This document shows, piece by piece, positions 1-64,000 of a stretch of DNA of 64,000 bases. The stretch spans positions 973,295 through 1,037,294 of the forward strand of contig NZ_FNHL01000001.1 of NCBI RefSeq assembly GCF_900103715.1, in the 5' to 3' direction. A program made the translations under genes and the position numbers. Within the stretch, counting starts at the first letter, position 1; the number at the start of each line of letters is the position of its first letter. The notes beneath the pieces are model-generated. The model had not been told where the DNA came from. It ran no database searches and worked only from the letters and a program-made list of their open reading frames with translations. The DNA comes from Halogranum gelatinilyticum. Lineage in GTDB: Archaea; Halobacteriota; Halobacteria; Halobacteriales; Haloferacaceae.

Positions 1-1023
1 GTCGGCCTCGCCGCCCTCATCTTCCTCCTCGTCCAGTTGGGCGCGCTGGCACTCGTGCCCTCGTTCGAGGCCGCCGGCTACCAGACCGTCGAGGACCCCT
101 CGGACCCGACGAACAGCCTCTACTACATCGCCGCCATCCTCGTCATGACGGGGTTCATGCTCGCGGCGTTCAAGTACAATCTCGACCAGGTCATCCGCGG
201 CATCATCATCCTCACGAGCGGCCTGCTCGCGTGGTACGTCTTCAACGTCCTCGTCTCGCCGGTCGTCGCCGTCGCGCTCGCCGTCGCCGTCTCGGTCGCG
301 CTGCTCGTCTACCCCGAGTGGTACGTCATCGACACCGCGGGCGTGTTGATGGGGGCGGCCGCGGCCGCGCTGTTCGGCATCAGCTTCGGTCTCCTGCCCG
401 CCGTCGTCCTCCTCACGCTGCTCGCGGTCTACGACGCCATCAGCGTCTACGGCACCGAACACATGCTCGACCTCGCCGAGGGCGTGATGGACCTCAACAT
501 CCCCGTCGTGCTCGTCATCCCGCTCACGCTGTCGTACTCGCTGTTGGACGCACAGGCCGACGCGAAGGCCGAGGAATCTGCCAGCACTGCCACCGACGGT
601 GGCGACACAGCCGACGCCAGCGACGCCAGTGACGACGCCGAAGTCAGTGCTGACGCCGCCGAAGTGGCCGACGACACCGAGTCCCGCGGCGAGGAGGTCT
701 CGCCCGACGCCGACGAGCGCGACGTCTTCTTCATCGGTCTCGGCGACGCGGTCATGCCGACCGTGATGGTCGCAAGCGGTGCGTTCTTCCTCGACGCCGG
801 CAACCTCGGGCTCTCCGTCCTCCCGGCACTCAACCTTCCTGCCCTCCTTGCGATGGTCGGGACGTTCCTCGGACTCGGCACGCTACTGTGGATGGTGATG
901 AAGGGCCGTGCCCACGCGGGACTTCCGCTGCTCAACGGCGGTGCAATCGGCGGCTACCTGCTTGGTGCGGTGCTCTCGGGCGTCTCGCTCGTGCAGGCAC
1001 TTGGTCTCGGGCCGTATCTCTGA
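1..1023 (+). CDS. Presenilin-like A22 family intramembrane aspartyl protease (5' end outside window)
   Basis: This is an intramembrane aspartyl protease of the presenilin/signal-peptide-peptidase family, cleaving peptide bonds inside the membrane. The reading frame is open from base 1, so the true start lies upstream. The two catalytic aspartates are visible: Asp in a VYDAIS motif (codon 433-435) and Asp in GLGD (codon 745-747). A C-terminal GLPLLNGG stretch takes the place of the PAL motif. About eight hydrophobic segments are present. Between the two catalytic helices is a long Asp/Ala/Glu-rich loop (about bases 545-715), as in other haloarchaeal members. The substrate is unknown. The next gene runs convergently. 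Family assignment is firm; the full length is not known. Confidence 0.9.
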   Translation, partial: VGLAALIFLLVQLGALALVPSFEAAGYQTVEDPSDPTNSLYYIAAILVMTGFMLAAFKYNLDQVIRGIIILTSGLLAWYVFNVLVSPVVAVALAVAVSVALLVYPEWYVIDTAGVLMGAAAAALFGISFGLLPAVVLLTLLAVYDAISVYGTEHMLDLAEGVMDLNIPVVLVIPLTLSYSLLDAQADAKAEESASTATDGGDTADASDASDDAEVSADAAEVADDTESRGEEVSPDADERDVFFIGLGDAVMPTVMVASGAFFLDAGNLGLSVLPALNLPALLAMVGTFLGLGTLLWMVMKGRAHAGLPLLNGGAIGGYLLGAVLSGVSLVQALGLGPYL

Positions 1024-1038
1024 GGGAGAAACAGTCGC

Positions 1039-1509
1039 TTAGTCGTCCGCGCCTTCGCGCACCTTGACGGCCATGCCGCTGTCGAAGTCGAGAATCGCAT
1101 CCGCAGAGAGTTCTGCGCGACCGACGGCGAGCAGGTCGCCACGCTCGTGGACGACGGCCACTTCGTCGCCGGGGCGAATCTCCTCGTCGACGTCGCAGAC
1201 GAACTTCGCGAAGACGTTCTTGCCGTCGCGGACGAACGGTTCGCTCTCGTCGTCGACGACGACGCGGTTCGCCAGTCCGTCGCGGGCGGCGACGAGGCGG
1301 GCACCGCCCTCGATACCGAGCGTGAACCGGCCGTCGGTGCCGTAGGAGACGACGCGGTCGTCACCGGCGTGAATCTGGCGGGGGCGGCCGCTGGTCGACC
1401 GCGATACCCGCAACTGCTCGTCGGCAGGAAACAGTCCGTCGCCCGCGCCCGCGCCGAACTGGTAGTCGGCAACGGTCCGTAGGTCGGCGAGATCCTCGGC
1501 GTCACTCAT
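1039..1509 (-). CDS. PUA domain-containing protein
   Basis: A 156-aa soluble protein. The C-terminal half (from about residue 75, with VVDDESEPFVRDGKNVF, then a DEEIRPGDEVAVV strand pattern and a closing GMAVKVREG) looks like the PUA RNA-binding fold found at the C-terminus of archaeosine transglycosylases and related RNA-modifying enzymes. I chose the ATG at 1509 (MSDAEDLADL) because the frame upstream is low-quality Arg/Ser-rich translation and the protein-like composition begins here. It lies 53 nt downstream of the NYN-domain gene on the same strand, so the two may be co-transcribed and both act on RNA. No catalytic domain is visible. The PUA call rests on pattern recognition and needs a profile search. 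Confidence 0.75.
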   Translation of the reverse strand: MSDAEDLADLRTVADYQFGAGAGDGLFPADEQLRVSRSTSGRPRQIHAGDDRVVSYGTDGRFTLGIEGGARLVAARDGLANRVVVDDESEPFVRDGKNVFAKFVCDVDEEIRPGDEVAVVHERGDLLAVGRAELSADAILDFDSGMAVKVREGADD

Positions 1510-1561
1510 GGCGCGTCGTTGCCGACGCGCGGTGAAAGCGGCTTCGGATGCGCGTGGCGAA

Positions 1562-2059
1562 TCAGAGCAGGAACGTGTCCTCGCGCTCGGACATGTCGAT
1601 GAAGGCGTCTGCGGCCTCGACGAGTTCGTCGGCGGTGGAGTTCTTGAACGCCGCGACCTCGATACGAACCCCTTCGTGACGGAGATGCGAGCAGAGCCGG
1701 GCGAAGTCGCCGTCGCCCGAGCAGAGGACGACCGTGTCGACGTGGTTCGCGAGCGTGACGGCGTCCAGCGCGATGCCGAGGTCCCAGTCGGCCTTCTTCG
1801 ACCCGTCGCCGAAGGTCTTGATGTCCTTGATCTTCGCCTCGAAGCCGATGTCGACGAGCGCGTCGAAGAAGCGTTCCTCGTCGGGCGACTCCGCACGGAT
1901 GACGTAGGCGATGGCCCGCGTCAGTTCCCGGCCCTGCACCGACTTCTCCAAGAGCGAGGAGTAGTCGATGTTTCGTGAGTAGAGACTCTGGGCGGTGTGA
2001 TAGAGGTTCTGCGCGTCGGCGAGGACCGCGACGCGCTGGTTCGGGTGAATTTCAGTCAT
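1562..2059 (-). CDS. NYN/LabA-like PIN-fold domain protein, putative nuclease
   Basis: A 165-aa protein of the NYN (LabA/DUF88) group, a PIN-like fold with metal-dependent ribonuclease members. The key acidic positions are visible. Near the N-terminus is VAVLADAQNLYHTA with the Asp-x-x-Asn signature. In the middle is KADWDLGIALD, and later VVLCSGDGDFARL, the SGDGDF motif typical of the family. The start at 2059 (MTEIHPNQRV) is preferred over longer in-frame extensions because the upstream residues are not conserved-looking. It is transcribed away from the lysine operon, and its promoter must lie in 2060-2210. The substrate is unknown. Confidence 0.85.
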   Translation of the reverse strand: MTEIHPNQRVAVLADAQNLYHTAQSLYSRNIDYSSLLEKSVQGRELTRAIAYVIRAESPDEERFFDALVDIGFEAKIKDIKTFGDGSKKADWDLGIALDAVTLANHVDTVVLCSGDGDFARLCSHLRHEGVRIEVAAFKNSTADELVEAADAFIDMSEREDTFLL

Positions 2060-2215
2060 TACTCGGCCAGTCCGGGCGGAGCGCCATAGAAGCTTCGTCC
2101 ACGCCCCGTCCGGGTGGTCTCGGACGGCTCCGATTCGGAGCCCCACGAGCCGCGACAGACGCCCCGGTTCGTGTCACCACGGGCCATGGCAGGCAGTTCT
2201 GGTGCGTGACGTAAG

Positions 2216-2224
2216 TTATAATAT
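2216..2224 (+). promoter_or_regulatory. TATA-like box, likely promoter of the lysine operon
   Basis: TTATAATAT is the only strongly AT-rich octamer in this GC-rich interval. With the usual archaeal spacing of about 25 nt, transcription would start near 2245-2250. That gives dapA an unusually long leader of about 165-170 nt. It could instead serve the divergent gene. Inference from composition only. Confidence 0.4.
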
Positions 2225-2245
2225 CGAGAGTCACAGTAGCCTAAA

Positions 2246-2256
2246 CGTGATTCACG
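2246..2256. promoter_or_regulatory. Perfect 11-bp palindrome (possible operator) at the predicted dapA transcription start
   Basis: CGTGA-T-TCACG is a perfect odd palindrome located 22 bp after the TATA-like box, where a repressor would block the start site. Lrp/AsnC-type regulators bind such short dyads, but nothing here identifies the regulator. Confidence 0.3.
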
Positions 2257-2316
2257 CCGTCGTTGCGTCGGGCACGCCCCGGACAACAGCGGCCGCGTTC
2301 GCTTTTCTCAAAAAAC

Positions 2317-2384
2317 GTCCGTAACCTCGCTCGCGGCAGGGGTGGCGACCCTGTCCCGGGTGAACCCCCGGCGGAGGTACGGAC
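2317..2384 (+). promoter_or_regulatory. Structured 5' leader of dapA: predicted three-way junction RNA
   Basis: The closing stem pairs 2317-2322 (GTCCGT) with 2379-2384 (ACGGAC), and 2324-2328 (ACCTC) with 2374-2378 (GAGGT), leaving a single A bulge at 2323. Inside it are two hairpins. One pairs CAGGG (2337-2341) with CCCTG (2349-2353). The other pairs CGGG (2357-2360) with CCCG (2367-2370). The element ends 30 nt before the dapA ATG. No known bacterial lysine riboswitch core is recognisable. A regulatory leader or riboswitch-like role is inferred from position and foldability alone. Confidence 0.4.
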
Positions 2385-2414
2385 ACGAGAGTACGACAAC
2401 CAGAGACAGGACAC

Positions 2415-3326
2415 ATGACACGCACACACTTCAACGGGGTCTATCCGGCGATGACGACGCCGTTCACCCCCGACGGCGACATCGACTTCGAACAGCTTCG
2501 AACGGACGCACAACGACTCGTGGACGCCGGTGTCGACGGGCTGGTCCCCGTCGGCTCGACCGGCGAGAGCGCGACGCTGACGCACGACGAACACGTGGAG
2601 GTGGTGGAGGCGGTCGTCGACGAGGTCGACGACGTCCCCGTCATCGCCGGTTCCGGCTCGAACTCCACGCGGGAGGCACTCGAACTCTCCAAGCGCTCGG
2701 CCGACGCCGGTGCCGACGCACTGCTTCTCATCTCACCCTACTACAACAAGCCCGAACCGGCCGGGATGTACGAGCACTACCGGACCATCGCCGACGAGGT
2801 CGACGTCCCCCAGATCGTCTACAACGTCCCCTCGCGGACGGGCCGCAACATCGCGGTCGACACCGTCGTCGAGCTCGCGAGCCACGAGAACATCGCGGGC
2901 TACAAGGCAGCCAGCGGCGACCTCAACCGCGTCTCGGAGGTCGTCGAACGCACGCGCGACGAGGCCTTCGACGTCCTCTCGGGCGACGACGGACTGACGC
3001 TGCCGGTCCTCTCGGTGGGCGGCACGGGTACCATCAGCGTCATCGCCAACATCGAACCCGAACGGACCTGCGCGCTCGTCGGTGCCGCGCTCGCGGGCGA
3101 CTACGACCGTGCGCGGGCCATCCACCACGAACTCGGCCCGCTGACCCGCCAGCTGTTCGTCGAGACCAACCCCATCCCGGTCAAGGAGGCGATGCAGATG
3201 CGCGGCCACGGCAGTGCCAGAATGCGGCCGCCGCTGTCGCGGCTCTCCGAACAGCACCGTGACCGGCTCCGACAGCTGCTCGCGGAACTCGAGGGCGACG
3301 TGGAACCCGTGGAGGCCGAGCGATGA
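2415..3326 (+). CDS. dapA: 4-hydroxy-tetrahydrodipicolinate synthase
   Basis: DapA condenses pyruvate with aspartate semialdehyde, the first committed step of lysine/diaminopimelate synthesis. The 303-aa length is normal for this TIM-barrel family. The phosphate-like loop GSTGES is at residues 47-52, Tyr136 is in VYNVPSRTG, and the Schiff-base lysine is Lys164 in AGYKAAS. It is the first gene of a plus-strand operon. Its stop overlaps the dapB start by 4 nt (ATGA), implying translational coupling. The ATG at 2415 follows the structured leader described above, and there is no Shine-Dalgarno sequence. Confidence 0.97.
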   Translation: MTRTHFNGVYPAMTTPFTPDGDIDFEQLRTDAQRLVDAGVDGLVPVGSTGESATLTHDEHVEVVEAVVDEVDDVPVIAGSGSNSTREALELSKRSADAGADALLLISPYYNKPEPAGMYEHYRTIADEVDVPQIVYNVPSRTGRNIAVDTVVELASHENIAGYKAASGDLNRVSEVVERTRDEAFDVLSGDDGLTLPVLSVGGTGTISVIANIEPERTCALVGAALAGDYDRARAIHHELGPLTRQLFVETNPIPVKEAMQMRGHGSARMRPPLSRLSEQHRDRLRQLLAELEGDVEPVEAER

Positions 3327-4084
3327 CACGCCTCGCGGTCACCGGCGCCGGCGGGCGCATGGGCCGCGAGGTCATCGAGGCCGCGAGCGAGCGCGAGGAC
3401 GTCGAGGTCGTCCTCGCCGTCAACCGCAGCGACGTCGACGCAGTCGCTGGCGTCGCCGTCGAGGACGCGGCCGACTTCGCGTCGCTCCTCGCCGAGCGCG
3501 ATCCGGACGTCGTCGTCGACTTCACCGGGCCCGAGTCCAGCCTCGACTACGTCGCCGCCTGCGCCGAGACCGGCGTCGCCGCCGTCGTCGGCACGACCGG
3601 CTTCGACGAAGACGGTGAGGCCGCACTCGACGACGCGAGCGAGTCGGTGCCGCTGCTCAAGGCGTCGAACTTCGCCCGCGGCGTCGCCGCCTTCCGGCAG
3701 GCCGTCCGCGAGGCGGTCGGCTCGCTGCCGGGCTACGACATCGAGGTGATGGAGACCCACCACAACGCGAAGCGCGACGCTCCCTCGGGAACGGCCAACA
3801 GTATCCTCGACGACATCGAAGAGGTCAGAGGAGACCTCACCCACCGGACCCACGGCCGCGAGGGCGACCAGCCCCGCGAGGAGGGCGAAGTCGGTGTCCA
3901 CGCCCGACGCGCGGGCGACATCACCGGCCAACACGAGGTGCTCGTCGCGGGCAACCACGAACTCCTCGAACTCACCCACCGCGCAGAGTCTCGGGGCGTC
4001 TTCGCCGAAGGCGCGCTCGACGCAGCAGTCTGGCTCGACGACCGCGACACCGGCCGCTACGACTTCTTCGACGTACTCAACTAA
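3323..4084 (+). CDS. dapB: 4-hydroxy-tetrahydrodipicolinate reductase
   Basis: DapB reduces hydroxy-tetrahydrodipicolinate with NAD(P)H. The Rossmann dinucleotide motif VTGAGGRMG lies at the N-terminus, followed by VVDFTGPESS and VVGTTGF. The catalytic/substrate region METHHNAKRDAPSGTA carries His146, His147 and Lys150. The C-terminal GVHARRAGDITGQHEV pattern is typical of the family. It has 253 aa and starts inside the dapA stop codon. The next gene follows after 21 nt. Confidence 0.97.
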   Translation: MTRLAVTGAGGRMGREVIEAASEREDVEVVLAVNRSDVDAVAGVAVEDAADFASLLAERDPDVVVDFTGPESSLDYVAACAETGVAAVVGTTGFDEDGEAALDDASESVPLLKASNFARGVAAFRQAVREAVGSLPGYDIEVMETHHNAKRDAPSGTANSILDDIEEVRGDLTHRTHGREGDQPREEGEVGVHARRAGDITGQHEVLVAGNHELLELTHRAESRGVFAEGALDAAVWLDDRDTGRYDFFDVLN

Positions 4085-4105
4085 CCACGCCTCAACTACC
4101 AACAC

Positions 4106-4948
4106 ATGACGCTCCAATCTGACGTATCCGACCTGTGGCACCAGTATCAGACCGACGACCTCGCCGCCGCCGACGCAGCCGACGCGCTCGACACGCTCGA
4201 CGAGTTCCTCGTCGCGCTCGAAGCGGGCGAGATCCGTGCCGCCGAAAACGACGGCGGCAGCGGTCCCGACGCCTGGACGGTCAACGAGTGGGTCAAGCAG
4301 GGGATTCTCCTCAACTTCGGCCTGCGCGAGACCGAACCGCGCGAGTACGGCGACGTCCGCTACCACGACGTGCTGCCGCTGCGCGACACGGCCGACCTCG
4401 CCGAGCGCGGAACACGCAACACACCCGATGGCACGACCATCCGACGCGGGGCCTACCTCGGCGAGGACTGCATCATGATGAGTCCCTCGTTCGTCAACAT
4501 CGGCGCGTACGTCGGCGACGGCACGCTCGTCGACTCCTGTGACACGGTCGGCTCCTGTGCGCAGATCGGTGAGGGCGTCAAGCTCGGCGCGAACACGCTC
4601 ATCGGCGGCGTCCTCGAACCCGTCGAGGACGCGCCGGTCATCGTCGAGGACGGCGTCTCGCTCGGTGCGGGCTGCCGCGTCACCTCGGGCTTCGTCGTCG
4701 GCGAGAACTCCATCGTCGGCGAAAATACGCTCCTGACGCCGCGCATCCCGGTCTACGACCTCGTCGAGGAGGAAGTCCTCTACGGCGAACTGCCGGCCGA
4801 GCGTCGCGCGTTCACACGCTTCGTCGAGTCCTCGCTCGGCGACCACGACCTGTTCGCCGGTGGCGCGTACAAGCCCGCCGTCGTCGCGCTCGACGTCGAG
4901 GAGGATACCATCGACGCGACCCGCCGCGAAGAAGCACTGCGAGAGTAA
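4106..4948 (+). CDS. dapD: 2,3,4,5-tetrahydropyridine-2,6-dicarboxylate N-succinyltransferase
   Basis: DapD transfers a succinyl group from succinyl-CoA to tetrahydrodipicolinate, which commits the pathway to the succinylase branch. The 280-aa protein has an N-terminal helical region. From about residue 105 it has hexapeptide-repeat sequence (isoleucine-patch strands such as GAYLGEDCIMMSPSFVNIGAYV and VIVEDGVSLGAGC) that builds a left-handed beta helix. The companion deacylase dapE is the last gene of the same operon, which supports the succinyl rather than acetyl assignment. It abuts lysA directly. Confidence 0.93.
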   Translation: MTLQSDVSDLWHQYQTDDLAAADAADALDTLDEFLVALEAGEIRAAENDGGSGPDAWTVNEWVKQGILLNFGLRETEPREYGDVRYHDVLPLRDTADLAERGTRNTPDGTTIRRGAYLGEDCIMMSPSFVNIGAYVGDGTLVDSCDTVGSCAQIGEGVKLGANTLIGGVLEPVEDAPVIVEDGVSLGAGCRVTSGFVVGENSIVGENTLLTPRIPVYDLVEEEVLYGELPAERRAFTRFVESSLGDHDLFAGGAYKPAVVALDVEEDTIDATRREEALRE

Positions 4949-6214
4949 ATGTCCGAAAACCCCGACGTCCGGCGGCTGGCAGACTGGGACGGCGAGTCCC
5001 TGCGAGCCTTGGCTGCGGAGCACGACACGCCGCTGTACGTGATGGACTTAGACCGGGTGCGCGAGAACTGCGAGCGGCTCAAGTCGGCGTTCCCGGACGA
5101 GGAGGTCCGCTACGCCGTCAAGGCCCACACCGGCCGCGCCGTCCTCGAAACAGTCCGCGAGGCCGGACTCGCCGCCGAGTGCGCCTCGGCGGGTGAAGTG
5201 ATGCGCGCATTCGATGCGGGCTACGAGGGCCACGAGGTCCAGTACACCGCCGTCAACCCGCCCGCCGTCGACCTCGACTACGTGGTCGACGCGTGGGAGG
5301 AACATCCCGACCTCACCATCACCGTCGGCGCGGCCGACACGGTCGACCGCCTGCGCGAGCGCGGCTTCGACGGCCGACTCTGTGTGCGAGTGAATCCGGG
5401 TGTCGGGGCGGGCCACCACGAGAAGGTCCAGACCGGCGCGAACGCCAAGTTCGGCGTCCCGTACGACCGGGTGCCGGACCTACTCGCCGAGGCCCGAGAA
5501 GACTTCGACGTCGTCGGTATCCACGCCCACGCCGGCAGCGGCATTTCTGGAGATGACCTCGAGAACCACCGCGAACTCGTCCGGCGGATGGGCGAGTTGG
5601 CCCGCGACGTCGGCGAGCTGGAGTTCGTCGACGTCGGCGGCGGCTTCGGTGTCCCGTACCACGAGGACGAACCGCCGCTGGATCTTGAGGCCGTCGCCGA
5701 CGCGACGCGGGAGGCCATCGGCGACATCGACGCAACGCTCGCGGTCGAACCCGGCCGCTACGTCGTCGCCGACGCGGGCGTCCTGCTCACGCGGGTCAAC
5801 ACCGTCAAGCCGGCCGACGACACGACCGTCGTCGGCATCGACGCGGGGATGACTACGCTGCTCCGCCCCGCGATGTACGGCTCGTATCACGCGCTCGCAA
5901 ACCTGAGTGCTGCCGAGGCCGACGGAGCCGACGGAGCCGACGGAGCCGACGACGACCGCGTGGCAATACCTGTCACCGTCACCGGCCCTATTTGCGAGAG
6001 CAGTGACGTACTGTGTGAAGACCGCCCACTGCCGCGGCCAGCCCGTGGCGACCTGTTCGCGATCGGTAACGCCGGTGCCTACGGCTACGAGATGGCAAGC
6101 ACCTACAACTCGCGGCCCCGACCGGCGGAAGTCGCACTCGAGTCCGGTGACTCCCGACTCGTCCGCCGACGTGAGCAGTTATGCGAACTGACCGAGCTGG
6201 AGGACCACGTATGA
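4949..6214 (+). CDS. lysA: Diaminopimelate decarboxylase
   Basis: LysA is the PLP enzyme that decarboxylates meso-diaminopimelate to L-lysine. The PLP lysine is Lys58 in VRYAVKAHTG. The family motifs HAHAGSGI, DVGGGFGVPY, EPGRYVVADAG and GPICESSDVL (active-site Cys at the dimer interface) are in order. The protein has 421 aa. A short Ala-Asp-Gly repeat (GADGADGAD, bases about 5925-5950) sits in a surface loop before the CESSD motif and looks like a lineage-specific insertion. The start is immediately after the dapD stop. The stop overlaps the dapF ATG by 4 nt. Confidence 0.96.
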   Translation: MSENPDVRRLADWDGESLRALAAEHDTPLYVMDLDRVRENCERLKSAFPDEEVRYAVKAHTGRAVLETVREAGLAAECASAGEVMRAFDAGYEGHEVQYTAVNPPAVDLDYVVDAWEEHPDLTITVGAADTVDRLRERGFDGRLCVRVNPGVGAGHHEKVQTGANAKFGVPYDRVPDLLAEAREDFDVVGIHAHAGSGISGDDLENHRELVRRMGELARDVGELEFVDVGGGFGVPYHEDEPPLDLEAVADATREAIGDIDATLAVEPGRYVVADAGVLLTRVNTVKPADDTTVVGIDAGMTTLLRPAMYGSYHALANLSAAEADGADGADGADDDRVAIPVTVTGPICESSDVLCEDRPLPRPARGDLFAIGNAGAYGYEMASTYNSRPRPAEVALESGDSRLVRRREQLCELTELEDHV

Positions 6215-7095
6215 GTTTACAAGCAGACCCCACTGTCTCTTTCGAGAAGTACCACGGAACGAGTAACGACTTCGTCATCGTCGACGCCGACGAGTTCGTC
6301 CCGAACCGCTACGCCTTCGCGACCACCTACTGCGACCGCGAGGGCGGCGTCGGCGTCGACCTCGACATCGGTCCCGACGGCCATATCGGCGCGGACGGCG
6401 TGCTCTTTCTCGCCTTAGAGGAGAAGTATTCGCCACCGCGCGTCATCATGACGCTCGTCCAGCCCGACGGCTCGACGGCCGCGATGTGCGGCAACGGCGC
6501 GCGCTGTGCCGCCGCGTGGGCCGCCGAACGGACCGGCGCGAGCGAGGTCATGGTCGACACGCAGGCGGGCACCCGCCACGCCACCGTCGACGGTGCGGAC
6601 ATCACTATCGAGATGGGCGTGCCGTCGTTCGAGCCGCGAGACGTGCCGCTGGCCCGCGACGAACCGCTCGTCGACGAGGACGTCGAAGGCCTGCGAGTGA
6701 CGGCCGTCAACACGGGCGTCCCCCACGCCGTCGCGTTCGTCGACGACGTCGACGACGTCGACCTCGAAGCCGTCGCTCCCCCTGTCCGTCACGCGGACGT
6801 CTTCCCCGAGGGCGCGAACGTGAACGTCGCCTCGGTAGGCGAGGACGGCATCCGACAGCGGACCTTCGAGCGCGGCGTCGAGGGCGAGACCCAGTCCTGC
6901 GGTACCGGCGCGGTCGCCATCGTCGCCGCCGCGAAGCGGCTCGGACTCGTCGACGCGAACGAGCCGGTCACCGTCAGCCCGCCCGGCGGCGACCTCGAAA
7001 TCACCGTCCCGGACGACGCGCCCGCGACGCTCCGTGGTCCCGTCGCCCACGAGTTCGCCGGCGAACTCGCCCGCGACCCGTCGGCCGACCAGTGA
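6211..7095 (+). CDS. dapF: Diaminopimelate epimerase
   Basis: DapF interconverts LL- and meso-diaminopimelate without a cofactor, using two cysteines. Both are present: Cys93 in MCGNGARC and Cys229 in ETQSCGTGA. The N-terminal FEKYHGTSNDFVIVD is canonical. I chose the ATG at 6211 (MSLQADPTVS), which overlaps the lysA stop as ATGA, rather than an upstream ATG at 6181 that would lie inside lysA. This gives 294 aa. Its stop again overlaps the next start (GTGA). Confidence 0.95.
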   Translation: MSLQADPTVSFEKYHGTSNDFVIVDADEFVPNRYAFATTYCDREGGVGVDLDIGPDGHIGADGVLFLALEEKYSPPRVIMTLVQPDGSTAAMCGNGARCAAAWAAERTGASEVMVDTQAGTRHATVDGADITIEMGVPSFEPRDVPLARDEPLVDEDVEGLRVTAVNTGVPHAVAFVDDVDDVDLEAVAPPVRHADVFPEGANVNVASVGEDGIRQRTFERGVEGETQSCGTGAVAIVAAAKRLGLVDANEPVTVSPPGGDLEITVPDDAPATLRGPVAHEFAGELARDPSADQ

Positions 7096-8204
7096 GCGCG
7101 ACGTTCGACCCGGTCGACTTCCTCGTCGAGGCCGTCCCCATCGACTCGACCGACGAGGCGGTCGACGAGATGCGGGAGTTCCTCGTAGAGACGCTCGCGG
7201 CCCACGGCGTCGAGGCGACCGTCGACGGCGCGGGCAACACGGTTGCGACGAAAGGGTCGGGCGACGCGGACGCGCCACATATCGTCCTCAACACCCACAT
7301 CGACACCGTCCCGCCGCACGTCCCCCTCGAACGCGACGACGCGGCGGGCGTGATTCGCGGCCGTGGCTCCTGTGACGCGAAGGGACCGCTCGCCGCACTG
7401 CTCTCGGCGTTCTTAGCCACGGACCCTGGCGACGCCGGACGGCTGACCCTCGCTATCACCCCCGACGAGGAGGTGCTGTCGACCGGCGCGGCCGCGCTCG
7501 ACCTCGACGGCGATATGTACATCGTCGGCGAGCCGACCGGTCTCGACGTCTGCAACGCGGCGAAAGGGCGGTTCCAGGGAACCATCACGCTCTCGGGCGT
7601 CGCAGCCCACGCTGCCGAACCCGAATCTGGTGTCAACACAATCTTCGCCGTCGAGCAGGTGCTCTCGGTGCTCCGCGCGTTCGACGCCGACCGCGAGCCG
7701 CATTCGTCGCTCGGGCCAGCGACACTCACACCGACCACCATCGAGGGCGGCTCCGCGACGAACCAGATTCCCGCCGACTGTCGCATCGTCGTCGACCGCC
7801 GGACCATCCCGCCGGAGACGGCCGAGAGCTTCCGCGACGCGCTCGCGACCCAGTTGCGCGCGGCCGTCCCCGACGACGTCGGCGTCGACTTCTCACTCAC
7901 CGACCGGCCGACGCCCTTCCTCGAAGCCTTCGCGACCGACGCCGACGACCCGCTCGTAGAGACGTTGGCCGCGGCGGCCCGAGAGGCGAGCGAGACGACC
8001 GGACGGACGGGTGGGACGGTTCGGCCGTTCACCGCCGCGACGGAGGCGTCGTACTTCGCGCCCGCCCCGACCGTCGTCTTCGGTCCCGGCGACCTCGCCG
8101 ACGACGAGGGAGCCGTCGCTCACGCCGAGCGCGAGTACGTAAAAACCGAAGACGTGCGAGCCGCAGCGGCAGCCGTCGAGTCGACGCTGGGCGATCTGTT
8201 CTGA
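7092..8204 (+). CDS. dapE: Succinyl-diaminopimelate desuccinylase (M20 family)
   Basis: DapE is a di-zinc M20 amidohydrolase that removes succinate from succinyl-LL-diaminopimelate. Metal ligands and catalytic residues are visible: His69 and Asp71 in NTHIDTVP, Asp95 in GRGSCDAKGP, Glu126/Glu127 in TPDEEV, and VGEPTG. A lid/dimerisation domain follows, with the substrate motif GGSATNQIPADC. The GTG start at 7092 overlaps the dapF stop, giving 370 aa. Some M20 paralogs act on other acyl amino acids, but operon context supports DapE. No N-succinyl-DAP aminotransferase (dapC) is encoded in the operon, so that step must be supplied elsewhere. Confidence 0.88.
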   Translation: MSATFDPVDFLVEAVPIDSTDEAVDEMREFLVETLAAHGVEATVDGAGNTVATKGSGDADAPHIVLNTHIDTVPPHVPLERDDAAGVIRGRGSCDAKGPLAALLSAFLATDPGDAGRLTLAITPDEEVLSTGAAALDLDGDMYIVGEPTGLDVCNAAKGRFQGTITLSGVAAHAAEPESGVNTIFAVEQVLSVLRAFDADREPHSSLGPATLTPTTIEGGSATNQIPADCRIVVDRRTIPPETAESFRDALATQLRAAVPDDVGVDFSLTDRPTPFLEAFATDADDPLVETLAAAAREASETTGRTGGTVRPFTAATEASYFAPAPTVVFGPGDLADDEGAVAHAEREYVKTEDVRAAAAAVESTLGDLF

Positions 8205-8227
8205 GGTTTTCGAGGAAAATTTCACTG

Positions 8228-8308
8228 AATGCGGTGGGTCGGCCACGACCACGAAATGCGGTGGGCCGACCACGACCACGAAATGCAGTGAGTCGACCAC
8301 GGCCGCGA
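8228..8308 (+). repeat. Three tandem 27-bp repeats downstream of dapE
   Basis: Copies run 8228-8254, 8255-8281 and 8282-8308. Each begins AATGCRGTGRG and continues with a YCGRCCACGRCC-type half. The first two differ at only two positions; the third is more degenerate. They lie 24 nt after the lysine operon and 74 nt before the convergent halocyanin gene, with no ORF. Confidence 0.8.
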
Positions 8309-8382
8309 GAACTTGTTCGTCGTCCATCCTAACACAGAGCGAGGGCAGCGCGTCGCACGCGCACGCACCAGACCGGCCGTGA

Positions 8383-9438
8383 CTACTCGGCCGGCGTGTC
8401 GGGCGTGGCACCGTCCGGGCGGTACACCCGGCCACCGCCCGCGGCTGGCGACTCCTCGCCCGTGCCGTGGAGTGCGAGGAACGCCCAGAGCGCGAGCGGC
8501 GAGACCGCCGCCGCGAGGAGACCGCCGCCGACGACGTGGAGACCGGTCACCTGCGGCAATGCCAGTCCGGCGGCTGCGTCGTCGCCGACGAGCAACGCCC
8601 CCTTCATCCCCATCGCAACGTGGGGTTCGCAGGCGTACTTGACGACACCCCGGTCGGTAGCGACGTACTCGTAGACGTGACCGGCGTCACCGGTCAGCTC
8701 GCTGGCGAAGGAGCCGTCGGCCGCGGCGACGTTGTGGACGCCGCCCGCACCGGTCCAGACGAAGCGGACGGTGGTTCCGGGGTCGACCTGCACGGCTGCG
8801 GGTTCGAAGCCGAACGCACCGCCGTTGCCCGACGCACCGACTTCGACGGTGACGGTCGACTCGCCGCGGCGGTCGACGGTGCCTGCGAAGTTGTCGACGG
8901 TGTCGAACCAGTCGCCGTAGACGGCGGCCGGGTCGGCCGCGCCGTCGCCCGCGCTGGCACTCACCTCGACGCCGGGCACGTCGCCGACGACGACGACACC
9001 TTTCATCCCCATCGGCGCGTGCGGTTCACAGGCGTACTTCACGACGCCCTCGGTCTCGGCGACGTACTCGAACGTCTCGCCAGCCTCGCTCAGCAGGTCG
9101 CTGGCGAAGCTGCCGTCGTCGGCGACGACGTTGTGCATCCCGCCCTGGCCGGTCCAGACGAAGCGGACGGTCGTCCCGGGGTCGACCTGCACCGCCGCCG
9201 GACCGAAACCGAACGCCCCACCGTTGGCGTTCGTGCCGACTTCGACCAGCGCGACCGCTTTCCCGCGGGCGTCGACGACGCCGTCGTAGTTGTCGACGTT
9301 GTCCAGCCAGCCGTCGAAGGTCTGGGTTGGGGACTCTTGGGCCGCGACCGATCCGACAGCGGGTGTCAGCGAGGTCGCTCCGAGCGCGAGCCCGGCGGCC
9401 GCGCCCGTCCGGAGGAAGTGTCTGCGGCTGACACTCAT
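8383..9438 (-). CDS. Halocyanin-type protein with two blue-copper domains and a C-terminal membrane anchor
   Basis: A 351-aa exported electron-transfer protein. The N-terminus has a twin-arginine signal (SRRHFLRT, then a hydrophobic stretch ending near AVGSVAAQ). Two homologous halocyanin domains follow, at about residues 38-155 and 170-288. Each has a complete type 1 copper set: His102, Cys137, His140, Met145 and His235, Cys270, His273, Met278 (CEPHxxMGMKG). A transmembrane helix at about 298-323 anchors it with a short cytoplasmic tail. It starts inside the stop codon of the multicopper oxidase gene (4-nt overlap), so the two are probably redox partners outside the membrane. Confidence 0.92.
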   Translation of the reverse strand: MSVSRRHFLRTGAAAGLALGATSLTPAVGSVAAQESPTQTFDGWLDNVDNYDGVVDARGKAVALVEVGTNANGGAFGFGPAAVQVDPGTTVRFVWTGQGGMHNVVADDGSFASDLLSEAGETFEYVAETEGVVKYACEPHAPMGMKGVVVVGDVPGVEVSASAGDGAADPAAVYGDWFDTVDNFAGTVDRRGESTVTVEVGASGNGGAFGFEPAAVQVDPGTTVRFVWTGAGGVHNVAAADGSFASELTGDAGHVYEYVATDRGVVKYACEPHVAMGMKGALLVGDDAAAGLALPQVTGLHVVGGGLLAAAVSPLALWAFLALHGTGEESPAAGGGRVYRPDGATPDTPAE

Positions 9439-10586
9439 AGCTCGTACCCCGCGTAGTCCATGACCTTCCGGAAGACGTCGGAGTCCATCGCCTCGGTGTA
9501 GACCGTCGCGGTCAGCATCCCGCCGGGGTAGGAGTTGCCGTTGCGGACGTGGTCGACCTTGTGGCAGTGGATTGGGTAGATACCCGGGTCGGCGTCGGCG
9601 ACGAACTCGATGGTGTAGCGCTCGGCCGGGGCGACGTTGACGACGTCCTGCAGATACTGGAGCGGCTCCGGCATCGGCGAGCCGTCCTTCTCGACCACCT
9701 TGAACCGGTGGTTGTGCGTGTGCATCGGATGGCTCATGAAGCCCGCGTTGACGAGATGGATGCGGACGGTGTCACCCGAGTCGACGATGACCGGCGACCC
9801 CATCTCGGGGTTGAGCGTGTACGGTGCGGACCGGCCGTTGATGGTGAAGACGTCGCCCATGCGGTCGGGCAGCGAGTACTTGACGTTCTCGCCGCCGTAC
9901 TGCCGCGAGAGCCGCGAGTCCCACTCCTTGACCGTCATGAAGTACTCCTTGTCGGCCTCCTCGTAGCCCGCGGGGTCGACCCGGAGGATGCCGTACATCC
10001 CCATGTCCATGTGGAAGGGGGTGTTGAAGTGGCAGTGATAGAGGTGGGTCCCGGCGACGTTCGCGGGGATGGTGTAGGTGTGCGTCTCGCCCGGCATGAC
10101 GGTGATGCCCGTCGTGGTCGGGACGCCGTCGTCCATCCACGACTTGCGCACGCCGTGGAAGTGCAGCGTGTGTGGATGCACGTTGTCGGTGTTGTCGAGG
10201 GTGATCTTCAGCTCCGTCCCCTCGGTACAGCGGAGGACCGGACCGGGGACGGAGGGCGTCCCGTCGTTCGCCTGGAACGCCCAGACGACGGGGAGGGTGA
10301 CAGGCCCGTTCATCGCCTGTCCGGGGTGGGCCTCGTGGCGCGCCGTGACGGTCCGGAGCGTCACCTCGCCGCCGAGTTCGTCGAGGTCGACGACCTCGGG
10401 CTGGCCGGTCAGCGGGAGGTCGGCCGTCGACGCCGACAGCGAGTCGGCACCACCGGCGGCGGGGACCTGCGCAGTGGGAGCATCCATACAGCCAGCGACC
10501 GCGACGGCACCGGTCGCGCCGGTGGCCTTGAGGAAGTCGCGTCGTGAGATTCCGGTTCCGGGGGCACCGATTCTGTCACTGTTCAT
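9435..10586 (-). CDS. Two-domain multicopper oxidase (laccase/NirK-like), Tat-exported lipoprotein
   Basis: A 383-aa two-cupredoxin-domain oxidase. A Tat motif (SRRDFLKA, residues 14-21) precedes a lipobox-like VAGC with Cys33. All four multicopper-oxidase signatures are present: HFHG at 142-145, YHCH at 183-186 (with His192 and Met197 downstream), HPMHTHNH at 286-293, and IHCHKVDH at 339-346 (with Met357). Type 1 copper ligand sets therefore appear in both domains, plus trinuclear or type 2 ligands between subunits. Classical haloarchaeal NirK lacks the HCH pattern in domain 1, so I prefer a two-domain MCO, but nitrite reductase activity is not excluded. Probable electron partner: the coupled halocyanin. 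Confidence 0.85.
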   Translation of the reverse strand: MNSDRIGAPGTGISRRDFLKATGATGAVAVAGCMDAPTAQVPAAGGADSLSASTADLPLTGQPEVVDLDELGGEVTLRTVTARHEAHPGQAMNGPVTLPVVWAFQANDGTPSVPGPVLRCTEGTELKITLDNTDNVHPHTLHFHGVRKSWMDDGVPTTTGITVMPGETHTYTIPANVAGTHLYHCHFNTPFHMDMGMYGILRVDPAGYEEADKEYFMTVKEWDSRLSRQYGGENVKYSLPDRMGDVFTINGRSAPYTLNPEMGSPVIVDSGDTVRIHLVNAGFMSHPMHTHNHRFKVVEKDGSPMPEPLQYLQDVVNVAPAERYTIEFVADADPGIYPIHCHKVDHVRNGNSYPGGMLTATVYTEAMDSDVFRKVMDYAGYEL

Positions 10587-10603
10587 GACTCTACCGAGGA
10601 GTG

Positions 10604-10617
10604 GGATATCGATATAG
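10604..10617 (-). promoter_or_regulatory. TATA-like box of the multicopper oxidase/halocyanin operon
   Basis: On the minus strand the sequence reads CTATATCGATATCC, containing the palindrome ATATCGATAT. It lies 20-30 nt upstream of the ATG at 10586, which implies a leaderless or nearly leaderless mRNA, as is common in haloarchaea. Confidence 0.45.
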
Positions 10618-10721
10618 CCGAAAGCTGGTTCTCGGCCGCTGAGAAACGCCGTGAAAAGTGGGCCTTCGAGGTCGTCGGTGTGTGGGGTCGGAGTAGTCGA
10701 GGCTGTCAGCGCGGGGCCGAA

Positions 10722-12110
10722 TTAGTCGAGGTCGTCGACGAGGTCACTCGCAACGCCGGTGTAGGTCGCTGGTGTCAGCGCGAGCAGTTCCTCGCGGACG
10801 CTCTCGTCGACGTCGAGGTCGGCGAAGAGGTCGTGGAAGTCCTCGATGGTGACGTTGCGGCCGCGGGTGAGTTCCTTGACGCGCTCGTAGGCAGCGGTGT
10901 CACCTTCGCGACGGAGGATGGTCTGGACGGCCTCGCCGATGATTTCGGGCGTGGATTCGAGTTCGTCGCGCATGACCTGTTCGTTGGGGACGACCTTGTC
11001 GAGGCCTTTGGTGGTCTTGCCGTAGCCGATGAGACAGTGCGCGAAGGCCGCGCCGATGTTGCGCTTGACCGTCGAGTCCGAGAGGTCACGCTGGAGCCGG
11101 GAGGTGGTGACGTAGTCCGCGAGGAACGTCAGGTCGGAGTTCGCCTTCGAGAGGTTGCCTTCGCTGTTTTCGAAGTCGATGGGGTTGACCTTGTGCGGCA
11201 TCGTCGAACTGCCGGTCTCGCCCTCGACGGTGCGCTGGCCGAGATAGCGGTCGGAGACGTAGAGCCACATATCGCGGTCGAGGTCGACGAGGACGTTGTT
11301 GACGCCGCGGAGCGCGTCGAAGAGGGTCGCGAGGTCGTCACACGGGTTGACCTGCGTCGTCAGCGCGGTGTGGTCGAGACCGAGCGAGGTGACGAACTCG
11401 CGGGAGAACGCCCGCCAGTCGACGTCGGGGTAGGCGGCGACGTGGGCCGCGTAGGTGCCCGACGCCCCGGCGAGTTTGCCAGATAGCTCTTCGGCGGCCT
11501 CGTTCGTGCGGGCCATCGCCTTCCCAAGGCGGGCGGCGTAGACGGCCATCTCCTTGCCGAACGTCGTCGGCGTCGCGGGCTGACCGTGGGTGCGGGCGAG
11601 CATCGGCAGGTCGCGGTTGTCCTGCGCCAACTGGGTCAGCTCGTCGCGGACCTCGGCGAGCGCGGGGAGCAGGACCTCCTCGACGGCGGGCTTGACGAGC
11701 AGCCGCTGGGCGAGGTTGTTGACGTCCTCGCTCGTCAGCCCGAAGTGAATCCACGGGTAGACCGACTCGTCGACGGCCGTGCGGAGGAAGTATTCGACGG
11801 CCTTCACGTCGTGGTTGGTCGCGGAGAACGCTTCTGTGCCCTCGACTTCGATCTGCTTGACGAGCCGAGCGTCGTCGGCGTCGAACTCCTCGTAGAGCGC
11901 GCGCAGGTCGGCGCGTTCGGCCTCGTCGAGCGTGAGCGGCGTCGCGTCGAGGTCGGCGAGTGCGAGGAGGTAGTCGACTTCCACACGCACGCGAGCACGC
12001 ATGAGCGCGGACTCGCTGGCGTAGGGACTCAACGGTGCGGTTCGGCCTGCGTACCGGCCGTCGAGCGGCGAGACGGCGGCGAGTGGGTCGCTCCGCGGCA
12101 GGTCTGTCAT
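10722..12110 (-). CDS. purB: Adenylosuccinate lyase
   Basis: PurB cleaves SAICAR and adenylosuccinate, releasing fumarate, in two steps of purine synthesis. The fumarase/aspartase superfamily signature GSSTMPHKVNP is intact. The N-terminal AVSPLDGRYAGRT and the central ARTHGQPATPTTFGKE are typical of PurB. I chose the ATG at 12110 (MTDLPRSDPL), giving 462 aa; longer in-frame starts add non-conserved sequence. It stands alone on the minus strand, while other purine genes (purNH, purL) are scattered through the window. Confidence 0.96.
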   Translation of the reverse strand: MTDLPRSDPLAAVSPLDGRYAGRTAPLSPYASESALMRARVRVEVDYLLALADLDATPLTLDEAERADLRALYEEFDADDARLVKQIEVEGTEAFSATNHDVKAVEYFLRTAVDESVYPWIHFGLTSEDVNNLAQRLLVKPAVEEVLLPALAEVRDELTQLAQDNRDLPMLARTHGQPATPTTFGKEMAVYAARLGKAMARTNEAAEELSGKLAGASGTYAAHVAAYPDVDWRAFSREFVTSLGLDHTALTTQVNPCDDLATLFDALRGVNNVLVDLDRDMWLYVSDRYLGQRTVEGETGSSTMPHKVNPIDFENSEGNLSKANSDLTFLADYVTTSRLQRDLSDSTVKRNIGAAFAHCLIGYGKTTKGLDKVVPNEQVMRDELESTPEIIGEAVQTILRREGDTAAYERVKELTRGRNVTIEDFHDLFADLDVDESVREELLALTPATYTGVASDLVDDLD

Positions 12111-12175
12111 GTCTGGAGGTGCCACAGGTGGCCGCAAAAGCGTGTCGATGAAATGTGTGCACGTACGTGGCGTTT

Positions 12176-12454
12176 CTACCCGAACAACACCGAGATAGAA
12201 CCGGCGACGATACACCAACACGTATAGGCCTCGCGTCTCGGTCCGTCTCCGAGTCGGACTGTGACCGGTGTGGTCGCCGAGACCGCGAGGACCGCGGAGA
12301 CGACGTTGATCGCGACGAACAGGAGGAGGAGATAGAGGAGACCGACGATCGCGTTTCGTCGCGGTGCGTGCGGGACTACCCCCGGCAGCACGAAGACGAC
12401 CCGTTCACACCGTCGGACGCTCGCCGTGAGCCACGTCGGAACGGCCCGCATCAT
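12176..12454 (-). CDS. Small two-helix membrane protein of the SipW/TasA-type locus
   Basis: A 92-aa protein that I do not recognise. It has a basic N-terminal half, then two hydrophobic segments: residues about 37-60 (Ile/Leu/Val-rich) and 79-91 at the extreme C-terminus. Its ATG overlaps the stop of the preceding surface-protein gene by 4 nt, the same coupling used elsewhere in this operon, which is the main evidence that it is real. It is the last gene of the cluster. It might help export or assembly, but nothing in the sequence shows this. Confidence 0.55.
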   Translation of the reverse strand: MMRAVPTWLTASVRRCERVVFVLPGVVPHAPRRNAIVGLLYLLLLFVAINVVSAVLAVSATTPVTVRLGDGPRREAYTCWCIVAGSISVLFG

Positions 12455-13011
12455 CGGTCCAGCGGGTCGACACCGACGGCGGTCCCAGCCGTCGGCGCGC
12501 CGAGCAACGTCGTCCGTACGGCCGCTGCGGTGTCGTTCTTCGGTGCGTTTCCTGCGGCTCCGGACGAGTCATCCGAGACAGTCTCCGTCCCGGCCGTGCC
12601 GTCCGCGCCTCCCTCGGGCGTCGACGGCTCACCCTCGCTGTTGCCTGCTGCGGTGAGTCCACTCCCCCGGCTGTGCTCGCCGTCGTCGGACCCCCCGTCG
12701 GTCCCGCCGTCGGAACTCTCTTCACCGTCTTCCGACGGTCCGCCTCCCGATTCTTGGCCTCCGGCACTCGGCAGCCCGGACGCTGTGTCCGTGTTTCCGG
12801 CATTCGGCAATCCCGCGTTCCCAGCATTCGGCGACCCGACGTTCCCGGCACCCGCCGCGTCGAAGTTCGCCGCCGCCTGGAACGTCGCGCTGGCCGTCTC
12901 CTCGTCGGTGTAGCTGGCGTACGTGGTGTAGCCGCCGACCGCACTGGCCGCGAACACGACGACGACGGCGACGAGGACGCCGAGTCGGGGCAACGGGTCG
13001 GGGTCGGTCAT
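12451..13011 (-). CDS. SipW-type exported surface protein, Gly/Asn/Ser-rich
   Basis: A 186-aa protein. A hydrophobic segment at residues 11-28 is followed by YASYTDEETASATFQA, which resembles the cleavage region of SipW-dependent (TasA/camelysin-type) precursors. The mature part is low complexity, with Asn-Ala-Gly/Ser-Pro repeats (around bases 12760-12850) and then Ser/Asp/Glu/Gly-rich sequence. It looks like an extended, disordered surface chain or linker rather than a globular domain. It starts 4 nt inside the stop of the larger signal peptidase, so peptidase and substrate are translationally coupled. Confidence 0.75.
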   Translation of the reverse strand: MTDPDPLPRLGVLVAVVVVFAASAVGGYTTYASYTDEETASATFQAAANFDAAGAGNVGSPNAGNAGLPNAGNTDTASGLPSAGGQESGGGPSEDGEESSDGGTDGGSDDGEHSRGSGLTAAGNSEGEPSTPEGGADGTAGTETVSDDSSGAAGNAPKNDTAAAVRTTLLGAPTAGTAVGVDPLDR

Positions 13012-14132
13012 CCCGCCTCACCCCGGTCGGCCGGCGGCGAGGCGTCGTCCGGGGGCGTGCCGTCCCAGACGAAGACGAGCGCGCCGTCCCGCACGAAGAG
13101 CCGCTCGCCCGCCTCGTCACGGCGTATCGGCCGCCCGCACTCGGCGGCGACGTCGACCAGCGAGACCGCCGAGTCGACGACGACCCGCCGCGGACCGCCG
13201 TCGGGAAGCGACGCGTCCGTGACCGGGACGAGCGACGTGTCGCGTGGTGAGGTCTCGACGTCCCGCGCCATCGGGTCGTCCTCCTCGACCTCTTCGACCT
13301 CCTCTGCCATCCGTGAGAGGCCGCCACCGAGCAGGAGGAACCCACCGGACGCGACGGCGACGGCGACGGACCACGGCGTTCGGGTCGTGTAGGCCATCAC
13401 CGCGCTGTACACCGTGAGCGCGACCAACGGGACGAGCGCGACACGGAGATCGGGCAGTTCGAGTTCGAACTCGTCGCTGTCGTTCGGGTCCTCCGGGTCG
13501 TTCGAGTCGCTTGGGTCGGCCGCCCCAGTGTCGGTCGTCGGCTGGGCTTCGTCAGTCCGACCGTCGGTTGCTTCGGCCGACGACGACGTGACGACTTTCC
13601 AGACCTCGCTCACGACGAGCAGGGCGATGGGCGCGCCGACGAGCGCGGCGAAGCCGAGTCGCGTCCCGGCGAACTGGACGACGTAGCCGACGAGCGGGAT
13701 GACGAGTAGCACCTCGCCGACGACGTTCTCGGGGGCGACTGTCGGGCCGTCGCGGGCCTCGTTGGCGTCACCCTTGGTCACGAACGCCCGGCCGGTCTCC
13801 GTCTCGCGTATCTCGACGATGCGATGCGTGGTCGGTTTCGTCTCGCCGTCTCGACGGAACGTGATGACGTCACCGCGTTCGAGCGTCGAGGCACCGACGT
13901 CGTCGACGACGACGACGTCGCCTGGGCTGATGGATGGCTCCATGCTACCCGAGAGGACGGTGTAGCTCTGGTCGGCACCGACGGTCTGTGGGACCGCCTG
14001 GACGACGAAGGGTGCGAGAACGGCGAGGAGCAAGAGGACGCCGAGTGCGTGGAGTACGGTTCGAGAACTCGCCCACCCACGGCTGGCGTCGCCTTCGGCG
14101 GCCGTCTGTTCGGCTCGTCTGGGTCGTGTCAT
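13008..14132 (-). CDS. Type I signal peptidase (archaeal S26B type) with C-terminal membrane and soluble extension
   Basis: A 374-aa protein. A signal-anchor helix at about residues 27-48 leads into an S26B catalytic domain with the nucleophile Ser63 in SGSMEP, His103 in TTHRIVEI, and Asp122/Asp128 in TKGDANEARD. The Ser-His-Asp arrangement is ER/archaeal, not the bacterial Ser-Lys dyad. After the catalytic core come two or three more hydrophobic segments and an acidic soluble tail of about 100 residues, much longer than the housekeeping enzyme. It lies between two putative substrates, so it probably processes the locus's own precursors. Confidence 0.88.
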   Translation of the reverse strand: MTRPRRAEQTAAEGDASRGWASSRTVLHALGVLLLLAVLAPFVVQAVPQTVGADQSYTVLSGSMEPSISPGDVVVVDDVGASTLERGDVITFRRDGETKPTTHRIVEIRETETGRAFVTKGDANEARDGPTVAPENVVGEVLLVIPLVGYVVQFAGTRLGFAALVGAPIALLVVSEVWKVVTSSSAEATDGRTDEAQPTTDTGAADPSDSNDPEDPNDSDEFELELPDLRVALVPLVALTVYSAVMAYTTRTPWSVAVAVASGGFLLLGGGLSRMAEEVEEVEEDDPMARDVETSPRDTSLVPVTDASLPDGGPRRVVVDSAVSLVDVAAECGRPIRRDEAGERLFVRDGALVFVWDGTPPDDASPPADRGEAG

Positions 14133-14189
14133 GGAAATAGTCGTATCGTAGTCGTGGTCTTCCGTCGGTTCAGGGCCACCGTGGCCGAC

Positions 14190-14687
14190 TTATTCGACTG
14201 CTGAGAGGAGATACTGGCCTCGCTCGAGTGCCAGCGTCGCCGCGGGCACGACGAACAGGAAGACGAGCGCGCTCCCGATGTCGGTAGCCAACACGGGATA
14301 GCCGACCCAGGGGATAGTCGCCGTGACTCGGCCGACGACCCGCGAAGCATCGACCGGTTCGTTGTCCGGCGACCGGTTTGCGTCGCCCTTGACGACGAAG
14401 GCGAACCCAGCGTCGTTTCGCTGGATACCGACGACGCGGTGAGTCGTCGTCGGACCAACGTTGCCCTCGCCACGGAAGGTGATGACGTCACCCACCTCGA
14501 CGGTCCGGGGGGAGACCGCCTCGACGAGGACGAGGCTCCCTCGTTTGATCTCCGGTTCCATACTGCCGGATGCGACCGCGTACCCAGCGTCTGCACCGAC
14601 CAATCCGGGCTGTACGACGACGAGAAACGGACTCGAGAGTAGCCAGAGGGCGAGCACGACACCGTGTAGCTGCCGTCGTGCGCCCAT
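14190..14687 (-). CDS. Type I signal peptidase (archaeal S26B type), compact
   Basis: A 165-aa enzyme. The N-terminal anchor helix is at about residues 9-27. Catalytic Ser42 is in ASGSMEP, His83 in TTTHRVVG, and Asp102/Asp108 in VKGDANRSPD. A second hydrophobic segment follows near the C-terminus (about 132-155). It begins 10 nt after the stop of the SipW-type surface protein gene and precedes a second, larger signal peptidase. Two paralogous peptidases in one small operon suggest different substrates or cleavage sites. Confidence 0.88.
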   Translation of the reverse strand: MGARRQLHGVVLALWLLSSPFLVVVQPGLVGADAGYAVASGSMEPEIKRGSLVLVEAVSPRTVEVGDVITFRGEGNVGPTTTHRVVGIQRNDAGFAFVVKGDANRSPDNEPVDASRVVGRVTATIPWVGYPVLATDIGSALVFLFVVPAATLALERGQYLLSAVE

Positions 14688-14696
14688 CGTGCTCCG

Positions 14697-15716
14697 TCAG
14701 TCGCCGCCGTTGTCAGCGTCTCCCTCGGTCGGCTCACCCTGGGCTCTGTAGCCAGGCGTCGAGATGTACGGCCGCGCGGGGCTCTCGTTGTGGCGGACCT
14801 GCTGGAAGTCGAAGCCGAAGTAGATGTCGATGCTGTCGGTCTGCGCCTCGTTGCCGACGTTGAACGGCAGCGACCAGTCGTAACCGAACCGAATCGTTCC
14901 CTCCGGCTGGAGCGGGCTGAAGCCCTGCTCGTTGTTCGTATCTCCGTTCTGTTCGCCGTTGAGGAGGATACAGCCAGCGTAGCGCCGGTTGACCGGGGCG
15001 GGCGTCGTGTACGTCTCACCGTCGTCGTTGAAGCCGACAGTCCCCTGGTCGAGCTGTGAGAAGACTGCCCCACTGAGGGGTCGAGGGACGAGACTCCCCG
15101 TCGCGTTGTCCCAGTACGCGGGCGAGGTCACGCCCTGACTGGTCGGGTTGAAGCTCCCCTGGAAGCCGCCGTCGAAGAAGCTCGAGTTCTTGTTCGAGTC
15201 GTAGAAAGGAAGCACGTAGAGGTTGTCGGCGAGTTCGCCGTTGCCGTACTGGACCGTGACGGTGTCGTTGTTGTAGGTATTCGCGCTCACCTCGGCTTCC
15301 TTCATCGCTCCGTTGTCCACCTCGTCTTCCGGATCCTCGATGGAGTTGTCGTCGTTGTTGTCGAAGTCGAGACACGAGAACACCCACGCCGGATTGGTCT
15401 CGACCTCGATTTCGAAGACGATGGAGCCGTAGTCGCCAGGCTTGACATCATCCAAACTGTACGCGAGATGCTGAGTGCCGTTGTCCTCGCCGGTTTGAAC
15501 CTCGATCTCGTCTCCCTGGCTGACTTCTTCACCGTTGTACGACGCGTACCAGCCCACGTGACCGTCGAGCTCGCCTGCAGTGAACGTCGTCGTCGCCTCT
15601 TCCGTGTCACTGAAGGCCGCCCACGTTCCGAAGCCCGCGCCTGCCGATGCGATACCGATCGTGCCGAGCCCGGCGAGCATATTGCGCCGGGACAGTTTGA
15701 GTTTCTTCTTGGACAT
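14697..15716 (-). CDS. SipW-dependent TasA/camelysin-like surface or fibre-forming protein
   Basis: A 339-aa exported protein. Residues 1-34 form a signal region with a basic N-terminus (KKKLKLSRRN) and a Gly/Ala-rich hydrophobic core. It is followed by WAAFSDTEEATTTFTAG, the hallmark of SipW-cleaved TasA/CalY-type precursors. The mature protein is Asn/Asp/Gly-rich. It has a KPGDYGSIVFEIEV strand typical of the TasA jelly-roll and two cysteines (in FSCLDF and AGCILL). In Bacillus and in archaeal bundling pili such proteins polymerise into extracellular fibres. It is the first gene of the minus-strand locus, followed at once by two signal peptidases. The fibre role is inferred. Confidence 0.8.
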   Translation of the reverse strand: MSKKKLKLSRRNMLAGLGTIGIASAGAGFGTWAAFSDTEEATTTFTAGELDGHVGWYASYNGEEVSQGDEIEVQTGEDNGTQHLAYSLDDVKPGDYGSIVFEIEVETNPAWVFSCLDFDNNDDNSIEDPEDEVDNGAMKEAEVSANTYNNDTVTVQYGNGELADNLYVLPFYDSNKNSSFFDGGFQGSFNPTSQGVTSPAYWDNATGSLVPRPLSGAVFSQLDQGTVGFNDDGETYTTPAPVNRRYAGCILLNGEQNGDTNNEQGFSPLQPEGTIRFGYDWSLPFNVGNEAQTDSIDIYFGFDFQQVRHNESPARPYISTPGYRAQGEPTEGDADNGGD

Positions 15717-15875
15717 TGGTCTTCACCCATCCGAGTGCCACCCGTCCTGAGTGGGTCGGACGTGGTTTCACCGACGAGCGATGCCGCATTAGTTAACAGC
15801 CGAGAGACATGAAATCGGTCTCGTTCGTCGTCGTTCTCGCCGCCGTTCGGATAGCATGGGAGCCGTTATTTCGGG

Positions 15876-15892
15876 CTAAATCCGCGGTTTAG
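15876..15892. promoter_or_regulatory. Imperfect palindrome in the divergent promoter region of the surface locus
   Basis: CTAAA-(7 nt)-TTTAG has perfect 5-bp arms. It sits between the divergently transcribed surface-protein operon and the membrane-bound winged-helix gene, so it is a plausible site for that regulator. No experimental consensus is known to me. Confidence 0.3.
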
Positions 15893-16032
15893 AAGCCTAG
15901 AGCAGTGATTATTCGGGCGTGTGTCACTCGTTGACGACTGTTATGGCTGGCCGAACGTCGCTAAAGTAGACATTAGCTATGCATCGGTATCGCAGACCTG
16001 TACGTGCCGACAGTCACGGGGGTGACGCGGCG

Positions 16033-16590
16033 GTGAACGATTCGATGAACCAACTGACCACGCGCAAATCGGACATCACGGAGGGGGAGATTCACGAACT
16101 ACTGCGGAACTCGCGGCGGCGACGAGTGCTCAAACAGTTACAGGAGCGCGTCGGCGTCGTGACCGTCCGCGCGCTCGCGGAGACCATCGCCGAGTTGGAG
16201 ACGGGCGAATCGCCGCCGCCGCGGCGTATCCGCGACAGCGTCTACAACTCGCTGCATCAGACGCATCTGCCGAAACTCGACGCGTACGGCGTCGTCGACT
16301 ACGACAAGAACAGAAAGACGGTCGCACTGCGAAGGGAGGTCAGACAGGTCGACCTCTACATGGAGGTGGTGACGAAGTACGGCATCACGTGGGCGGAGTA
16401 CTACCAACGGCTGCTGTTGCTCGCACTGCTCGTCATCTTGGCCGCGCAATTCGACGTGGTCGCGGTCGCCGCGCTTCCGACAGCCGTCTGGGCGAGCGTC
16501 TTCCTCGTCGTCCTGGCCCTGTCGAGCGCGGCACAGCTGTGGTCCCGTCGGTGGTTCTATCTCCAACAGCTCGTCGGCGACCACCGGTAA
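16033..16590 (+). CDS. Membrane-anchored winged-helix regulator (DUF7344-like)
   Basis: A 185-aa protein with an N-terminal winged-helix domain (residues about 15-105: the ITEGEIHELLRNSRRRRVL helix, then LPKLDAYGVVDYDKNRKTV as recognition wing). Two transmembrane helices follow at about 126-142 and 146-168. I prefer the GTG at 16033 because GGGGGTGA (16018-16025) stands 7 nt before it as a strong Shine-Dalgarno sequence. An in-frame ATG at 15979 is the alternative. The gene is divergent from the SipW/TasA-type operon and is the obvious candidate regulator. A membrane tether suggests it senses an envelope signal. Confidence 0.8.
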   Translation: MNDSMNQLTTRKSDITEGEIHELLRNSRRRRVLKQLQERVGVVTVRALAETIAELETGESPPPRRIRDSVYNSLHQTHLPKLDAYGVVDYDKNRKTVALRREVRQVDLYMEVVTKYGITWAEYYQRLLLLALLVILAAQFDVVAVAALPTAVWASVFLVVLALSSAAQLWSRRWFYLQQLVGDHR

Positions 16591-16712
16591 TACACGTCTG
16601 TGTGTAGTTAGTCGGGTGATGGCCGCGAGATGTGGCGAGAATACTCGCGAATTTGTATATCTCTCGTCTCGCAACCGCAACTGTTTTTCTCTCGGACTCG
16701 GGTGGTTCGTGT

Positions 16713-18299
16713 ATGCTCAAGATCGCTGGCCTCGCGAGCAACCGTGGACGAAACCTGCTGCACATCGCCGACCAGGCCCCCGGTGGGGCGAAACTGAGTG
16801 TCGTCCTCACGAACGAGGAGGGCGCGCCCGTGCTCGAAGGTGCCTCCGAGCGCGGCATCCCCACAGAGGTCGTCACACGCGGCGACGACGAGTCCCGAGC
16901 GGACCACGAGCGACGTGTCCTCGACCGCCTCGACAGCTACGACTTCGACATCGTCTGTCTCGACGGCTATATGCGCATCCTCACGGAGGAATTCCTCGAC
17001 GACGCGCCGACGACGCTCAACGTCCATCCCTCGCTCCTCCCCGCCTTCCCCGGCATGGACGCCCACGAGCAGGTGCTCGACGCCGGCGTCCGGACGACCG
17101 GCTGTACGGTCCACGTCGTCAACGAAGAGGTCGACGCCGGCCCCATCGTGACCCAGGAGGCCGTCCCGGTCTACGAGGACGACGACGAAGCGAGTCTCAA
17201 ATCTCGCGTCCTCAACGACGCGGAGTTCACCGCGTATCCCCGTGCAGTCCGCTGGTTCGCCGAGGACCGCGTGACGGTCGAGGACGGGTCCGTCTCCGTC
17301 GACGGCGACGACGGCGGCGACTTCCCCGAGCGTCGCGTCGTCTCGAACGACCGCGAAGCGACGCTCCGATACGGCGAGAACCCGCATCAGGACGCCGCAG
17401 TCTACGCCGACGCCTCCTGCGACGAGGCGAGCGTCGTCCACGCCGACCAGCTCAACGAGGGCGCGAAGGCACTCTCGTACAACAACTACAACGACGCCGA
17501 CGGCGCGCTCAATCTCATCAAGGAGTTCGACGAACCCGCCGCGGCCGTCATCAAGCACACCAACCCCGCGGGCTGTGCGACCGCCGACACGCTCGCCGAC
17601 GCCTACGAGGCCGCGCTGTCGACGGACCCGATGAGCGCATTTGGTGGGATTGTCGCACTCAACCGCGAGTGTGACGCCGCGACCGCCGAGCAGGTCGTCG
17701 ACTCGTTCAAGGAGGTCGTCGTCGCGCCGGGCTACACCGACGCCGCGCTCGACGTCCTGACCGGGAAGAAGAACCTCCGCGTGCTCGACGTCGGCGACGT
17801 CGACAGCCTCGGCGAGATCACCGAACGCTTCACCGAGAAACCCATTGTCGGCGGCCGCCTCGTCCAGGAGCGCGACACGTGGACGCCGACGGTCGACGAC
17901 CTCGAAATCCCGACCGAGCGCGAGCCGACAGAAGAAGAACTGGAGACGATGCTCTTCTCGTGGAAGGTGCTGAAACACGTCAAGTCCAACGGCATCCTGT
18001 TCGCCAAGGGCACGGAGACGGTCGGCGTCGGCATGGGACAGGTCTCCCGCGTCGACGCGGTCCGACTCGCCGCGATGAAGGCCGACGAGCACGCCGAGGG
18101 CAAGGACGCCGAAGGTGCCGTGATGGCCTCGGACGCCTTCTTCCCGTTCCCGGACGGTATCGAGGAGGCCGCGAAAGCGGGCATCACGGCCGTCATCCAG
18201 CCCGGTGGCTCCGTCAACGACGAGGACGTCGTCGAAGCCGCCGACGAGCACGGGATGGCGATGGCGTTTACCGGTCAGCGGTGCTTCCGGCATGACTGA
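16713..18299 (+). CDS. purH: PurN-AICAR transformylase fusion (GAR formyltransferase / AICAR formyltransferase)
   Basis: A 528-aa fusion that supplies both formyl-transfer steps of purine synthesis. Residues 1-190 are a GAR transformylase: Asn103 and His105 in NVHPSLLPAFPG, and Asp141 in EEVDAGPI. Residues about 200-528 are the AICAR transformylase domain of PurH (NNYNDADGALN, IKHTNPAGCA, SAFGGIVALN, FSWKVLKHVKSN, and PGGSVND near the end). The IMP cyclohydrolase (MGS-like) domain of bacterial PurH is absent. Archaea use an unrelated PurO for that step; it is not in this window. The start at 16713 (MLKIAGLASN) fits the PurN N-terminus. Confidence 0.93.
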   Translation: MLKIAGLASNRGRNLLHIADQAPGGAKLSVVLTNEEGAPVLEGASERGIPTEVVTRGDDESRADHERRVLDRLDSYDFDIVCLDGYMRILTEEFLDDAPTTLNVHPSLLPAFPGMDAHEQVLDAGVRTTGCTVHVVNEEVDAGPIVTQEAVPVYEDDDEASLKSRVLNDAEFTAYPRAVRWFAEDRVTVEDGSVSVDGDDGGDFPERRVVSNDREATLRYGENPHQDAAVYADASCDEASVVHADQLNEGAKALSYNNYNDADGALNLIKEFDEPAAAVIKHTNPAGCATADTLADAYEAALSTDPMSAFGGIVALNRECDAATAEQVVDSFKEVVVAPGYTDAALDVLTGKKNLRVLDVGDVDSLGEITERFTEKPIVGGRLVQERDTWTPTVDDLEIPTEREPTEEELETMLFSWKVLKHVKSNGILFAKGTETVGVGMGQVSRVDAVRLAAMKADEHAEGKDAEGAVMASDAFFPFPDGIEEAAKAGITAVIQPGGSVNDEDVVEAADEHGMAMAFTGQRCFRHD

Positions 18300-18608
18300 G
18301 TGAAACGAAGGAATGCTGGAAGTCAGCGAGTCGCAGCACCCGAACGGAGTGAGGGTGACCGTCTCGCGCGATTTCCGTCACGACTGAGCACTGCGACGGA
18401 GTGTCGGAAGCCAGCGACCGAGCGTCGGCGAGTTCGCGCGGTTTCAGATTCGTTTTCGTGCGACCAGTGAACCTCGGGGACGAGACTGTCCGTTATCTCC
18501 TGACCCAACGAGATTTCTAGAACTCTATCCAGATATTCATCCAGAAATACGGCCGTAAAGCCTTCAACTACAGCGAATCCTTTTCTCGACCGGCGTCGTC
18601 CCCTCGCC
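18300..18608. other. Intergenic region after purNH with a degenerate internal duplication
   Basis: No gene is seen in these 309 bases. The first 160 bases contain two diverged copies of one segment. One begins at the GACTGAG overlapping the purNH stop and ends in CGCGCGATTTC near 18374. The second begins at GACTGAG near 18383 and ends in CGCGCGGTTTC near 18447. Each holds a GGAAG(T/C)CAGCGA core. The AT-richer part after 18480 should contain the promoter of the downstream VOC gene. Confidence 0.6.
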
Positions 18609-19028
18609 ATGACCGACACCCCCATCGTTGGCCTCGGCGAGATTGCCCTTCGCGTCGACGACTTAGACGAGATGACCGACTTCTACGCCGAGGTCATCGG
18701 CCTCCCGATCCTGGGCGACTTCGACCATGCAACTTTCTTCGAGATCGCCGAGGGCGTCGAAGGCCACACGCAGATCCTCGCGCTGTTCGACCGGTCGGGC
18801 GAGGACGACTACACGCCGCCGGACGCCGCCCGGACGACCGTCGACCACATCGCCTTCGGGATTCCGCTGGACGCCTTCGAGAGCGAGGTCGACCGTCTCG
18901 AAGGACTCGGGCTCGACGTGTGGACGACGACCCACGACTGGGTGCAGTGGCGGTCGCTGTACGTCACCGACCCCGAAGGAAACCGAGTCGAGTTGGTCTG
19001 TCACGACCCGAGTATCGACGAGGCGTGA
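18609..19028 (+). CDS. VOC (glyoxalase/bleomycin-resistance/dioxygenase fold) protein
   Basis: A 139-aa vicinal-oxygen-chelate protein with two beta-alpha-beta-beta-beta modules. The first covers residues 8-55 (IALRVDDLDEMTDFYAEVIGL). The second covers about 75-135 (VDHIAFGIPLDAFE, then YVTDPEGNRVELV). The second module ends with the usual Glu metal ligand, and His79 is a plausible ligand, but the first module has Glu in place of the usual His. The substrate is unknown. It is monocistronic, with folCP 98 nt downstream. Confidence 0.88.
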   Translation: MTDTPIVGLGEIALRVDDLDEMTDFYAEVIGLPILGDFDHATFFEIAEGVEGHTQILALFDRSGEDDYTPPDAARTTVDHIAFGIPLDAFESEVDRLEGLGLDVWTTTHDWVQWRSLYVTDPEGNRVELVCHDPSIDEA

Positions 19029-19126
19029 GTCGAGACGCCGTCGTCGGTCGGTGTCCGACGTCGAAGACGGCGACGGCGAGGTCCGGGTTCGACACGCTTT
19101 AGCGCGCACCGTCTGTCTCAGATAGC

Positions 19127-21631
19127 ATGGACTACCACGAGGCGGCGAACTTCCTCTTCGACCTCCGCCGGTTTCAGGTCAAACCCGGCACGGAGTCGGT
19201 TCGGGAGCTGCTCGCGCACCTCGGCGACCCCCACGAGGACGTCGATTTCGTCCAGATTGCCGGGTCGAACGGGAAAGGGAGCACGGCGAAGATGGTCGAG
19301 TCGATACTGCGCGAAGCCGGTCTCCAGACCGGTCTCTACACCTCGCCGCACTTCGACGACGTACGCGAGCGTATCCGCGTCGACGGGCGGAAGATCCCCG
19401 AGCAGGCACTCGTCGAGTTCGTCGAGGAGGCGAAACCCTACCTCGTCGAGCAGGCCGCCGACGGCGAGCCGCTGACGTTCTTCGAGGTCGTGACGGCCAT
19501 GGGCATCTGGCAGTTCGGCCGTGCCGACGTCGACGTCGGTGTCCTCGAAGTCGGGATGGGCGGGAAACTCGACGCGACGAGCGTCGTCGACCCCGTCGCC
19601 AGCGCGGTGACGAACGTCTCTTTGGAGCACACCTCGGTCCTCGGCGACACCGTCGAGGAAATCGCAGTCAAGAAGGCAGCGGTCGCCCCCGCCGACGCAC
19701 CGCTCGTGACCGCCGCGACGGGCGAGGCACTGGAGGTAATCCGGCGGGAGGCGGGCGACGTCGTCACCGTCGGCGACGCGGACGCGGCCGCGGACGTGAC
19801 CGCCGTCTCCCGCGGGCCGGTCAACCACACCGAATCGACCGTCGCCGTCGACGGGCCGGACTGGCACGTCGAGTCGCGGCTTCCCCTACTCGGGGCGTAT
19901 CAGGCCCTGAACGCCGGTGTCGCCTGCACGCTGGCACGGCAGGTCGCTGATATCGTCGGCGACGGTGGCGACGGTGGCGATGTCGGTGACGCCGATGCGG
20001 CCGCTGTCGACGAGGCGACGCTGGCCAGAGGGTTACGAAACGCCCACTGGCCCGGCCGCTTCGAGGTCATGGAACGGGAGCCGATGGTCGTCCTCGACGG
20101 CGCGCACAACCCCGACGCCTGTGGCCAACTCGCGACGACACTCGCCGCGTTCGACGACGAGTACGCGGACCTCCATCTGGTCTTCGCCGCGATGCACGAC
20201 AAGGACCACCGCGCGATGGTCGACGCGCTGCCGGACGTCGACTCCGTCATCACCTGCAAGCCGAACCTCTCGCGGGCCGAGGACCCCGAGGTGCTCGCGC
20301 GGGTCTTCGAGGACGCGGGCGTCGCTGACGTCCACGCTGGCTTCTCCGTGGCCGGGTCGCTCGCGAAGATACGGGAGCGGGCGGGAGCGGACGACTGCAT
20401 CCTCGTCACCGGCTCGCTCTTCTGTGTCGCGGAGGCGCGGACGACGTGGACCCGGCTCGAAGTCCCGAAGCGCGTCCGCGACCTCGACGACGCCGAGGCG
20501 ATGCTCGACGGCGCGCACGTCACCTCGCCCGGCGTCTGGCGGATGCGCGGCAAGGCCGTCCACCGTTCGCTGAAGCTCCGCGTCGAGCGTCGACAGGCGC
20601 AGTATCTCAAAGAGGAGATGCTGAGCCTCGGCGGCGAGTGTGCGACGTCGGGACACATGACCGACGGCGAACTCTCTTCTGTCGTCTTGATGGGGACATT
20701 CGCGCAGTTCAACCGCCTCATCGACAAACTGGCGGGCCAACCCTTCGGTCTCGAAGCCCTCGCTGACGACATTCGGGAGCGGCTTGGCATCCGCGTCGAA
20801 CAGGTATCGAAGGGCTACCCGTGGGAGGACGGCACAGCCGTCATGGGCATCCTCAACGTCACGCCCGACAGCTTCCACGACGGCGGGGACTTCTTCGACG
20901 CGACCGACGCCATCGAGCAGGCCGAGGCGATGATCGACGCCGGCGTCGACATCATCGACATCGGCGGCGAGAGCACCCGCCCCGGTGCCGACGAAGTGAG
21001 TGTGGAAGACGAGATCGACCGCGTCGTCCCGGTCATCGAGGCCGTTTCCGACCTCGACGTCGCCATCTCTATCGACACCCGGAAGGCCGCCGTCGGCCGC
21101 GCCGCGCTCGACGCGGGCGCAGACATCCTCAACGACGTGACCGGTCTCGCCGACCCCGAGATGCGTTTCTTGGCCGCCGAGCGCGACGTCCCGGTCATCG
21201 TGATGCACAGCATCGACGCCCCCGTGATTCCGGACAAAGAGGTCGAGTACGACGACGTTGTCGAGGACGTCGTCGACGAACTGAGTGAGCGGGTCCTGCT
21301 CGCCGAGAAGGCGGGCATCCCTCGCGAGAACGTCATCGTCGACCCCGGTCTCGGCTTCGGCAAGTCGAAAGCCGAGAACTTCGAGTTGCTCGGGCGGCTC
21401 GACGAGTTCGACGCGCTCGGCTGTCCCGTTCTCGTGGGCCACTCCCACAAGTCGATGTTCGAACTCGTCGGGGCGGAGACCGGCGACAACCTCGAAGCGA
21501 CGGTCGCGGCGACGGCCGTCGCGGTCGACCGCGGTGCCGACATCGTCCGCGTCCACGACGTGGCCGAGAACGTCGCTGCCGTTCGTGTCGCACAGGCTGC
21601 TCGCTCGCCGGAGCAGTTTAGCGAAAAATAG
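19127..21631 (+). CDS. folCP: Bifunctional folylpolyglutamate/dihydrofolate synthase - dihydropteroate synthase
   Basis: An 834-aa fusion. The N-terminal half is FolC of the Mur-ligase family: an ATP loop IAGSNGKGSTAKM at residues about 44-56, EVGMGGKLDATSVV, and VLDGAHNPDACGQL in the C-terminal domain. The C-terminal part, from about residue 570, is FolP: VMGILNVTPDSFHDGG, GVDIIDIGGESTRPG, and a C-terminal GHSHKS plus RVHDV (substrate residues). About 90 residues between them link the domains. This fusion is known from Haloferax, where both activities have been shown. A DGGDGGDVGD low-complexity loop sits around base 19960. Confidence 0.95.
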   Translation: MDYHEAANFLFDLRRFQVKPGTESVRELLAHLGDPHEDVDFVQIAGSNGKGSTAKMVESILREAGLQTGLYTSPHFDDVRERIRVDGRKIPEQALVEFVEEAKPYLVEQAADGEPLTFFEVVTAMGIWQFGRADVDVGVLEVGMGGKLDATSVVDPVASAVTNVSLEHTSVLGDTVEEIAVKKAAVAPADAPLVTAATGEALEVIRREAGDVVTVGDADAAADVTAVSRGPVNHTESTVAVDGPDWHVESRLPLLGAYQALNAGVACTLARQVADIVGDGGDGGDVGDADAAAVDEATLARGLRNAHWPGRFEVMEREPMVVLDGAHNPDACGQLATTLAAFDDEYADLHLVFAAMHDKDHRAMVDALPDVDSVITCKPNLSRAEDPEVLARVFEDAGVADVHAGFSVAGSLAKIRERAGADDCILVTGSLFCVAEARTTWTRLEVPKRVRDLDDAEAMLDGAHVTSPGVWRMRGKAVHRSLKLRVERRQAQYLKEEMLSLGGECATSGHMTDGELSSVVLMGTFAQFNRLIDKLAGQPFGLEALADDIRERLGIRVEQVSKGYPWEDGTAVMGILNVTPDSFHDGGDFFDATDAIEQAEAMIDAGVDIIDIGGESTRPGADEVSVEDEIDRVVPVIEAVSDLDVAISIDTRKAAVGRAALDAGADILNDVTGLADPEMRFLAAERDVPVIVMHSIDAPVIPDKEVEYDDVVEDVVDELSERVLLAEKAGIPRENVIVDPGLGFGKSKAENFELLGRLDEFDALGCPVLVGHSHKSMFELVGAETGDNLEATVAATAVAVDRGADIVRVHDVAENVAAVRVAQAARSPEQFSEK

Positions 21632-21663
21632 CGGATCGCGGCCAACGGGCGTCGCGGACTTCC

Positions 21664-22341
21664 TTACTGATCCAGTTCGTCGAGCAGCGTCTGTGCCGCG
21701 TCGTGGCTGGAGCCGGGACCCCGAGCCGTGACGAGGTCGCCGTCGACCGTCACGCTCGTCTCCTGGTCGAGTTCGGCGTCCCAGTTGCCGCCCGCCAGCT
21801 TGACCTCGTCCTCGACCCAGTAGGGGAGCTTGCGCCCCTCGAAGACGTCGTTGTCGTCGACGATGCCCTCCTCCCACTCGTTGGGGAAGCCGGTCACGTC
21901 GCGGTCCTCGACGAGGAACGAGCCGTCGGCCTCGCGGGTGAACGCCAGTATCCCGACGGCGTGGCAGACGACGAGTGCTTTGCCCTCGTCGCCGGCGACG
22001 GCCGAGACGAGTGCCTGCCGGGCGTGTCGGTCCTGATTGACGTCCCAGACGGTGCCGTGGCCGCCGGGGAAGACCGTCGCGTCGTAGTCGCGGGCGTCGA
22101 CCGTCGCGAGCGGTTCGGGGTCGGTGAGCCGGTCGTCGGTCTCGTGGATCTCGCGATACTCCTCGACGGTCTCCTCGCCGATGTCGTCGGGGTCCAGCGA
22201 GCGTTCGTCGACGACCGGCGGCTCGCCCGTCGGTGTCGCGACGGTGATGTCGAAGCCAGCGTCGGTGAGCGTCGTGAGCGGCTCGATACATTCCTCTGCC
22301 CAGTAGCCCTCTTCGCTGACGATGAACAGTGCGGATGGCAT
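21664..22341 (-). CDS. DJ-1/PfpI family protein (type 1 glutamine-amidotransferase-like, Hsp31-like)
   Basis: A 225-aa protein of the DJ-1/ThiJ/PfpI superfamily. The reactive Cys126 is at the nucleophile elbow in LVVCHAVG, followed by His127. An acidic pair lies in the N-terminal SEEGYWAEE segment, and FPGGHG forms the oxyanion-like loop. This combination resembles Hsp31-type glyoxalase III/deglycase proteins more than proteases. It is convergent with folCP. The exact activity cannot be settled from sequence. Confidence 0.85.
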   Translation of the reverse strand: MPSALFIVSEEGYWAEECIEPLTTLTDAGFDITVATPTGEPPVVDERSLDPDDIGEETVEEYREIHETDDRLTDPEPLATVDARDYDATVFPGGHGTVWDVNQDRHARQALVSAVAGDEGKALVVCHAVGILAFTREADGSFLVEDRDVTGFPNEWEEGIVDDNDVFEGRKLPYWVEDEVKLAGGNWDAELDQETSVTVDGDLVTARGPGSSHDAAQTLLDELDQ

Positions 22342-22470
22342 ACCACCACGTTGCTGGTCACACGGAAAAAGACGCTCGAAGTCGGAGAGTCCGGCCGCGA
22401 CCGACGGTTCGAGGCTGGTCGTCGGTGCGGTCGCTCCCGGGGTGAAAAACGCAGAAACCGACTCGCGCGG

Positions 22471-23040
22471 TTATCCGTCGCCGTGTTCGTCGACGATGAC
22501 GACCTCGCCGTCTTCGACGGTCACGTTGATGAGCGTCTTGACGTCGTAGTCGGTGTCGTCGAGTTCGTTCGGCCCGGCCTTCTTGATGACAGCGACGACG
22601 TCGACGACGTCGGCACCGACGTCCTGCGTCAGCGCGTCGAGGATGGCCTTCATCGTGCCGCCGGTCGAGAGCACGTCGTCGAGGACGAGGACGCGGTCGC
22701 CCTCCTCGACGTCGTTGATGTACATCTCGGACTCGGAGTAGCCCGTCTCCTGGAAGAGCGGAACTTCGCCGTCGAGACCGTACTCGCGCTTTCGGATGAC
22801 GACGAGCGGGATGTCCGTCATCAGCGAGACGGCCGTCGAGATGTGGATGCCCATCGCCGCGGGCGTGACGATCTTGTCGACGTTCTCCAGCTCTGCCTTC
22901 CGGATGATCTTGATGACGATCTCGCGGAGAAGCGACGGTTCGAGCATCGGGACGCCGTCACTGATCGGATGGACGAAGTACTCGTACTCGCCTTTCTCGA
23001 TGATGGGTGCATCAAGCAGCGACTGCCGCAGTTGGTCCAT
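22471..23040 (-). CDS. hpt: Hypoxanthine/guanine (or adenine) phosphoribosyltransferase
   Basis: A 189-aa purine salvage enzyme that transfers ribose-5-phosphate from PRPP to a purine base. The PRPP-binding motif [14 protein letters not shown] is at residues 117-130, preceded by the flexible loop [18 protein letters not shown]. The N-terminus ([14 protein letters not shown]) matches archaeal HGPRTase-like proteins, and I chose the ATG at 23040 for that reason. Archaeal members of this group are annotated either as Hpt or as Apt, and specificity cannot be read from sequence. Confidence 0.88.
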
Positions 23041-23146
23041 GTCGCCTGTTTCGCAGGTTCTATGTAAAAGATGGCGGTTCGAGGGTGGTTCGTGGGGGTG
23101 TCGCACTGTAAGCGGGCCGAACAGTCAGCAGGGACAATCAATCAAT

Positions 23147-23650
23147 TCAGGCCGTCAGTTCGGTCTGGAAGATGACTGATTGACTCTCAATGTCGATGAT
23201 TCTGACGGTTACAACGTCACCGGTGGCGATTCCGTCGATGTTGTCGGCCGTGGGAGTTCCGTAGACCCACGAGTTGGAAATCTGCGTTTCCGACGGACCA
23301 GCGTCCGCATCAACCTCAATGATTGCTGAACCACCCGCCGAGAGGGTCGTATCAGAACCTGCTGCGGTGGGTTCGAAGGTCGTCGTCGACGCGCCGATAG
23401 TCACGATGACTCGCGTCTCGTCGGAGTGCAGCGCGTCGCCGCCGTTGTGCTGGATGGTGACTGTGTCGTCAGCCGCACTCACCGTCGCCTTCAACGACGC
23501 CTGCGGGGCCGTCTGACCGACCGAGTCCCCGAGGCCGAGGACGAACGTCCCGATGACGGCTGCGAGGATGACCGTGATAGCGACCATGAGGATGACGCCG
23601 ATGACCGGCGAGACTGCGCGCTCTTCTGTGGTGAACGTAGTGAACGTCAT
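23147..23650 (-). CDS. Archaeal type IV pilin
   Basis: A 167-aa secreted pilin. The N-terminal class III signal ends in [21 protein letters not shown], the conserved archaeal pilin H-domain that is processed by prepilin peptidase PibD. The SPVIG motif is at about residues 14-18. The mature domain is Thr/Ser/Asp-rich and beta-strand-like. I chose the ATG at 23650 because upstream in-frame sequence lacks a signal. It is a stand-alone gene without assembly genes nearby, so it presumably uses a central PilB/PilC machine for adhesion pili. Confidence 0.9.
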
Positions 23651-23968
23651 GTTGTGACTCCGTACACGAGTCGGTGATCGCTCTACACGCGTCGGTGCTG
23701 AAGGGCTCTCTCCCGCCTGCGTCGCGTCTGGGTAGACGTGAGTCGTCGACCCGAAGAGCGACGCCACTTGCCGGAGGCTCGTTCGTCGAGAACCAACCAA
23801 GCAACAAGTAGCGGGCGTCTCCCCCGTGTACTACGTCCTCACTAACGCGCTCTGAGAGGATAAAGTAGCAGGGAGAAAGACTGTCACTGCATACGGACAG
23901 TCTGTGTCAGCGACAGCGTGTTGAATTCGGTCGAAACAATAGGAGAAAGCGGGCGGTTAGACGACGAG
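23651..23968. other. Intergenic region between the pilin and the Mrp operon
   Basis: No gene is seen in 318 bases. It holds the pilin promoter: on the minus strand, CTACTTTATCC at 23853-23863 is the best TATA candidate and implies a leader of about 180 nt. It also holds an inverted repeat listed separately. At the Mrp end, the 13-bp sequence GTTAGACGACGA occurs twice in tandem, the second copy overlapping the last Mrp stop codon. Confidence 0.55.
23878..23903 (-). terminator. Perfect 8-bp inverted repeat downstream of the Mrp operon
   Basis: AGACTGTC (23878-23885) pairs with GACAGTCT (23896-23903) around a 10-nt loop, 65 nt after the last Mrp stop codon on the minus strand. It is followed on that strand by a pyrimidine stretch (CTTTCTCCC). 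It could mark the operon 3' end or be an operator for the pilin gene; the sequence does not decide. Confidence 0.3.
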
Positions 23969-25756
23969 TTAGACGACGACCATGAGCGCGATGCCGATGG
24001 TCGTGACGGCGACCAACAGGAGGATGCTGGTCCCGATTCCCGCGTGTAGCGAGCGGGGCCACGCGGCCTCGTCCTCGCCGGTTGCCTCGTCCGGCGTCCG
24101 GCCGACGGCGTTGCGGACGACCGTCTCGGGATTACGGAGCGTCCGGGTGACGCCGCCTGCGGTGGCGACCACTGCGCGGTCGACGGCGGCGTACGTCTCG
24201 GTGACGCCGCGGACCAGCCCGCGGGTCCCGTAGAAGGTCAGCGGGTTGTAGACGGCGTCGATGTCCGGAACGCGGCCGACGCGGTCGAGCGGCTTCTTGA
24301 GGATCGCGAAGCCGACGATACCCAGCACGGCCAGAATCAGACCCTCCACGATGTGGCCGACCGTGTACGTCGTGTACTCGAAGCCACCCTCGTTGCCGGG
24401 CAGGATGGCGAACAGCGCGTCGGGGACGAGACCGTAGGCGACACAGAGCACCGCCACCGAGACCATCGCGACCTGCTGGAGACGGTTTGCGTCGCGGACT
24501 TCGCCGTCGTAGTCGCCCTCGTAGAAGGCGTACCAGCCGAGCTTGATGAACGACAGGAACGTCCCGACACCTCCTGCGAGCAGGAGATACCAGACGACGT
24601 CGAGATGTTTGTAGTGCGCCTCGGCGATGATCATCCCCTTACTGACGAAGCCATTGAAGCCGGGGAAGCCCGCGATAGAGAGTGCCGCGACGACGAACGC
24701 GCCGAACGTAATCGGCATATCGCGGGCGAGTCCGCCGACGTACTTCAGGCTCTCCTCGCCGGTCCGGTAGATGATGACGCCGACCGTCATGAACAGCAGG
24801 CTCTTGTAGAGGATGTGGTTGAAGACGTGGCCGAAGGCACCGGCGGTGGCGACGGTCGTCCCGATGCCGATACCGGCGATCATGTAGCCGACCTGCGACT
24901 GGATGTGGTACGAGAGCAGCCGCCGCATATCCTTTTGCAACACTGCCATCGTCGCACCGAAGACAGCCATCGCCGCGCCCATGTAGGCGAGCCAGAGGTG
25001 GCCGTCCGCCGGGAACGCGCGGTACATCGCGTAGACGCCGGTCTTCGTCGTGTAGACACAGAGGAAGACGCTGGCGGCGACGTGCGGCCGCGGGTAGGTG
25101 TCCGGCAGCCAGGCGTGCAGGCCGACGAAGCCGACGTTGACGCCGATGCCGATGGCGGCCACGGCGAGGATGGCGGGCGTCCCGCCGACGATGCCCGTCG
25201 AAGCGGTGAAGAGGAACGAGCCGACCTCGGCGTAGTGCCAGACGATGGCCGCGAGCACGAGGCTGCCGCCGATGCCGTGCAGGACGGCGTAGCGGAAGCC
25301 TGCGCGGACGGCCTTGCCGCCGTAGTCCCAGACGAGGACCGTGCTGGTGACGGCCATCAGCTCCCAGAAGAACACGAGCGTGAGCCAGTCACCCGCGAAG
25401 ACGGCACCGATACTGGTGCCGGCGTAGGTGAGCGCGTAGGCGGTCTGCTTGTTCGGTGCTTCGGAGGCGTACGAGTAGAGGACGGCGACGGCTCCGATGA
25501 AGCCGAAGATGATGCCCATCAGCCGGGAGAACTCGTCGACGTTGAACAGCACGACCTCGAAGCCGAACTGCTGGGCTTCTGCACCAAAGAGCTTGACCGA
25601 CCAGTGGGTCCCCTCGGGCGTGAAGACCGCGAGCGGGACGACGATACCCGTCGCGAGCACGCCCAGAGCGTGGCCGACGCGACGGGAGACGAACGGCACC
25701 AACAGTGCCGCGACGAGGACGTAGACGAACGGCGGGATGGTGGTGAGAACCTCCAT
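23969..25756 (-). CDS. Mrp-type antiporter subunit D homologue (third NuoL/M/N-like subunit)
   Basis: A 595-aa polytopic protein of the proton-conducting NuoL/MrpA/MrpD family, with about 14 transmembrane helices. The conserved glutamate of TM5 is in LVFFWELMAVTS. Further polar helices with Lys/His residues follow (MRRLLSYHIQSQVGYM, FNHILYKSLLFM). It is the last gene of the nine-gene operon. The ATG at 25756 lies directly at the stop of the previous gene (TGATG overlap). A C-terminal soluble extension of about 70 residues precedes a last helix. Confidence 0.9.
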   Translation of the reverse strand: MEVLTTIPPFVYVLVAALLVPFVSRRVGHALGVLATGIVVPLAVFTPEGTHWSVKLFGAEAQQFGFEVVLFNVDEFSRLMGIIFGFIGAVAVLYSYASEAPNKQTAYALTYAGTSIGAVFAGDWLTLVFFWELMAVTSTVLVWDYGGKAVRAGFRYAVLHGIGGSLVLAAIVWHYAEVGSFLFTASTGIVGGTPAILAVAAIGIGVNVGFVGLHAWLPDTYPRPHVAASVFLCVYTTKTGVYAMYRAFPADGHLWLAYMGAAMAVFGATMAVLQKDMRRLLSYHIQSQVGYMIAGIGIGTTVATAGAFGHVFNHILYKSLLFMTVGVIIYRTGEESLKYVGGLARDMPITFGAFVVAALSIAGFPGFNGFVSKGMIIAEAHYKHLDVVWYLLLAGGVGTFLSFIKLGWYAFYEGDYDGEVRDANRLQQVAMVSVAVLCVAYGLVPDALFAILPGNEGGFEYTTYTVGHIVEGLILAVLGIVGFAILKKPLDRVGRVPDIDAVYNPLTFYGTRGLVRGVTETYAAVDRAVVATAGGVTRTLRNPETVVRNAVGRTPDEATGEDEAAWPRSLHAGIGTSILLLVAVTTIGIALMVVV

Positions 25757-27585
25757 CAAGCGAACACCCCCACGACCGTCGCCGCGGAAACGACGTACTC
25801 GACGAGCTGCAGGAAGACCGCCCGGCCGGGGATGAGCCCGAGGACGATCGAGCCGGTCGCCGCAGTCAGAATCGGGGCGACCACGAACCACGAGCCTTCA
25901 CCGCCAAGCCAACTCCGACGCTCCCAGCCACCGGCGGGCGGGCCGCCGTGGTGGCCGTGGTGGTCGTCAGCGTGGTGGTCGTCGGCGTCGTCGTGCGCGT
26001 CGTGCGCGTCGCTGTGGCTCTCTTCGTGTTCCTGCTCGGCCTCACCCGGACGGATGTGGTCGCTCGGGTTGCGGTCGACGGCGTACTCGCCCTCGGGGTC
26101 CGCGGCCGGCTGGCCGCTCGTGGCCGACTGCTGATTGTTGGGCTTGCCACCGTCAGCGGCGACGGCTGCACGGCCGCCGAGCGGGTTCTCGATGAGCGGC
26201 TTGCGGTCGTGGCCGTCTGGCGACTCGCTCTCGAAGAACGCCTGGTAGACCACGGGCCAGAAGTACGCGATGTTCAGAACGCCCGAGACGAGCAGGGCGA
26301 CCGTGAACGCGACCTCGCCACCGGAGGCGGTCCCGATGAGGAGGTAGAACTTGCTGACGAAGCCGGCGACGAGCGGGATGCCGGCCATCCCAGCCGCGGC
26401 GACGGCGAAGGCGGCCATTGTCAGCGGCATCCGCTTACCGATGCCGGCCATGTCGCTGATGTCGTCGGTGTGGGTCTCGACGTGGATGGCTCCCGCACAG
26501 AAGAACAGAGTGAGCTTCATGAACGCGTGGGCGGGGATGTGGAGGAGTCCGCCGACGAGCGCGTATCTCGCAGCGTCACCCCCCATCGACGCGCCGATGC
26601 CCAGCCCGAGGACGATATACGAGAGCTGGCTCACCGTCGAGTAGGCGAGCCGACGTTTGAGGTTGTCCTGTCTGAGTGCGATGACGCTGGCCGCGAGCAG
26701 CGTGAACGCCGCGACCGCAGCCAGCACGACGCCGACCCCGAGGTTCGCGACGGTGTCCGGCCCGAACACTTCGAGGACGACCCGGGCGATGCCGAAGACG
26801 CCGGACTTGACGACGGCCACGGCGTGCAGCAGCCCGGAGACGGGCGTCGGGGCGACCATCGCGTCCGGCAGCCACGAGTGGACCGGCATCAGCGCCGCCT
26901 TGACGCCGAAGCCGGTCGCCAGGAGGGCGAACGCCGCGCGGCCGAGCATCGGGTCGGCCGTGGCGAGTCCCTCGATGCCGCCGGGCGTGAACGTCACGCT
27001 CCCGGCGAGCACGTAGACGAGGACGGTCCCTGCGAGGACGGCCACGCCGCCCCCGAAGGTGTACGCGAGATACTTTCGGCCGGCCGCACGGGCCTCCGCG
27101 GTCTCGTCGTGGGTGACGAGCGGGTAGGTCGCGACCGTGAGCAGTTCGTAGAAGACGAACAGCACGAGCAGGTTCGACGCGAACGCGACGCCGACCGCGC
27201 TGGCGACGCTGGCGGCGAACGAGGCGAAGTACCGGGTCTGTGCGTGTTCGTCGAGGCCGCGCATGTAGCCGATGCTGTAGAAGCTGGTGACCAGCCACAG
27301 CAGGCTGGCCAGCAGTCCGAACAGCAGGCCGAGCGCGTCGGCCTGGACGACGAAGTCGACGCTGCCGGTGCCGAGCGGGACGAACGCCCCGAGGTCGGTG
27401 ACGTACGTGTCGCCGGCGAGGACGCCGGGAACCATGCTCGCGACGAGCGCGAACGTCGATGCGGCGGCCAGAATCGTCCATCCCTCGCGGACGTTCGGGC
27501 GACGGCCCGACGCGAGGATGGCGACGGCGGCGACTGCCGGGATGGCGACCGCCGCGAGCGGTCTGAGCGTTGGGATGTCTGTCAT
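25756..27585 (-). CDS. Mrp-type antiporter subunit D homologue with His-rich loop
   Basis: A 609-aa NuoL/M/N-like subunit. The TM5 glutamate is in LFVFYELLTVATYP, and the later helix motif RRLAYSTVSQLSY is standard. Between the last two helices it carries a long hydrophilic insertion (bases about 25920-26215). Its second half is extraordinarily rich in His and Asp (HESHSDAHDAHDDADDHH and following). That pattern suggests metal or proton binding and is not part of the core family. The start overlaps the upstream gene by 4 nt. Confidence 0.9.
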   Translation of the reverse strand: MTDIPTLRPLAAVAIPAVAAVAILASGRRPNVREGWTILAAASTFALVASMVPGVLAGDTYVTDLGAFVPLGTGSVDFVVQADALGLLFGLLASLLWLVTSFYSIGYMRGLDEHAQTRYFASFAASVASAVGVAFASNLLVLFVFYELLTVATYPLVTHDETAEARAAGRKYLAYTFGGGVAVLAGTVLVYVLAGSVTFTPGGIEGLATADPMLGRAAFALLATGFGVKAALMPVHSWLPDAMVAPTPVSGLLHAVAVVKSGVFGIARVVLEVFGPDTVANLGVGVVLAAVAAFTLLAASVIALRQDNLKRRLAYSTVSQLSYIVLGLGIGASMGGDAARYALVGGLLHIPAHAFMKLTLFFCAGAIHVETHTDDISDMAGIGKRMPLTMAAFAVAAAGMAGIPLVAGFVSKFYLLIGTASGGEVAFTVALLVSGVLNIAYFWPVVYQAFFESESPDGHDRKPLIENPLGGRAAVAADGGKPNNQQSATSGQPAADPEGEYAVDRNPSDHIRPGEAEQEHEESHSDAHDAHDDADDHHADDHHGHHGGPPAGGWERRSWLGGEGSWFVVAPILTAATGSIVLGLIPGRAVFLQLVEYVVSAATVVGVFA

Positions 27586-29093
27586 AGCTGGAGTAGGATG
27601 TCGAGGGTCGGTTCGAGCAGCGGTTCGAAGGTCGAGACGAGCGGACCGAGAACCACCGCGAGCAGTGCCGCGACGAGGACGACGGCGACCATCCCGACGG
27701 TCGGCCGGGTGAGGACGTCGTCGTCCGCGTCGTCACCACCGTCTGCGACCGCGGTCGCGCCTGTCGACGCCGTGTCCGCGGCCGACGACGTGCGGAAGTA
27801 CATCCGCTCGACGAGCCGGATGAAGTACGCGAGCGTCAGCAGCGTGCTCAGCAGGATGACGACGGCGATGGGCCACGACTCGGCTTGGATCGCGCCGAGC
27901 GTGATGTACCACTTGCCGACGAAGCCGACGGCCGGGGGCACCCCGACCATCGACAGCGACAACACGGCGAAGGCGGCACTGAGCAGCGGCGCGCGCGCGC
28001 CGAGTCCCTCGTAGTCGTCGACGGTGCGGGCACCGGCAACGACCGCCAGCGCGCCCGCCGTGAGGAACAGCCCGCCCTTCATGACGGCGTGGCCGACGAG
28101 GTGGACGAGGCTGCCGGTGAGTGCCGCCTCGTTGGCGATGGCGACACCCGCGACGACGAGGCCGAACTGCGAGACCGACGAGTAGGCCAACATCCGCTTG
28201 ATCTCGGTCTGCATCACCGCGAGGACGCTCCCCGCGACGATGCTGACGGCGGCGAGCGCGAGCAGGAACTCCTGGGCGAACGCCGACGACGTGAGGAAGT
28301 CGACGGTGTAGACGCTGAACGTCACGCGGGCGAGTGCGTACGCCGAGACCGTTGAGACGAGTGCGGCGATGAGACCGCTGACGCTGTCGGGCGCGCTCGC
28401 ATACGCCTCCGGCTGCCAGGTGTGCAGCGGGAACAGCGCCGTCTTCACGGCCAGCCCCGTCGCGACGAGCGCGAACGAGGCACCGACGAGCGTCGGGTCG
28501 GCCGAGCCGAGGTTCGCCGCGAGGTCGGCCATGTTGAGCGTCCCCGTCGCGACGAACGCGTAGCCAATGCCGATGAGGAACAGCGACGCGCCGACGGTGC
28601 CGACGAGGAGATACTTCAGCGCGCCGACCGCCGCGCGGCCGTCGTCGCCGGTCGCGACCAGCGCGTAGGCGGCCAGCCCCGTAATCTCGAGGAAGACGTA
28701 GAGGTTGAACATGTCCCCCGTGATGGTCATCCCCGAGAGTCCGGCGAGCAGCAGCAGCGTCGCCGTGTGGAACGCCACCGAGTGTGGACCCGCGCGACGA
28801 GCGTAGACGAGCACGCCCGCGGTGACGGCCGAGACGAGCACGATGACGGCAGCGTTGAGCCCGTCGACGACGAGTTCGATGCCGAACGGCGGCGTGAAGC
28901 CGCCGACGCCGGCCGCAAGCGGCGTGCCGCCCCCGTAGACGGTGGCTGCGACGGCCGTTGCGAGTCCCGCGTGGACGAGCGTCGTCAGGAACGTCAGCGG
29001 CCAGGCGAACCGGTCCGAACGGAAGCCGGCGACGAGCGTGAGCACCGCTCCGAGGAGCGGGAGTGCGACCAGGAGCGGCAGCAGCTCATTCAT
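27582..29093 (-). CDS. mrpD: Mrp-type Na+/H+ antiporter subunit D
   Basis: A 503-aa subunit, the length expected for MrpD. About 14 transmembrane helices are present. The TM5 glutamate lies in FNLYVFLEITGLAAY, and LAYSSVSQFGLV and HLVGHAVMKGGLF are the conserved ion-path helices. It overlaps mrpC by 8 nt upstream and the next D homologue by 4 nt downstream. A membrane-exposed loop near the C-terminus contains a Thr/Ala/Asp-rich stretch. Confidence 0.92.
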   Translation of the reverse strand: MNELLPLLVALPLLGAVLTLVAGFRSDRFAWPLTFLTTLVHAGLATAVAATVYGGGTPLAAGVGGFTPPFGIELVVDGLNAAVIVLVSAVTAGVLVYARRAGPHSVAFHTATLLLLAGLSGMTITGDMFNLYVFLEITGLAAYALVATGDDGRAAVGALKYLLVGTVGASLFLIGIGYAFVATGTLNMADLAANLGSADPTLVGASFALVATGLAVKTALFPLHTWQPEAYASAPDSVSGLIAALVSTVSAYALARVTFSVYTVDFLTSSAFAQEFLLALAAVSIVAGSVLAVMQTEIKRMLAYSSVSQFGLVVAGVAIANEAALTGSLVHLVGHAVMKGGLFLTAGALAVVAGARTVDDYEGLGARAPLLSAAFAVLSLSMVGVPPAVGFVGKWYITLGAIQAESWPIAVVILLSTLLTLAYFIRLVERMYFRTSSAADTASTGATAVADGGDDADDDVLTRPTVGMVAVVLVAALLAVVLGPLVSTFEPLLEPTLDILLQL

Positions 29094-29454
29094 CGGTACG
29101 CACCTCCCGGAGAACGTGCTCGTCGAGCGTTCCGTACTCCGTGTAGATGCGGACGATGAGTGCCAGCGCGACCGCGGTGAGGCTCACGCCGACGACGATG
29201 GCCGTCAGGATGAGCACGTGCGGCAGCGGGCTGACGTAGGTCGTCGACTCGCCGCCGTGGCCGAGGATGGGCGGCGAGCCGCCGACCCGGTAGGCCGAGG
29301 TGATGAAGAAGAGGAAGATGCCCGACTGGAAGACGTTCATCCCGATGACCTTCTTCACGAGGTTCGGCGTCTCGATGAGCATGTACGCGCCGATAGTCAA
29401 CAGCAACGCGACGACGATGTAGTTGTAGTGAGTGAAGAGGATGTCTACGTTCAT
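29086..29454 (-). CDS. mrpC: Mrp-type Na+/H+ antiporter subunit C (NuoK-like)
   Basis: A 122-aa protein with three transmembrane helices. Its sequence (YNYIVVALLLTIGAYMLIE, VIGMNVFQSGIFLFFI) is typical of MrpC/NuoK, including the membrane-embedded glutamate of helix 1-2. It overlaps mrpB by 4 nt and mrpD by 8 nt. Confidence 0.93.
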   Translation of the reverse strand: MNVDILFTHYNYIVVALLLTIGAYMLIETPNLVKKVIGMNVFQSGIFLFFITSAYRVGGSPPILGHGGESTTYVSPLPHVLILTAIVVGVSLTAVALALIVRIYTEYGTLDEHVLREVRTDE

Positions 29455-29975
29455 GGTTCGTCCTCCATCGGTTCGTCCGTCTCGAAACCGGCGGCGAGGA
29501 GGAAGAACAGCCCCGTGATGATGCCGGCGACGACCGCACCGATACCGAGTTCGACCAGCTCGATGCCGTACTTGCTCGCCTCCGAGTAGGGATACGCGAC
29601 GTACTGGAGGAACGCCCCACCGAACAGCATCGACCCGAAGCCGATGCCGAGGAAGGTGAGGAGCCCGACCGCGATGAGCGCGAGCAGACGCGAAGCGGCG
29701 AGCCAGTCACGGACCGGCTCGATACCGTACGCGAACGCCAAGAGCAGGACGACGGTTCCGGCGATGGTTCCGCCCTGGAAGCCACCGCCCGCGGAGTCCG
29801 CGCCGTGGAACATCACGAACAGCCCGAGCGTCAAGATGAACGGGACGACGATGCGGACGGTCGTCATGATGATGGTACTCTCGACGTACGGGACCTGGTC
29901 TTCCGTCCGGAAGACGCTGTTCTCCGGCCGCGTTCGGACCGACGAGCCGCCGTCGGTCGAGGGGTCGCGGCTCAT
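29451..29975 (-). CDS. mrpB: Mrp-type Na+/H+ antiporter subunit B (MnhB domain)
   Basis: A 174-aa protein with four transmembrane helices and the MnhB pattern: RIVVPFILTLGLFVMFHGADSAGGGFQGG followed by FLGIGFGSMLFGG. The segment is described by its position, residues about 40-70. The N-terminal hydrophilic 35 residues are longer than usual. It is flanked by 4-nt overlaps on both sides, within the operon. Confidence 0.92.
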   Translation of the reverse strand: MSRDPSTDGGSSVRTRPENSVFRTEDQVPYVESTIIMTTVRIVVPFILTLGLFVMFHGADSAGGGFQGGTIAGTVVLLLAFAYGIEPVRDWLAASRLLALIAVGLLTFLGIGFGSMLFGGAFLQYVAYPYSEASKYGIELVELGIGAVVAGIITGLFFLLAAGFETDEPMEDEP

Positions 29976-30505
29976 ACGAACGCCTCCCGTCGCAGCACGA
30001 GCAGTACTGCGACACCGGCGGTGAAGACCACGGCGGCCTCACCGAGGGTGTCGAAGCCACGGTAGGCGGCGAGCACCGCCGTCACCGCGTTCTCGACGCC
30101 CGTCTCGTCGTAGGCGTTGTCGAGGTAGTAGGTCGTCACCTCGCCACCCACCACGGGCGACGTCGGATCGCCGATGGCCGGCAACGCCGGCACCGTCACG
30201 AGGACGGCACCGAGGAAGCACGCGAGGACGACGAACGTCCGCGGACGGACGCTCTCGAAGGGCGTGTCCGTGGAGGGGTTCACCGTCTTCGCGACGGTCA
30301 ACAGGAACAGCAAGGTCATGACGCCAGCACCGACGGCGGCCTCGGTGAGCGCGACGTCGGGTGCCTGCAGGAGTACCCACAGGATCGAGATGCCGAGGCT
30401 GTAGGCGGCCGACGCGACGATGACCGCGAGGATGTCTCGGAGGAACGCCGTCGCCAGCGCGCAGCCGATGACGAACGCGAGGACGGTCGCTTCGAGGACT
30501 GTCAT
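29972..30505 (-). CDS. Mrp-type antiporter DUF4040/MbhD-like subunit (MrpA C-terminal equivalent)
   Basis: A 177-aa membrane protein. The first part (AFLRDILAVIVASAAYSLGI, then DVALTEAAVGAG) is the DUF4040/MbhD module found at the C-terminus of bacterial MrpA. The second part adds two more helices like MbhE. Bacterial Mrp has these fused to the large MrpA. Here the large MrpA is replaced by separate D-like subunits and this stand-alone piece. Confidence 0.88.
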   Translation of the reverse strand: MTVLEATVLAFVIGCALATAFLRDILAVIVASAAYSLGISILWVLLQAPDVALTEAAVGAGVMTLLFLLTVAKTVNPSTDTPFESVRPRTFVVLACFLGAVLVTVPALPAIGDPTSPVVGGEVTTYYLDNAYDETGVENAVTAVLAAYRGFDTLGEAAVVFTAGVAVLLVLRREAFV

Positions 30506-30900
30506 CGCTCACCTCCCGGTGCTCCGGAGCCGTCGGTCGCGAGTGACTCCGACCCCTCCGTCTCGTCGCCCGAGACGGTCGGTGCCGGACCCGCCGCGTC
30601 CTCCTTGTGCCACGGTTCGATCTCCTGGTCGTAGGCGGCCCGCGCGATGGCGTGGGCGGCCGTTGGGTTCGTCACGAACATGAACAGGAGGAGGAACACG
30701 GCCTTCACTGTCGCGATGTCCGCGCCGAACACGAGCGCGACGGCGGCGAGGCTCAACACCGCGCCGAGCGTGTCGCTCTTCGAGGCCGCGTGGGCCCGCG
30801 TGTAGAGGTCGGGCAGTCGGATGACGCCGACCGCGGCGACGAAGGCGAAGAAGACGCCCCCGGCCGCGAGCGCGATGATGAGCAGTTCGACCGGAGTCAT
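30502..30900 (-). CDS. mrpG: Mrp-type Na+/H+ antiporter subunit G
   Basis: A 132-aa protein with three transmembrane helices. The N-terminal half matches MrpG/MnhG: AVGVIRLPDLYTRAHAASKSDTLG (residues about 24-47) and FMFVTNPTAAHAIARAA. The C-terminal 35 residues are an acidic tail. Both ends overlap neighbours by 4 nt. Confidence 0.93.
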   Translation of the reverse strand: MTPVELLIIALAAGGVFFAFVAAVGVIRLPDLYTRAHAASKSDTLGAVLSLAAVALVFGADIATVKAVFLLLFMFVTNPTAAHAIARAAYDQEIEPWHKEDAAGPAPTVSGDETEGSESLATDGSGAPGGER

Positions 30901-31184
30901 ATGACGCCACCTCGTTCGACGGTGAACTTCGAGATGGCGATACTCATCAGGAAGTTCAGCAGGGCGTAGACGAGTGCCACGTCGAGGTAGCCCGGCTGAC
31001 CGAGCGCCGCCGCGACGAGCGCGAGGACGACGACGGTGTTCGAGCCGATGACGTTGACCGCGATGACGCGGTCCTGCATCGTCGGCCCCTTCACGACACG
31101 GAAGAGGACGACGACGGCCAGCGCGACGAACGCGGCCGCAGCACCGAGGAGCGCGTCACTGACGAGCGGTGTCACCTCGCTCAT
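30897..31184 (-). CDS. mrpF: Mrp-type Na+/H+ antiporter subunit F
   Basis: A 95-aa protein with three helices and the MrpF signature VVKGPTMQDRVIAVNVIGSN, containing the conserved Asp of helix 2. It overlaps mrpE and mrpG by 4 nt each. Confidence 0.93.
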   Translation of the reverse strand: MSEVTPLVSDALLGAAAAFVALAVVVLFRVVKGPTMQDRVIAVNVIGSNTVVVLALVAAALGQPGYLDVALVYALLNFLMSIAISKFTVERGGVI

Positions 31185-32311
31185 CTGTCGCCCTCCCGTC
31201 GGGTGACCGCCGGGTCCGTATCGGTGTCGGTGATCTGACGGCGGTCGGCAGCCGCGCGGTTGGCGTCCCGCTCGCGCGGGCTGGGGATACGGGCCGCGGC
31301 GCGGCCGTAGAAGACGAACCGGACGGCACGTTCGAGCGCGCCGTCGAGCAGGTCGTCACGTGCCCCGCCGGTCAGCGAGTGGATGTAGAACTCGCGCTGG
31401 CTCACCTCGACGGTGAGCGTCCCCGGCGTGAGCGTGATGCTGTTTGCGAGCGTCGTTGCCGGGAGGTCGTCCCAGACGGCCGCCTTGAACTGGACCATCT
31501 CGGGGTCGATGGGGAGTCGCGGATGGAGGATGACGTACGCCAGCGTGACGTTCGCCTTCGCGATCTCCCAGAGGAGATACGGCGCGTAGAGCAGGAACCG
31601 GCCGACCTTGCCGGGCAGCTCGCGGAACGCGGGGCGTCCCTTCAACGCGATCTGTCCGAGAACGAGCGAGACGACACCGGCACTGATCGCGCCGGTCACG
31701 AGGTCGAACGTCCCGCTGAACCCACCGAGCGTGAGATAGAAGAGGTAGGACGCGCCGAAGACGACGAGATACTGTGCGAGACTCTCGCGGCCGACGAGCG
31801 CGCTCCGGCGCGCGGGCCGTTCGACCGGTGCTTCTTCGACGCTGAGTTCGGACTTCGCCAACTCGAACTCTAGGGGGCGGAGCATCGGGGCGTTGCCGCC
31901 GGGTTGGTACTCGGGGTCGACGACGACCCGGTCGATACCGTGTTCGTTCGCGTACGCGACGATGACACGGGCGAAGTCGGCGGGGCTGAACAGATACTCC
32001 TCGTCGCCGACGACAGCCGTCTCGATGTTGACGGTGGCCGCTGGCTGGGAGTCGGCACCGTCGCCGTCGCCGACGTCCTCTTCGGCCCAGAGTTCGACGC
32101 GGTCCAGTAGTTCCTGGGCGCGTTCGAATTTCTCTGCACGTGTCTGCTCGACTACCCGCCAGACGGCGGGGTAGACGAAGTGAACGGTCGCGGTCTCTCC
32201 CGTCTCTGCGGCACGGTCGCGGGCGGTCTGTACGGCGTACGCGACGGTGTTTCGGAGCGTCGGGGACTCGCCGACTGGGACGAGAACGTGGGCGCTCGCG
32301 TCATCCGACAC
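31181..32311 (-). CDS. mrpE: Mrp-type antiporter subunit E with N-terminal universal-stress-like domain
   Basis: A 376-aa fusion and first gene of the operon. Residues about 8-150 resemble a UspA-type alpha/beta domain (VLVPVGESPTLRNTVAYAVQTA, then DRVVVDPEYQPGG). Residues about 180-345 are MrpE: two transmembrane helices and a soluble part with LTPGTLTVEVSQREFYIHSL. The C-terminal 35 residues are charged. A nucleotide-binding sensory domain on MrpE could couple transport to energy status, but this is inference. The promoter must lie in the 339-nt gap upstream. Confidence 0.88.
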   Translation of the reverse strand: MSDDASAHVLVPVGESPTLRNTVAYAVQTARDRAAETGETATVHFVYPAVWRVVEQTRAEKFERAQELLDRVELWAEEDVGDGDGADSQPAATVNIETAVVGDEEYLFSPADFARVIVAYANEHGIDRVVVDPEYQPGGNAPMLRPLEFELAKSELSVEEAPVERPARRSALVGRESLAQYLVVFGASYLFYLTLGGFSGTFDLVTGAISAGVVSLVLGQIALKGRPAFRELPGKVGRFLLYAPYLLWEIAKANVTLAYVILHPRLPIDPEMVQFKAAVWDDLPATTLANSITLTPGTLTVEVSQREFYIHSLTGGARDDLLDGALERAVRFVFYGRAAARIPSPRERDANRAAADRRQITDTDTDPAVTRREGDR

Positions 32312-32650
32312 GGTTGTTCCACCTCGCTTGGCAACTGTCGGGGGGCTGACAGTCGCTCGGCTCTGTTCGACACCTCATAGTCACTAATCGTATAGAGCGA
32401 GTCGCTAACAACGCAAAACTATTCTCATCTCGCGTGCGGGCGGGTTGTTGGTGCAGAACGTACGAAAGTCCGGGGTGTTTTTGGACGAATCTGTTGATGG
32501 CTCCCGCTCCGGCGAACAACAGTCGGCCGTGTGGCCGAAACCTGTTCCTTTCACCCAAACGAACAACTCACACACCGCTCGCAGCGACACGGCCGGGTCG
32601 GCCGATTGTGCCGCAGTCTCCGCACGGTTGTCGCGCGCTCGGGAGTCCCC
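32312..32650. other. Intergenic region upstream of the Mrp operon and downstream of coaBC
   Basis: No gene is supported in 339 bases. The Mrp promoter should lie close to 32340-32420, where the minus strand has AT-rich sequence including AGAATAGTTTTGC. A 6-bp hairpin (TCGGCC-GTGT-GGCCGA, 32523-32538) lies on the coaBC 3' side and could contribute to its transcript end, though no U-run follows. Confidence 0.5.
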
Positions 32651-33826
32651 TCAGCCGTCGAGTTCGGCCGCCAGTTCGGCGGCGACGCGGCCACCCAACG
32701 CGTCCTTGCTCCCGACGAACTCCTCGGCCGCGTCGTCGCGGACGAACAGCGTCCGCGTCTCGTCTGCGCCCATCACGGCGGCGTCGTTGGCGACGACGAA
32801 CGCCAGCCCGACGCGGTCGAGGATGCGTCGGGCCTCTCGCACCATCGCCTCGTCGTCGCCGCTCGTCTCGGCCTTGAAGCCCACGATGGTGAGGTCGGGA
32901 TACTCCCCGCGCACGGTGTCGATGAGCTTCGGCGTCGGTTCAAGGTCGAGGGTCCGCGGCTCGCCCGAGCGGATCTTCTCCTCGGCGACGTCGACGGTGA
33001 AGTCGCTGATAGCCGCGGCCGAAATCAACGCGTCGGCGTCGCGGCAGGCGGCTTCGACGGCGGCCAGCATCTCCGCGCCCGTCTCGGCCTGTCGCACCTC
33101 AGCGTAGTGGACGTCGGCGTCCGCCGGACGTGCCGACCCGTCGTGGACGAGGGTGACGTCCGCCCCGTGGATGGCACACGCACGGGCGACGGCGCGGCCG
33201 GTCTTCCCCGACGAGCGGTTCGTCATGACCCGGACGGGGTCGATGGGTTCGCTCGTCGCGCCGGCGGTGACCACGACGGTCTTGCCGACGAGCGTCCCCT
33301 CCGTGGTCGCCGTGGCAACGCCGGTGACGATGGCCTCCTCGGTGGCGATCTTGGCCTTCCCCTCCTCGATACGGGGGTCGACGAACTCGACACCCCACTC
33401 TTCGAGGCGGGCGATGGCGTCCAGCACGCCCGGATGGTCGTACATCGGCTCGTGCATCGCGGGGGCGACGACGACCGGCACGTCGGCCCCAAGGGCGGTC
33501 GTCGCGCAGGTCGTGACGGGCGTGTCGTCGACGGCAGCGGCGATCTTCCCGACGGTGTTGGCCGTCGCGGGCGCGAGCAACAGGACGTCCGCCCAGCCCT
33601 CGCGGCCGCAGAGTTCGACGTGTTCGACGCGGCCGGTGAGCTCGGTGACGACGTCGTGTTCGGTGGCGAACTCGACGGCCCACGGATGGATGATGCCCTG
33701 CGCACTGCTCGTCATCACGGCGCGGACCGAGGCACCCCGGCGACGCAGCTCGTGGGCCAGTTCGACGACCTTCACGGCGGCGATGCTCCCCGAGACGCCG
33801 AGCGCGACGTTCACTCCTTCCAGCAT
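32651..33826 (-). CDS. coaBC: Bifunctional phosphopantothenoylcysteine decarboxylase/phosphopantothenate-cysteine ligase
   Basis: CoaBC makes 4'-phosphopantetheine for coenzyme A. Residues 1-180 are the FMN-dependent CoaC: VALGVSGSIAAVK at the start, PATANT at 86-91, and APAMHEPMYDHP with Met124. Residues about 190-391 are CoaB: VVVTAGATSEPIDPVR, then TNRSSGKTGRAVA (nucleotide binding), with a lysine-containing FKAET segment near residue 325. The length of 391 aa is normal. It is monocistronic on the minus strand. Confidence 0.95.
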   Translation of the reverse strand: MLEGVNVALGVSGSIAAVKVVELAHELRRRGASVRAVMTSSAQGIIHPWAVEFATEHDVVTELTGRVEHVELCGREGWADVLLLAPATANTVGKIAAAVDDTPVTTCATTALGADVPVVVAPAMHEPMYDHPGVLDAIARLEEWGVEFVDPRIEEGKAKIATEEAIVTGVATATTEGTLVGKTVVVTAGATSEPIDPVRVMTNRSSGKTGRAVARACAIHGADVTLVHDGSARPADADVHYAEVRQAETGAEMLAAVEAACRDADALISAAAISDFTVDVAEEKIRSGEPRTLDLEPTPKLIDTVRGEYPDLTIVGFKAETSGDDEAMVREARRILDRVGLAFVVANDAAVMGADETRTLFVRDDAAEEFVGSKDALGGRVAAELAAELDG

Positions 33827-33920
33827 TCACTCGTGGTTTTCGTCGCGGCGAGTTAACCGTACCTCTCCGGTGGAAGGCGAGAGCGTCAGGAGCCGGACTC
33901 TCGGTTGATAGTCCGGCGCG

Positions 33921-33937
33921 ACAGCGGTTTACAAGTG
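33921..33937 (+). repeat. ORB-like origin repeat R1
   Basis: ACAGCGGTTTACAAGTG, the first of two direct copies lying 3' of orc1. It matches the repeat family that surrounds the AT-rich region upstream of orc1 and is spaced exactly 60 bp from R2. Confidence 0.65.
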
Positions 33938-33980
33938 ATTCGGCCGCTGGCGGTGGAGAACGGGCGGTTTCGCCCCGCCG

Positions 33981-33997
33981 ACAGCGGTTTGCAAGTG
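33981..33997 (+). repeat. ORB-like origin repeat R2
   Basis: ACAGCGGTTTGCAAGTG, in the same orientation as R1 and 16 of 17 identical to it. It ends 11 bp before the orc1 stop codon. Confidence 0.65.
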
Positions 33998-34007
33998 TTG
34001 TCGACGC

Positions 34008-35267
34008 TCAGAGCCGCTTCTGCATCTGGAACGTCTGCCAGCCGAGCCCCATCTGCTCGAAGGCTTCGGCGACCTTCTTCGAGTCGACCTCGTCGCTGAA
34101 CTCGAACTCGTAGTACTGGCCGCCCTTGATGCCCTCGTTGTTGTCGTGAGAGGTCAGAAAGCCGAGCATTGCGAGTTTGGTCAGATGGTTGTACATCCCG
34201 CGTTGGCTCAGCGGGTCCGCGCCATAAGCACTCGCGACGTGTTCGTAGGTGCGGTGGACTTCTTTCACTCTCGCCGGGGTCCGGTCGGCCTTCGAGAGAT
34301 GGGCGACGGCCGCGAGGATATACTGCTTGTGGGCGTCCTGGTCGGTGATGGAGTCGACCATGTCGCCGTATTCGAGGTCGTCTTTCGCCTGGTGGACGTT
34401 CGCCTCCGTGATCTCGGTCTGGCCGTCGTTCTCGGCAATCTCGCCCGCACGACGGAGGAGGTTGATGGCCTTGCGCGCACTGCCGGAGGACTCGCGGGTC
34501 GCCAGTGCCGCACAGAGGGCGATGACGTCCTCGGTGTACGTCCCGTCGTGAAGCGCGCTGGCGGCGCGGTCGTGGAGGATCTCGCGCAGTTGGTTGGCGT
34601 TGTAGGCCGGGAACTTCAACTCGGTCTCACAGAGGGTGTCTTTGACCTTCGGCGAGAGGTTCGTGCGGAAGGTGTAGTCGTTCGAGATGCCCACGAGACC
34701 GATGCGGGCGTTCTCGATCTTCTCGTTGGCTCGGGCGCGCGGGAGTTCGTAGAGGATGGTGTCGTCGCCGCCGATACGGTCGACCTCGTCGAGGATGATG
34801 AGGACGGTGCCGCCGAGTTCGTCGATCTCGTCGTAGAGCATCGAGTAGACCGCCTGCGGGGCGTAGCCCGTCGAGGCGATCATGTCCTTCGGGGGCCGGA
34901 GTTCGTTGACGAGCGCGATGGCGACCTGGTAGGAGGAGGTCTCCTCGCCCGTGGAGGTGAGGTTCTGGCAGTTGACCTTGACGATGGTCAGTTCGATGGG
35001 GTCGTCTTCTTCCTCGTTCTTCTGGACGATGTCGCGCTCCAGTTGGTTCGTCAGATGGTTCGTGACCGCGGTCTTGCCGACCCCGGTGTCACCGTAGAGA
35101 AAGGCGTTCTGCGGCGGGCGGCCCTTGTAGATGGGCTTGAGGACGTTGATGTACTCGTTCATCACGTCGTCGCGACAGAGAATCGTGTCGGGGGTGTAAT
35201 CCTCTTCGAGGACTTCGATGTTCCTGAAAACTTCGGCCTCGTCCTCGAAGATCGAATCCGGCGGCAT
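34008..35267 (-). CDS. orc1: Orc1/Cdc6 replication initiator
   Basis: A 419-aa AAA+ initiator that binds origin recognition boxes and loads the MCM helicase. Walker A is GDTGVGKTA at residues 59-67 and Walker B is LIILDEVD at 156-163. Sensor-type ISNDYTFRTNL follows, then a helical lid, and a C-terminal winged helix (about 330-419) that contacts DNA. The gene is flanked on both sides by copies of a 17-bp repeat, and its own promoter lies among degenerate copies, so it probably represses itself. The start at 35267 (MPPDSIFEDE) is nearly leaderless relative to CATAAGTAC on the minus strand. Confidence 0.95.
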   Translation of the reverse strand: MPPDSIFEDEAEVFRNIEVLEEDYTPDTILCRDDVMNEYINVLKPIYKGRPPQNAFLYGDTGVGKTAVTNHLTNQLERDIVQKNEEEDDPIELTIVKVNCQNLTSTGEETSSYQVAIALVNELRPPKDMIASTGYAPQAVYSMLYDEIDELGGTVLIILDEVDRIGGDDTILYELPRARANEKIENARIGLVGISNDYTFRTNLSPKVKDTLCETELKFPAYNANQLREILHDRAASALHDGTYTEDVIALCAALATRESSGSARKAINLLRRAGEIAENDGQTEITEANVHQAKDDLEYGDMVDSITDQDAHKQYILAAVAHLSKADRTPARVKEVHRTYEHVASAYGADPLSQRGMYNHLTKLAMLGFLTSHDNNEGIKGGQYYEFEFSDEVDSKKVAEAFEQMGLGWQTFQMQKRL

Positions 35268-35356
35268 ATGTCTCCATGCTAAAGTCGACCGTACTTATGT
35301 TTTTTCAAGTGCTTCATGTGTTTCAAATGCTCCCGTCGTGGGGCGGTAACCCTGTC

Positions 35357-35373
35357 ACAGCGGTTTGCAAATG
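35357..35373 (+). repeat. ORB-like origin repeat R3
   Basis: ACAGCGGTTTGCAAATG, followed by a G-rich run as in archaeal ORBs. It is exactly 60 bp before R4, the same spacing as R1 to R2. Confidence 0.75.
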
Positions 35374-35416
35374 CTTCCGTCGTGAGGGTGGGGGGTGGGG
35401 AGAATCGAGGGGGACG

Positions 35417-35433
35417 ACAGCGGATTTCAAATG
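35417..35433 (+). repeat. ORB-like origin repeat R4
   Basis: ACAGCGGATTTCAAATG, preceded by a GAGGGGGACG run. It differs from R3 at two positions. Confidence 0.75.
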
Positions 35434-35687
35434 TTCTCCCGCTCGCCGACGTGGTGACGAGACGCGGCGAGACGGCAGGCAGGGACCCGCTCGGCCGGAA
35501 CCCCGCTCATCGGCCGACACGACGTTCCTTGTGTGAGATCGGAATTTTCTCTCCATTCCGTCGGCTTCGACCTTCTCCTCCTCTCTGTCTCTCGTCCCTC
35601 TAGTATACTATTTATGAATGTATGTGTATGTGTGTATGTTGCTGGTTCTCTCAATCGAGTAAAAGAGCGTACGTGGTGGGGTCAAAA

Positions 35688-35704
35688 CATTTGAAAACCG
35701 CTGT
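35688..35704 (-). repeat. ORB-like origin repeat R5 (inverted)
   Basis: On the minus strand this reads ACAGCGGTTTTCAAATG. It faces R3/R4 across the AT-rich region. Confidence 0.75.
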
Positions 35705-35782
35705 GGCCTCTCCGCTCTACTCGTTTATTTATATACTATCCAACTTCCCCAACTCGACACACCCCACGCTCGTGACGGAGAA

Positions 35783-35799
35783 CATTTGCAAACTGGTGT
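35783..35799 (-). repeat. ORB-like origin repeat R6 (inverted)
   Basis: On the minus strand this reads ACACCAGTTTGCAAATG, with the CAAATG core intact and the left half diverged. It closes the origin region on the right. Confidence 0.65.
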
Positions 35800-35831
35800 G
35801 GGAGGGTCTCGAGAAGGGAGCGACCGGGTGC

Positions 35832-36722
35832 TTACTCGTCGTCCGCGAGTCGGCCGAGTTCGTCGTCGACCAGGCTGGGATGGGTCCGCTGGCGTTCCGG
35901 ATGCGGCTCCGAGAAGTACTCCTGCATCACGGCCATCGACTCGCGCTCGCGGGCACGGCGTTCGGTCTCGTCGATTTCCTCACAGCCCGGGGGGACCTCC
36001 CGGCCGCGGTCGGTGAAGTATCCCTCGGGGGCGACCCAGTCGTGGTAGTAGGGAACCTCCGAGTCGTGAATGAGTGTTATCGCTACCTCCGCGCCGTGGC
36101 CTGCGGCGACGATAGCCTGGTGATACCGTTCGGAGAGGCGACCGGCGACGTAGACGCCCTCGACGGTCGTCCGGCCCAGGCCGTCGTCGTCGACGTAGCG
36201 CTTGCTGCCAGCGTCGCGGATCTCCACGCCGAGCCCGTCGAGGTAGTCGGCGTCCGCCCACGACGAGGCGACGACGTACTGCGCGGCGACCTCGCCAACA
36301 TCCTCGACGTCGGCGACGAACCGCGACGCACCGGAGTCGTCGCCCGCTCTTTCGTCGCCTTCCCTATCGCCCTCCCCGTCGTCACCACTGGCACGCCGAA
36401 TCTCCGTCACTCTCCCTTCGACGTGGTCGGCACCGTTCCGCGTCGACTGCGCACCGAGCATATCGGTGAAGAGGTTGGAGTTGACGCCAGCGGGGAAGCC
36501 GGGGAAGTTCTCCAGGTGGGCGTTGCGTCGGACGATAGGCTCACCGTCGTTGACGACGACGGTACTGAGCCCCGCGCGGGCGGTGAAGACGCTCGCGGTC
36601 AGACCGGCGACCCCGCCGCCGACGACGAGGACGTCGTACCTCCCGGTCGCGTGGCGTTCGCTTGCCGGTTCGTCGCTCGATTCGGTACTCGCTTCTGTCG
36701 TCGTATCGTCGTCGTCTGTCAT
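35832..36722 (-). CDS. FAD-dependent oxidoreductase, thioredoxin-reductase-like without redox cysteines
   Basis: A 296-aa flavoprotein of the NAD(P)/FAD-dependent (TrxR-like) family. After an acidic N-terminal tail of about 28 residues comes the FAD Rossmann motif YDVLVVGGGVAGLTAS. Further on is ENFPGFPAG, and near residue 200 GVYVAGRLSERYHQAIVAAGHG, the second FAD motif. The CxxC pair of true thioredoxin reductases is missing, and the NAD(P)-binding insert is reduced and acidic. The substrate is unknown. It ends just beside the origin. Confidence 0.85.
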   Translation of the reverse strand: MTDDDDTTTEASTESSDEPASERHATGRYDVLVVGGGVAGLTASVFTARAGLSTVVVNDGEPIVRRNAHLENFPGFPAGVNSNLFTDMLGAQSTRNGADHVEGRVTEIRRASGDDGEGDREGDERAGDDSGASRFVADVEDVGEVAAQYVVASSWADADYLDGLGVEIRDAGSKRYVDDDGLGRTTVEGVYVAGRLSERYHQAIVAAGHGAEVAITLIHDSEVPYYHDWVAPEGYFTDRGREVPPGCEEIDETERRARERESMAVMQEYFSEPHPERQRTHPSLVDDELGRLADDE

Positions 36723-36821
36723 AGTCGCAGATTCTCGGGACGGGGTGATGGCTGTTCGTGATTCGTCTTCCGACTTGTCTTCTGATTTGTCTTCCTGGTT
36801 CGCCTTCCTGATCCGCCTTCG

Positions 36822-37748
36822 CTACTCGTCGAGTGCCCGGTGTGGTGAGATGTGCGGGCCCGTAGGATGCTCGGCGTCGACGTCGGCGTCGACGCGGAAG
36901 ACGTCCCGGAGCAACTCCTCCGACACCACCGTCCGCGGCGGCCCCCAGTCGTAGAGTTCGCCGTCTTTCATCGCGATGAGGTTGTCCGCGAAGCGCGCGG
37001 CCTGTCCGAGGTCGTGGAGGACGACGGCGACGGTCACGTCGCGTTCGCGGTTTAGCGTCCGGACGACCTCCATCACGCGCAACTGGTGGTGTAAATCGAG
37101 GTAGGTCGTCGGCTCGTCGAGGAGTAAGACGTCCGTCTCCTGGGCGAGCACCATCGCGATCCACGCGAGCTGTTTCTGGCCGCCGCTCAGGTTGCCCACC
37201 TCGTCGTTGCGGAGATGGTCGACGCCCGCGAGGTCGAGCGCGCGTTCGACGGCCGCTTCGTCGTCCTCGTTGACGGACTCGAAGAAGCCGCGATGCGGGT
37301 AGCGGCCGTGGTAGACGAGGTCCTCGACTGTCAGGCTCCCCGGTGCTTCGTTCTCCTGCGACAGGAGACCGAGCCGTCGGGCGAGCTCTTTCGAGTCCAG
37401 CTCCTGGATGCTCGCACCGTCGAGGACGACGTGGCCGCGGTCGGGCTCCAGCTGCTTTGCGAGTGCCTTCAGCATCGTACTCTTCCCCGACCCGTTCGGG
37501 CCGACGAGTGCCGTCACCTCACCGGCGGGGATGTCGATGCGGTCGCACTCGACGACTGGCTCGTCCATCGTCGGATAGCTGAGCGCGAGATCTGCCGCGC
37601 GGAGGGAACTTGCGTCAGTGGTGGAGGCGTCGGTGGCTGAGGCGTCGGTGGCTGAGGCGTCGGTGGCTGAGGCGTCGGTGGCTGAGGCGTCGGACTGCTG
37701 CTCCGCCTCGCCGTCTTCTTCGGCCAACTGCCGTCCGTCCCCCGCCAT
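36822..37748 (-). CDS. ABC transporter ATP-binding protein, iron-siderophore/cobalamin (FecE/BtuD) type
   Basis: A 308-aa ATPase for a FecCD-type importer. Walker A GPNGSGKST is at about residues 83-91, signature LSGGQKQL follows, and Walker B is VLLLDEPTTYLDL. The C-terminal H-loop is in VVLHDLGQAARFAD. The N-terminal 48 residues are unusual: an acidic lead and a tandem Asp-Ala-Ser-Ala-Thr pentapeptide repeat, encoded by a perfect 15-bp DNA repeat. The ATG overlaps the permease stop by 1 nt. No substrate-binding protein gene is adjacent. Confidence 0.9.
   Translation of the reverse strand: MAGDGRQLAEEDGEAEQQSDASATDASATDASATDASATDASTTDASSLRAADLALSYPTMDEPVVECDRIDIPAGEVTALVGPNGSGKSTMLKALAKQLEPDRGHVVLDGASIQELDSKELARRLGLLSQENEAPGSLTVEDLVYHGRYPHRGFFESVNEDDEAAVERALDLAGVDHLRNDEVGNLSGGQKQLAWIAMVLAQETDVLLLDEPTTYLDLHHQLRVMEVVRTLNRERDVTVAVVLHDLGQAARFADNLIAMKDGELYDWGPPRTVVSEELLRDVFRVDADVDAEHPTGPHISPHRALDE
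37624..37694 (+). repeat. 15-bp tandem repeat inside the ABC ATPase gene
   Basis: GAGGCGTCGGTGGCT is repeated perfectly at 37624, 37639, 37654 and 37669, then 11 more bases match. It encodes the DASAT pentapeptides near the N-terminus. Perfect identity at the DNA level suggests recent slippage and likely copy-number variation between strains. Confidence 0.9.
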
Positions 37749-38905
37749 CAGAGATCACCCAGCTGTTGCTTGCGGCGCATCAGATAGAGGAAGTACGGCC
37801 CGCCGACGAGACCGGTGACGATGCCGACGGGAATCTGCGTCGGGTTCAGCGCGAGTCGCGCGCCGACGTCGGCGGCGACCATCAGCGCGGGACCGGCGAA
37901 GAGACAGCCGACGAGCAGCCGCTTGTAGTCGCTGCCGACGACGGTGCGGACGACGTGCGGGACGATGAGACCGACGAAGCCGACGATGCCCGCCACCGAG
38001 ATCGCCGCGCTCGCCGCGAGGATGGCGACCCCCGAGAGCGCGAAGCGCATCTTCTCGACGGGCATCCCCAGGGCCTTCGCCGTCTTCTCGCCGAGCAGCA
38101 GGACGTTCAGCTGGCGGGCGGCGACGACCGAGAGCGGGACGGTCACGAACAGCGTCCACGGGAGAATCATCCGGACCTGTTCCCAATCGGTGCCGGTCAA
38201 GGAGCCGGTCGTCCACGCGATGGCGCTCTGGACGACGCCGATGTCGCTCGCGAGGAGGTACATCGCCGTCTGCAACGAACTGAAGACCGTCGAGACGATG
38301 ACGCCCGCGAGGACGAGCCGGACGGGACTCGTCCCGTTCTTCCACGCGATTCCATAGACGATGAGGAAGGCTGCGGTCCCGCCGAGGGCGGCGAAGATGG
38401 GCAGGAAAGAGGAGAGCCCGCTGAAGACGACGAGCGTGAGGAGGATCGCGAGACCCGCGCCGGAACTGACCCCGAGGATGTAGGGACTCGCGAGTTCGTT
38501 GCGGGTGACGGCCTGGAAGATGGCACCCGAGACGGCGAGGTTGACGCCGACGAGCGCGCCGACGACGACCCGCGGGAGCCGGATGTTCCAGACGATGAGG
38601 CTCTCGCGTGTCAGGTCGGGCACCGCCGTCGACAGGCCGAACGCACCGGCGACGAACCCGGCGACGCCCTCGCCGAAGAAGAACTGGAGGAGTACGTAGG
38701 GGTTCGACCAGACGAGCGGGTCGAAGACGGCCGTCCACGCCTGGCCGATAGACATCGTGAACGCGCCGAAACTGACCTGCACGAGCGCGGAGAGGAAGAC
38801 GACGAGACTGCTCCCGACGACGAGCGTGAGAAGCGGTCCGTCGACCCACGTGGGGAGCCGTGTCGTCGCGGACACCGTGCCCGACTGTCGCGTGTCGCTC
38901 GCCAT
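37748..38905 (-). CDS. ABC transporter permease, FecCD family (iron-siderophore/cobalamin)
   Basis: A 385-aa permease with about ten transmembrane helices, preceded by a 20-residue hydrophilic N-terminus. Family motifs are visible: LPRVVVGALVGVNLAVSGA, LASPYILGVSSGAGLAI, and SVAGIVGFVGLIVPHVVRT near the C-terminus. It is coupled to the ATPase gene. Two DtxR-like palindromes lie upstream, so iron is the likelier substrate class. Confidence 0.92.
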   Translation of the reverse strand: MASDTRQSGTVSATTRLPTWVDGPLLTLVVGSSLVVFLSALVQVSFGAFTMSIGQAWTAVFDPLVWSNPYVLLQFFFGEGVAGFVAGAFGLSTAVPDLTRESLIVWNIRLPRVVVGALVGVNLAVSGAIFQAVTRNELASPYILGVSSGAGLAILLTLVVFSGLSSFLPIFAALGGTAAFLIVYGIAWKNGTSPVRLVLAGVIVSTVFSSLQTAMYLLASDIGVVQSAIAWTTGSLTGTDWEQVRMILPWTLFVTVPLSVVAARQLNVLLLGEKTAKALGMPVEKMRFALSGVAILAASAAISVAGIVGFVGLIVPHVVRTVVGSDYKRLLVGCLFAGPALMVAADVGARLALNPTQIPVGIVTGLVGGPYFLYLMRRKQQLGDL

Positions 38906-38907
38906 TC

Positions 38908-38964
38908 TCAGCCGCTCGCCCCCGTCCGCTGCTCGTCCTGCTCGGAGCCGATTCGTCGCTTCAT
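38908..38964 (-). CDS. Possible 18-codon upstream ORF before the FecCD permease
   Basis: An ATG at 38964 opens an 18-aa frame (MKRRIGSEQ onward, ending in GASG) that stops 2 nt before the permease ATG. The ATG lies 6 nt past operator A on the minus strand. It may be a leader peptide, or simply the transcript start region. Only the arrangement supports it. Confidence 0.2.
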   Translation of the reverse strand: MKRRIGSEQDEQRTGASG

Positions 38965-38969
38965 ACTGG

Positions 38970-38985
38970 TTTTGGCCCGCCTAAA
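38970..38985 (-). promoter_or_regulatory. DtxR-like (iron-dependent) operator A upstream of the FecCD permease
   Basis: TTTTGG-CCCG-CCTAAA is a 6-4-6 palindrome with one arm mismatch. It has the same form as the second site 35 bp away. This spacing and the TTTWGG/CCWAAA half sites are the style of archaeal DtxR/Idr/SirR repressor sites. Confidence 0.5.
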
Positions 38986-39004
38986 CCACAAAAAGACACC
39001 GGTC

Positions 39005-39020
39005 TTTAGGTTCGCCGAAA
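39005..39020 (-). promoter_or_regulatory. DtxR-like (iron-dependent) operator B upstream of the FecCD permease
   Basis: TTTAGG-TTCG-CCGAAA, the same 6-4-6 layout as operator A. The pair sits in the 227-bp gap between the divergent permease and SRPBCC genes, so it could control either. Confidence 0.45.
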
Positions 39021-39132
39021 GCCGCGGTGGACGTTAGCGAGCCACGGCGACTGTGAGCGGTCTCCGTCGGGTCCACGGGGTCGGACTCCGTCGCCCCACA
39101 AGCCTTAGGTCGCCAGCGACGAACCGAGGGAC

Positions 39133-39672
39133 GTGGACGAAATCGTCGTCACCACCGTCGTCTACGTGCCCCCCGAGGAGGTGTACGACTTCCTCTTGGA
39201 CTTCTCGACGTACACGGACTACTCGAAGCATCTCAAGGAGGTCCGCAAGCGTGGCGACGGCTCGCCCGGCACACAGTACGACTTCCGCCTCGCGTGGTGG
39301 AAGCTCACCTACACCGCCCGGTCGGAGGTCGTCGAACTCGACCGACCCAACCGCATCGACTGGGAGATCGTCAAGGACATCCATGCCAACGGCTGCTGGC
39401 GGATTCAGGAACTCGACGAACTCCCCGACGACGCGCCGGACGACGCGGAGACCGCCTGCCGGGTCTGGTTCGAACTCAACTTCGACGCGGGGACGGCCAA
39501 CTCCGACGCGCTGAACCTCCCGCGGTTCATCTCCTTCAGCCGCGTTCTCGACAAGATCAAGCCGGTCGTCGTGAAGGAGGCCGAGCACATCGTCGAGCGC
39601 ATCGTCGCCGACCTCGAAGGCCGTCGCCGTCGCGTCGAGTTGACAATCGAAAACAAGCCGAGCGACATCTGA
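39133..39672 (+). CDS. SRPBCC (START/polyketide-cyclase-like) family protein
   Basis: A 179-aa protein with the SRPBCC helix-grip fold. The N-terminal strand and helix VVTTVVYVPPEEVYDFLLDF and the RSEVVELDRPNRIDWEIV strands are characteristic. A C-terminal amphipathic helix (residues about 140-165) would cover the ligand cavity. A GTG start gives the family N-terminus. The ligand is unknown. It lies 81 nt before trkA on the same strand. Confidence 0.85.
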   Translation: MDEIVVTTVVYVPPEEVYDFLLDFSTYTDYSKHLKEVRKRGDGSPGTQYDFRLAWWKLTYTARSEVVELDRPNRIDWEIVKDIHANGCWRIQELDELPDDAPDDAETACRVWFELNFDAGTANSDALNLPRFISFSRVLDKIKPVVVKEAEHIVERIVADLEGRRRRVELTIENKPSDI

Positions 39673-39753
39673 CTCTCTCCCTCCATCGGCAAGGGAAATA
39701 GTGATACCCCACGCGCAAGTAGCGCAGGCTATGAATATGGGGGCGACCGAGCC

Positions 39754-41091
39754 GTGCGCGTAATCATCATCGGCGCGGGACAGGTCGGGTCGAGCATCGC
39801 CGCCGACCTCGACAGTACCCACGAGGTCATCGTCGTCGAGCGCGACCCGGCGCGGGTCGAGGAACTGAACTACTCGCTCGACGTCCTGGCAATTCAGGGT
39901 GACGGGACCGCAGTCTCGACGCTGGAGGAGGCCGGTATCGACGACGCGGGCATGGTTATCGCGTCGACCGACAACGACGAGACCAACATCGTCGCCTGCT
40001 CGACGGCGAAGGCCATCTCCAACGCCTTCACCATCGCCCGCATCAAGAACACCGAGTATCTGCGGACCTGGGAGCGTTCGGAGAAGGCATTCGGCATCGA
40101 CTTCATGGTCTGTACGAACCTGCTGACCGCCGAGTCCATCGTCCGGGTCGTCGGCCTGCCCGCCGCCCGTGACGTCGACCCCTTCGCGGGCGGCAAGGTC
40201 CAGATGGCGGAGTTCGAGATTCCCGACGACAGCCCCGTCTCGAACCAAACAGTACGAGAGGCCGACCGCTTCGACTCGCTGACCTTCGCCGCGATTCTCC
40301 GCAACGGCTCCATCGAGATACCGAGCGGGGAGACGGTCATCAAACCCGGCGACCGCGTCGTCGTCATCGGCAGTCCGGGCAGCGTCCAGGAGTTCGCCCA
40401 GACCGTCGCACCCGACGAGTCACCGGGGGCGGCCGAGGAGGTCGTCGTCGTCGGCGGCAGCGAGATCGGCTACCACGTCGCCCGCCTGCTCGAAGAACGC
40501 GGCTTCCGCCCGCGGCTCATCGAGCAGGACTCCGAGCGCGCCCGCAAACTCGCCGAGGACCTCCCGAACACCGTCGTCATGGAGTCGGACGCGACGGACA
40601 TGGCCTTCCTCGAGCGCGAACACATCGGCGAGGCCGACATGGTCGTCGCCGCGCTCGACTCCGACGAGAAGAACCTACTCGTCTCGCTGCTCGCCCAACG
40701 GCTCGGCACCGAACGGACCGTCGCCGTCATCGACACGACCGCCTACGTCGAGCTGTTCGAGACGGTCGGCGTCGACGTGGCGGTCAGTCCGCGCGAGGTC
40801 GTCGCCGAGGAGATCACCCGGTTCACCCGCGAGGGCGGCGCGGAGAACATCGCCCTCATCGAGACGAACAAGGCCGAAGTACTGGAGATTCAGGTCGACG
40901 ACGCGAGCGTCCTCGCCGGGCGGCCCATCCGCGAGGCAGTGGGCGAACTGCCAACGGGCGTCGTCATCGGCGCGATTACGAGAGACCGCGAGTTCATCAC
41001 GCCGCGTGGTGACACCGTCATCCAGACCGGCGACCACGTCGTCGTCTTCGCCGACGCGGCCGTCGTCGACGAGGTCACGTCGAAGCTCTGA
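39754..41091 (+). CDS. trkA: Trk potassium uptake regulatory subunit TrkA (two RCK modules)
   Basis: A 445-aa cytoplasmic NAD(H)-binding gating ring for TrkH. The first RCK-N domain has IIIGAGQVGSSIA and EVIVVERDPARVEELN. A TrkA-C domain follows at about 140-215, then a second RCK-N (VVVGGSEIGYHVA, about 228-240) and a second TrkA-C (about 370-445). The GTG at 39754 is preceded by a G-run (GGGGGCGACC) as possible ribosome binding site. The trkH gene follows 99 nt later. Confidence 0.95.
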   Translation: MRVIIIGAGQVGSSIAADLDSTHEVIVVERDPARVEELNYSLDVLAIQGDGTAVSTLEEAGIDDAGMVIASTDNDETNIVACSTAKAISNAFTIARIKNTEYLRTWERSEKAFGIDFMVCTNLLTAESIVRVVGLPAARDVDPFAGGKVQMAEFEIPDDSPVSNQTVREADRFDSLTFAAILRNGSIEIPSGETVIKPGDRVVVIGSPGSVQEFAQTVAPDESPGAAEEVVVVGGSEIGYHVARLLEERGFRPRLIEQDSERARKLAEDLPNTVVMESDATDMAFLEREHIGEADMVVAALDSDEKNLLVSLLAQRLGTERTVAVIDTTAYVELFETVGVDVAVSPREVVAEEITRFTREGGAENIALIETNKAEVLEIQVDDASVLAGRPIREAVGELPTGVVIGAITRDREFITPRGDTVIQTGDHVVVFADAAVVDEVTSKL

Positions 41092-41175
41092 GGTGGCGTT
41101 CCCCCGCCAACATACCGGGCGAGAACAGTATCTTAATACACGCTAGGTCCGACGCTCGACTGTGTTCAGAACGAC

Positions 41176-41191
41176 CGGGGGCGTCGCCCCG
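41176..41191 (+). promoter_or_regulatory. GC-rich hairpin touching the trkH start codon
   Basis: CGGGG-GCGTCG-CCCCG: 5 G-C pairs, and the last paired base is the G of the GTG start codon. It could lower translation initiation. Found by eye. Confidence 0.25.
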
Positions 41192-42795
41192 TGAGACTCC
41201 GCGTCGACTACCGCGCTAGCCTCAGCCTCGTCGGTACCGTCCTGAAGTATCTCGTGGCCCCGCTCGCCTTCCCGGTCTTCGTCGCGCTCGTCTACGACGA
41301 GACGGTCGTGCCCTTCCTCGTGACGATGGTCGTCACGGCGAGTCTCGGTATCGGGCTGGAACGGCTCCGCCCCGACCCCGACATCCGCGCCCGCGAGGGC
41401 TTCCTGATGGTGGGACTGACCTGGTTCGCCGTCGCCCTCGTCGGCTCGATTCCGTATCTCATCGAGGCCCACGGCATCCCGTTCGTCTTCCCGGCGGTCC
41501 ACCCCCAATCGACGCTCGGCAACCCCGCAAACGCGCTGTTCGAGTCGATGTCCGGCTTCACGACGACCGGCGCGACCGTCCTCGGCGACATCTCCTTCGA
41601 GACCCACACCCGCGGTATCATGATGTGGCGACAGCTGACTCAGTGGCTCGGCGGGATGGGGATCGTCGTCCTCGCGGTCGCCATCCTCCCCGAACTCTCG
41701 GTCGGTGGCGCGCAGCTGATGGACGCCGAGGCACCCGGCCCCGGCATCGAGAAGCTCACCCCGCGCATCGCCGAGACGGCGCGCGCGCTCTGGGGTGCGT
41801 ATCTCGGCTTCACCGTCCTCGAAGCGCTTCTCCTCTACGGACTCTACCTCACCGGCGTCGACCCGGCGATGAACGCCTACAACGCCGTCGCCCACGCGCT
41901 GACGACGATGCCGACCGGCGGGTTCTCGCCCGAGGCACGGAGTATCGAGGCCTTCTCGGCCGCAGCGCAGTGGATCATCATCCCGTTCATGATCGCGGCG
42001 GGGACCAACTTCGCGCTCTTCTGGCACGCGCTCACCGGCGACACCGAGCGGCTCTTCCGCGACACGGAGTTCCGGTTCTACATCGGCGTGATGGGGACGC
42101 TCACGGCGATCCTCGCCGGACTGCTGTTCGTCGGTGCGGGGTTCGTCACGCAGGCACCGACGAACGGGACTTTCGACGCGGCCTATCTCGCGGAGTACAC
42201 GAGCCGCATCACCATGCAGGTCGAGCCGTCGATACGGCAGTCGCTGTTCCAGATCGTCTCCATCGTGACGACGACCGGCTACGCGAGTATGGACTTCAAC
42301 GCGTGGAGCGCGCCAGCGCAGTACGTGCTGCTCTTCGCGATGTTCATCGGTGGCTCGGCGGGGTCGACCGGTGGTGCGGTGAAGATCGTCCGCTGGTACG
42401 TCATCCTCAAATCCATCCGTCGTGAGCTGTTCACGACCGCCCACCCCGAGGCCGTCCGGCCCGTGAGACTCGGCGGCCGCGCGCTCGACGAGCGTGCCCT
42501 CCGCGGCATCTACGCCTTCACGCTGCTCTACCTCGTGCTCTTCTTCGTCTCGGCGGGCGTCATCTTCCTCGATGCGGTCCGCGTCGGTCTCGACGTCTCC
42601 ATCCTGGAGACGTTGAGCGCGTCGGCCTCGACTATCGGCAACGTCGGGCCGGGCTTCGGCATCCTCGGCCCGATGGGCGGCTATCTCGCCTTCTCGAACT
42701 TCTCGAAGGTCTACATGGCGTTCCTGATGTGGATCGGTCGCCTGGAGATCCTGCCCGTGCTCGTGCTGTTGACGCCCGAGTACTGGCGGCGGTAA
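41191..42795 (+). CDS. trkH: Trk potassium uptake channel subunit TrkH
   Basis: A 534-aa K+ translocating subunit with four membrane-pore-membrane repeats. The selectivity-filter glycines are in ESMSGFTTTGATV, TTMPTGGFS, VSIVTTTGYAS and STIGNVGPGFG. The loop FIGGSAGSTGGAVKI in repeat 3/4 is also typical. The GTG start gives VRLRVDYRASLSLVG, the usual N-terminus. It forms a unit with trkA upstream. Confidence 0.95.
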   Translation: MRLRVDYRASLSLVGTVLKYLVAPLAFPVFVALVYDETVVPFLVTMVVTASLGIGLERLRPDPDIRAREGFLMVGLTWFAVALVGSIPYLIEAHGIPFVFPAVHPQSTLGNPANALFESMSGFTTTGATVLGDISFETHTRGIMMWRQLTQWLGGMGIVVLAVAILPELSVGGAQLMDAEAPGPGIEKLTPRIAETARALWGAYLGFTVLEALLLYGLYLTGVDPAMNAYNAVAHALTTMPTGGFSPEARSIEAFSAAAQWIIIPFMIAAGTNFALFWHALTGDTERLFRDTEFRFYIGVMGTLTAILAGLLFVGAGFVTQAPTNGTFDAAYLAEYTSRITMQVEPSIRQSLFQIVSIVTTTGYASMDFNAWSAPAQYVLLFAMFIGGSAGSTGGAVKIVRWYVILKSIRRELFTTAHPEAVRPVRLGGRALDERALRGIYAFTLLYLVLFFVSAGVIFLDAVRVGLDVSILETLSASASTIGNVGPGFGILGPMGGYLAFSNFSKVYMAFLMWIGRLEILPVLVLLTPEYWRR

Positions 42796-42804
42796 GGTCG
42801 CCCC

Positions 42805-43320
42805 TTAGTCCAGCGGTGCTTCGAGTCGGCTGACGTCGACCCGGAGTTCGGTACCGTCGCCGTCAGCGTCGACCGCGCTGACTACCCCGGTCACAGCGAG
42901 GCGGGCGCACGGCGTCGGCCCGACGATGACGGGGTCGCCGACGTCGAGACGCGCCGTCTGTCCTCGAACGTGGACGACCGCCGTACAGCGGTCCGGCCGA
43001 TTGACGTCGGTGAACCGGACCCGTTCGACGACGGACTCGACGCGGTCGTGCTCGCGGGTCACTGTGAGGGACGCGTCGGTGTCGAGTCGCTGGTCGTCCA
43101 GCTCCTCGTAGGCCTTCGCCGTCGGGCTGTAGCCGCCTTTCGCCCCGGGCACCGCTTCCACCAGCCCGAGTGCCTTCAGCGTCCCCATCTGCTGGCTGAC
43201 GTTTGATCGGTGTTGGTCGGTGCGTTCGGCCAATTCCGCGCCGCTCACCGGGTAGTCACGCTCCCCGTAGTTGTCCAGTAGTGCCCCGAGAAGTCCGACG
43301 TCTCGGCTCGTCAGGTTCAT
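42805..43320 (-). CDS. Winged-helix transcriptional regulator next to the Trk genes
   Basis: A 171-aa protein. The N-terminal 70 residues form a winged helix (SRDVGLLGALLDNYGERDYPVSGAELAERTDQHRSNVSQQ region, with wing GLVEAVPGAKGGYS) like Rrf2/MarR-type regulators. The C-terminal half (from about 85) is beta-rich and contains VHVRGQTARLDVGDPVIVGP, resembling a small ligand-binding barrel. No Fe-S cysteine cluster is present. The ATG at 43320 was chosen over an upstream start because the N-terminal extension is not conserved-looking. It is convergent with trkH and divergent from the zinc-ribbon microprotein. Control of potassium genes is a guess from position. Confidence 0.75.
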   Translation of the reverse strand: MNLTSRDVGLLGALLDNYGERDYPVSGAELAERTDQHRSNVSQQMGTLKALGLVEAVPGAKGGYSPTAKAYEELDDQRLDTDASLTVTREHDRVESVVERVRFTDVNRPDRCTAVVHVRGQTARLDVGDPVIVGPTPCARLAVTGVVSAVDADGDGTELRVDVSRLEAPLD

Positions 43321-43446
43321 AGTCTGCTGTCGTCTCGGCGTATCGCCGTCGACATGGACGGCCGTTTGCGGCGGGCGCATATAACGCTAGTCGATTAACA
43401 CAATATCCAACACTATGTGATTATATGTCCCTTATATGATTAAGTC

Positions 43447-43461
43447 AATATTATAATAACG
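43447..43461 (+). promoter_or_regulatory. AT-rich promoter of the zinc-ribbon microprotein gene
   Basis: The stretch from 43385 to 43462 is the most AT-rich intergenic DNA of the window outside the origin. AATATTATAATAA is a good TATA candidate about 35 nt before the ATG at 43493. Upstream, TTATATG occurs twice as a direct repeat (about 43422-43428 and 43432-43438), a possible binding site. Confidence 0.45.
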
Positions 43462-43492
43462 TTCATACGGCTCGGTCCATCCACAGTAGATA

Positions 43493-43618
43493 ATGGCAAC
43501 CACCAACCCCACCGTCACGACGTACCAGTGCCCCAAATGTCCCGGTGCAGTCTCCGAAGTCCACGGTTCGTGGGGCTGTACCGACTGCGGCTACGCCCCC
43601 CCGCACGGCGCGGACTGA
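43493..43618 (+). CDS. 41-aa zinc-ribbon microprotein
   Basis: The frame reads MATTNPTVTTYQCPKC and continues to end in APPHGAD. Two cysteine pairs (Cys-Pro-Lys-Cys at residues 13-16 and Cys-Thr-Asp-Cys at 29-32) make a zinc ribbon. Codons are almost all GC-ending, like real genes here, although it is surrounded by AT-rich DNA. Haloarchaea encode many such small CPxCG zinc-finger proteins, several with effects on swarming or biofilm. The function of this one is unknown. Confidence 0.75.
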   Translation: MATTNPTVTTYQCPKCPGAVSEVHGSWGCTDCGYAPPHGAD

Positions 43619-44017
43619 CGCATCGAGCGACCGTCCAGCGACGAACCGCCTCCGTTCTCGACCCACACCTCCATTCTTCGCGCTTCGGTAGGTCATCCTT
43701 CGCCTCCGACCCTCAGTGTGCTGTCCGGTCGTTCGTCCGCCTCGTGTTACTTGGGCCGTCGAGTCTAGTTCGGCTGCCACTCGTGGTGACTGCCGAAGCA
43801 CACCGAGACCCCGCCCTGCACCACGCCGCCCCGCACAGCACAGCCACGTCCTCCCCAGCCGATTCGTTCCGTTCCTCGCTCGCTTCGCTCGCTGTGGTAC
43901 TCACTCATCCCTCACGCGACGCGGCGACGCCGTCGCGTCGCCAGCGCGCGCCGGACCGGCTGTGTCGTCTGGTGGTTCTCCTTCAACGTCCAATCAGGAG
44001 TCTGTGGGGTGCAGAGT
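43619..44017. other. Intergenic region downstream of trkH2, containing a dispersed repeat
   Basis: No gene is supported in 399 bases. Its right part (43841-43954) is one copy of a dispersed non-coding element listed separately. The rest is pyrimidine-rich on the plus strand with no clear structure. Confidence 0.6.
43841..43954 (-). repeat. Dispersed non-coding element, copy A
   Basis: Read on the minus strand it has three conserved blocks. Block 1 is CCGGCGCGCGCTGGC (43940-43954). Block 2 is GAGGGATGAGTGAGT (43899-43913). Block 3 (43841-43866) starts CGAATCGGCTGGGG and ends ACGTGGCTG. Block 1 and block 2 are separated by a perfect 8-bp hairpin (ACGCGACG/CGTCGCGT). It begins 63 nt after the trkH2 stop codon in the direction of transcription. 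Copy B lies at 59257-59356. Confidence 0.8.
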
Positions 44018-45664
44018 TCAGGGTTCCAGTCCGTAGAGCAGGCCACGCGCGAAGACCAGCACCGGGATGATCTCCAGGCGGCCGATCCACATATTGAGCA
44101 GAAACATCGCTTCGGCGACGACCGGCATCTCGGGACCGGTGATGCCCGTCGAGAGACCGACGTTGCCCTGCGCGCTCGCCACTTCGAACAGCGCGTCGGC
44201 GTAGCTGAAGTCTGGTCCGGCGACGTTGACGAGCAGCAGACTGCTCGCACAGAGCAGGCCGACCCAGAGCAGGCTGACGATGGCCGCCTCGCTGAACTCC
44301 CGTTCCATCTCGTCGCGCGAGAGCCGCCGACCGTCCATGTTCAGGCTGACGACGGCGTTCGCGGGGAGGAAGACGCGGGCGAACTGCCATTTGATGCCGC
44401 GGCCGATGGTGTAGGCGCGGATGACTTTGATGCCGCCAACGGTGCTCCCCGCGGCACCGCCGAGCGTCATCGCCGCCGCGAGAATCAGCTTCCCGCCGTC
44501 GGCCCAGCGGCCGATGGGAGCCGACTGAAAGCCCGTACACGAGAGGGCGCTGACGAACTGGAACGTCGAGTCCCGAACCGCATCGACCTGTGCCGCCGAG
44601 AAGCCGAGTGCCGAGAGACCGAAGTAGTCCGCCGTCCCCTGAAACCCGTCCGTGAGCGCGACGACGTTCTGCGCCGACAGCAGGAGGACGCCCACCCCGA
44701 GCAGGGCGAACAGCCAGCGCGTCTGGAGGTCCGAGACGAGCTGCGAGAGGTCGCGGTCGCGGAGGACGGCGTAGTGGACCGGGAAGGCGATAGCTCCGAG
44801 CGTCATGACGGGCAGGAGGAGCGTCTCGATGAGCGGCGAGTCGTAGGTCGCAATGGAGTTGTCGGTGACGCTGAACCCGCCGGTCGACAGCGCGGTCATC
44901 GCGTGGTTGAGTGCCTGCCAGCCGACTTCCCAGAGCGGGAGGTTCGCGCCGTATGAGGTCAGGCGGATGGCGACGAACAGCGCGGCCACCGAGGCGAGCG
45001 TGTAGAGCACGAAGATCTTCCAGACCGTCCGGACCGTCGAGACGATGCTCGGATGGATCTTCTCCTCGCGCGCCTCGCTGCGGTAGAGCGCGTAGGAACC
45101 GGACCCCGGACGGGCGAGGATGGAGACGGTGAGGACGATGACGCCGACACCGCCGACCCACTGGACGAGCGACCGCCACCACTGGAACGCCCTCGGCAGA
45201 CTGGGTTCGGTCGTCGCCATCGTCAGCCCGCTGCCGGTCCAGCCGGACATCGACTCGAACAGCGCGTGCAGCGGGTCGCGGAAGACGGCGAGACTCGACA
45301 CGTCGACGCCGCCGCGCGCGCCGTACGCGGCCAGGAGTTCGGGCGGCGTGAGATACGCCCCGAAGAGGAGGGGCAGCCCGCCGAAGACGGCGACCGTGAA
45401 CCAGCCCGCGGCGGCGATGATCATCCCGTGTTTCATCACCGGCTGGGGAGCCTCGGCGAACGCCCGCCGGGCACCGAGACCGACGGCCGCCGTGAGACCG
45501 CCGGCGACGAGGAACGCGAGCGCGGCGTACCACTCCCGGAAGACGAGGGCGACGAGGACAGAAACGGTCATCAGGAGTGCCTCCATCGCGAGCAGCGAGC
45601 CGACGTCGCGGGCGATGGTCGCGAGGTCCTCGGGGACGCCCGCGACGGTCCGTCGCCGGGCCAT
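44018..45664 (-). CDS. trkH: Trk potassium uptake channel subunit TrkH (second copy)
   Basis: A 548-aa K+ channel subunit. Filter regions are ESMSGWTGSGLTM, TALSTGGFSVTDN, VSALSCTGFQS and EVASAQGNVGLSTG, and LGGAAGSTVGGIKV is the conserved repeat-3/4 loop. Its sequence is clearly different from the first TrkH, so it is a paralog rather than a recent duplicate. Its start overlaps the trkA2 stop by 1 nt. Confidence 0.94.
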   Translation of the reverse strand: MARRRTVAGVPEDLATIARDVGSLLAMEALLMTVSVLVALVFREWYAALAFLVAGGLTAAVGLGARRAFAEAPQPVMKHGMIIAAAGWFTVAVFGGLPLLFGAYLTPPELLAAYGARGGVDVSSLAVFRDPLHALFESMSGWTGSGLTMATTEPSLPRAFQWWRSLVQWVGGVGVIVLTVSILARPGSGSYALYRSEAREEKIHPSIVSTVRTVWKIFVLYTLASVAALFVAIRLTSYGANLPLWEVGWQALNHAMTALSTGGFSVTDNSIATYDSPLIETLLLPVMTLGAIAFPVHYAVLRDRDLSQLVSDLQTRWLFALLGVGVLLLSAQNVVALTDGFQGTADYFGLSALGFSAAQVDAVRDSTFQFVSALSCTGFQSAPIGRWADGGKLILAAAMTLGGAAGSTVGGIKVIRAYTIGRGIKWQFARVFLPANAVVSLNMDGRRLSRDEMEREFSEAAIVSLLWVGLLCASSLLLVNVAGPDFSYADALFEVASAQGNVGLSTGITGPEMPVVAEAMFLLNMWIGRLEIIPVLVFARGLLYGLEP

Positions 45665-46347
45665 CAGTTGTCGTCCTCGTAGTGGCCGAAGACGTCGGTC
45701 ACCTCCGGCGTCGCGCCCGTCTCCGAGTAGACCGTCAGCAGGTCGCCGACGTGGATCTCGGTCCCCCCGCGTGGCGTGACGGGATTGCCCTCGCCGTTAC
45801 GCTCGACGGCGACGATGAGCATCTCGTCGCCGAGCAGCCCCTCCGAGGCGGCCTCCTGAATCGTCAGGCCCGCGACGGGGGCGTCGTCGCCGACGGTGAT
45901 CTCGAAGACCTCCGCGTCGTCGCCGATGCGCATGTAGTCGACGATGGAGGGCCGCTTGACCGCGCGGTAGAGATATTCGGCGATGAGGCTCTGTGGGTTC
46001 TCCATCGTGTTGACGCCGATACGCCGAAAGAGTGCCATATGGTCGGGGTTGTGGACGACCGAGACGATCGTCGGCACCTCCAACTCCTTCCCGAGGAGAC
46101 AGACCATGATGTTCGTGGCGTCCTGGTCGGTCGTCGAGATGAGCGCGTCGGCGCGGTCTGCGCCCGCGTCGGTGAGCGTGTCCTTGACCGTGGCGTCGTC
46201 GTTGATGACGAGACAGTCGAACGCCTTCGACGCCCGCTCGGCCTTCTCCTCGTCGCGCTCGATGACGACGACCTCGTTGCCGCCGGCGGTGGCGATCTCG
46301 ATGAGTGGCGTCCCGATGTTGCCAGCCCCGACGATGACGATGTACAT
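45664..46347 (-). CDS. trkA: Trk potassium uptake regulatory subunit TrkA (single RCK module)
   Basis: A 227-aa RCK protein. The NAD-binding IVIVGAGNIGTPLIE is at the N-terminus with the acidic end VVVIERDEEKAE. A TrkA-C domain follows at about 140-220 (EVFEITVGDDAPVAGLTIQEA). It has one RCK module, half of the first TrkA, so it would assemble as an octameric ring from single modules. The ATG at 46347 (MYIVIVGAGN) was chosen over an upstream frame of poor quality. It is coupled to trkH2. Confidence 0.94.
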   Translation of the reverse strand: MYIVIVGAGNIGTPLIEIATAGGNEVVVIERDEEKAERASKAFDCLVINDDATVKDTLTDAGADRADALISTTDQDATNIMVCLLGKELEVPTIVSVVHNPDHMALFRRIGVNTMENPQSLIAEYLYRAVKRPSIVDYMRIGDDAEVFEITVGDDAPVAGLTIQEAASEGLLGDEMLIVAVERNGEGNPVTPRGGTEIHVGDLLTVYSETGATPEVTDVFGHYEDDN

Positions 46348-46496
46348 CTCAGCCGTGGCTGCGCGGGGCGGTCGGGAAAAAGTACCGTTCGGCCGCGTCG
46401 CCCCCACGCAGTCGACCGCTGCCACTCGGTTCCAGACCGTGTGACCGACTCGCCCGGGCAGAAGAAATATACGTTGGCTGTCAGTAGTTCCGGCCG

Positions 46497-46835
46497 ATGC
46501 CCTCCACTACTCGGAAGACGCCGCTCGGACTGAAGGTGATCGTCGCGCTCGGCCTCATCGGCGCGCTGTTGAGCACGCTCGGCGCGCTCGGTTTGATGGG
46601 GACCGGTTCCACTGGTCTCGTCATCGGTCTCGCGTTGCTGGTGTTCACGGCCATCCGCGTCGTCATCCTGTTCGGCCTCATCTCGCTGTCGCCGTGGGCG
46701 TGGAAGGCCGGGGTGGCACTCTACACGCTCGCGGCCGTGGTCGACCTGCTGCGTGTCGACATCCTCGGACTGCTCATCTCGCTGCTCATCGCGGCCTACA
46801 TCTACAGCCAGAAGGACCTGTTCCGCCGCTACTGA
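46497..46835 (+). CDS. Small polytopic membrane protein of unknown function
   Basis: A 112-aa protein with three to four hydrophobic helices (about residues 12-33, 38-60, 64-82 and 86-103) and a short basic C-terminus (KDLFRRY). It is not recognised. The length, start (MPSTTRKTPLGLK) and GC-rich codons support a real gene. It is divergent from trkA2. A degenerate tandem repeat begins in its last codons. Confidence 0.7.
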   Translation: MPSTTRKTPLGLKVIVALGLIGALLSTLGALGLMGTGSTGLVIGLALLVFTAIRVVILFGLISLSPWAWKAGVALYTLAAVVDLLRVDILGLLISLLIAAYIYSQKDLFRRY

Positions 46836-46907
46836 CGGTTCCGCCGCTACCGACGTTCCTGCCGCTACCGATCTTTCCGCTGTTACAGACGTTCCTGCAG
46901 TCGCGGG
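46821..46907 (+). repeat. Degenerate tandem repeat (about 17-19 bp) at the gene end
   Basis: Five decaying units start at 46821, 46839, 46856, 46875 and 46892. The first three share TTCC(T)GCCGCTAC and the last two are more diverged. The first unit encodes the last residues and stop codon of the membrane protein, so slippage here would change its C-terminus. Confidence 0.55.
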
Positions 46908-47254
46908 CGGCCGCCATCGCCCCGCCCGCCCGTTCTTGTTGATGAGCCGACATTGAGCGGCATCACACACCGCAGCCGACAGTCTTATGCATATTGCACT
47001 ACTCACCCAATACGACGCTTCGTTCTTGGAGGGCCGAAGCGTCAGCGGGGACCAATGGCGACCGGCTGAGTATTTTCAGCCCACCGTCGCCACTCTCTTA
47101 GGAAACTACACTCCGAGCGACCGCGCCGTCGTCGTCCACTGACGAACCACTGGTGAGCGGCGGCACCGTCGCTCTCGCTCGGTGTTCCGACCTGCAGTGA
47201 CGACCAGAAGACCAGACCGAGAGAAAGACTGCCAGCGACGCGACTACGACGCGA
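46836..47254. other. Convergent intergenic region with a hairpin-rich segment
   Basis: A 419-base gap between two convergent genes. It holds the tandem repeat above, a TATA-like patch (TTATGCATATTG, 46985-46996) and the hairpin segment listed next. The right half (47110-47254) shows no feature that I can name. Confidence 0.6.
47012..47100 (+). ncRNA. Candidate structured small RNA
   Basis: Two strong hairpins lie in tandem. The first is a perfect 9-bp stem, GACGCTTCG (47014-47022) with CGAAGCGTC (47035-47043), around a 12-nt loop. The second has an outer stem GGCGAC/GTCGCC (47057-47062 with 47086-47091) and an inner stem GGCTGA/TCAGCC (47064-47069 with 47076-47081). A TATA-like box stands about 20-25 nt upstream. 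Strand assignment follows that box. It does not match tRNA, 5S, SRP, RNase P or a clear C/D or H/ACA guide. Confidence 0.35.
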
Positions 47255-48529
47255 TTACTGTTCGACCGCGCTCGCGGCGCGGATGATAGTCTCTTCGCCG
47301 AACTTCGGCCCGATGAGCTGGAGCCCGACGGGGAGGCCGTCGGTCTCGCCCGCGGGCACCGAGACGGCGGGGAGGTTCGCGAGGTTCACCGGCACCGTGT
47401 TGGCGTCGGCGAGATACATCTGCAGCGGGTCGTCGAGACTCTCGCCGAGTTCGAACGGCGGGACCGGCATCGTCGGCGACGCCAGCACGTCGACGTCGGC
47501 GAACGCCTCGTCGAAGTCCTGTTTGATCCAGGCGCGGGCGTCCTGTGCCTTCGAGTAGTACTTGTCGTGGTAGCCGGCCGAGAGGGCGTAGGTCCCGAGG
47601 AGGACACGGCGTTTGACTTCCGCGCCGAAGCCCTCTTCGCGGGCTTTCGCGAACGACTCGTTCCAGTTGCCCTCGTAGCCGCCGGATTTCCCGTAGCGCA
47701 CGCCGTCGAAGCGTGCGAGGTTCGAGGAGGCCTCGGACATCGCGATGACGTAGTAGGCCTGCACCGCGTGGTCGACGGAGGGAAGCGAGACTTCCTCGTA
47801 GGTCGCACCCTGCTCTTCCAGTTCGGCGATGGCGTCCCAGAACGCCTCGACGACACCCTCGTCCGCGCCCTCGACGAGTTCCGTCGGGACGCCGATGGTG
47901 AGACCGTCGACGTCGCCGTCGGCCGCGCTCGCGTAGTCGGAGTCGGCACCCTCCTCGCGGGTCGTCCCGTCGTGTTCGTCCGGTCCCGCGATGACGTCGA
48001 GGAACGCCGCGGCCTCCTCGACGGTCGGGGCGATGGGGCCGATCTGTTCCAGCGAGTTGGCGTAGGCGACGAGCCCGTAGCGGGAGACCAGCCCGTACGT
48101 GGGCTTGATGCCGACGACGCCACAGAACGCGGCGGGACAGCGGATGGAGCCACCTGTGTCCGAGCCGAGGGCGAGGTCGGCCTCACCTGCGGCGACGGCG
48201 GCGGCACTGCCACCGGAGGAGCCGCCGGGGACGCGCGAGGTGTCGACCGGGTTCTTCGTCGGGCCGTAGGCCGAGGTCTCGGTCGTGGTGCCCATCCCGA
48301 ACTCGTCCATGTTGGCCTTGCCAGCGATGGACGCACCGGCTTCCTTCAGCCGTTCGACGACCGTTGCGTCGTACGGCGGGACGTAATCCTCCAGCATGGC
48401 GGACCCGCAGGTCGTCCGGAGCCCCTTCGTGGAGATGTTGTCCTTGACGGCGACGGACTTCCCCGACAGGGGACCGTCGCCTTCGCTCTCGACCGTCTCG
48501 TCGGTGATGAAGACGTTGAGGTCGCTCAT
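47255..48529 (-). CDS. gatA: Aspartyl/glutamyl-tRNA amidotransferase subunit A
   Basis: GatA is the glutaminase subunit that supplies ammonia to convert Asp-tRNA(Asn) or Glu-tRNA(Gln) to the amide. The amidase-signature Ser-cisSer-Lys triad is visible. Lys is in SVAVKDNISTKG near residue 28, and the serines are in GGSSGGSAAAVAAG and ALGSDTGGSIRCPAAFCG. The length of 424 aa is slightly short compared with bacterial GatA (about 480). It overlaps gatC by 4 nt. gatB is not in the window. Confidence 0.95.
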   Translation of the reverse strand: MSDLNVFITDETVESEGDGPLSGKSVAVKDNISTKGLRTTCGSAMLEDYVPPYDATVVERLKEAGASIAGKANMDEFGMGTTTETSAYGPTKNPVDTSRVPGGSSGGSAAAVAAGEADLALGSDTGGSIRCPAAFCGVVGIKPTYGLVSRYGLVAYANSLEQIGPIAPTVEEAAAFLDVIAGPDEHDGTTREEGADSDYASAADGDVDGLTIGVPTELVEGADEGVVEAFWDAIAELEEQGATYEEVSLPSVDHAVQAYYVIAMSEASSNLARFDGVRYGKSGGYEGNWNESFAKAREEGFGAEVKRRVLLGTYALSAGYHDKYYSKAQDARAWIKQDFDEAFADVDVLASPTMPVPPFELGESLDDPLQMYLADANTVPVNLANLPAVSVPAGETDGLPVGLQLIGPKFGEETIIRAASAVEQ

Positions 48530-48804
48530 GACACCCGTGGTCCCTTGAAGAAGCCGTCCTCGGTCTCGGCGGCGTTCGAGAGCGCTTCCTCCTGCGTGAG
48601 GCCCTCACGGACCTCGTCGGGGCGCATCACGTTTACGAGGTCGGACTCGCGCTCGACCTCCGGCACGTCGTCGAGGGCGTCGAAATACTCCAGAATGTCG
48701 GCGAACTGCGTGGCGAACGCTTCGACTTCGTCGTCGTCGAGGTCCACCCGCGCCAGTTCGGCGACGTGACGCACCTCGTCTGCGTCAACGCGGGATTGAG
48801 TCAT
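48526..48804 (-). CDS. gatC: Aspartyl/glutamyl-tRNA amidotransferase subunit C
   Basis: A 92-aa subunit that wraps around GatA and stabilises the complex. It has the family pattern VRHVAELARVDLDDDEVEAFATQF, then YFDALDDVPEVE, with a C-terminal DGFFKGPRVS. The ATG at 48804 (MTQSRVDADE) was chosen because the upstream frame is unlike GatC. It is the first gene of the gatCA unit. Confidence 0.94.
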   Translation of the reverse strand: MTQSRVDADEVRHVAELARVDLDDDEVEAFATQFADILEYFDALDDVPEVERESDLVNVMRPDEVREGLTQEEALSNAAETEDGFFKGPRVS

Positions 48805-49044
48805 ACTTCGTGGTGGCCGCGGACCGGGAGTAAGAGTTTCGGTGCGGGTCCAGCGCGCCCGTCCGCTCTCTCGTCGGTGCTTCTGCGTGGGGTGTGTGGC
48901 CCCGGTGGGAACGGTGTGTGACTCGTTGCCGGCTTGGTCGCGCGCGTGCACAGGGCCATCACCATTAAGTGAAATCCGCCGCTACAATTGGATGCGTAAA
49001 ACCAGAGAGACCCTTCTCTCCCACCCCCCTCCCCATCCATTACA

Positions 49045-50031
49045 ATGACTGAAAGTGTCCGAAGCTTTAGTGGCCAGCGTACCCGCGCACACGAGGAAGA
49101 GACAGAGTCCGAGGAGGCCTCGGACTCCGAACAGCTACGCTGCCCGGAGTGCGGAGGACAGCTGAACGCCGACACGTCCCACGGTGAGACGGTCTGTCAG
49201 GACTGCGGCCTCGTCGTCGACGAGGACGAGATCGACCACGGTCCCGAGTGGCGCGCGTTCGACTCCAAGGAGAAAGACGAGAAGTCCCGCGTCGGCGCGC
49301 CGACGACGAACATGATGCACGACAAGGGACTGTCGACCAACATCGGCTGGCAGGACAAAGACGCCTACGGCAACTCCCTGTCCAGCCGCCAGCGCGAGAA
49401 GATGCAGCGGCTCCGGACGTGGAACGAGCGGTTCCGCACCCGCGACTCCAAGGAGCGCAACCTCAAGCAGGCACTCGGCGAGATCGACCGCATGGCGAGC
49501 GCGCTCGGTCTTCCAGACAGCGTCCGCGAGACGGCGTCGGTCATCTACCGCCGTGCGCTTGACGAGGATCTGCTCCCCGGCCGTTCCATCGAGGGTGTCG
49601 CCACCAGCTCCCTCTACGCGGCGGCTCGACAGGCCGGGACGCCGCGGAGCCTCGACGAGATTACGAGCGTCTCCCGCGTCGACAAAGACGAGATCGCCCG
49701 GACGTACCGCTACGTCGTCCGCGAACTCAAACTGGAGATCCAGCCCGCCGACCCCGAGAGCTACGTCCCGCGGTTCGCCAGCGACCTCGAACTCTCCGAC
49801 GAGTCGGAACGTCGCGCCCGCCAACTGCTGCAGAACGCAAAAGAACAGGGCGTCCACAGCGGGAAGTCGCCGGTTGGCCTCGCCGCTGCCGCCGTCTACG
49901 CCGCGTCGCTCCTGACCAACGAGAAGGTCACGCAAAGCGAGGTATCCGACGTCGCCAACATCAGCGAAGTCACCATCCGAAACCGCTACCACGAGCTGCT
50001 CGAAGCCGAAGAAGGCGTCCAGATGCCCTAA
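49045..50031 (+). CDS. tfb: Transcription initiation factor IIB (TFB)
   Basis: A 328-aa basal factor bridging TBP/TATA and RNA polymerase. The N-terminal zinc ribbon uses Cys33, Cys36, Cys51 and Cys54. The B-finger/linker contains RVGAPTTNMMHDKGLSTNI. Two cyclin-fold repeats follow at about residues 135-225 and 235-320. The C-terminal recognition helix is in SEVSDVANISEVTIRNRY, for BRE contact. The first 30 residues are an acidic extension. Haloarchaea have several TFBs; which one this is cannot be told. Confidence 0.96.
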   Translation: MTESVRSFSGQRTRAHEEETESEEASDSEQLRCPECGGQLNADTSHGETVCQDCGLVVDEDEIDHGPEWRAFDSKEKDEKSRVGAPTTNMMHDKGLSTNIGWQDKDAYGNSLSSRQREKMQRLRTWNERFRTRDSKERNLKQALGEIDRMASALGLPDSVRETASVIYRRALDEDLLPGRSIEGVATSSLYAAARQAGTPRSLDEITSVSRVDKDEIARTYRYVVRELKLEIQPADPESYVPRFASDLELSDESERRARQLLQNAKEQGVHSGKSPVGLAAAAVYAASLLTNEKVTQSEVSDVANISEVTIRNRYHELLEAEEGVQMP

Positions 50032-50064
50032 TCGGTCGGCCGTTTCGCTCGGTGCCGCTCTTTC

Positions 50065-50208
50065 TCACTCGCTTCGCAACACGCGCACGCCATCGGGGAC
50101 TGTAACAGTTCTCTCGTCGCCCGAGAGGTCGATCTCGATCCGTCCGACGACACCTTTCGCGGGGACTGTCCGCTTGACGGTGCCGTCTCTGATGATTATT
50201 TTACCCAT
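50065..50208 (-). CDS. Small 47-aa protein of unknown function
   Basis: The frame begins MGKIIIRDGTVKRTVPAKG and ends RVLRSE. Its short strands (GRIEIDLSGDERTVTV) suggest a small beta sheet. It is convergent with tfb, and its ATG lies 120 nt from the divergent Nudix gene. Codon use is GC-ending and residue content is protein-like. I do not recognise the family. Confidence 0.55.
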   Translation of the reverse strand: MGKIIIRDGTVKRTVPAKGVVGRIEIDLSGDERTVTVPDGVRVLRSE

Positions 50209-50328
50209 GGTTGGCCTTGGAGGGATTCCCAGCGGCTGTTCTCACCGCCGTGTTGTAAGTGTTACTTCGATAACCATTCTCGACACCAAGCCGCAACCTG
50301 CAAACCCCCACCGTCCGGACCGACCAGT

Positions 50329-50808
50329 ATGGAGACGACTCGCCACATCACCGCGACAGTCTACATCGTCAACGACGGTGCGACCGCCCTCCACCACCAC
50401 GACCGCCTCGGCATCCGAGTCGCCCCTGGAGGCCACGTCGACCGCGACGAACTTCCGCACGAAGCTGGCATCCGCGAAGTCAGAGAGGAGACCGGTCTGG
50501 ACGCGACGCTCGTCGCCGACGTCGCCGACGTCGACGCCCCCGACGGCGAGCCGCTTCCGCAGCCGGCGCACATGATGCTCTACGACATCAACGTCCACGA
50601 GGACGGCCGCGTCGGCCACCAGCACATCGACCACGTCTACTTCGCCCGCGTCGAGGCCCGCGACATCGACCCCGACGGCGACGACGAGGAGGGGCCTGAG
50701 GCGTGGGACTGGTACACCCGTGAGGACCTACAGACGAGCGACGTCGACCCCGACACCGTCCAGATCGGCATCGAGGCTATCGAGACGGTCGGCCAGCGAT
50801 TCGACTGA
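50329..50808 (+). CDS. Nudix hydrolase
   Basis: A 159-aa Nudix enzyme hydrolysing nucleoside diphosphates linked to another moiety. The Nudix box fits perfectly: Gly35, Glu41, then REVREETGL at residues 49-57, giving the metal-binding glutamates. The substrate is unknown. A short DLGPDGDDEEG-like acidic loop lies near residue 115. It is a single gene with a start at METTRHITA. Confidence 0.92.
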   Translation: METTRHITATVYIVNDGATALHHHDRLGIRVAPGGHVDRDELPHEAGIREVREETGLDATLVADVADVDAPDGEPLPQPAHMMLYDINVHEDGRVGHQHIDHVYFARVEARDIDPDGDDEEGPEAWDWYTREDLQTSDVDPDTVQIGIEAIETVGQRFD

Positions 50809-50926
50809 AGCTTTAGATACGAAGACGCTGCCACCCCCGCTATGTCCTGACGAGCAACCGCGTAGCGGCCTGCGGTCGTGCGACACACCGCTTCGCCTTC
50901 CTCCTTCGTCGCCTGCTCGCCCACCC

Positions 50927-52003
50927 TCACTCTTCGCAGAGCGACCGGATGTACTGGCCGACGTGGTCGTCCATTCGGCGTTTGAAGCCCGCCTGTCGCG
51001 CCAGCCGGTCCAGTTCGCGCGCGGCGTAGGTCCCGTACTGGACGGCCTTCTTGTCCGCCGTCCGCACTGACTCGGGGAGGACGCCGTCGGCCGCCCGTCG
51101 GAGGGCGATCTTCCGCTCGTCGTCCGTCGCCAACAGCTCCGGCGGGAGCCGGAGTGCCGCCGAGACGACCCGGTCGTGCAACAGCGGTGCGACGGGTTCG
51201 ACGCCCGCCGCACGGAGAGCCAACACGTCACGTTCCAACTGGTCCGGGAGCGTGGCGACGACTTCGCGCGTCGCCCCGCGAACCGTGTCAGCGTCGACGC
51301 GGTGGTCGTCGGCGGGGTCGACAACTTTCGAGTAGCCCCCGAACAGCTCGTCGGCACCCTGCCCGACAGCGAGGCGGTCGTAGCCGTCCTCGCTCGCTCG
51401 CTCGGCCGTGAGATACAGCGGCAGCGCGATCTGGATGTCCATCGGGTTGTCGCGGCCAGTCGCCGCGACCAGCTCCGGGACCGCCCGTTCGAGCGCGGCG
51501 TGGGTCAGCTCGACGACCCGGAGTTCGCGATCCATCGCGTCCGCTGCGTCCCGCGCAGCAGCGACGTCGTGGCTCCCTTCGAACCCGGCTACGTAGAGCG
51601 GCGCGTCCGGGACACCTGCCGCGACGAGTCCTGAGTCCACACCGCCGGAGAACGCGACTGCCAGTCCGTCGTCGTCGACGTCGCGGACGCTGGTCAGCAC
51701 CGCGTCACGGACGGCAGCGAGTGCCTCACCCGAGGCTGCTGCGTCCGGGTCGGGGAGCGTCCAGACCAGCTCGTCGCCGTCGCTGTCGCGGACGGTGCCC
51801 GGTGGGACTCGAGAAGGGTTCTCAAGGTCTGTCAAGTCGGTACTCCAGGTCTTGTGGTCGTCTCCGTCGGAGAAGAGCGGCTGTCGGCCGAGCACGTCGC
51901 GAACGAGTCGCCCGTCGAGTTCACCGGCGAAGCCAGCCGTACCCGGCAGTGGGTCGCCCGACTCGAGTGCGGCGCGGACGGCCGCCGCGTCGGCACCGAA
52001 CAT
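50927..52003 (-). CDS. Asparagine-synthetase-like ATP-pyrophosphatase domain protein
   Basis: A 358-aa protein with the C-terminal synthetase domain of asparagine synthetase B. The PP-loop is AFSGGVDSGLVAAG (SGGVDS at 119-124), and GQGADELFGGY at about residue 210 matches the second nucleotide-loop motif. The N-terminal part is shorter than a full class II glutaminase, and the protein begins MFGADAAAV, so the essential Cys2 nucleophile is missing. It therefore probably uses free ammonia or another amine. The start at 52003 touches the stop of the PHP gene; the pair is likely one operon. Confidence 0.85.
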   Translation of the reverse strand: MFGADAAAVRAALESGDPLPGTAGFAGELDGRLVRDVLGRQPLFSDGDDHKTWSTDLTDLENPSRVPPGTVRDSDGDELVWTLPDPDAAASGEALAAVRDAVLTSVRDVDDDGLAVAFSGGVDSGLVAAGVPDAPLYVAGFEGSHDVAAARDAADAMDRELRVVELTHAALERAVPELVAATGRDNPMDIQIALPLYLTAERASEDGYDRLAVGQGADELFGGYSKVVDPADDHRVDADTVRGATREVVATLPDQLERDVLALRAAGVEPVAPLLHDRVVSAALRLPPELLATDDERKIALRRAADGVLPESVRTADKKAVQYGTYAARELDRLARQAGFKRRMDDHVGQYIRSLCEE

Positions 52004-52686
52004 CACAAGATGTTGTAGAGACCGTGTTTCATGCGTCGTTTCGCGCCGCCAGCGGCCTGCCGGACGCTGATATGCCACGGCGTCCGCGAGCCGACGTAGC
52101 TGGTCTGCCCGTCGACGATGGCGTCGAGGATCGCGTCGGCGTCGCGTTCGTCGGTCGCGACCTCGGTGACCGCCTGGCCGACCATCTCGCTGATGTGAGC
52201 GTCGCTGCCGGCGGTCATCGGCAACTCGCGTCGTTCGGCGAACTTTTCGGCCTTGCGGTTCGCGAGGCCGGTCAGGAGTCGAGAGTTGTAGACTTCGATG
52301 GCGTCGGCGTTCGCCAGCTGGTCGCGGCTGATGTGGGGGGCGACGCCGTGGCGGGACTTCTGGAACGGATGGGGGACGACGGCGACGCCGCCCTGCTCCC
52401 AGATGCGGTCGAGCGTCTCGTCGAACGAGAGCCCTGCAGGGACGAGTTCGTCGATGCCGAGCGCGAGCACGTGGCCCGCGGCACTCGTGACCTCCATCCC
52501 GGTGATGCCGACGAGTCCGTAGTCGGCGGCTCGTTCGGCGGCTTCGAGACTCGCGTCGATCTCGTCGTGGTCGGTGACGGCAATCGCGTCGAGACCCACC
52601 GCTGCTGCCTGTTCTAAGAGCAGCTCGACCGGGTCACGCCCGTCGTACGACAGCGACGAATGCGTGTGCAACTCGACCGATAACAC
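52003..52686 (-). CDS. PHP domain phosphoesterase
   Basis: A 227-aa PHP-fold metal-dependent phosphoesterase. Metal ligands are in VELHTHSSLSYDG (His7, His9), AVTDHDEI (Asp, His, Asp at about 38-40), VVPHPFQKSRHG and TAGSDAHISEMVG. This matches the stand-alone PHP/histidinol-phosphatase-like proteins or RNase AM-type enzymes. The substrate is unclear. It is the first gene of a two-gene unit with the asparagine-synthetase-like protein. Confidence 0.9.
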   Translation of the reverse strand: MLSVELHTHSSLSYDGRDPVELLLEQAAAVGLDAIAVTDHDEIDASLEAAERAADYGLVGITGMEVTSAAGHVLALGIDELVPAGLSFDETLDRIWEQGGVAVVPHPFQKSRHGVAPHISRDQLANADAIEVYNSRLLTGLANRKAEKFAERRELPMTAGSDAHISEMVGQAVTEVATDERDADAILDAIVDGQTSYVGSRTPWHISVRQAAGGAKRRMKHGLYNIL

Positions 52687-52788
52687 GAGCGGTGGTTGGC
52701 ACTACCCGTTAAAAAGCCCCGCGGTCTGCGCGGGCGTCAGTGGATACACCGGGAGATGTCTCCGAATCTACAGAGTCAGGTGGATGCC

Positions 52789-52986
52789 TTACCGGTCTGC
52801 GGCGATGCTCGGAAGAATGATGAGTACGGTCAGCGCGACAGCGGCGGCGACGCCGACTCCGTACAGTACGACGGGGGACCCTGCACCGTGGAGCTGCAGT
52901 TCGTGTAGGACTTCCGGCGCGATGATACCGAGTCCACCGATGGCGAGCAACAAGCCGATTCCCCCCCAGATGACTGATTCGTCCAT
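52789..52986 (-). CDS. Small two-helix membrane protein
   Basis: A 65-aa protein with hydrophobic helices at about residues 5-25 and 39-62, joined by a short loop. The start MDESVIWGG and the stop fit a compact gene with GC-ending codons. It is not recognised. It runs divergently from purL, with about 160 nt between starts. Confidence 0.6.
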   Translation of the reverse strand: MDESVIWGGIGLLLAIGGLGIIAPEVLHELQLHGAGSPVVLYGVGVAAAVALTVLIILPSIAADR

Positions 52987-53145
52987 TGGTGGATGCTGAT
53001 ACGACCGAGCGTGTTATGTGTACCGGATTGTCGGAGTCGCCGACCCCGTCCACTGGCTCTCGAATTTCCGCTCTGTCCGACTCGTAGTATACACGAGTGT
53101 GCACATAGAAAAGCATTAACAGCACCTCTTTCAACAGGAAGGTGA

Positions 53146-55269
53146 ATGAGCCTACCCGACACGGACTACGACCTCATCCACGACGAACTCGGTCGGGAGC
53201 CGACACCTGCCGAGGACGTCCTGTTCGAGAACCTCTGGAGCGAACACTGCGCCTACCGCTCCTCGCGCCCGCTTTTGTCGGCGTTCGACTCCGAAGGCGA
53301 GCAGGTCGTCATCGGTCCGGGTGACGACGCGGCGGTCGTCGCGGTCCCGCTCCACGACGGCGACGACGAGACCTACATCACGTTCGGCATCGAGAGCCAC
53401 AACCATCCCTCCTACGTCGACCCGTTCGACGGCGCGGCGACGGGCGTCGGCGGCATCGTCCGCGACACGCTCTCGATGGGTGCCTACCCCATCGCGCTCG
53501 CCGACTCGCTGTACTTCGGTGACTTCGACCGCGAACACTCGCGGTATCTCTTCGAGGGCGTCGTCGAGGGTATCAGCCACTACGGCAACTGTATCGGTGT
53601 CCCCACCGTGGCAGGCAGCGTCGACTTCCACGAGGGTTACGTCGGCAACCCGCTCGTCAACGTCGCCTGTGTCGGCCTGACGACGCCGGACCGCCTCGTC
53701 ACCGCAGAGGCACAGGAGGCTGGCAACAAGCTCGTCCTCGTCGGCAACGCGACGGGCCGTGACGGCCTTGGTGGTGCCTCCTTCGCCAGCGAGGACCTCG
53801 CCGAGGACGCCGAGACCGAGGACCGCCCGGCCGTCCAGGTCGGCGACCCCTACACGGAGAAACTGCTCATCGAGGCCAACGAGGACCTCATCGACGAGGG
53901 CCTGATCCTCTCCGCCCGTGACCTCGGCGCGGCCGGTCTCGGCGGAGCCTCCAGTGAACTCGTCGCCAAGGGCGGCTTCGGGGCCGACATCGACCTCGAA
54001 CGTGTCCACCAGCGCGAGCCGAATATGTCCGCCCTCGAAATTCTGCTCGCCGAGTCCCAAGAGCGGATGTGCTACGAGGTCGCTCCCGACGACGTCGACC
54101 GCGTGGCCGAAGTCGCCGAAAAGTACGACCTCGGCTGCTCGGTCATCGGCGAGGTCGCCGAGGGCAACTACGTCTGTACCTTCGACGGCGAGGTCGTCGT
54201 CGACGTGCCGCCGGAGTTCCTCGCCGAGGGCGCGCCGATGAACGACCTCGACGCCGAGACCCTCGAACCGCAGGAGCGTGCCCTCCCCGACGCCGAGTTG
54301 GCCGAGGCGTTCGAGGCCGTCGTCGGCAGTCCGACCACGGCGTCCAAGCGCTGGGTCTACCGGCAGTACGACCACGAGGTCGGCGTCCGGACGAGCGTGG
54401 GTCCGGGTGACGACGCGGCCATCGTCGCCCTCCGCGAGGCGGGGACGGGTCTCGCCCTGTCGTCGGGTGCCAACCCCAACTGGACGAGCGCGAACCCCTA
54501 CGAGGGTGCCCGCGCCGTCGCCCTGGAGAACGCGACCAACATCGCCGCGAAGGGCGCGACGCCGCTCACCGCCGTCAACTGCCTCAACGGCGGCAACCCC
54601 GAGAAGCCCGAGGTCTACGGCGGCTTCAAGGGCATCGTCGACGGGCTGGCGGATATGTGCCGGACGCTCTCGACGCCCGTCGTCGGCGGCAACGTCTCGC
54701 TCTACAACGACTCCGTCTCCGGCCCCATCCCGCCGACGCCGACGCTGGCGATGGTCGGCACGAAGGCGGGCTACGAGGCCCCACCCGCTACGTTCGCGGG
54801 CGAGGGGACGCTGCTCCTCGTCGGCGAGGCGGGCGGCGCGCTCGGCGGCTCGGAGTATCTCGCGAAAACGGGCGGGACGGACCGCTTCCCCGGTCTGCCC
54901 GCGAACCCGGCGGCCGTCGTCGAAGCGCTCGCCGACGTCGCCAACGACGAGTCGACCCTCGCCACGCACGACGTGAGCCACGGCGGTCTCGCAGTCTCGC
55001 TCGCAGAGATGGTCACCGCCGACTCCGGTGCCGAGGTCGAACTCGCCGACGAGATCGCGCTGTTCGACGAGACGCCCGGCCGCGCGGTCGTCGAGACGAC
55101 GGACCCCGACGCAGTCTACGAGGCCTTCGACGGCGTCGCCCCCGTGACGGAACTCGGGTCGGCGACGAGTGATGGGGAACTGACGCTCACGGTCGGCGGC
55201 GAGGAACTCGGCTACGACGCCGCCGCGATTGCGGACCTTCGAGACGTCATCGAGCGCGAACTGGAGTAG
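53146..55269 (+). CDS. purL: Phosphoribosylformylglycinamidine synthase subunit PurL
   Basis: PurL (small type, 707 aa) makes FGAM from FGAR with ATP and ammonia delivered by PurQ/PurS, which are not in the window. Motifs are [13 protein letters not shown] near residue 30, and [21 protein letters not shown] at about 85-105 (described by position; His and Glu at the active site). Two PurM-like halves are present, the second starting near residue 400 with [12 protein letters not shown]. The promoter must be in the AT-richer 52990-53140 interval. Confidence 0.96.
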
Positions 55270-55366
55270 CGTCGTTGTCCGCGGGTTTCTGGCTTTTTCA
55301 CCGACGTCCGCGAGAGCAGCTGCTCGTGGTGCGGAGCGAGTGTGTCGAGAAATACTGTAATGCCGT

Positions 55367-55519
55367 TCAGCCGAGCAGCAGCGGCACGCCGAAGACGAGG
55401 ACGATGCCGACGAGGGCGACGGCGATGCCCGTGCCGACCTGGCTCGTCGTGAAGTCCTGCATCGGTGCGGTCACTCGCCACTCTCCGTCGTCGTCACCGT
55501 GGTGGTCGTGGTCGTCCAT
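55367..55519 (-). CDS. 50-aa membrane protein (haloarchaeal DUF7550-like)
   Basis: The frame begins MDDHDHHGDDDGEWRVT, with an acidic, histidine-rich head. It continues APMQDFTTSQVGTG and ends in one transmembrane helix (residues about 29-49). The PMQDFTxSQVGxG pattern recurs in small haloarchaeal proteins that I recall as a DUF family; the exact number is from memory and should be checked. It is convergent with purL and divergent from the alpha-glucosidase. Confidence 0.65.
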   Translation of the reverse strand: MDDHDHHGDDDGEWRVTAPMQDFTTSQVGTGIAVALVGIVLVFGVPLLLG

Positions 55520-55582
55520 GTGACACGGTGAGTGTCGCCGCAACTAAAATACTCCTAAACCACTGGGGCGTGAGACCTCCCC

Positions 55583-57376
55583 ATGGACAGTGCAGACATC
55601 GACCGCAACTGGTGGAAAGAGGCGGTCGTCTACCAGGTCTACCCCCGCAGTTTCAACGACACCGACGGCGACGGCGTCGGCGACATCCCCGGCATCATCG
55701 AGAAGCTCGACTATCTCGAGGACCTCGGGGTCGACGTTATCTGGCTCAATCCGGTCTACGAGTCGCCCAACGCCGACAACGGCTACGACATCGCCGACTA
55801 CCAGTCCATCATGAGCGAGTTCGGGACGATGGCCGACTGGGAAGAGTTGTTGGACGGTCTCCACGACCGGGGCATCAAGCTCATCATGGACCTCGTGGTC
55901 AACCACACTTCCGACGAACACGAGTGGTTCGTCAAGTCCCGCGCGGACGAGGGGGACTTCCGCGACTACTACATCTGGCGCGAGGGCCGGACGGACGTCG
56001 ACGGCTGGACGGGCGACCTCGGACCCGACGACGAGGCCCCGCCGAACGAGTGGGGGTCGTTCTTCGGCGGTCCCGCCTGGGAGTACGACGAGGAGGTCGG
56101 CAAGTGGTATCTCCACATCTTCGACGTGAAACAGCCCGACCTCAACTGGGAGAACGAGGCGGTCCGCGAGGAGGTCTTCGAGATGATGGAGTGGTGGCTG
56201 GAGCAGGGTATCGACGGCTTCCGGATGGACGTCATCAACCTCATCTCCAAGCCGCCGAGCGTCACCGACAACGACCCGCCGCTACCTGACGACTTCGGCG
56301 CGACGTTCAACGGGCCGAAGATCCACGAGTACATCGGCGAGATGGGCGACCGCGTCCTCTCGGAGGACCTCCTGACGGTCGGCGAGATGGTCGGCGACGT
56401 GTCGATGGACGACGCCCGCCAGTACGTCGGCCGCGACGGCGACGGTCTCAGTATGCTGTTTCACTTCGACCACATGCTCTTGGACCGCGGCGGCGACCTC
56501 TGGCAGTACCACGGCTACGACCTGACCGACCTGAAGGGCGTCTTCCGCCACTGGCAGAAGGGGCTGGAGGGCGACGGCTGGAACTCGAACTACCTCAACA
56601 ACCACGACCAGCCGCGGATGGTCTCGCGCTTCGGCGACGACGGCGAGTACCGCGTCGAGTCCGCGAAACTGCTCGGGACGCTGCTCCACACGCTCCACGG
56701 GACGCCCTACGTCTATCAGGGTGAGGAGATCGGCATGACCAACTACCCCTTCGAGAGCCTTGACGACTTCCAGGACGTCGACACGCTCAACCCCGTGAGC
56801 AACGCCATCGACGAGGGCGTCATCGAGAGCTTCGAAGCCGAGAAGGAGAGCATCTCGATGCTGAGCCGCGACAACGCCCGGACGCCGGTCCAGTGGTCCG
56901 GCGACGAGGAGCACGGCGGCTTCACCGACGGCGAGCCGTGGCTCGGGGTCAACCCCAACTACGACGAGATCAACGTCGCCGACGCCCGCGCCGACTCCGA
57001 GTCGGTCTGGCACTACTACAAGGAACTCATCGCGCTCCGCGACGACTCGGAGCACAAGGACCTCATCGTCTACGGCAGTTACGACGACCTCTGGCCGAGC
57101 CACACCGACCTCTGGGCCTACACGCGTACGCTCGACGACGACCGTCTGCTCGTCGTGTTGAACTTCACGAGCGAGACCCAGGAGTTCCGCCTGCCCCGTG
57201 CCGAGGAGACGCACGCCGCGGGCGACTACCGCGACGACCTCCCGCTGCACGCCGGCGAAGTTCCGGACCTCGACACCGAACTGGTCATCGCCAACTACGA
57301 CGTCGACGACGCCGACTCGGACCCCACCGAGTTCGACCTCCGGCCGTGGGAGGCGCGGGTCTACCGACTGTCGTAG
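55583..57376 (+). CDS. GH13 alpha-glucosidase (oligo-1,6-glucosidase type)
   Basis: A 597-aa cytoplasmic GH13 enzyme without signal peptide. Conserved regions: DLVVNHTSDEH at 103-113, GFRMDVINL with nucleophile Asp216, TVGEMVG with acid/base Glu268, and NNHDQPR with Asp342. The Val after the nucleophile Asp is the residue associated with alpha-1,6 rather than alpha-1,4 specificity in this subfamily. The C-terminal beta-domain ends WEARVYRLS. A close paralog follows 136 nt later, so both may share regulation. Confidence 0.92.
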   Translation: MDSADIDRNWWKEAVVYQVYPRSFNDTDGDGVGDIPGIIEKLDYLEDLGVDVIWLNPVYESPNADNGYDIADYQSIMSEFGTMADWEELLDGLHDRGIKLIMDLVVNHTSDEHEWFVKSRADEGDFRDYYIWREGRTDVDGWTGDLGPDDEAPPNEWGSFFGGPAWEYDEEVGKWYLHIFDVKQPDLNWENEAVREEVFEMMEWWLEQGIDGFRMDVINLISKPPSVTDNDPPLPDDFGATFNGPKIHEYIGEMGDRVLSEDLLTVGEMVGDVSMDDARQYVGRDGDGLSMLFHFDHMLLDRGGDLWQYHGYDLTDLKGVFRHWQKGLEGDGWNSNYLNNHDQPRMVSRFGDDGEYRVESAKLLGTLLHTLHGTPYVYQGEEIGMTNYPFESLDDFQDVDTLNPVSNAIDEGVIESFEAEKESISMLSRDNARTPVQWSGDEEHGGFTDGEPWLGVNPNYDEINVADARADSESVWHYYKELIALRDDSEHKDLIVYGSYDDLWPSHTDLWAYTRTLDDDRLLVVLNFTSETQEFRLPRAEETHAAGDYRDDLPLHAGEVPDLDTELVIANYDVDDADSDPTEFDLRPWEARVYRLS

Positions 57377-57512
57377 TCGCCCCCGTCCGTCCCCGCGACT
57401 GCCGCGAGAGAGTCCTGTCAACTCGACGCCCTCTCCGTGTTTTCGTGTCCCGACGTCACACGGCCGTCGCCGAACCGATGAACCAAAGGAAACTCACGAG
57501 CGAGTTCCACCA

Positions 57513-59246
57513 ATGACTGAAGCCGACATCGACCGCCAGTGGTGGAAGGAGGCGGTCGTCTATCAGATCTATCCGCGGAGTTTCAAGGACACCGACGGCG
57601 ACGGCGTCGGCGACCTGCCGGGTATCGTCGACGAACTCGACTATCTCTCCGACCTCGGCGTCGACGTCGTCTGGCTCAACCCCGTCTACGAGTCACCGGG
57701 CGCGGACAACGGCTACGACATCGCCGATTACCGCGCCATCGACGACCAGTTCGGCGATATGGGCGACTGGGAGGACCTCTTGGAGGGGCTGCACGACCGC
57801 GACATCAAACTCATCATGGATCTCGTGGTCAACCACACCTCCGACGAGCACGAGTGGTTCGTCGAGTCGCAGAAGTCACGGGACAACCCTTACCGCGACT
57901 ACTACATCTGGCGGGAGGGTCGCCCGGCCGAGGAGGCCGAGTACGAGTGTGACGAGGGTCCCGATGGCGAGGTGCCGCCGAACAACTGGCAGTCCTTCTT
58001 CGGTGGTCCCGCCTGGAGCTACGACGAGCGGACCGAGGAGTGGTATCTCCACATCTTCGACGAGAAGCAGCCCGACCTGAACTGGGAGAACCCCGCGGTT
58101 CGTAAGGAAATCTACGACATGATGACCTGGTGGCTGGAGAAGGGCATCGACGGCTTCCGGATGGACGTCATCAACCTCATCTCCAAGCCCGCCGACCTTG
58201 CCGACGGCGCGGACCCCGAGGCACTCGTCGTCGGCGCGGACCGCTTCATGAACGGGCCGCGCATCCACGAGTTCCTCTCGGAGATGCACGAGGAGGTCCT
58301 GGCGGACTACGACGCGATGACGGTCGGCGAGATGGCTGCCATCGACGCCGAGCAGGCTCGCGAGTACGCCCGCGACGGGATGAACATGGCCTTTACCTTC
58401 GACCACGTCCGGCTCGACTTCGGCCCGAACGGCCGCTGGAGCCACGGCGAGTTCACCCTGCCCGAGTTGAAGGGCGCGATGACCTACTGGCAGGAGAGCC
58501 TCGGCGACGAGGGCTGGAACGCGGTCTTCCTCGGCAACCACGACGAACCCCGCATCGTCTCGCGGTTCGGCAACGACGAGGCGTACCGCGTCGAGTCCGC
58601 GAAACTCCTCGCGACGCTCCTCAACACGCTCCAGGGCACGCCCTACATCCTCCAGGGCGACGAATTGGGGATGACCAACTACCCCTTCGAGAGCCTCGAC
58701 GAGGTGCGCGACGTCGACACGCTCAACAACGTCCGCGTCGCCCGTGAGCGCGGCCAGTTCACGGACGACGCCGAGATGCTGGACCTCGTCCGCCAGCGCA
58801 GTCGTGACAACGCCCGGACGCCGATGCAGTGGTCCGGCGAGGAGACACACGCGGGGTTCACCGACGGCGAGCCGTGGATTCCGGTCAATCCGAACTACCA
58901 GGCCGTCAACGTCGCCGACGCCCGCGCCGACGCCGAGTCGGTCTGGCACTACTACCGGCGCGTCGTCGACCTGCGACACGGCTCGGACCTCCTGACCTAC
59001 GGCGACTACCAGCTCTACCTGCCGGACCACGAGGAGCTGTGGGTCTACACGCGGACCCTCGGCGACGACACGGTGCTCGTCGTGTTGAATTTCTCGGACG
59101 CCGAGACGACGTTCGAGCCGCCCGCAGACTTCGTCGGTCGGGACGCCACGCTACTCGTCGGCAACTACGACGTTGAGGGTGCTGTCGACACCGTCGAATC
59201 CACGACCCTCCAGCCGTGGGAAGCGCGGGTCTACGACTTGGACTGA
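57513..59246 (+). CDS. GH13 alpha-glucosidase, tandem paralog
   Basis: A 577-aa GH13 enzyme closely similar to the preceding gene. The nucleophile is Asp218 in GFRMDVINL, the acid/base Glu273 in TVGEMAAID, and the transition-state Asp lies in GNHDEPR. The substrate-side loop between them differs (NPYRDYYIWREGRPAEE and GADRFMNGPRIHEF), suggesting a distinct substrate. It also begins with the same DIDRQWWKEAVVYQ. The ATG at 57513 is preferred over an in-frame extension that reads into the preceding gene. Confidence 0.92.
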   Translation: MTEADIDRQWWKEAVVYQIYPRSFKDTDGDGVGDLPGIVDELDYLSDLGVDVVWLNPVYESPGADNGYDIADYRAIDDQFGDMGDWEDLLEGLHDRDIKLIMDLVVNHTSDEHEWFVESQKSRDNPYRDYYIWREGRPAEEAEYECDEGPDGEVPPNNWQSFFGGPAWSYDERTEEWYLHIFDEKQPDLNWENPAVRKEIYDMMTWWLEKGIDGFRMDVINLISKPADLADGADPEALVVGADRFMNGPRIHEFLSEMHEEVLADYDAMTVGEMAAIDAEQAREYARDGMNMAFTFDHVRLDFGPNGRWSHGEFTLPELKGAMTYWQESLGDEGWNAVFLGNHDEPRIVSRFGNDEAYRVESAKLLATLLNTLQGTPYILQGDELGMTNYPFESLDEVRDVDTLNNVRVARERGQFTDDAEMLDLVRQRSRDNARTPMQWSGEETHAGFTDGEPWIPVNPNYQAVNVADARADAESVWHYYRRVVDLRHGSDLLTYGDYQLYLPDHEELWVYTRTLGDDTVLVVLNFSDAETTFEPPADFVGRDATLLVGNYDVEGAVDTVESTTLQPWEARVYDLD

Positions 59247-59256
59247 TCATTCACCC

Positions 59257-59356
59257 CGGCGCGCGCTGGCAGTCGCTCCGTCGACTGCCGACACCGTGCG
59301 AGGGATGAGCGAGTGAACGGCGTGAACGAGCGAATCGGCTGGGGAGGACGTGGCTG
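59257..59356 (+). repeat. Dispersed non-coding element, copy B
   Basis: Three blocks in the same order as copy A: CCGGCGCGCGCTGGC (59257-59271), GAGGGATGAGCGAGT (59300-59314), and the 26-bp block at 59331-59356 (CGAATCGGCTGGGG to ACGTGGCTG), which is identical in both copies. The spacer folds as a different hairpin (CAGTCG/CGACTG, 59271-59276 with 59282-59287). It starts 10 nt after the alpha-glucosidase stop codon, in the direction of transcription. Confidence 0.8.
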
Positions 59357-59453
59357 GGCGGAGCGGTGCTGTCTGTCGGTGTGTTTCGGCAATCGTGACT
59401 GCTCCCGTCGACCTACCAGTTCGATTCCACGCAGACGACTACAGAATCTACGA

Positions 59454-59972
59454 TTAATCCCGTTCTCCGAGCGACTTCCGGTAGCACAGCATCTCCAGTG
59501 CGTCGCCGCCGAACGCGACGTCGACCCGCCGGACCAACTCGAAGCCGTGGCTCTCGTACAGCCCCTGCGCCGCCTCCATCGCCGCCGTCGTATCGAGCAC
59601 GAGGTGGGTGAAACCACGCTCCCGCGCCCGCTCTTCCAGTGCCGTGAGCAGCTGCCCACCGAAGCCCTGTCCCTGCCACGCCGGGTCGACGCGCATCCGT
59701 TTCACCTCCGCTGTCGCCGGTGGCAGCTCCGAGAGCAGGTCCGTCAGATAGCCCTTGACGGGCCGGAACGCACCCATCGCGACTACCTCGCCGTCAACCT
59801 CGCCGACCAGAAAGTCGCCGCCTGGTTCGACGTAGCTCCCGTGGACGTCGTTCAGGTCGACGTCCGGCAGGTCGTCGACGAACGCCTCCAGTTCGCGCAT
59901 CGCCGTCTCGTGTAACTCCCGGACGCGCTCGGCGTCGTCCTCGCGGTAGCGTCTGAGCGTCAGCGCGGCCAT
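59454..59972 (-). CDS. GNAT family N-acetyltransferase
   Basis: A 172-aa acetyl-CoA-dependent transferase. The acetyl-CoA loop is MRVDPAWQGQGFGGQLL (R/Q-x-x-G-x-G/A form) at about residues 102-118. The C-terminal YESHGFELVRRV motif is typical. The start at 59972 (MAALTLRRYR) fits the usual N-terminal strand. The substrate is unknown. Confidence 0.9.
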   Translation of the reverse strand: MAALTLRRYREDDAERVRELHETAMRELEAFVDDLPDVDLNDVHGSYVEPGGDFLVGEVDGEVVAMGAFRPVKGYLTDLLSELPPATAEVKRMRVDPAWQGQGFGGQLLTALEERARERGFTHLVLDTTAAMEAAQGLYESHGFELVRRVDVAFGGDALEMLCYRKSLGERD

Positions 59973-60074
59973 ATCCCTCCGTCTCGGAGCGGGAGCATAA
60001 CTCCACGGCCGATTCGTACTCCTGTCACAGTCGAAACCGTGAAACCCGACACCTGCGAACCTGTACCCAACTAG

Positions 60075-60887
60075 ATGCTCACGAAACGAATCATCCCCTG
60101 TATCGACGTCGACCTCGACGAGGACGGCAACCCCGCGGTCTACACGGGTGTCAACTTCGAGGACCTGAAGTACACCGGCGACCCCGTCGAGATGGCCAAA
60201 CTGTACAACGAGGCCGGAGCCGACGAGTTCGTCTTCCTCGACATCACCGCCTCCGCCGAGGGTCGGGCGACGATGCTCGACACCGTCTCCCGCGTCGCCG
60301 ACGAGGTCTTTATCCCCCTGACTGTCGGCGGCGGCATCCGCACGAAAGACGACATCAAGGAGACGCTCCGCGCCGGGGCGGACAAGGTCTCCATCAACAC
60401 CGCCGCGCTCCAACGGCCCGAGTTGGTCGAAGAGGGCGCGAAAGCCTTCGGTAACCAGTGTATCGTCATCTCGGTCGACGCGCGCCGCCGCTTCGACGAG
60501 GAGGGCGAGTTCTACGTCGACGTCGACGGCGAGTCCTGCTGGTTCGAATGCACCATCAAGGGTGGCCGCGAAGGAACCGGCATCGACGTCGTCGAGTGGG
60601 CCCGCGAGGCCGAATCCCGCGGCGCGGGCGAGCTGTTCGTCAACTCCATCGACGCCGACGGCACGAAGGACGGCTACGACATCCCGCTGACGAAGGCCGT
60701 CTGCGACAACGTTTCGACGCCCGTCATCGCCTCCTCCGGCTGTGGCGGTCCCGAGGATATGTACGAGGTCTTCACCGAGGCTGGCGCGGACGCCGGTCTC
60801 GCGGCCTCCATCTTCCACTTCGACGAGTACACCATCGGCGACGTGAAGCAGTATCTCGACGAGCGCGACGTGCCGGTTCGGCTGTAA
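60075..60887 (+). CDS. hisF: Imidazole glycerol phosphate synthase cyclase subunit
   Basis: HisF closes the imidazole ring of histidine using ammonia from HisH, which is not in this window. The TIM barrel begins [12 protein letters not shown] with catalytic Asp11. [13 protein letters not shown] and VVSVDAR-type strands follow, with the second catalytic Asp in [22 protein letters not shown] is the C-terminal phosphate site. A 270-aa protein, slightly longer than bacterial HisF because of a surface insertion around residue 145. Confidence 0.96.
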
Positions 60888-61019
60888 CCGCTCCGCTCAC
60901 CTCCACGGCGTCGTCGACCACGGCTGTCTCCACGGCGTCGCCGACGTGTGTGGGACTCTGTACTCCCCCCGCACACCCGCTCAACGTTCTTACGGTCCGC
61001 AGGCCTATCTCTCGCTCCA

Positions 61020-61583
61020 ATGAGCGTATCCGACGGCTGGCAAGCCGCCCTCGATGCCCTGGAGGAGCACCGCGCCGACAAAGACGAGTTCTTCGGCGAG
61101 CATCCCCAGTCACCGATTCCGCACGACCAACGCGAGATCTTCGAGGGCCTCTCCTACTTCGACCCCGACCCCGCGTACCGCTTCGAACTGGAACTCCACG
61201 AACACGAGACCAAAGAGACCGTCACCGTCGCGACGACGACGGAGGGCGAGCGCGACTACGTCGCGTGGGGAGAATTCCGCTTCACTGTCGACGGCGAAGA
61301 GCAGACGCTGCAGGCGTACAGCCGAGACGGCGGTGGAGATGAGTTCTGGCTGCCCTTCCGCGACGAGACGAGCGGCGAGGAGACCTACGGCGCGGGCCGG
61401 TATCTCGAACTCGACGCCGAGGACCGCACCGACGAGGGGACGTGGATACTCGACTTCAACTACGCCTACAGTCCGTTCTGTGCCTACAACGAGGCGTACG
61501 AGTGTCCGCTCGTGCCGATGGCCAACTGGCTGGAGGTCGAGATTCGGGCCGGAGAGAAGACCTACACACCGGGCGGGGAGTGA
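61020..61583 (+). CDS. DUF1684 domain-containing protein
   Basis: A 187-aa protein. The conserved DUF1684 features are present: an N-terminal helix with SPIPHDQREIFEGLSYF, then YRFELELHE, and the terminal LDFNYAYSPFCAYNEAYECPLVPMANWL pattern with two cysteines (described by position, residues about 148-175). Members in bacteria and archaea are uncharacterised, beta-rich and possibly ligand binding. The ATG at 61020 was chosen over an upstream start. Confidence 0.88.
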   Translation: MSVSDGWQAALDALEEHRADKDEFFGEHPQSPIPHDQREIFEGLSYFDPDPAYRFELELHEHETKETVTVATTTEGERDYVAWGEFRFTVDGEEQTLQAYSRDGGGDEFWLPFRDETSGEETYGAGRYLELDAEDRTDEGTWILDFNYAYSPFCAYNEAYECPLVPMANWLEVEIRAGEKTYTPGGE

Positions 61584-61677
61584 CGCGTCGGCGGCGAGTG
61601 ACCCGCGAAGCCGTCGGCTCGGCGGTTGAGTCCTGAGAGAGAGACAGGAGAAGCGTCGTCGGCGTCGTCGGGACGGC

Positions 61678-61959
61678 TTACGCGGCCTGGAAGGCGTCGC
61701 GGAAGGCGTCGGTCATGTTCTGGACGTTCTGTGCACCCGCAGCGACGGCGTCGAGAGGGTCGAGGCCGCCTTCGGTCTTCACCGAGAGGATAGGGTCCGT
61801 CTGTCCACCGGACTGCTCGGGGTTCACGTCGTACGTCGCGGCGGCGACCCCGTCGGTCTCAAGCAGCGCGCCCTTCAGCACGTTCATGAAGGTGTGGTCC
61901 TCACCGGCGATCTCGATGCGGAGTTCCTCGTCGGTCTTCTCGATGACCCGCAGTTCCAT
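61678..61959 (-). CDS. rpo11: DNA-directed RNA polymerase subunit Rpo11 (RpoL)
   Basis: A 93-aa assembly subunit that dimerises with Rpo3, equivalent to eukaryotic Rpb11. The core [24 protein letters not shown], then [17 protein letters not shown], are conserved. The ATG at 61959 ([10 protein letters not shown]) was preferred over an N-terminal extension. Downstream, 94 nt separate it from the convergent DUF1684 gene. Confidence 0.94.
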
Positions 61960-62026
61960 GCTACCGAATTCTCCCGTCGCGCGTTTCAAGTTGTCGATAG
62001 CGTAGAGGGCTGCGGCCGCCCCGCTC

Positions 62027-62311
62027 CTACTCGACTTTGAACACGGCTTCCTCGATGCCCTCGTTGCGACACTCCGGGCAGCGCGAGGGGTAGTTCACCG
62101 GGTCGTCGAAGGCACTGAACCCGCAGTTGCGACACTCCGGCGGGGCGACGAGGAACTGCTCGTCGGTGCCGTCGAGCGACTTGGCGATGTGTTGGAGGTG
62201 ACCGTAGACCGACGACCGCGGGACGCCCACGGTTTCCGAGAGCGTGCTCGCCGTCGCCGGACTGTCGCGGAGTTGGTCGGTGATACGTTGTCGCGTCGTC
62301 GTGGCGTCCAT
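62027..62311 (-). CDS. HTH domain fused to a zinc ribbon, transcriptional regulator (COG3357-like)
   Basis: A 94-aa protein. Residues 3-55 form a winged helix ([34 protein letters not shown] region). Residues about 60-94 are a zinc ribbon with Cys-x-x-Cys pairs in ECRNCGF and RCPECRNEG. The ATG at 62311 (MDATTTRQR) is chosen over an upstream ATG. It lies 67 nt upstream of rpo11 on the same strand, possibly co-transcribed with it. Confidence 0.85.
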
Positions 62312-62421
62312 CACCGACGAGTAGTCGCCGGGGGCACAAACCGTTTCTCGTTTCACTACTAAAATCCGACACGTCTGACAGAGGGGAAAGAACCATACCC
62401 TGAGGGCGAAATCAAGCAGAC

Positions 62422-63399
62422 ATGAAAGCCGTAGTGCTGGCAGGCGGCTACGCGACCCGACTGTGGCCGATCACGAAGGACCGTCCGAAGATGCTCCTCC
62501 CGGTTGGTGAGGACACCGTCATCGATATCATCTTCGAGGACCTCGAGGAGGACGACCGCGTCGACGAAGTGTTCGTGAGTACCAACGAGGCCTTCGCCGG
62601 GGAGTTCGAGGAGTATCTCGCGGAGAGCGGCTTCGAGAAGCCGACGCTTTCGGTCGAGGAGACCCGCGCCGAAGACGAGAAGTTCGGCGTCGTCGGGGCC
62701 ATCGAAGAGCTCATTGAGCGCGAGGGTGTCGACGACGACCTCGTCGTCGTTGCCGGTGACAACCTCCTGAGCTTCGAGATGTCGGAGTTCATCGACTACT
62801 TCAAATCCAAGGGCACGCCCGCTATCGCCGCGTACGACGTCGGCTCCTACGACAAGGCGAAGTCCTACGGGCTGGTCGAACTCGACGGCGAACGCGTCGT
62901 CGACTTCCAGGAGAAACCCGAGAACCCGAAGAGCACGCTCGTCTCCATCGCCTGCTACGCCTTCCGCCAGGAAGACCTCCCGAAATTCTCGGAGTATCTC
63001 GAAGACGGCAACAACCCCGACGAGCCGGGCTGGTTCATCCAGTGGCTCCAGGCCAACGAGGACGTCCACGCCTTCACCTTCGACGGCGCGTGGTTCGACA
63101 TCGGGACCCCGGACAGCTATCTCGACGCCATCGCCTGGAAACTCGGCGGGAAGAACTACATCAACGAGTCGGCCACCGTCGAGAACTCCGAACTCGGCGA
63201 GAACGTTCACATCATGGCCGGTGCGACAGTCACGGATTCGACGCTCGACGACACCGTCGTCTTCCCGAACACCACCATCGTCGACTCCGAGATCAAACGC
63301 TCCATCATCGACGAGAGCACCCGCATCGAGGGGCTGGAGTTCTCGGGCGCGCTCATCGGTGCACACACGCGAATCACTGACGACGTCGTCAACGGATAA
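62422..63399 (+). CDS. Sugar nucleotidyltransferase (NDP-sugar pyrophosphorylase)
   Basis: A 325-aa enzyme that activates a sugar-1-phosphate with an NTP. The N-terminal signature MKAVVLAGGYATRLWPITKDRPKML contains the catalytic arginine and lysine (residues about 1-25, given by position). A metal-binding aspartate is in VVAGDNL. The C-terminal part (from about 245) has hexapeptide-like strands (VENSELGENVHIMAGATV). This arrangement resembles glucose-1-phosphate thymidylyl/uridylyltransferases used for surface glycans (Agl-type). The exact sugar is not determinable. Confidence 0.9.
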   Translation: MKAVVLAGGYATRLWPITKDRPKMLLPVGEDTVIDIIFEDLEEDDRVDEVFVSTNEAFAGEFEEYLAESGFEKPTLSVEETRAEDEKFGVVGAIEELIEREGVDDDLVVVAGDNLLSFEMSEFIDYFKSKGTPAIAAYDVGSYDKAKSYGLVELDGERVVDFQEKPENPKSTLVSIACYAFRQEDLPKFSEYLEDGNNPDEPGWFIQWLQANEDVHAFTFDGAWFDIGTPDSYLDAIAWKLGGKNYINESATVENSELGENVHIMAGATVTDSTLDDTVVFPNTTIVDSEIKRSIIDESTRIEGLEFSGALIGAHTRITDDVVNG

Positions 63400-63440
63400 C
63401 CACCCCTCGACGCACTCTTTTGCCGAAGCTCACTCCACCA

Positions 63441-63491
63441 GCCGTGCGTCAGTAATGCCTCGCCCAATTAGGCTAGCCGAGCGTCGGTAAT
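63441..63491 (+). repeat. Near-direct repeat pair at the 3' end of dph6
   Basis: GCCGTGCGTCAGTAAT (63441-63456) and GCCGAGCGTCGGTAAT (63476-63491) match at 14 of 16 positions, 35 nt apart. On the minus strand both encode the same C-terminal residues (ITDARL) in different frames. The 19 nt between them hold an inverted GCCT/AGGC. It looks like an old duplication or excision footprint that shifted the gene's end. Confidence 0.6.
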
Positions 63492-64000
63492 CCGAATCCG
63501 ACCGCGCGTCCCGTCCCACTCGGTGTCGTATTCGAGTTCGATACGGCGTTCCATGTGCGGCCCGTCGACGACGAACGTCTCGAACTCGCCGCCCTCGCCG
63601 AGGATGTGGACGCCGTACTTGTCGTTCAGTTCCTCCAGTTCTTCGAGCGCGTCCTCGTCGAGCGTTCGGCCAAGCCACGACTCGTCCAGTCCGCCAGCGG
63701 CGACCTGGATGATCTTGATCTCGAAGCCGGCGTCGAGCATCGCGTCGGCGAGTTCGCGGGGGTCTTCCTGCCACAGGGGCGCGAAGAGGTCGATGCCGAG
63801 GCGGTCGCACATATCCTGGATTCTGTGGGTCTGGAACTCGCTCTCGACGGCTCCGGCGGTGACGCCGACGAGGTCGAGTTCACCCTGGAGGGCTTCGAGC
63901 GCGGCTTCGAGCGGTTCGAGTTCGGCGTCGCCCTGCGCGCCGGAGTCCTCGGCAGCGTGGGCCTCGAAGTCCTCGGGTTCGACCTCGACGAGTTCGATAC
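63468..64000 (-). CDS. dph6: Diphthine-ammonia ligase-like protein (5' end outside window)
   Basis: The C-terminal 177 residues of a Dph6/MJ0570-type ATP pyrophosphatase, which amidates diphthine on elongation factor 2. The visible features are AGAVESEFQTHRIQDMCDRLG (by position, residues ending at base 63800), LFAPLWQEDPRELADAM, VAAGGLDESWLGR and GEGGEFETFVVDGP, all typical. The N-terminal PP-loop is outside the window. The stop at 63468 lies in a short duplicated patch (see the repeat entry); a second copy of the ending occurs just downstream. Confidence 0.9.
   Translation of the reverse strand, partial: IELVEVEPEDFEAHAAEDSGAQGDAELEPLEAALEALQGELDLVGVTAGAVESEFQTHRIQDMCDRLGIDLFAPLWQEDPRELADAMLDAGFEIKIIQVAAGGLDESWLGRTLDEDALEELEELNDKYGVHILGEGGEFETFVVDGPHMERRIELEYDTEWDGTRGRIRITDARLA

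Follow-up and report, generated by a model that had tools for sequence, protein, structure and literature searches.

A lysine-codon leader ORF and conserved hairpin ahead of haloarchaeal dapA suggest ribosome-mediated attenuation in Archaea

The lysine operon and its upstream region

The window analyzed here is a 64,000-nt stretch of the Halogranum gelatinilyticum genome (contig NZ_FNHL01000001.1, positions 973,295 to 1,037,294), and the features of the window described below lie on its plus strand. The genes for lysine synthesis through diaminopimelate were found in the order dapA-dapB-dapD-lysA-dapF. The first gene, dapA (2415–3326, ATG at 2415), matched TIGR00674 above cut-off, and the rest of the operon (3323–7095) matched TIGR00036 (dapB), NF008808 (dapD), TIGR01048 (lysA), and TIGR00652 (dapF), also above cut-off. 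A previous sequence-only reading had proposed a structured, untranslated leader RNA (2246–2414) ahead of a biosynthetic operon, and the position of dapA at the operon head bore out this placement. In PMC8305020, HVO_1101 is given as dapA and Halobacterium salinarum as lacking lysine synthesis.

The previously described three-way fold was also present, with a closing stem of 11 bp and one bulge (2317–2328 with 2374–2384) that encloses two GC-rich hairpins. However, the folding energy of 2246–2414 was no better than that of shuffled sequences (z = −0.07; 93 of 200 shuffles folded as well), so that single-sequence folding was dropped as evidence for structure and comparison with relatives was needed.

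The region had been said not to be the bacterial lysine riboswitch, in agreement with the lack of an RF00168 match in the window at E ≤ 5. Neither the lysine riboswitch nor any other relevant Rfam family was found in the window, and none reached the gathering score in seven relatives and the sister loci. The T-box model RF00230 likewise gave no match in the window, the seven relatives and the sister loci. These covariance-model searches excluded RF00168 or any other Rfam family as the identity of the region.

A leader ORF with tandem lysine codons

The leader contains an upstream ORF (uORF) that the sequence-only reading had missed. It occupies 2247–2324, starts with GTG, has 25 codons, encodes MIHAVVASGTPRTTAAAFAFLKKRP, and stops with TAA. 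Close to its end are two tandem Lys codons, AAA AAA (2310–2315), followed by CGT CCG TAA, and the peptide thus ends in Lys-Lys-Arg-Pro.

A DapA scan of genome contigs yielded 77 loci, of which 74 were haloarchaeal; together with the window, 75 haloarchaeal dapA loci were available. The bacterial loci L073, L074, and L076 were dropped, as was L061, which has no P2 core (see below). Comparable uORFs were assigned in 74 of the 75 haloarchaeal loci, the remaining one being L061. Their start codons were ATG in 51 and GTG in 23 loci. Lys accounted for 8.1% of the uORF codons, compared to 1.06% of the first 290 dapA codons in the same 74 loci, and codon choice was reversed, with AAA:AAG ratios of 154:16 in the uORFs and 10:217 in dapA (p = 3 × 10^-77, Fisher test). 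Of the 74 uORFs, 71 had at least two Lys among their last 18 residues. The arrangement of these residues varied (KKR, KRKR, KSKKR, KSKPKPKR, KAGKRKRKR), while lysine itself was retained. In three of the 74 uORFs only a single Lys was left, which we counted against attenuation as the function of the leader.

Because the first assignment was weighted toward Lys-containing frames, the search was repeated blind to residues, using promoter and length only. Lys was again the most enriched residue (12.8-fold), and Phe (3.3-fold) and Arg (2.2-fold) were enriched as well. By this selection a uORF was found in 58 of 75 loci and carried at least two Lys in 46 of the 58; the 17 loci with no uORF and the 12 uORFs with fewer than two Lys also weigh against attenuation.

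The body of the peptide is only mildly constrained (pN/pS of 0.60 over 19 disjoint pairs), which was counted against attenuation. The frame is kept and the sequence only loosely so, as would be expected of a sensor peptide more than of an arrest peptide. In the latter case, which resembles TnaC or SpeFL, the basic tail F-S-K-K-R, perhaps together with free lysine, would stall the ribosome in the exit tunnel, and the signal would be a contact among peptide, tunnel, and ligand rather than empty tRNA-Lys. The recurrence of Phe or Ser ahead of the basic tail and of Arg beside Lys, with the Phe and Arg enrichments given above, counts in favor of such a peptide. We nevertheless consider it unlikely: the Lys residues are free to change in spacing and order, the stop codon can fall many codons later (Halobacterium, Natrinema, Halarchaeum), the preference for AAA over AAG concerns the codon and not the residue, pN/pS is 0.60, and leaders at Ile/Val, Phe, and Trp genes match codons in the same way (see below).

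A −1 frameshift at AAAAAA was rejected by inspection, as many loci read AAA CGN AAA. In six loci (L005, L006, L058, L064, L068, and L070) the uORF continues into hairpin P2 and stops at a TAG in the hairpin loop (GCG TAG C), showing that the stop codon can fall inside P2.

Promoter and start of translation

A TATA-like element, TTATAATA (2216–2223), begins 31 nt ahead of the uORF start codon. Over 74 loci, the AT content relative to the uORF start was 0.97, 0.96, and 0.88 at −28, −27, and −26, and 0.91 and 0.81 at the BRE-like positions −34 and −33. The same profile showed no promoter-like AT peak upstream of the dapA start. Since the promoter is phased to the uORF start and most haloarchaeal mRNAs are leaderless according to PMC4983044, translation very probably begins with the uORF, on a leaderless transcript.

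This bears on the earlier argument from a leader of unusual length. About 170 nt do lie between the only good promoter and the dapA ATG, but most of this is uORF, ahead of which the transcript probably has no leader, so that the argument fails. According to PMC4983044, mutating leaderless AUG starts to GUG led to very weak translation, although 118 native leaderless GUG transcripts exist. Given this weak translation, the GTG starts of 23 of the 74 uORFs, that of the window among them, were counted against attenuation.

Conserved hairpins in the leader

The strongest conservation was found in an inner hairpin, here P2 (2329–2361), and not in the closing stem. P2 is of the type GCUCG.GGCGGG NGURGCGA CCCGUC.CGGGY and lies right after, or around, the uORF stop codon. 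In an alignment from which rows identical over the aligned stretch (L052 and L071) had been removed, 87.7% of the cells paired (72 distinct sequences). Two-sided changes occurred at seven of the 12 pairs, amounting to 32 cells versus 10.4 in shuffles (0/500 shuffles reached this number), and the hairpin folded well, with a mean z of −2.66 (73 loci).

One G-U pair and the adjacent C-G pair were each invariant in 72 of 72 sequences, and the loop GURGC was conserved. The G-U pair lies at about 2336 with 2354 (alignment columns 68 and 86), and it and the C-G beside it are conserved beyond what pairing needs, a possible sign of a protein or tertiary contact. Such conservation, far above that of a plain attenuator stem, is also the main point in favor of P2 being a stand-alone cis element, either a protein-binding hairpin or a small-molecule riboswitch, with the uORF incidental or merely protecting the 5' end. 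That possibility seems slightly more doubtful still than an arrest peptide, as it leaves unexplained the Lys enrichment, the AAA bias, the promoter spacing, and the fixed distance between Lys codons and P2, as well as the codon-matched uORFs at other operons, where the RNA elements are different.

A second hairpin, P0 (2254–2298), lies within the uORF and is likely an RNA polymerase pause or pacing hairpin. The uORF bodies folded better than their shuffles (mean z of −1.50 over 73 distinct bodies; p = 7 × 10^-11, Wilcoxon test). In 23 gapless rows from other loci with uORFs of 26 codons, 86.5% of the cells of the P0 stem paired compared to 81.3% in shuffles (0/500), and 13 two-sided changes were seen compared to 3.5 in shuffles (0/500). 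Between P0 and the Lys codons is a U-rich stretch, TTTTCTC (2303–2309); over 74 loci, the T content was 34% in the 14 nt ahead of the first Lys codon and 16% elsewhere in the uORF. By analogy, P0 and the U-rich stretch resemble a bacterial pause hairpin.

The closing stem of the fold, P1, pairs 2317–2328, which overlaps the Arg, Pro, and stop codons of the uORF, with 2374–2384. The 3' codons of the uORF thus double as the 5' strand of P1. Covariation and conservation of the stem had been proposed as a check on the fold. Both P2 and P0 covary, but P1 was conserved only moderately, with a mean z of −1.09 over 74 loci compared to −0.54 and −0.32 for two controls. The window shows it clearly, as do relatives including L001, L002, L048, and L052. 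As the candidate OFF stem, its weak conservation was counted against attenuation. A competing hairpin on the 3' arm of P2 was present in the window and close relatives and absent from most of the other loci inspected.

Ribosome geometry and a proposed mechanism

The positions of the Lys codons, the stop codon, and P2 were compared with the leading edge of the ribosome assumed to lie 13 nt from the A-site codon. P2 was free in all 74 loci when the ribosome was placed on the first Lys codon and in 73 of 74 when it was placed on the last, but in none at the stop codon, where the ribosome overlapped it in 74 of 74. Footprints of 11–14 nt gave identical counts, and at 15–16 nt P2 was free at the last Lys codon in 70–71 of the 74 loci. 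With footprints of 17 and 18 nt, these numbers dropped to 37 and 20 of 74, which speaks against attenuation. The Lys codons are placed just beyond the reach of P2 and the stop codon just within it.

Taken from comparative sequence data, the structured region appears to be a real, conserved regulatory leader, re-identified here as a lysine leader peptide with an RNA switch that the ribosome would read; the comparative evidence for the sensor is strong. We consider it quite probable that the dap leader mediates attenuation by the ribosome through a lysine leader peptide that senses charged tRNA-Lys, in an archaeon. Its sensor part, consisting of the uORF, the Lys and AAA enrichment, the promoter spacing, the covariation of P2 and P0, and the geometry, is well supported. 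As the leader ORF appears to be translated and carries lysine codons, what is sensed is most likely charged tRNA-Lys, by way of the ribosome, and not a free ligand. Control by lysine or a pathway intermediate had been suggested earlier. Lysine is indeed the likely signal, and the region is conserved, structured, and probably regulatory, but the comparative data favor a translated leader ORF over a self-folding, ligand-binding RNA.

Translation of the uORF, the response to lysine, and the direction of the switch are inferred as follows. Transcription would begin at the uORF start codon or directly beside it, as the promoter position suggests, and ribosomes would load on the leaderless 5' end. 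In the manner of bacterial pause hairpins, P0 and the U-rich stretch that follows would hold RNA polymerase back long enough for the ribosome to draw level. Under a shortage of charged tRNA-Lys, the ribosome would wait at the AAA codons, covering the 5' strand of P1 and leaving P2 unhindered; P2 would then fold alone and the operon would be ON. When lysine is plentiful, the ribosome would reach the stop codon, and its front would invade the outer arm of P2, exposing the C-rich 3' arm and the spacer. After release of the ribosome at the stop codon, the P1–P2 junction could form, and the operon would be OFF.

The spacer between P2 and dapA (2362–2414 in the window) is rich in C and A, with 39% C, 27% A, 22% G, and 12% T over 74 loci, and has a mean fold z of ~0. 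No conserved U-run terminator was found, as T-runs of at least four after P2 were present in only nine of the 74 loci. With U-runs mostly missing and the spacer unstructured, a classical intrinsic terminator, with a GC hairpin and U-run ahead of dapA, was rejected as the output. The classical final step of attenuation is thus absent, which we counted against it. FttA/aCPSF1 is used in archaea instead of Rho, and our preference for the OFF output is factor-dependent termination on C-rich RNA, with blocked dapA translation or mRNA decay as alternatives. For Haloferax, PMC7237163 describes termination at T stretches and an AGATC motif, and also at a hairpin in one case that was tested.

The same sensor could instead have a purely translational output or act through mRNA stability, with uORF occupancy and the P1–P2 junction controlling ribosome access to dapA or decay, and elongation unaffected. 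This would be consistent with the missing U-runs and the unstructured C/A-rich spacer, and we regard it as possible, though the less likely output. Against it, 46–245 nt separate P2 from the dapA start wherever a P2 core is present, inspection of the window by eye showed neither a Shine-Dalgarno sequence nor sequestration of the start codon, and P0 together with the U-rich stretch points to polymerase coupling.

Comparison with known regulatory systems

Attenuation by amino acids is a textbook case of bacterial regulation and depends on close coupling of transcription and translation; bacterial attenuators with leader peptides include trpL, hisL, leuL, thrL, pheL, and those of the ilvL/ilvB type. 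The dap leader resembles these in general layout, with a short ORF at the predicted transcript start, tandem codons for the amino acid of the operon, and rare codons. It would also share with them hairpins chosen by a waiting or a finished ribosome, and a hairpin inside the leader ORF region. Unlike the bacterial systems, it has an archaeal host, a BRE/TATA promoter, a probably leaderless ORF with no Shine-Dalgarno sequence, a single hairpin highly conserved in sequence (with its invariant G-U), and no recognizable U-run terminator. Its target, lysine, differs as well; lysine control in bacteria is usually exerted by a riboswitch. The lysine riboswitch RF00168 has a similar place ahead of lysine biosynthesis genes, while the dap leader has a translated ORF and does not match the model. 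In Rho-dependent leader-peptide systems such as tnaC, the position of the ribosome could similarly decide whether a termination factor reaches the unstructured, C-rich RNA that follows the uORF. The dap leader, however, would rely on codon identity and not on an arrest peptide responding to a free ligand, and the archaeal factor would be FttA/aCPSF1 and not Rho.

In the open literature, judged by titles and the beginnings of abstracts and with subscription papers and preprints outside this coverage, no report of leader-peptide attenuation in archaea was found. A lysine leader-peptide layout in archaea has thus apparently not been described before. Table 2 of PMC4983044 lists uORFs in long 5'-UTRs of Haloferax volcanii, including those of a tryptophan--tRNA ligase and pheS. 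dapA is missing from that table, which was counted against attenuation.

Distribution of the leader

At E ≤ 0.1, a covariance model of P2 (R1) found a match in 369 of the 391 genomes searched in the class, although part of this count is true by construction, since R1 was built on 72 sequences whose genomes partly overlap the 391. dapA was directly downstream in all of the 30 best-scoring loci, and the element is effectively single copy and adjoins dapA. The next R1 matches in the genome of the window (E = 0.011 and 0.029) sit in long open frames and were taken as chance, so further copies were rejected. In a phylum-wide sample, R1 matched 16 of 120 genomes, all 16 from the order to which the window belongs.

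Among 20 unmatched genomes examined, dapB was missing in three. The leaders of the 17 with dapB were inspected apart from L141, which is at a contig edge, and L140, L144, L146, and L149, which carry dapA on the minus strand of the locus. Five (L139, L142, L143, L147, and L151) had a diverged, KR-rich uORF and a re-paired hairpin. The Haloquadratum-like L145 and L152 kept Lys-Arg codons and the hairpin; their start codon was not clear, and no in-frame ATG or GTG was found in these two leaders. Only a hairpin-like stretch was seen in L148, and a hairpin with no Lys in L154. By inspection, L138, L150, and L153 had no leader upstream of dapA, which again counts against attenuation. In L145 and L152 the Lys codons of the leader are AAG (e.g., AAGCGCAAGCGTAAGCGT), though their dapA genes use mostly AAA (AAA:AAG of 4:0 and 4:1), the opposite of other genomes; the numbers are small.

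Codon-matched leaders at other operons

Leaders of similar layout were found ahead of other genes. At ilvB, uORFs ending in LIIVGV, AIIVGA, or RIVGAL were present in 24 of 30 loci by residue-guided selection; blind to residues, a uORF was found in 13 of 30, with at least two Ile in eight of the 13. An inverted repeat, GTAGGGG...CCCCT(AC), surrounded the uORF stop in 21 of the 24 loci. At pheS, residue-guided selection gave uORFs with a GFGFFF-like end in 20 of 30 loci, and residue-blind selection gave uORFs in 21 of 30, of which 19 had at least two Phe. Ahead of the second trpS, uORFs with at least two Trp, e.g., WRWR, were present in eight of 13 loci (L246–L257 and L259); the residue-blind search found a uORF in five of 12 loci, with at least two Trp in two of these five. 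Rare codons were favored in the leaders, with ATT used for 33 of 43 Ile versus 30 of 324, and TTT for 21 of 72 Phe versus 23 of 340. GTA accounted for 34 of 68 Val codons in the ilvB leaders versus 5 of 616, which may be partly forced by the inverted repeat.

Three further genes showed no such pattern. At hisG, residue-blind selection found a promoter-anchored uORF in only three of 30 loci, none of them with two His, and histidine control of this kind was rejected. uORFs with at least two Trp were found within ~1.4 kb upstream of trpE in two of 30 loci, and a Trp uORF was found at the first trpS in three of 16 loci, which was not consistent.

By inspection, the ilv and phe RNA elements are unlike P2. 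As the RNA elements differ between operons, the common feature is the codon logic. A chance ORF in a GC-rich leader, or a DNA-level regulator acting on palindromes, would account for little of this and is very unlikely. P2 and the ilv repeat are indeed inverted repeats, as a DNA operator might be, but an operator needs neither compensatory changes nor pairs kept as G-U. A chance ORF would not be matched to four operons in Lys, Ile/Val, Phe, and Trp, would not recur in nearly every dapA locus, and would not be in phase with the promoter.

We lean, with less assurance than for the dap leader itself, toward a general haloarchaeal attenuation system of a kind so far unknown in Archaea, in which leaderless mini-ORFs with codon-matched ends (Lys at dap, Ile/Val at ilv, Phe at pheS, and Trp at the second trpS) would sense charged tRNAs through a coupled ribosome, with a decision that needs no terminator and probably depends on a factor. 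Given that the RNA elements vary from operon to operon and that the dap element was found only in the order of the window, haloarchaea would have invented the bacterial trick independently, on leaderless mRNA. The gene kinds in Table 2 of PMC4983044 overlap those with Trp- and Phe-rich leaders here, and the passages that give the list carry no peptide sequences, residue bias, or attenuation. If the proposal is true, an attenuation layout at four operon types in haloarchaea would show that ribosomes and polymerases of archaea are coupled tightly enough for computation, and a function would be given to uORFs already seen in Haloferax transcriptomes. The leader offers a genetic assay for premature termination in archaea, and what appeared to be a riboswitch candidate becomes directly testable by codon swap in an archaeon that is tractable in the laboratory.

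Leaders of these kinds are also present in the genome of the window. Its ilvB locus (L206, of the family L186–L215) has a leaderless-type uORF, MTQSVAARGSALTASDAVVRTLIIVGAA, ending in Ile-Ile-Val codons. At pheS (L227, of the family L216–L245), the uORF MTSESDVVTPVRRATTSGFGFFFDA is followed by a conserved-looking element, GGTGGACTC...GAAACCG. The second trpS (L247) is preceded by a Trp-rich uORF, MQSAPDCRCWRWWPHVSGADSLVVARAVA, and other loci of this gene read WRWR..PGADS.

Follow-up and report, generated by a model that had tools for sequence, protein, structure and literature searches.

Filament-forming relatives of TasA have been resolved structurally from Bacillus and from hyperthermophilic archaea. 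The TasA precursor of B. subtilis is cut by SipW at TWA-AFND (PMC10269814), and the donor-strand contacts of TasA were assigned to F29 and F39 (PMC9674648). In archaea, TasA-like donor-strand fibres were described for AbpA in Pyrobaculum and ABPx/AbpX (9sj2) in Pyrodictium, as cited in PMC9674648 and PMC11952670. Our literature search found no paper on TasA-type filament relatives in haloarchaea. Haloarchaeal products are named "SipW-dependent-type signal peptide-containing protein" or "TasA family protein" by NCBI. Here, a locus of Halogranum gelatinilyticum is described, located in a window of 64,000 nt (the whole stretch of DNA that was analysed), which is probably a horizontally acquired and self-contained cassette encoding a single surface filament of the TasA/ABP type. 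The features, in window coordinates, are as follows.

12151..16668, no strand: inserted cassette, a segment that relatives lack between purB and purNH, containing exactly six genes
12176..12454, minus: small membrane protein, 92 aa, LPGxxPxAP[RK]RN family (profile A4)
12451..13011, minus: 186-aa low-complexity protein (P0004) rich in Gly/Ala/Ser/Asp/Thr, with a Sec-like signal and the SipW-type site TTYASYTDEE
13008..14132, minus: long S26B signal peptidase, 374 aa, Ser63/His103/Asp122 (TIGR02228 110.7 bits, E 5.9e-32)
14190..14687, minus: short S26B signal peptidase, 165 aa (P0002), Ser42/His83/Asp102 (TIGR02228 100.7 bits, E 7e-29)
14697..15716, minus: TasA-like SipW-class precursor, 339 aa (P0001), putative major subunit (TIGR04088, partial TasA/PF12389 matches, AF2 model)
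15618..15716, minus: precursor signal peptide, residues 1-33, with SRRNML and the GTWA/AFSDTEE site (from sequence; predicted cleavage)
15717..15978, no strand: divergent promoter region between the precursor and DUF7344 genes, 262 nt between starts
15979..16590, plus: DUF7344 winged-helix protein, 203 aa, a putative regulator that has two C-terminal membrane helices (PF24035)

The five minus-strand genes and the winged-helix gene facing away from them, proposed in an initial annotation of this DNA, were all confirmed as open reading frames (five minus, one plus). That annotation counted three 4-nt overlaps; only two were found, at 12451-12454 and at 13008-13011 (the latter between the 186-aa and long peptidase genes), and the remaining junctions are gaps of 57 nt (14133-14189) and 9 nt (14688-14696, between the precursor gene and the start of the short peptidase gene). 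In seven relatives the purine-synthesis genes purB and purNH adjoin each other, and in H. gelatinilyticum they are separated by an insert of about 4.5 kb. Since this insert holds exactly these six genes, they form a discrete cassette, and the earlier view of a self-contained system is borne out by a single insertion. On the purB side, homology to the congener G379 extends as far as 12150; on the purNH side it begins again at 16669, or at 16641 when G399 is compared, and the right boundary may lie as early as 16591. In place of the cassette, G379 has only 84 nt and G399 only 56 nt. Relatives of the cassette were also sought in viral contigs, and none was confirmed. Its compact set of six genes and the clean empty site seen in close relatives make the cassette an ideal target for deletion and transfer.

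The 339-aa protein scored 29.8 bits against TIGR04088 (cut-off 19), which places its signal in the SipW class, and its predicted cleavage motif TWA/AF is identical to the B. subtilis TasA site; the proposed SipW-type site with AFSDTEE is thus upheld. In the signal, RR and A33 are nearly or fully invariant (alignment A2). The TasA equivalog NF046066 matched residues 18-71 only (20.9 bits, E 1.9e-4, against a curated cut-off of 450). The PF12389 match (21.2 bits, cut-off 22.5) covers only residues 23-72, and taken by the name of that family, together with the 25.6 bits of a Halococcus homologue, it would make the precursor a camelysin-type metallopeptidase; this is highly improbable, given so short a match and a structural fibre protein as the best structural match. 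Camelysin peptidase identity was rejected for the 339-aa protein on its sub-threshold score and the lack of an HExxH motif.

The twin-arginine motif was present in 183 of 191 archaeal precursors versus none of the eight bacterial ones tested (duplicates included). The 339-aa protein carries SRRNML and no 19-mer exceeding the hydropathy threshold, whereas the 186-aa protein has one. Curated Tat models stayed below threshold in relatives, and no tatA gene was found within the 64-kb window; tatA genes do occur near several other SipW clusters. Nearly all haloarchaeal precursors thus carry a twin-arginine signal, and judged from its own signal the 339-aa precursor may be exported through Tat.

Structure prediction, which had been suggested as a check, pointed to a TasA-like fold. 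The AF2 model of the 339-aa protein had core blocks with pLDDT of 77-91 and a pTM of 0.65, much of the region of residues 123-270 being uncertain, and the model of a relative reached a pTM of 0.74; the alignment for the first fold model included proteins of loci from extra genomes, and that for the second comprised window and related-locus proteins only. For both models the best match in the whole PDB was the TasA fibre 8aur (Foldseek probability 0.97 and E 4.8e-3 for the 339-aa protein, 0.99 and 2.4e-3 for the relative), with modest TM-scores of 0.31-0.43, and among the other matches listed the probability never exceeded 0.51. AbpA was absent among the best 50 structural matches listed, sequence-only searches of the PDB gave no significant match, TasA included, and the precursor profile was collinear with the archaeal pilus subunit AbpX without significance (E 0.17). 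A TasA-like beta-sandwich fold of the 339-aa protein is supported at the level of predicted models.

The mature N-terminus was modeled with low confidence (pLDDT below 50 at residues 11-47) and no strand before residue 51, which would fit an unpaired donor strand. When the cleavage sites are aligned, F29 and F39 of TasA correspond to F35 and F45 of the 339-aa protein, positions that are hydrophobic in 100% and 97% of alignment A2, respectively. Fold alone does not prove polymerization, the 130-aa middle region is variable, and long precursor paralogues elsewhere contain inserted vWA domains, which are typical of adhesins; the protein could thus be a monomeric or membrane-associated surface protein (an adhesin, a binding protein or a processing substrate) that shares the TasA/camelysin fold and forms no polymer. 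We regard this as unlikely, though by no means negligible, because the closest solved structure is TasA in its fibre form and the conserved hydrophobic positions match the donor-strand contacts. We infer that the 339-aa protein polymerizes into a fibre.

Both peptidases exceed the cut-off of 51.85 bits of TIGR02228 (archaeal signal peptidase I) and possess the Ser-His-Asp residues, in agreement with the two intact catalytic sets claimed previously. The long enzyme carries two additional helices, and its C-terminal tail is similar to the final ~50 residues of DUF5305 (PF17231), a resemblance that is weak in the 374-aa protein itself (E 0.11) and clearer in homologues (9.4e-08 and 1.2e-06). The short enzyme is fast-evolving, and a peptidase is found at the corresponding place in H. 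coriense, G141, Nanosalina, and the Halobellus DFY28 plasmid. Its possible orthology to the short peptidases in H. coriense, G141, Nanosalina, and Salinigranum had a support of 37, and it is too divergent for phylogeny to fix its partner. The H. gelatinilyticum genome encodes five TIGR02228 enzymes above the cut-off and 11 SipW-class matches across several clusters, so the peptidases might serve SipW-class precursors genome-wide, with any of the five S26B enzymes cutting the precursor and the locus not being self-contained. This was judged improbable: the cassette was inserted as a unit, and an own S26B enzyme lies beside the precursors in 35 of 38 haloarchaeal SipW loci and in 28 of 30 other, mostly bacterial loci.

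DUF7344 genes accompany the precursors in 37 of these 38 haloarchaeal loci, in most of them divergent from and adjoining the first precursor; the 28 mostly bacterial loci with precursor and peptidase are without DUF7344. Most clusters contain one peptidase and two to six precursors. The module of precursor, S26B peptidase and DUF7344 thus recurs, but the exact five-gene order, proposed as a check, is not conserved. Homologues of these genes and their neighbours turn up repeatedly within the class Halobacteria, which puts the locus beyond chance. SipW-class precursors were found in 166 of 382 sampled Halobacteria species (~43%). Further SipW clusters related to the cassette exist in the same genome; these clusters, the Tat-type signals, the vWA paralogues, the LPG-APRRN family and the cassette nature had escaped the initial annotation.

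The 186-aa protein, with a hydrophobic helix at residues 10-28, only just passed TIGR04088 (19.3 bits, cut-off 19), which upholds its description as a second SipW-type low-complexity precursor; the role of "minor chain" is positional only. Its identification as TapA was rejected (TIGR04087 12.7 bits, cut-off 80, in the signal region only). Analogous pairs of a peptidase and a low-complexity protein are present at four loci (L019, L020, L073, L146). The 92-aa protein, claimed to have two helices, has a single clear membrane helix (residues 40-58), as does its family, and in nearly all aligned relatives the chain ends at or soon after it. Profile A4 located such proteins at 31 places, spread over 27 of the 194 Halobacteria genomes; many of these places lie in or close to a SipW cluster or a DUF7344 gene, and no Pfam family was found for the proteins; by sequence, LPG-APRRN is an unnamed, new family near SipW clusters.

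The 203-aa protein matched PF24035 with 99.3 bits (E 1.6e-28, gathering cut-off 27.8), and both C-terminal hydrophobic helices are present, as had been described; the envelope sensing proposed for its control function is hypothetical. The element GTTAACTA lies within the divergent promoter region, some 80 nt upstream of the start of the precursor gene, and similar TA-rich elements occur 34-143 nt upstream in other clusters. The enriched upstream motifs split into three versions and, because these are lineage-linked, are not claimed as operators. Four of the 13 DUF7344 genes of this genome fall within three SipW clusters that make up ~1% of it, against an estimated expectation of ~0.1. No paper naming DUF7344 was found in the literature search, and we know of no function for either DUF7344 or DUF5305.

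The following sequence of events can be proposed. The membrane-anchored DUF7344 protein, divergent from the operon, probably controls it, as the regulatory layout suggests. For the 339-aa subunit, the twin-arginine signal and its weak hydrophobicity suggest export via Tat in the folded state; the 186-aa protein would leave via Sec. Motif and gene pairing suggest that the short S26B enzyme may then act on the subunit, behind GTWA, and the long enzyme on the partner whose gene overlaps its own. By homology, the freed N-terminal strand AFSDTEEATTTF would enter the beta-sandwich of the next subunit by donor-strand exchange, giving rise to a surface fibre. More speculatively, the disordered 186-aa and small LPG-APRRN proteins might act as start, anchor or assembly factors at the membrane. 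If export is Tat-dependent, donor-strand assembly would start from subunits folded before they are exported, and self-complementation ahead of export would become testable. DUF7344 and LPG-APRRN, two uncharacterized families, also gain a likely working context. Only tentatively can this be extended to a class of Tat-exported donor-strand filaments in haloarchaea, in which cytoplasm-folded subunits polymerize only after a cluster-specific SipW peptidase frees the strand, vWA-inserted long paralogues are adhesive, a membrane-anchored DUF7344 protein is the switch, and compact cassettes move among haloarchaea and reach nanohaloarchaea.

Compared with described systems, the core of the cassette is of a known kind, and its archaeal layout (probable Tat export, a membrane-bound regulator and a small partner) is one for which we found no paper. 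With tapA-sipW-tasA of B. subtilis it shares the TWA/AF motif, a dedicated ER-type (S26B) peptidase and an additional SipW-type partner, and the predicted beta-sandwich of the 339-aa protein matches the TasA fibre best. The cassette differs in its twin-arginine-type signal, its two peptidases, a low-complexity partner unlike TapA, a DUF7344 membrane protein instead of SinR, and the extra small LPG-APRRN protein. With the archaeal bundling pili AbpA/AbpX the weak collinear profile match (AbpX) is shared, but their hosts are hyperthermophilic Thermoproteota. On the Halobellus sp. DFY28 plasmid NZ_CP134947, in a cluster adjoining orc1/cdc6, a DUF7344-like gene is likewise divergent from a series of precursor, 170-aa peptidase and TasA-family protein; this cluster differs in having one peptidase and in a folded TasA-family second protein that replaces the low-complexity one.

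Six genes, five on the minus strand and a divergent one on the plus strand, are present as described in the initial annotation, at the following positions:

12176-12454, minus strand, 92-aa protein
12451-13011, minus strand, 186-aa low-complexity protein
13008-14132, minus strand, long (374-aa) S26B signal peptidase
14190-14687, minus strand, short (165-aa) S26B signal peptidase
14697-15716, minus strand, 339-aa TasA-like precursor of the SipW class
15979-16590, plus strand, 203-aa DUF7344 protein

The most likely reading, which we consider fairly probable, is a surface filament cassette: the precursor would be exported, probably by Tat, cleaved at a SipW-type site and polymerised by donor strands under control of the DUF7344 protein, and both small proteins would have roles in it. 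This estimate refers to the filament cassette as a whole, and Tat export and the vWA extension are treated as a separate case. Both peptidases are archaeal signal peptidase I enzymes (TIGR02228) with complete Ser-His-Asp sets, and their catalytic serines (Ser42 and Ser63) are those originally assigned. The presumably cytoplasmic tail of the long peptidase is similar to the end of DUF5305 (E 0.11 in the window protein, 9.4e-08 and 1.2e-06 in homologues). The 203-aa protein contains the DUF7344 domain and two C-terminal helices. Three 4-nt overlaps had been proposed, of which just two were found (12451-12454 and 13008-13011), the remaining two operon junctions being gaps, one of 57 nt and one of 9 nt. 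A single convincing membrane helix is present in the 92-aa protein, which was thought to have two helices.

Seven relatives from the Haloferacaceae, both congeners among them, have purB next to purNH. Compared with one of these congeners (G379), the window loses homology at 12150 and regains it at 16669; G379 has just 84 nt in place of an insert of ~4.5 kb containing exactly the six genes. No integrase or transposase was recognisable in the insert, and no SipW-class match was found in G379. That these six genes form one insert supports the idea of a "self-contained" locus, and does so more strongly than gene order. Elsewhere in the window (8386-10586), a halocyanin-domain protein adjoins a Tat-signal multicopper oxidase, possibly as a copper redox pair.

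Homologues of the 339-aa protein were present in 162/391 Halobacteria species sampled, and SipW-class signals in 166/382. All 38 long haloarchaeal loci contain more than one precursor, 37 a DUF7344 gene and 35 an S26B enzyme, usually with DUF7344 divergent from the first precursor and the peptidase last. Among 30 other loci, nearly all from CPR bacteria plus two from nanohaloarchaea, 28 pair precursor and peptidase and none has DUF7344, so the common unit is peptidase plus precursor, with DUF7344 as a haloarchaeal addition. The genome from which the window comes carries two other large clusters that combine precursors, S26B and DUF7344 (contig C2, 62-78 kb; contig C3, 167-181 kb) and a lone precursor (C2, 880 kb). 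Two S26B genes per cluster are unusual. The precursor and short peptidase have the same layout in Halorubrum coriense, another genome (G141), a Nanosalina scaffold and a Halobellus plasmid, and the second half resembles ordinary cluster tails, in which a peptidase overlaps or abuts a low-complexity SipW-type protein (loci L019, L020, L073, L146). Because its halves match different layouts elsewhere, the locus looks like a mosaic.

The Halobellus array (L208, NZ_CP134947.1:161358-174341) is a minimal, plasmid-borne version of the cassette adjoining orc1/cdc6, with a DUF7344-like gene divergent from a precursor, a peptidase and a "TasA family protein". The scaffold of Candidatus Nanosalina J07AB43 (GL982571; L077:6899-9264) carries a precursor with an SRR motif, a short S26B enzyme and a second precursor among small genes resembling those of plasmids or viruses, which points to exchange of genes by nanohaloarchaea and haloarchaea, or else to mis-binning.

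Against TIGR04088, the model for SipW-dependent precursors, the 339-aa protein scores above the cut-off and the 186-aa protein narrowly does so too. The camelysin (PF12389) and TasA equivalog models are sub-threshold on the 339-aa protein and reach residues 71-72, past the signal peptide. Its predicted cleavage site, GTWA|AFSD, agrees with TWA-AFND of Bacillus subtilis TasA, which is cut by SipW, a dedicated ER-type peptidase (PMC10269814). The AlphaFold2 model, built with 35 homologues, has a beta-sandwich core predicted with confidence (pTM 0.65), and its top Foldseek hit among 350,542 PDB chains was 8aur, the TasA fibre (probability 0.97; runner-up 0.30). A second, independent model, of a Haloarchaeobius iranensis relative (pTM 0.74), again retrieved 8aur as top hit (0.99; runner-up 0.51). 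Support for a TasA-like fold is good but not overwhelming, because the E-values for 8aur were slightly over 1e-3 in both models. The mature N-terminus was modelled with low confidence. Aligning the two proteins at their cleavage sites places F29 and F39, donor-strand contacts of TasA (PMC9674648), on F35 and F45 of the 339-aa protein; the first position is hydrophobic in all homologues and the second in 97%. AbpX aligned collinearly to the precursor profile, without significance; ABPx, from Pyrodictium, is an ABP-like fibre of the donor-strand type (PMC11952670). The vWA domain is absent from the 339-aa protein and present in 8/9 long paralogues tested, where the conserved N-terminal and C-terminal portions of the fold flank it, as would be expected of adhesive subunits.

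The motif [ST]RRxxL occurs in 183/191 archaeal precursors, some duplicates counted, versus 0/8 bacterial ones; a strongly hydrophobic segment is absent from the 339-aa protein and present in the 186-aa protein. In several genera, and on a Haloarcula plasmid, tatA genes are found close to clusters. Together these features suggest Tat export, which is not proven, because curated Tat models tried on relatives scored below cut-offs. SipW clusters have tatA genes no more than a few kb away at loci L058, L062, L070, L071, L093, L095, L160-L162, L168 and L210. A similar RR signal and a GTGAF site occur in PDB 9p0a chain C, deposited as "Pilin"; its comparison with the precursor profile gave no match to the TasA-like core, and it is perhaps a different haloarchaeal-type pilin sharing the same export signal.

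An unnamed one-helix family with the motif LPGxxPxAP[RK]RN includes the 92-aa protein. It was found at 31 places in 27/194 genomes, and many members adjoin DUF7344 genes or occupy the distal end of a SipW cluster. A second member in the same genome (L174:7709-7867; C2:891711-891863) had no peptidase or precursor match in the 12 kb stretch examined around it. Three lineage-linked versions of a TA-rich element (TCGTAACTATCCCC, GATTAGCTATGGGG and GGTAATACCCCCC) precede first precursors by 34-143 nt (for instance at loci L078, L087 and L160), and CTGTTAACTAATGC lies upstream of the window's precursor at ~15797; these are possible promoters or operators.

The literature search found no paper joining SipW, signal peptidase and haloarchaea, and none naming DUF7344. 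TasA/ABP fibres are already known, and NCBI already labels proteins of this kind "SipW-dependent-type signal peptide-containing protein" or "TasA family protein".
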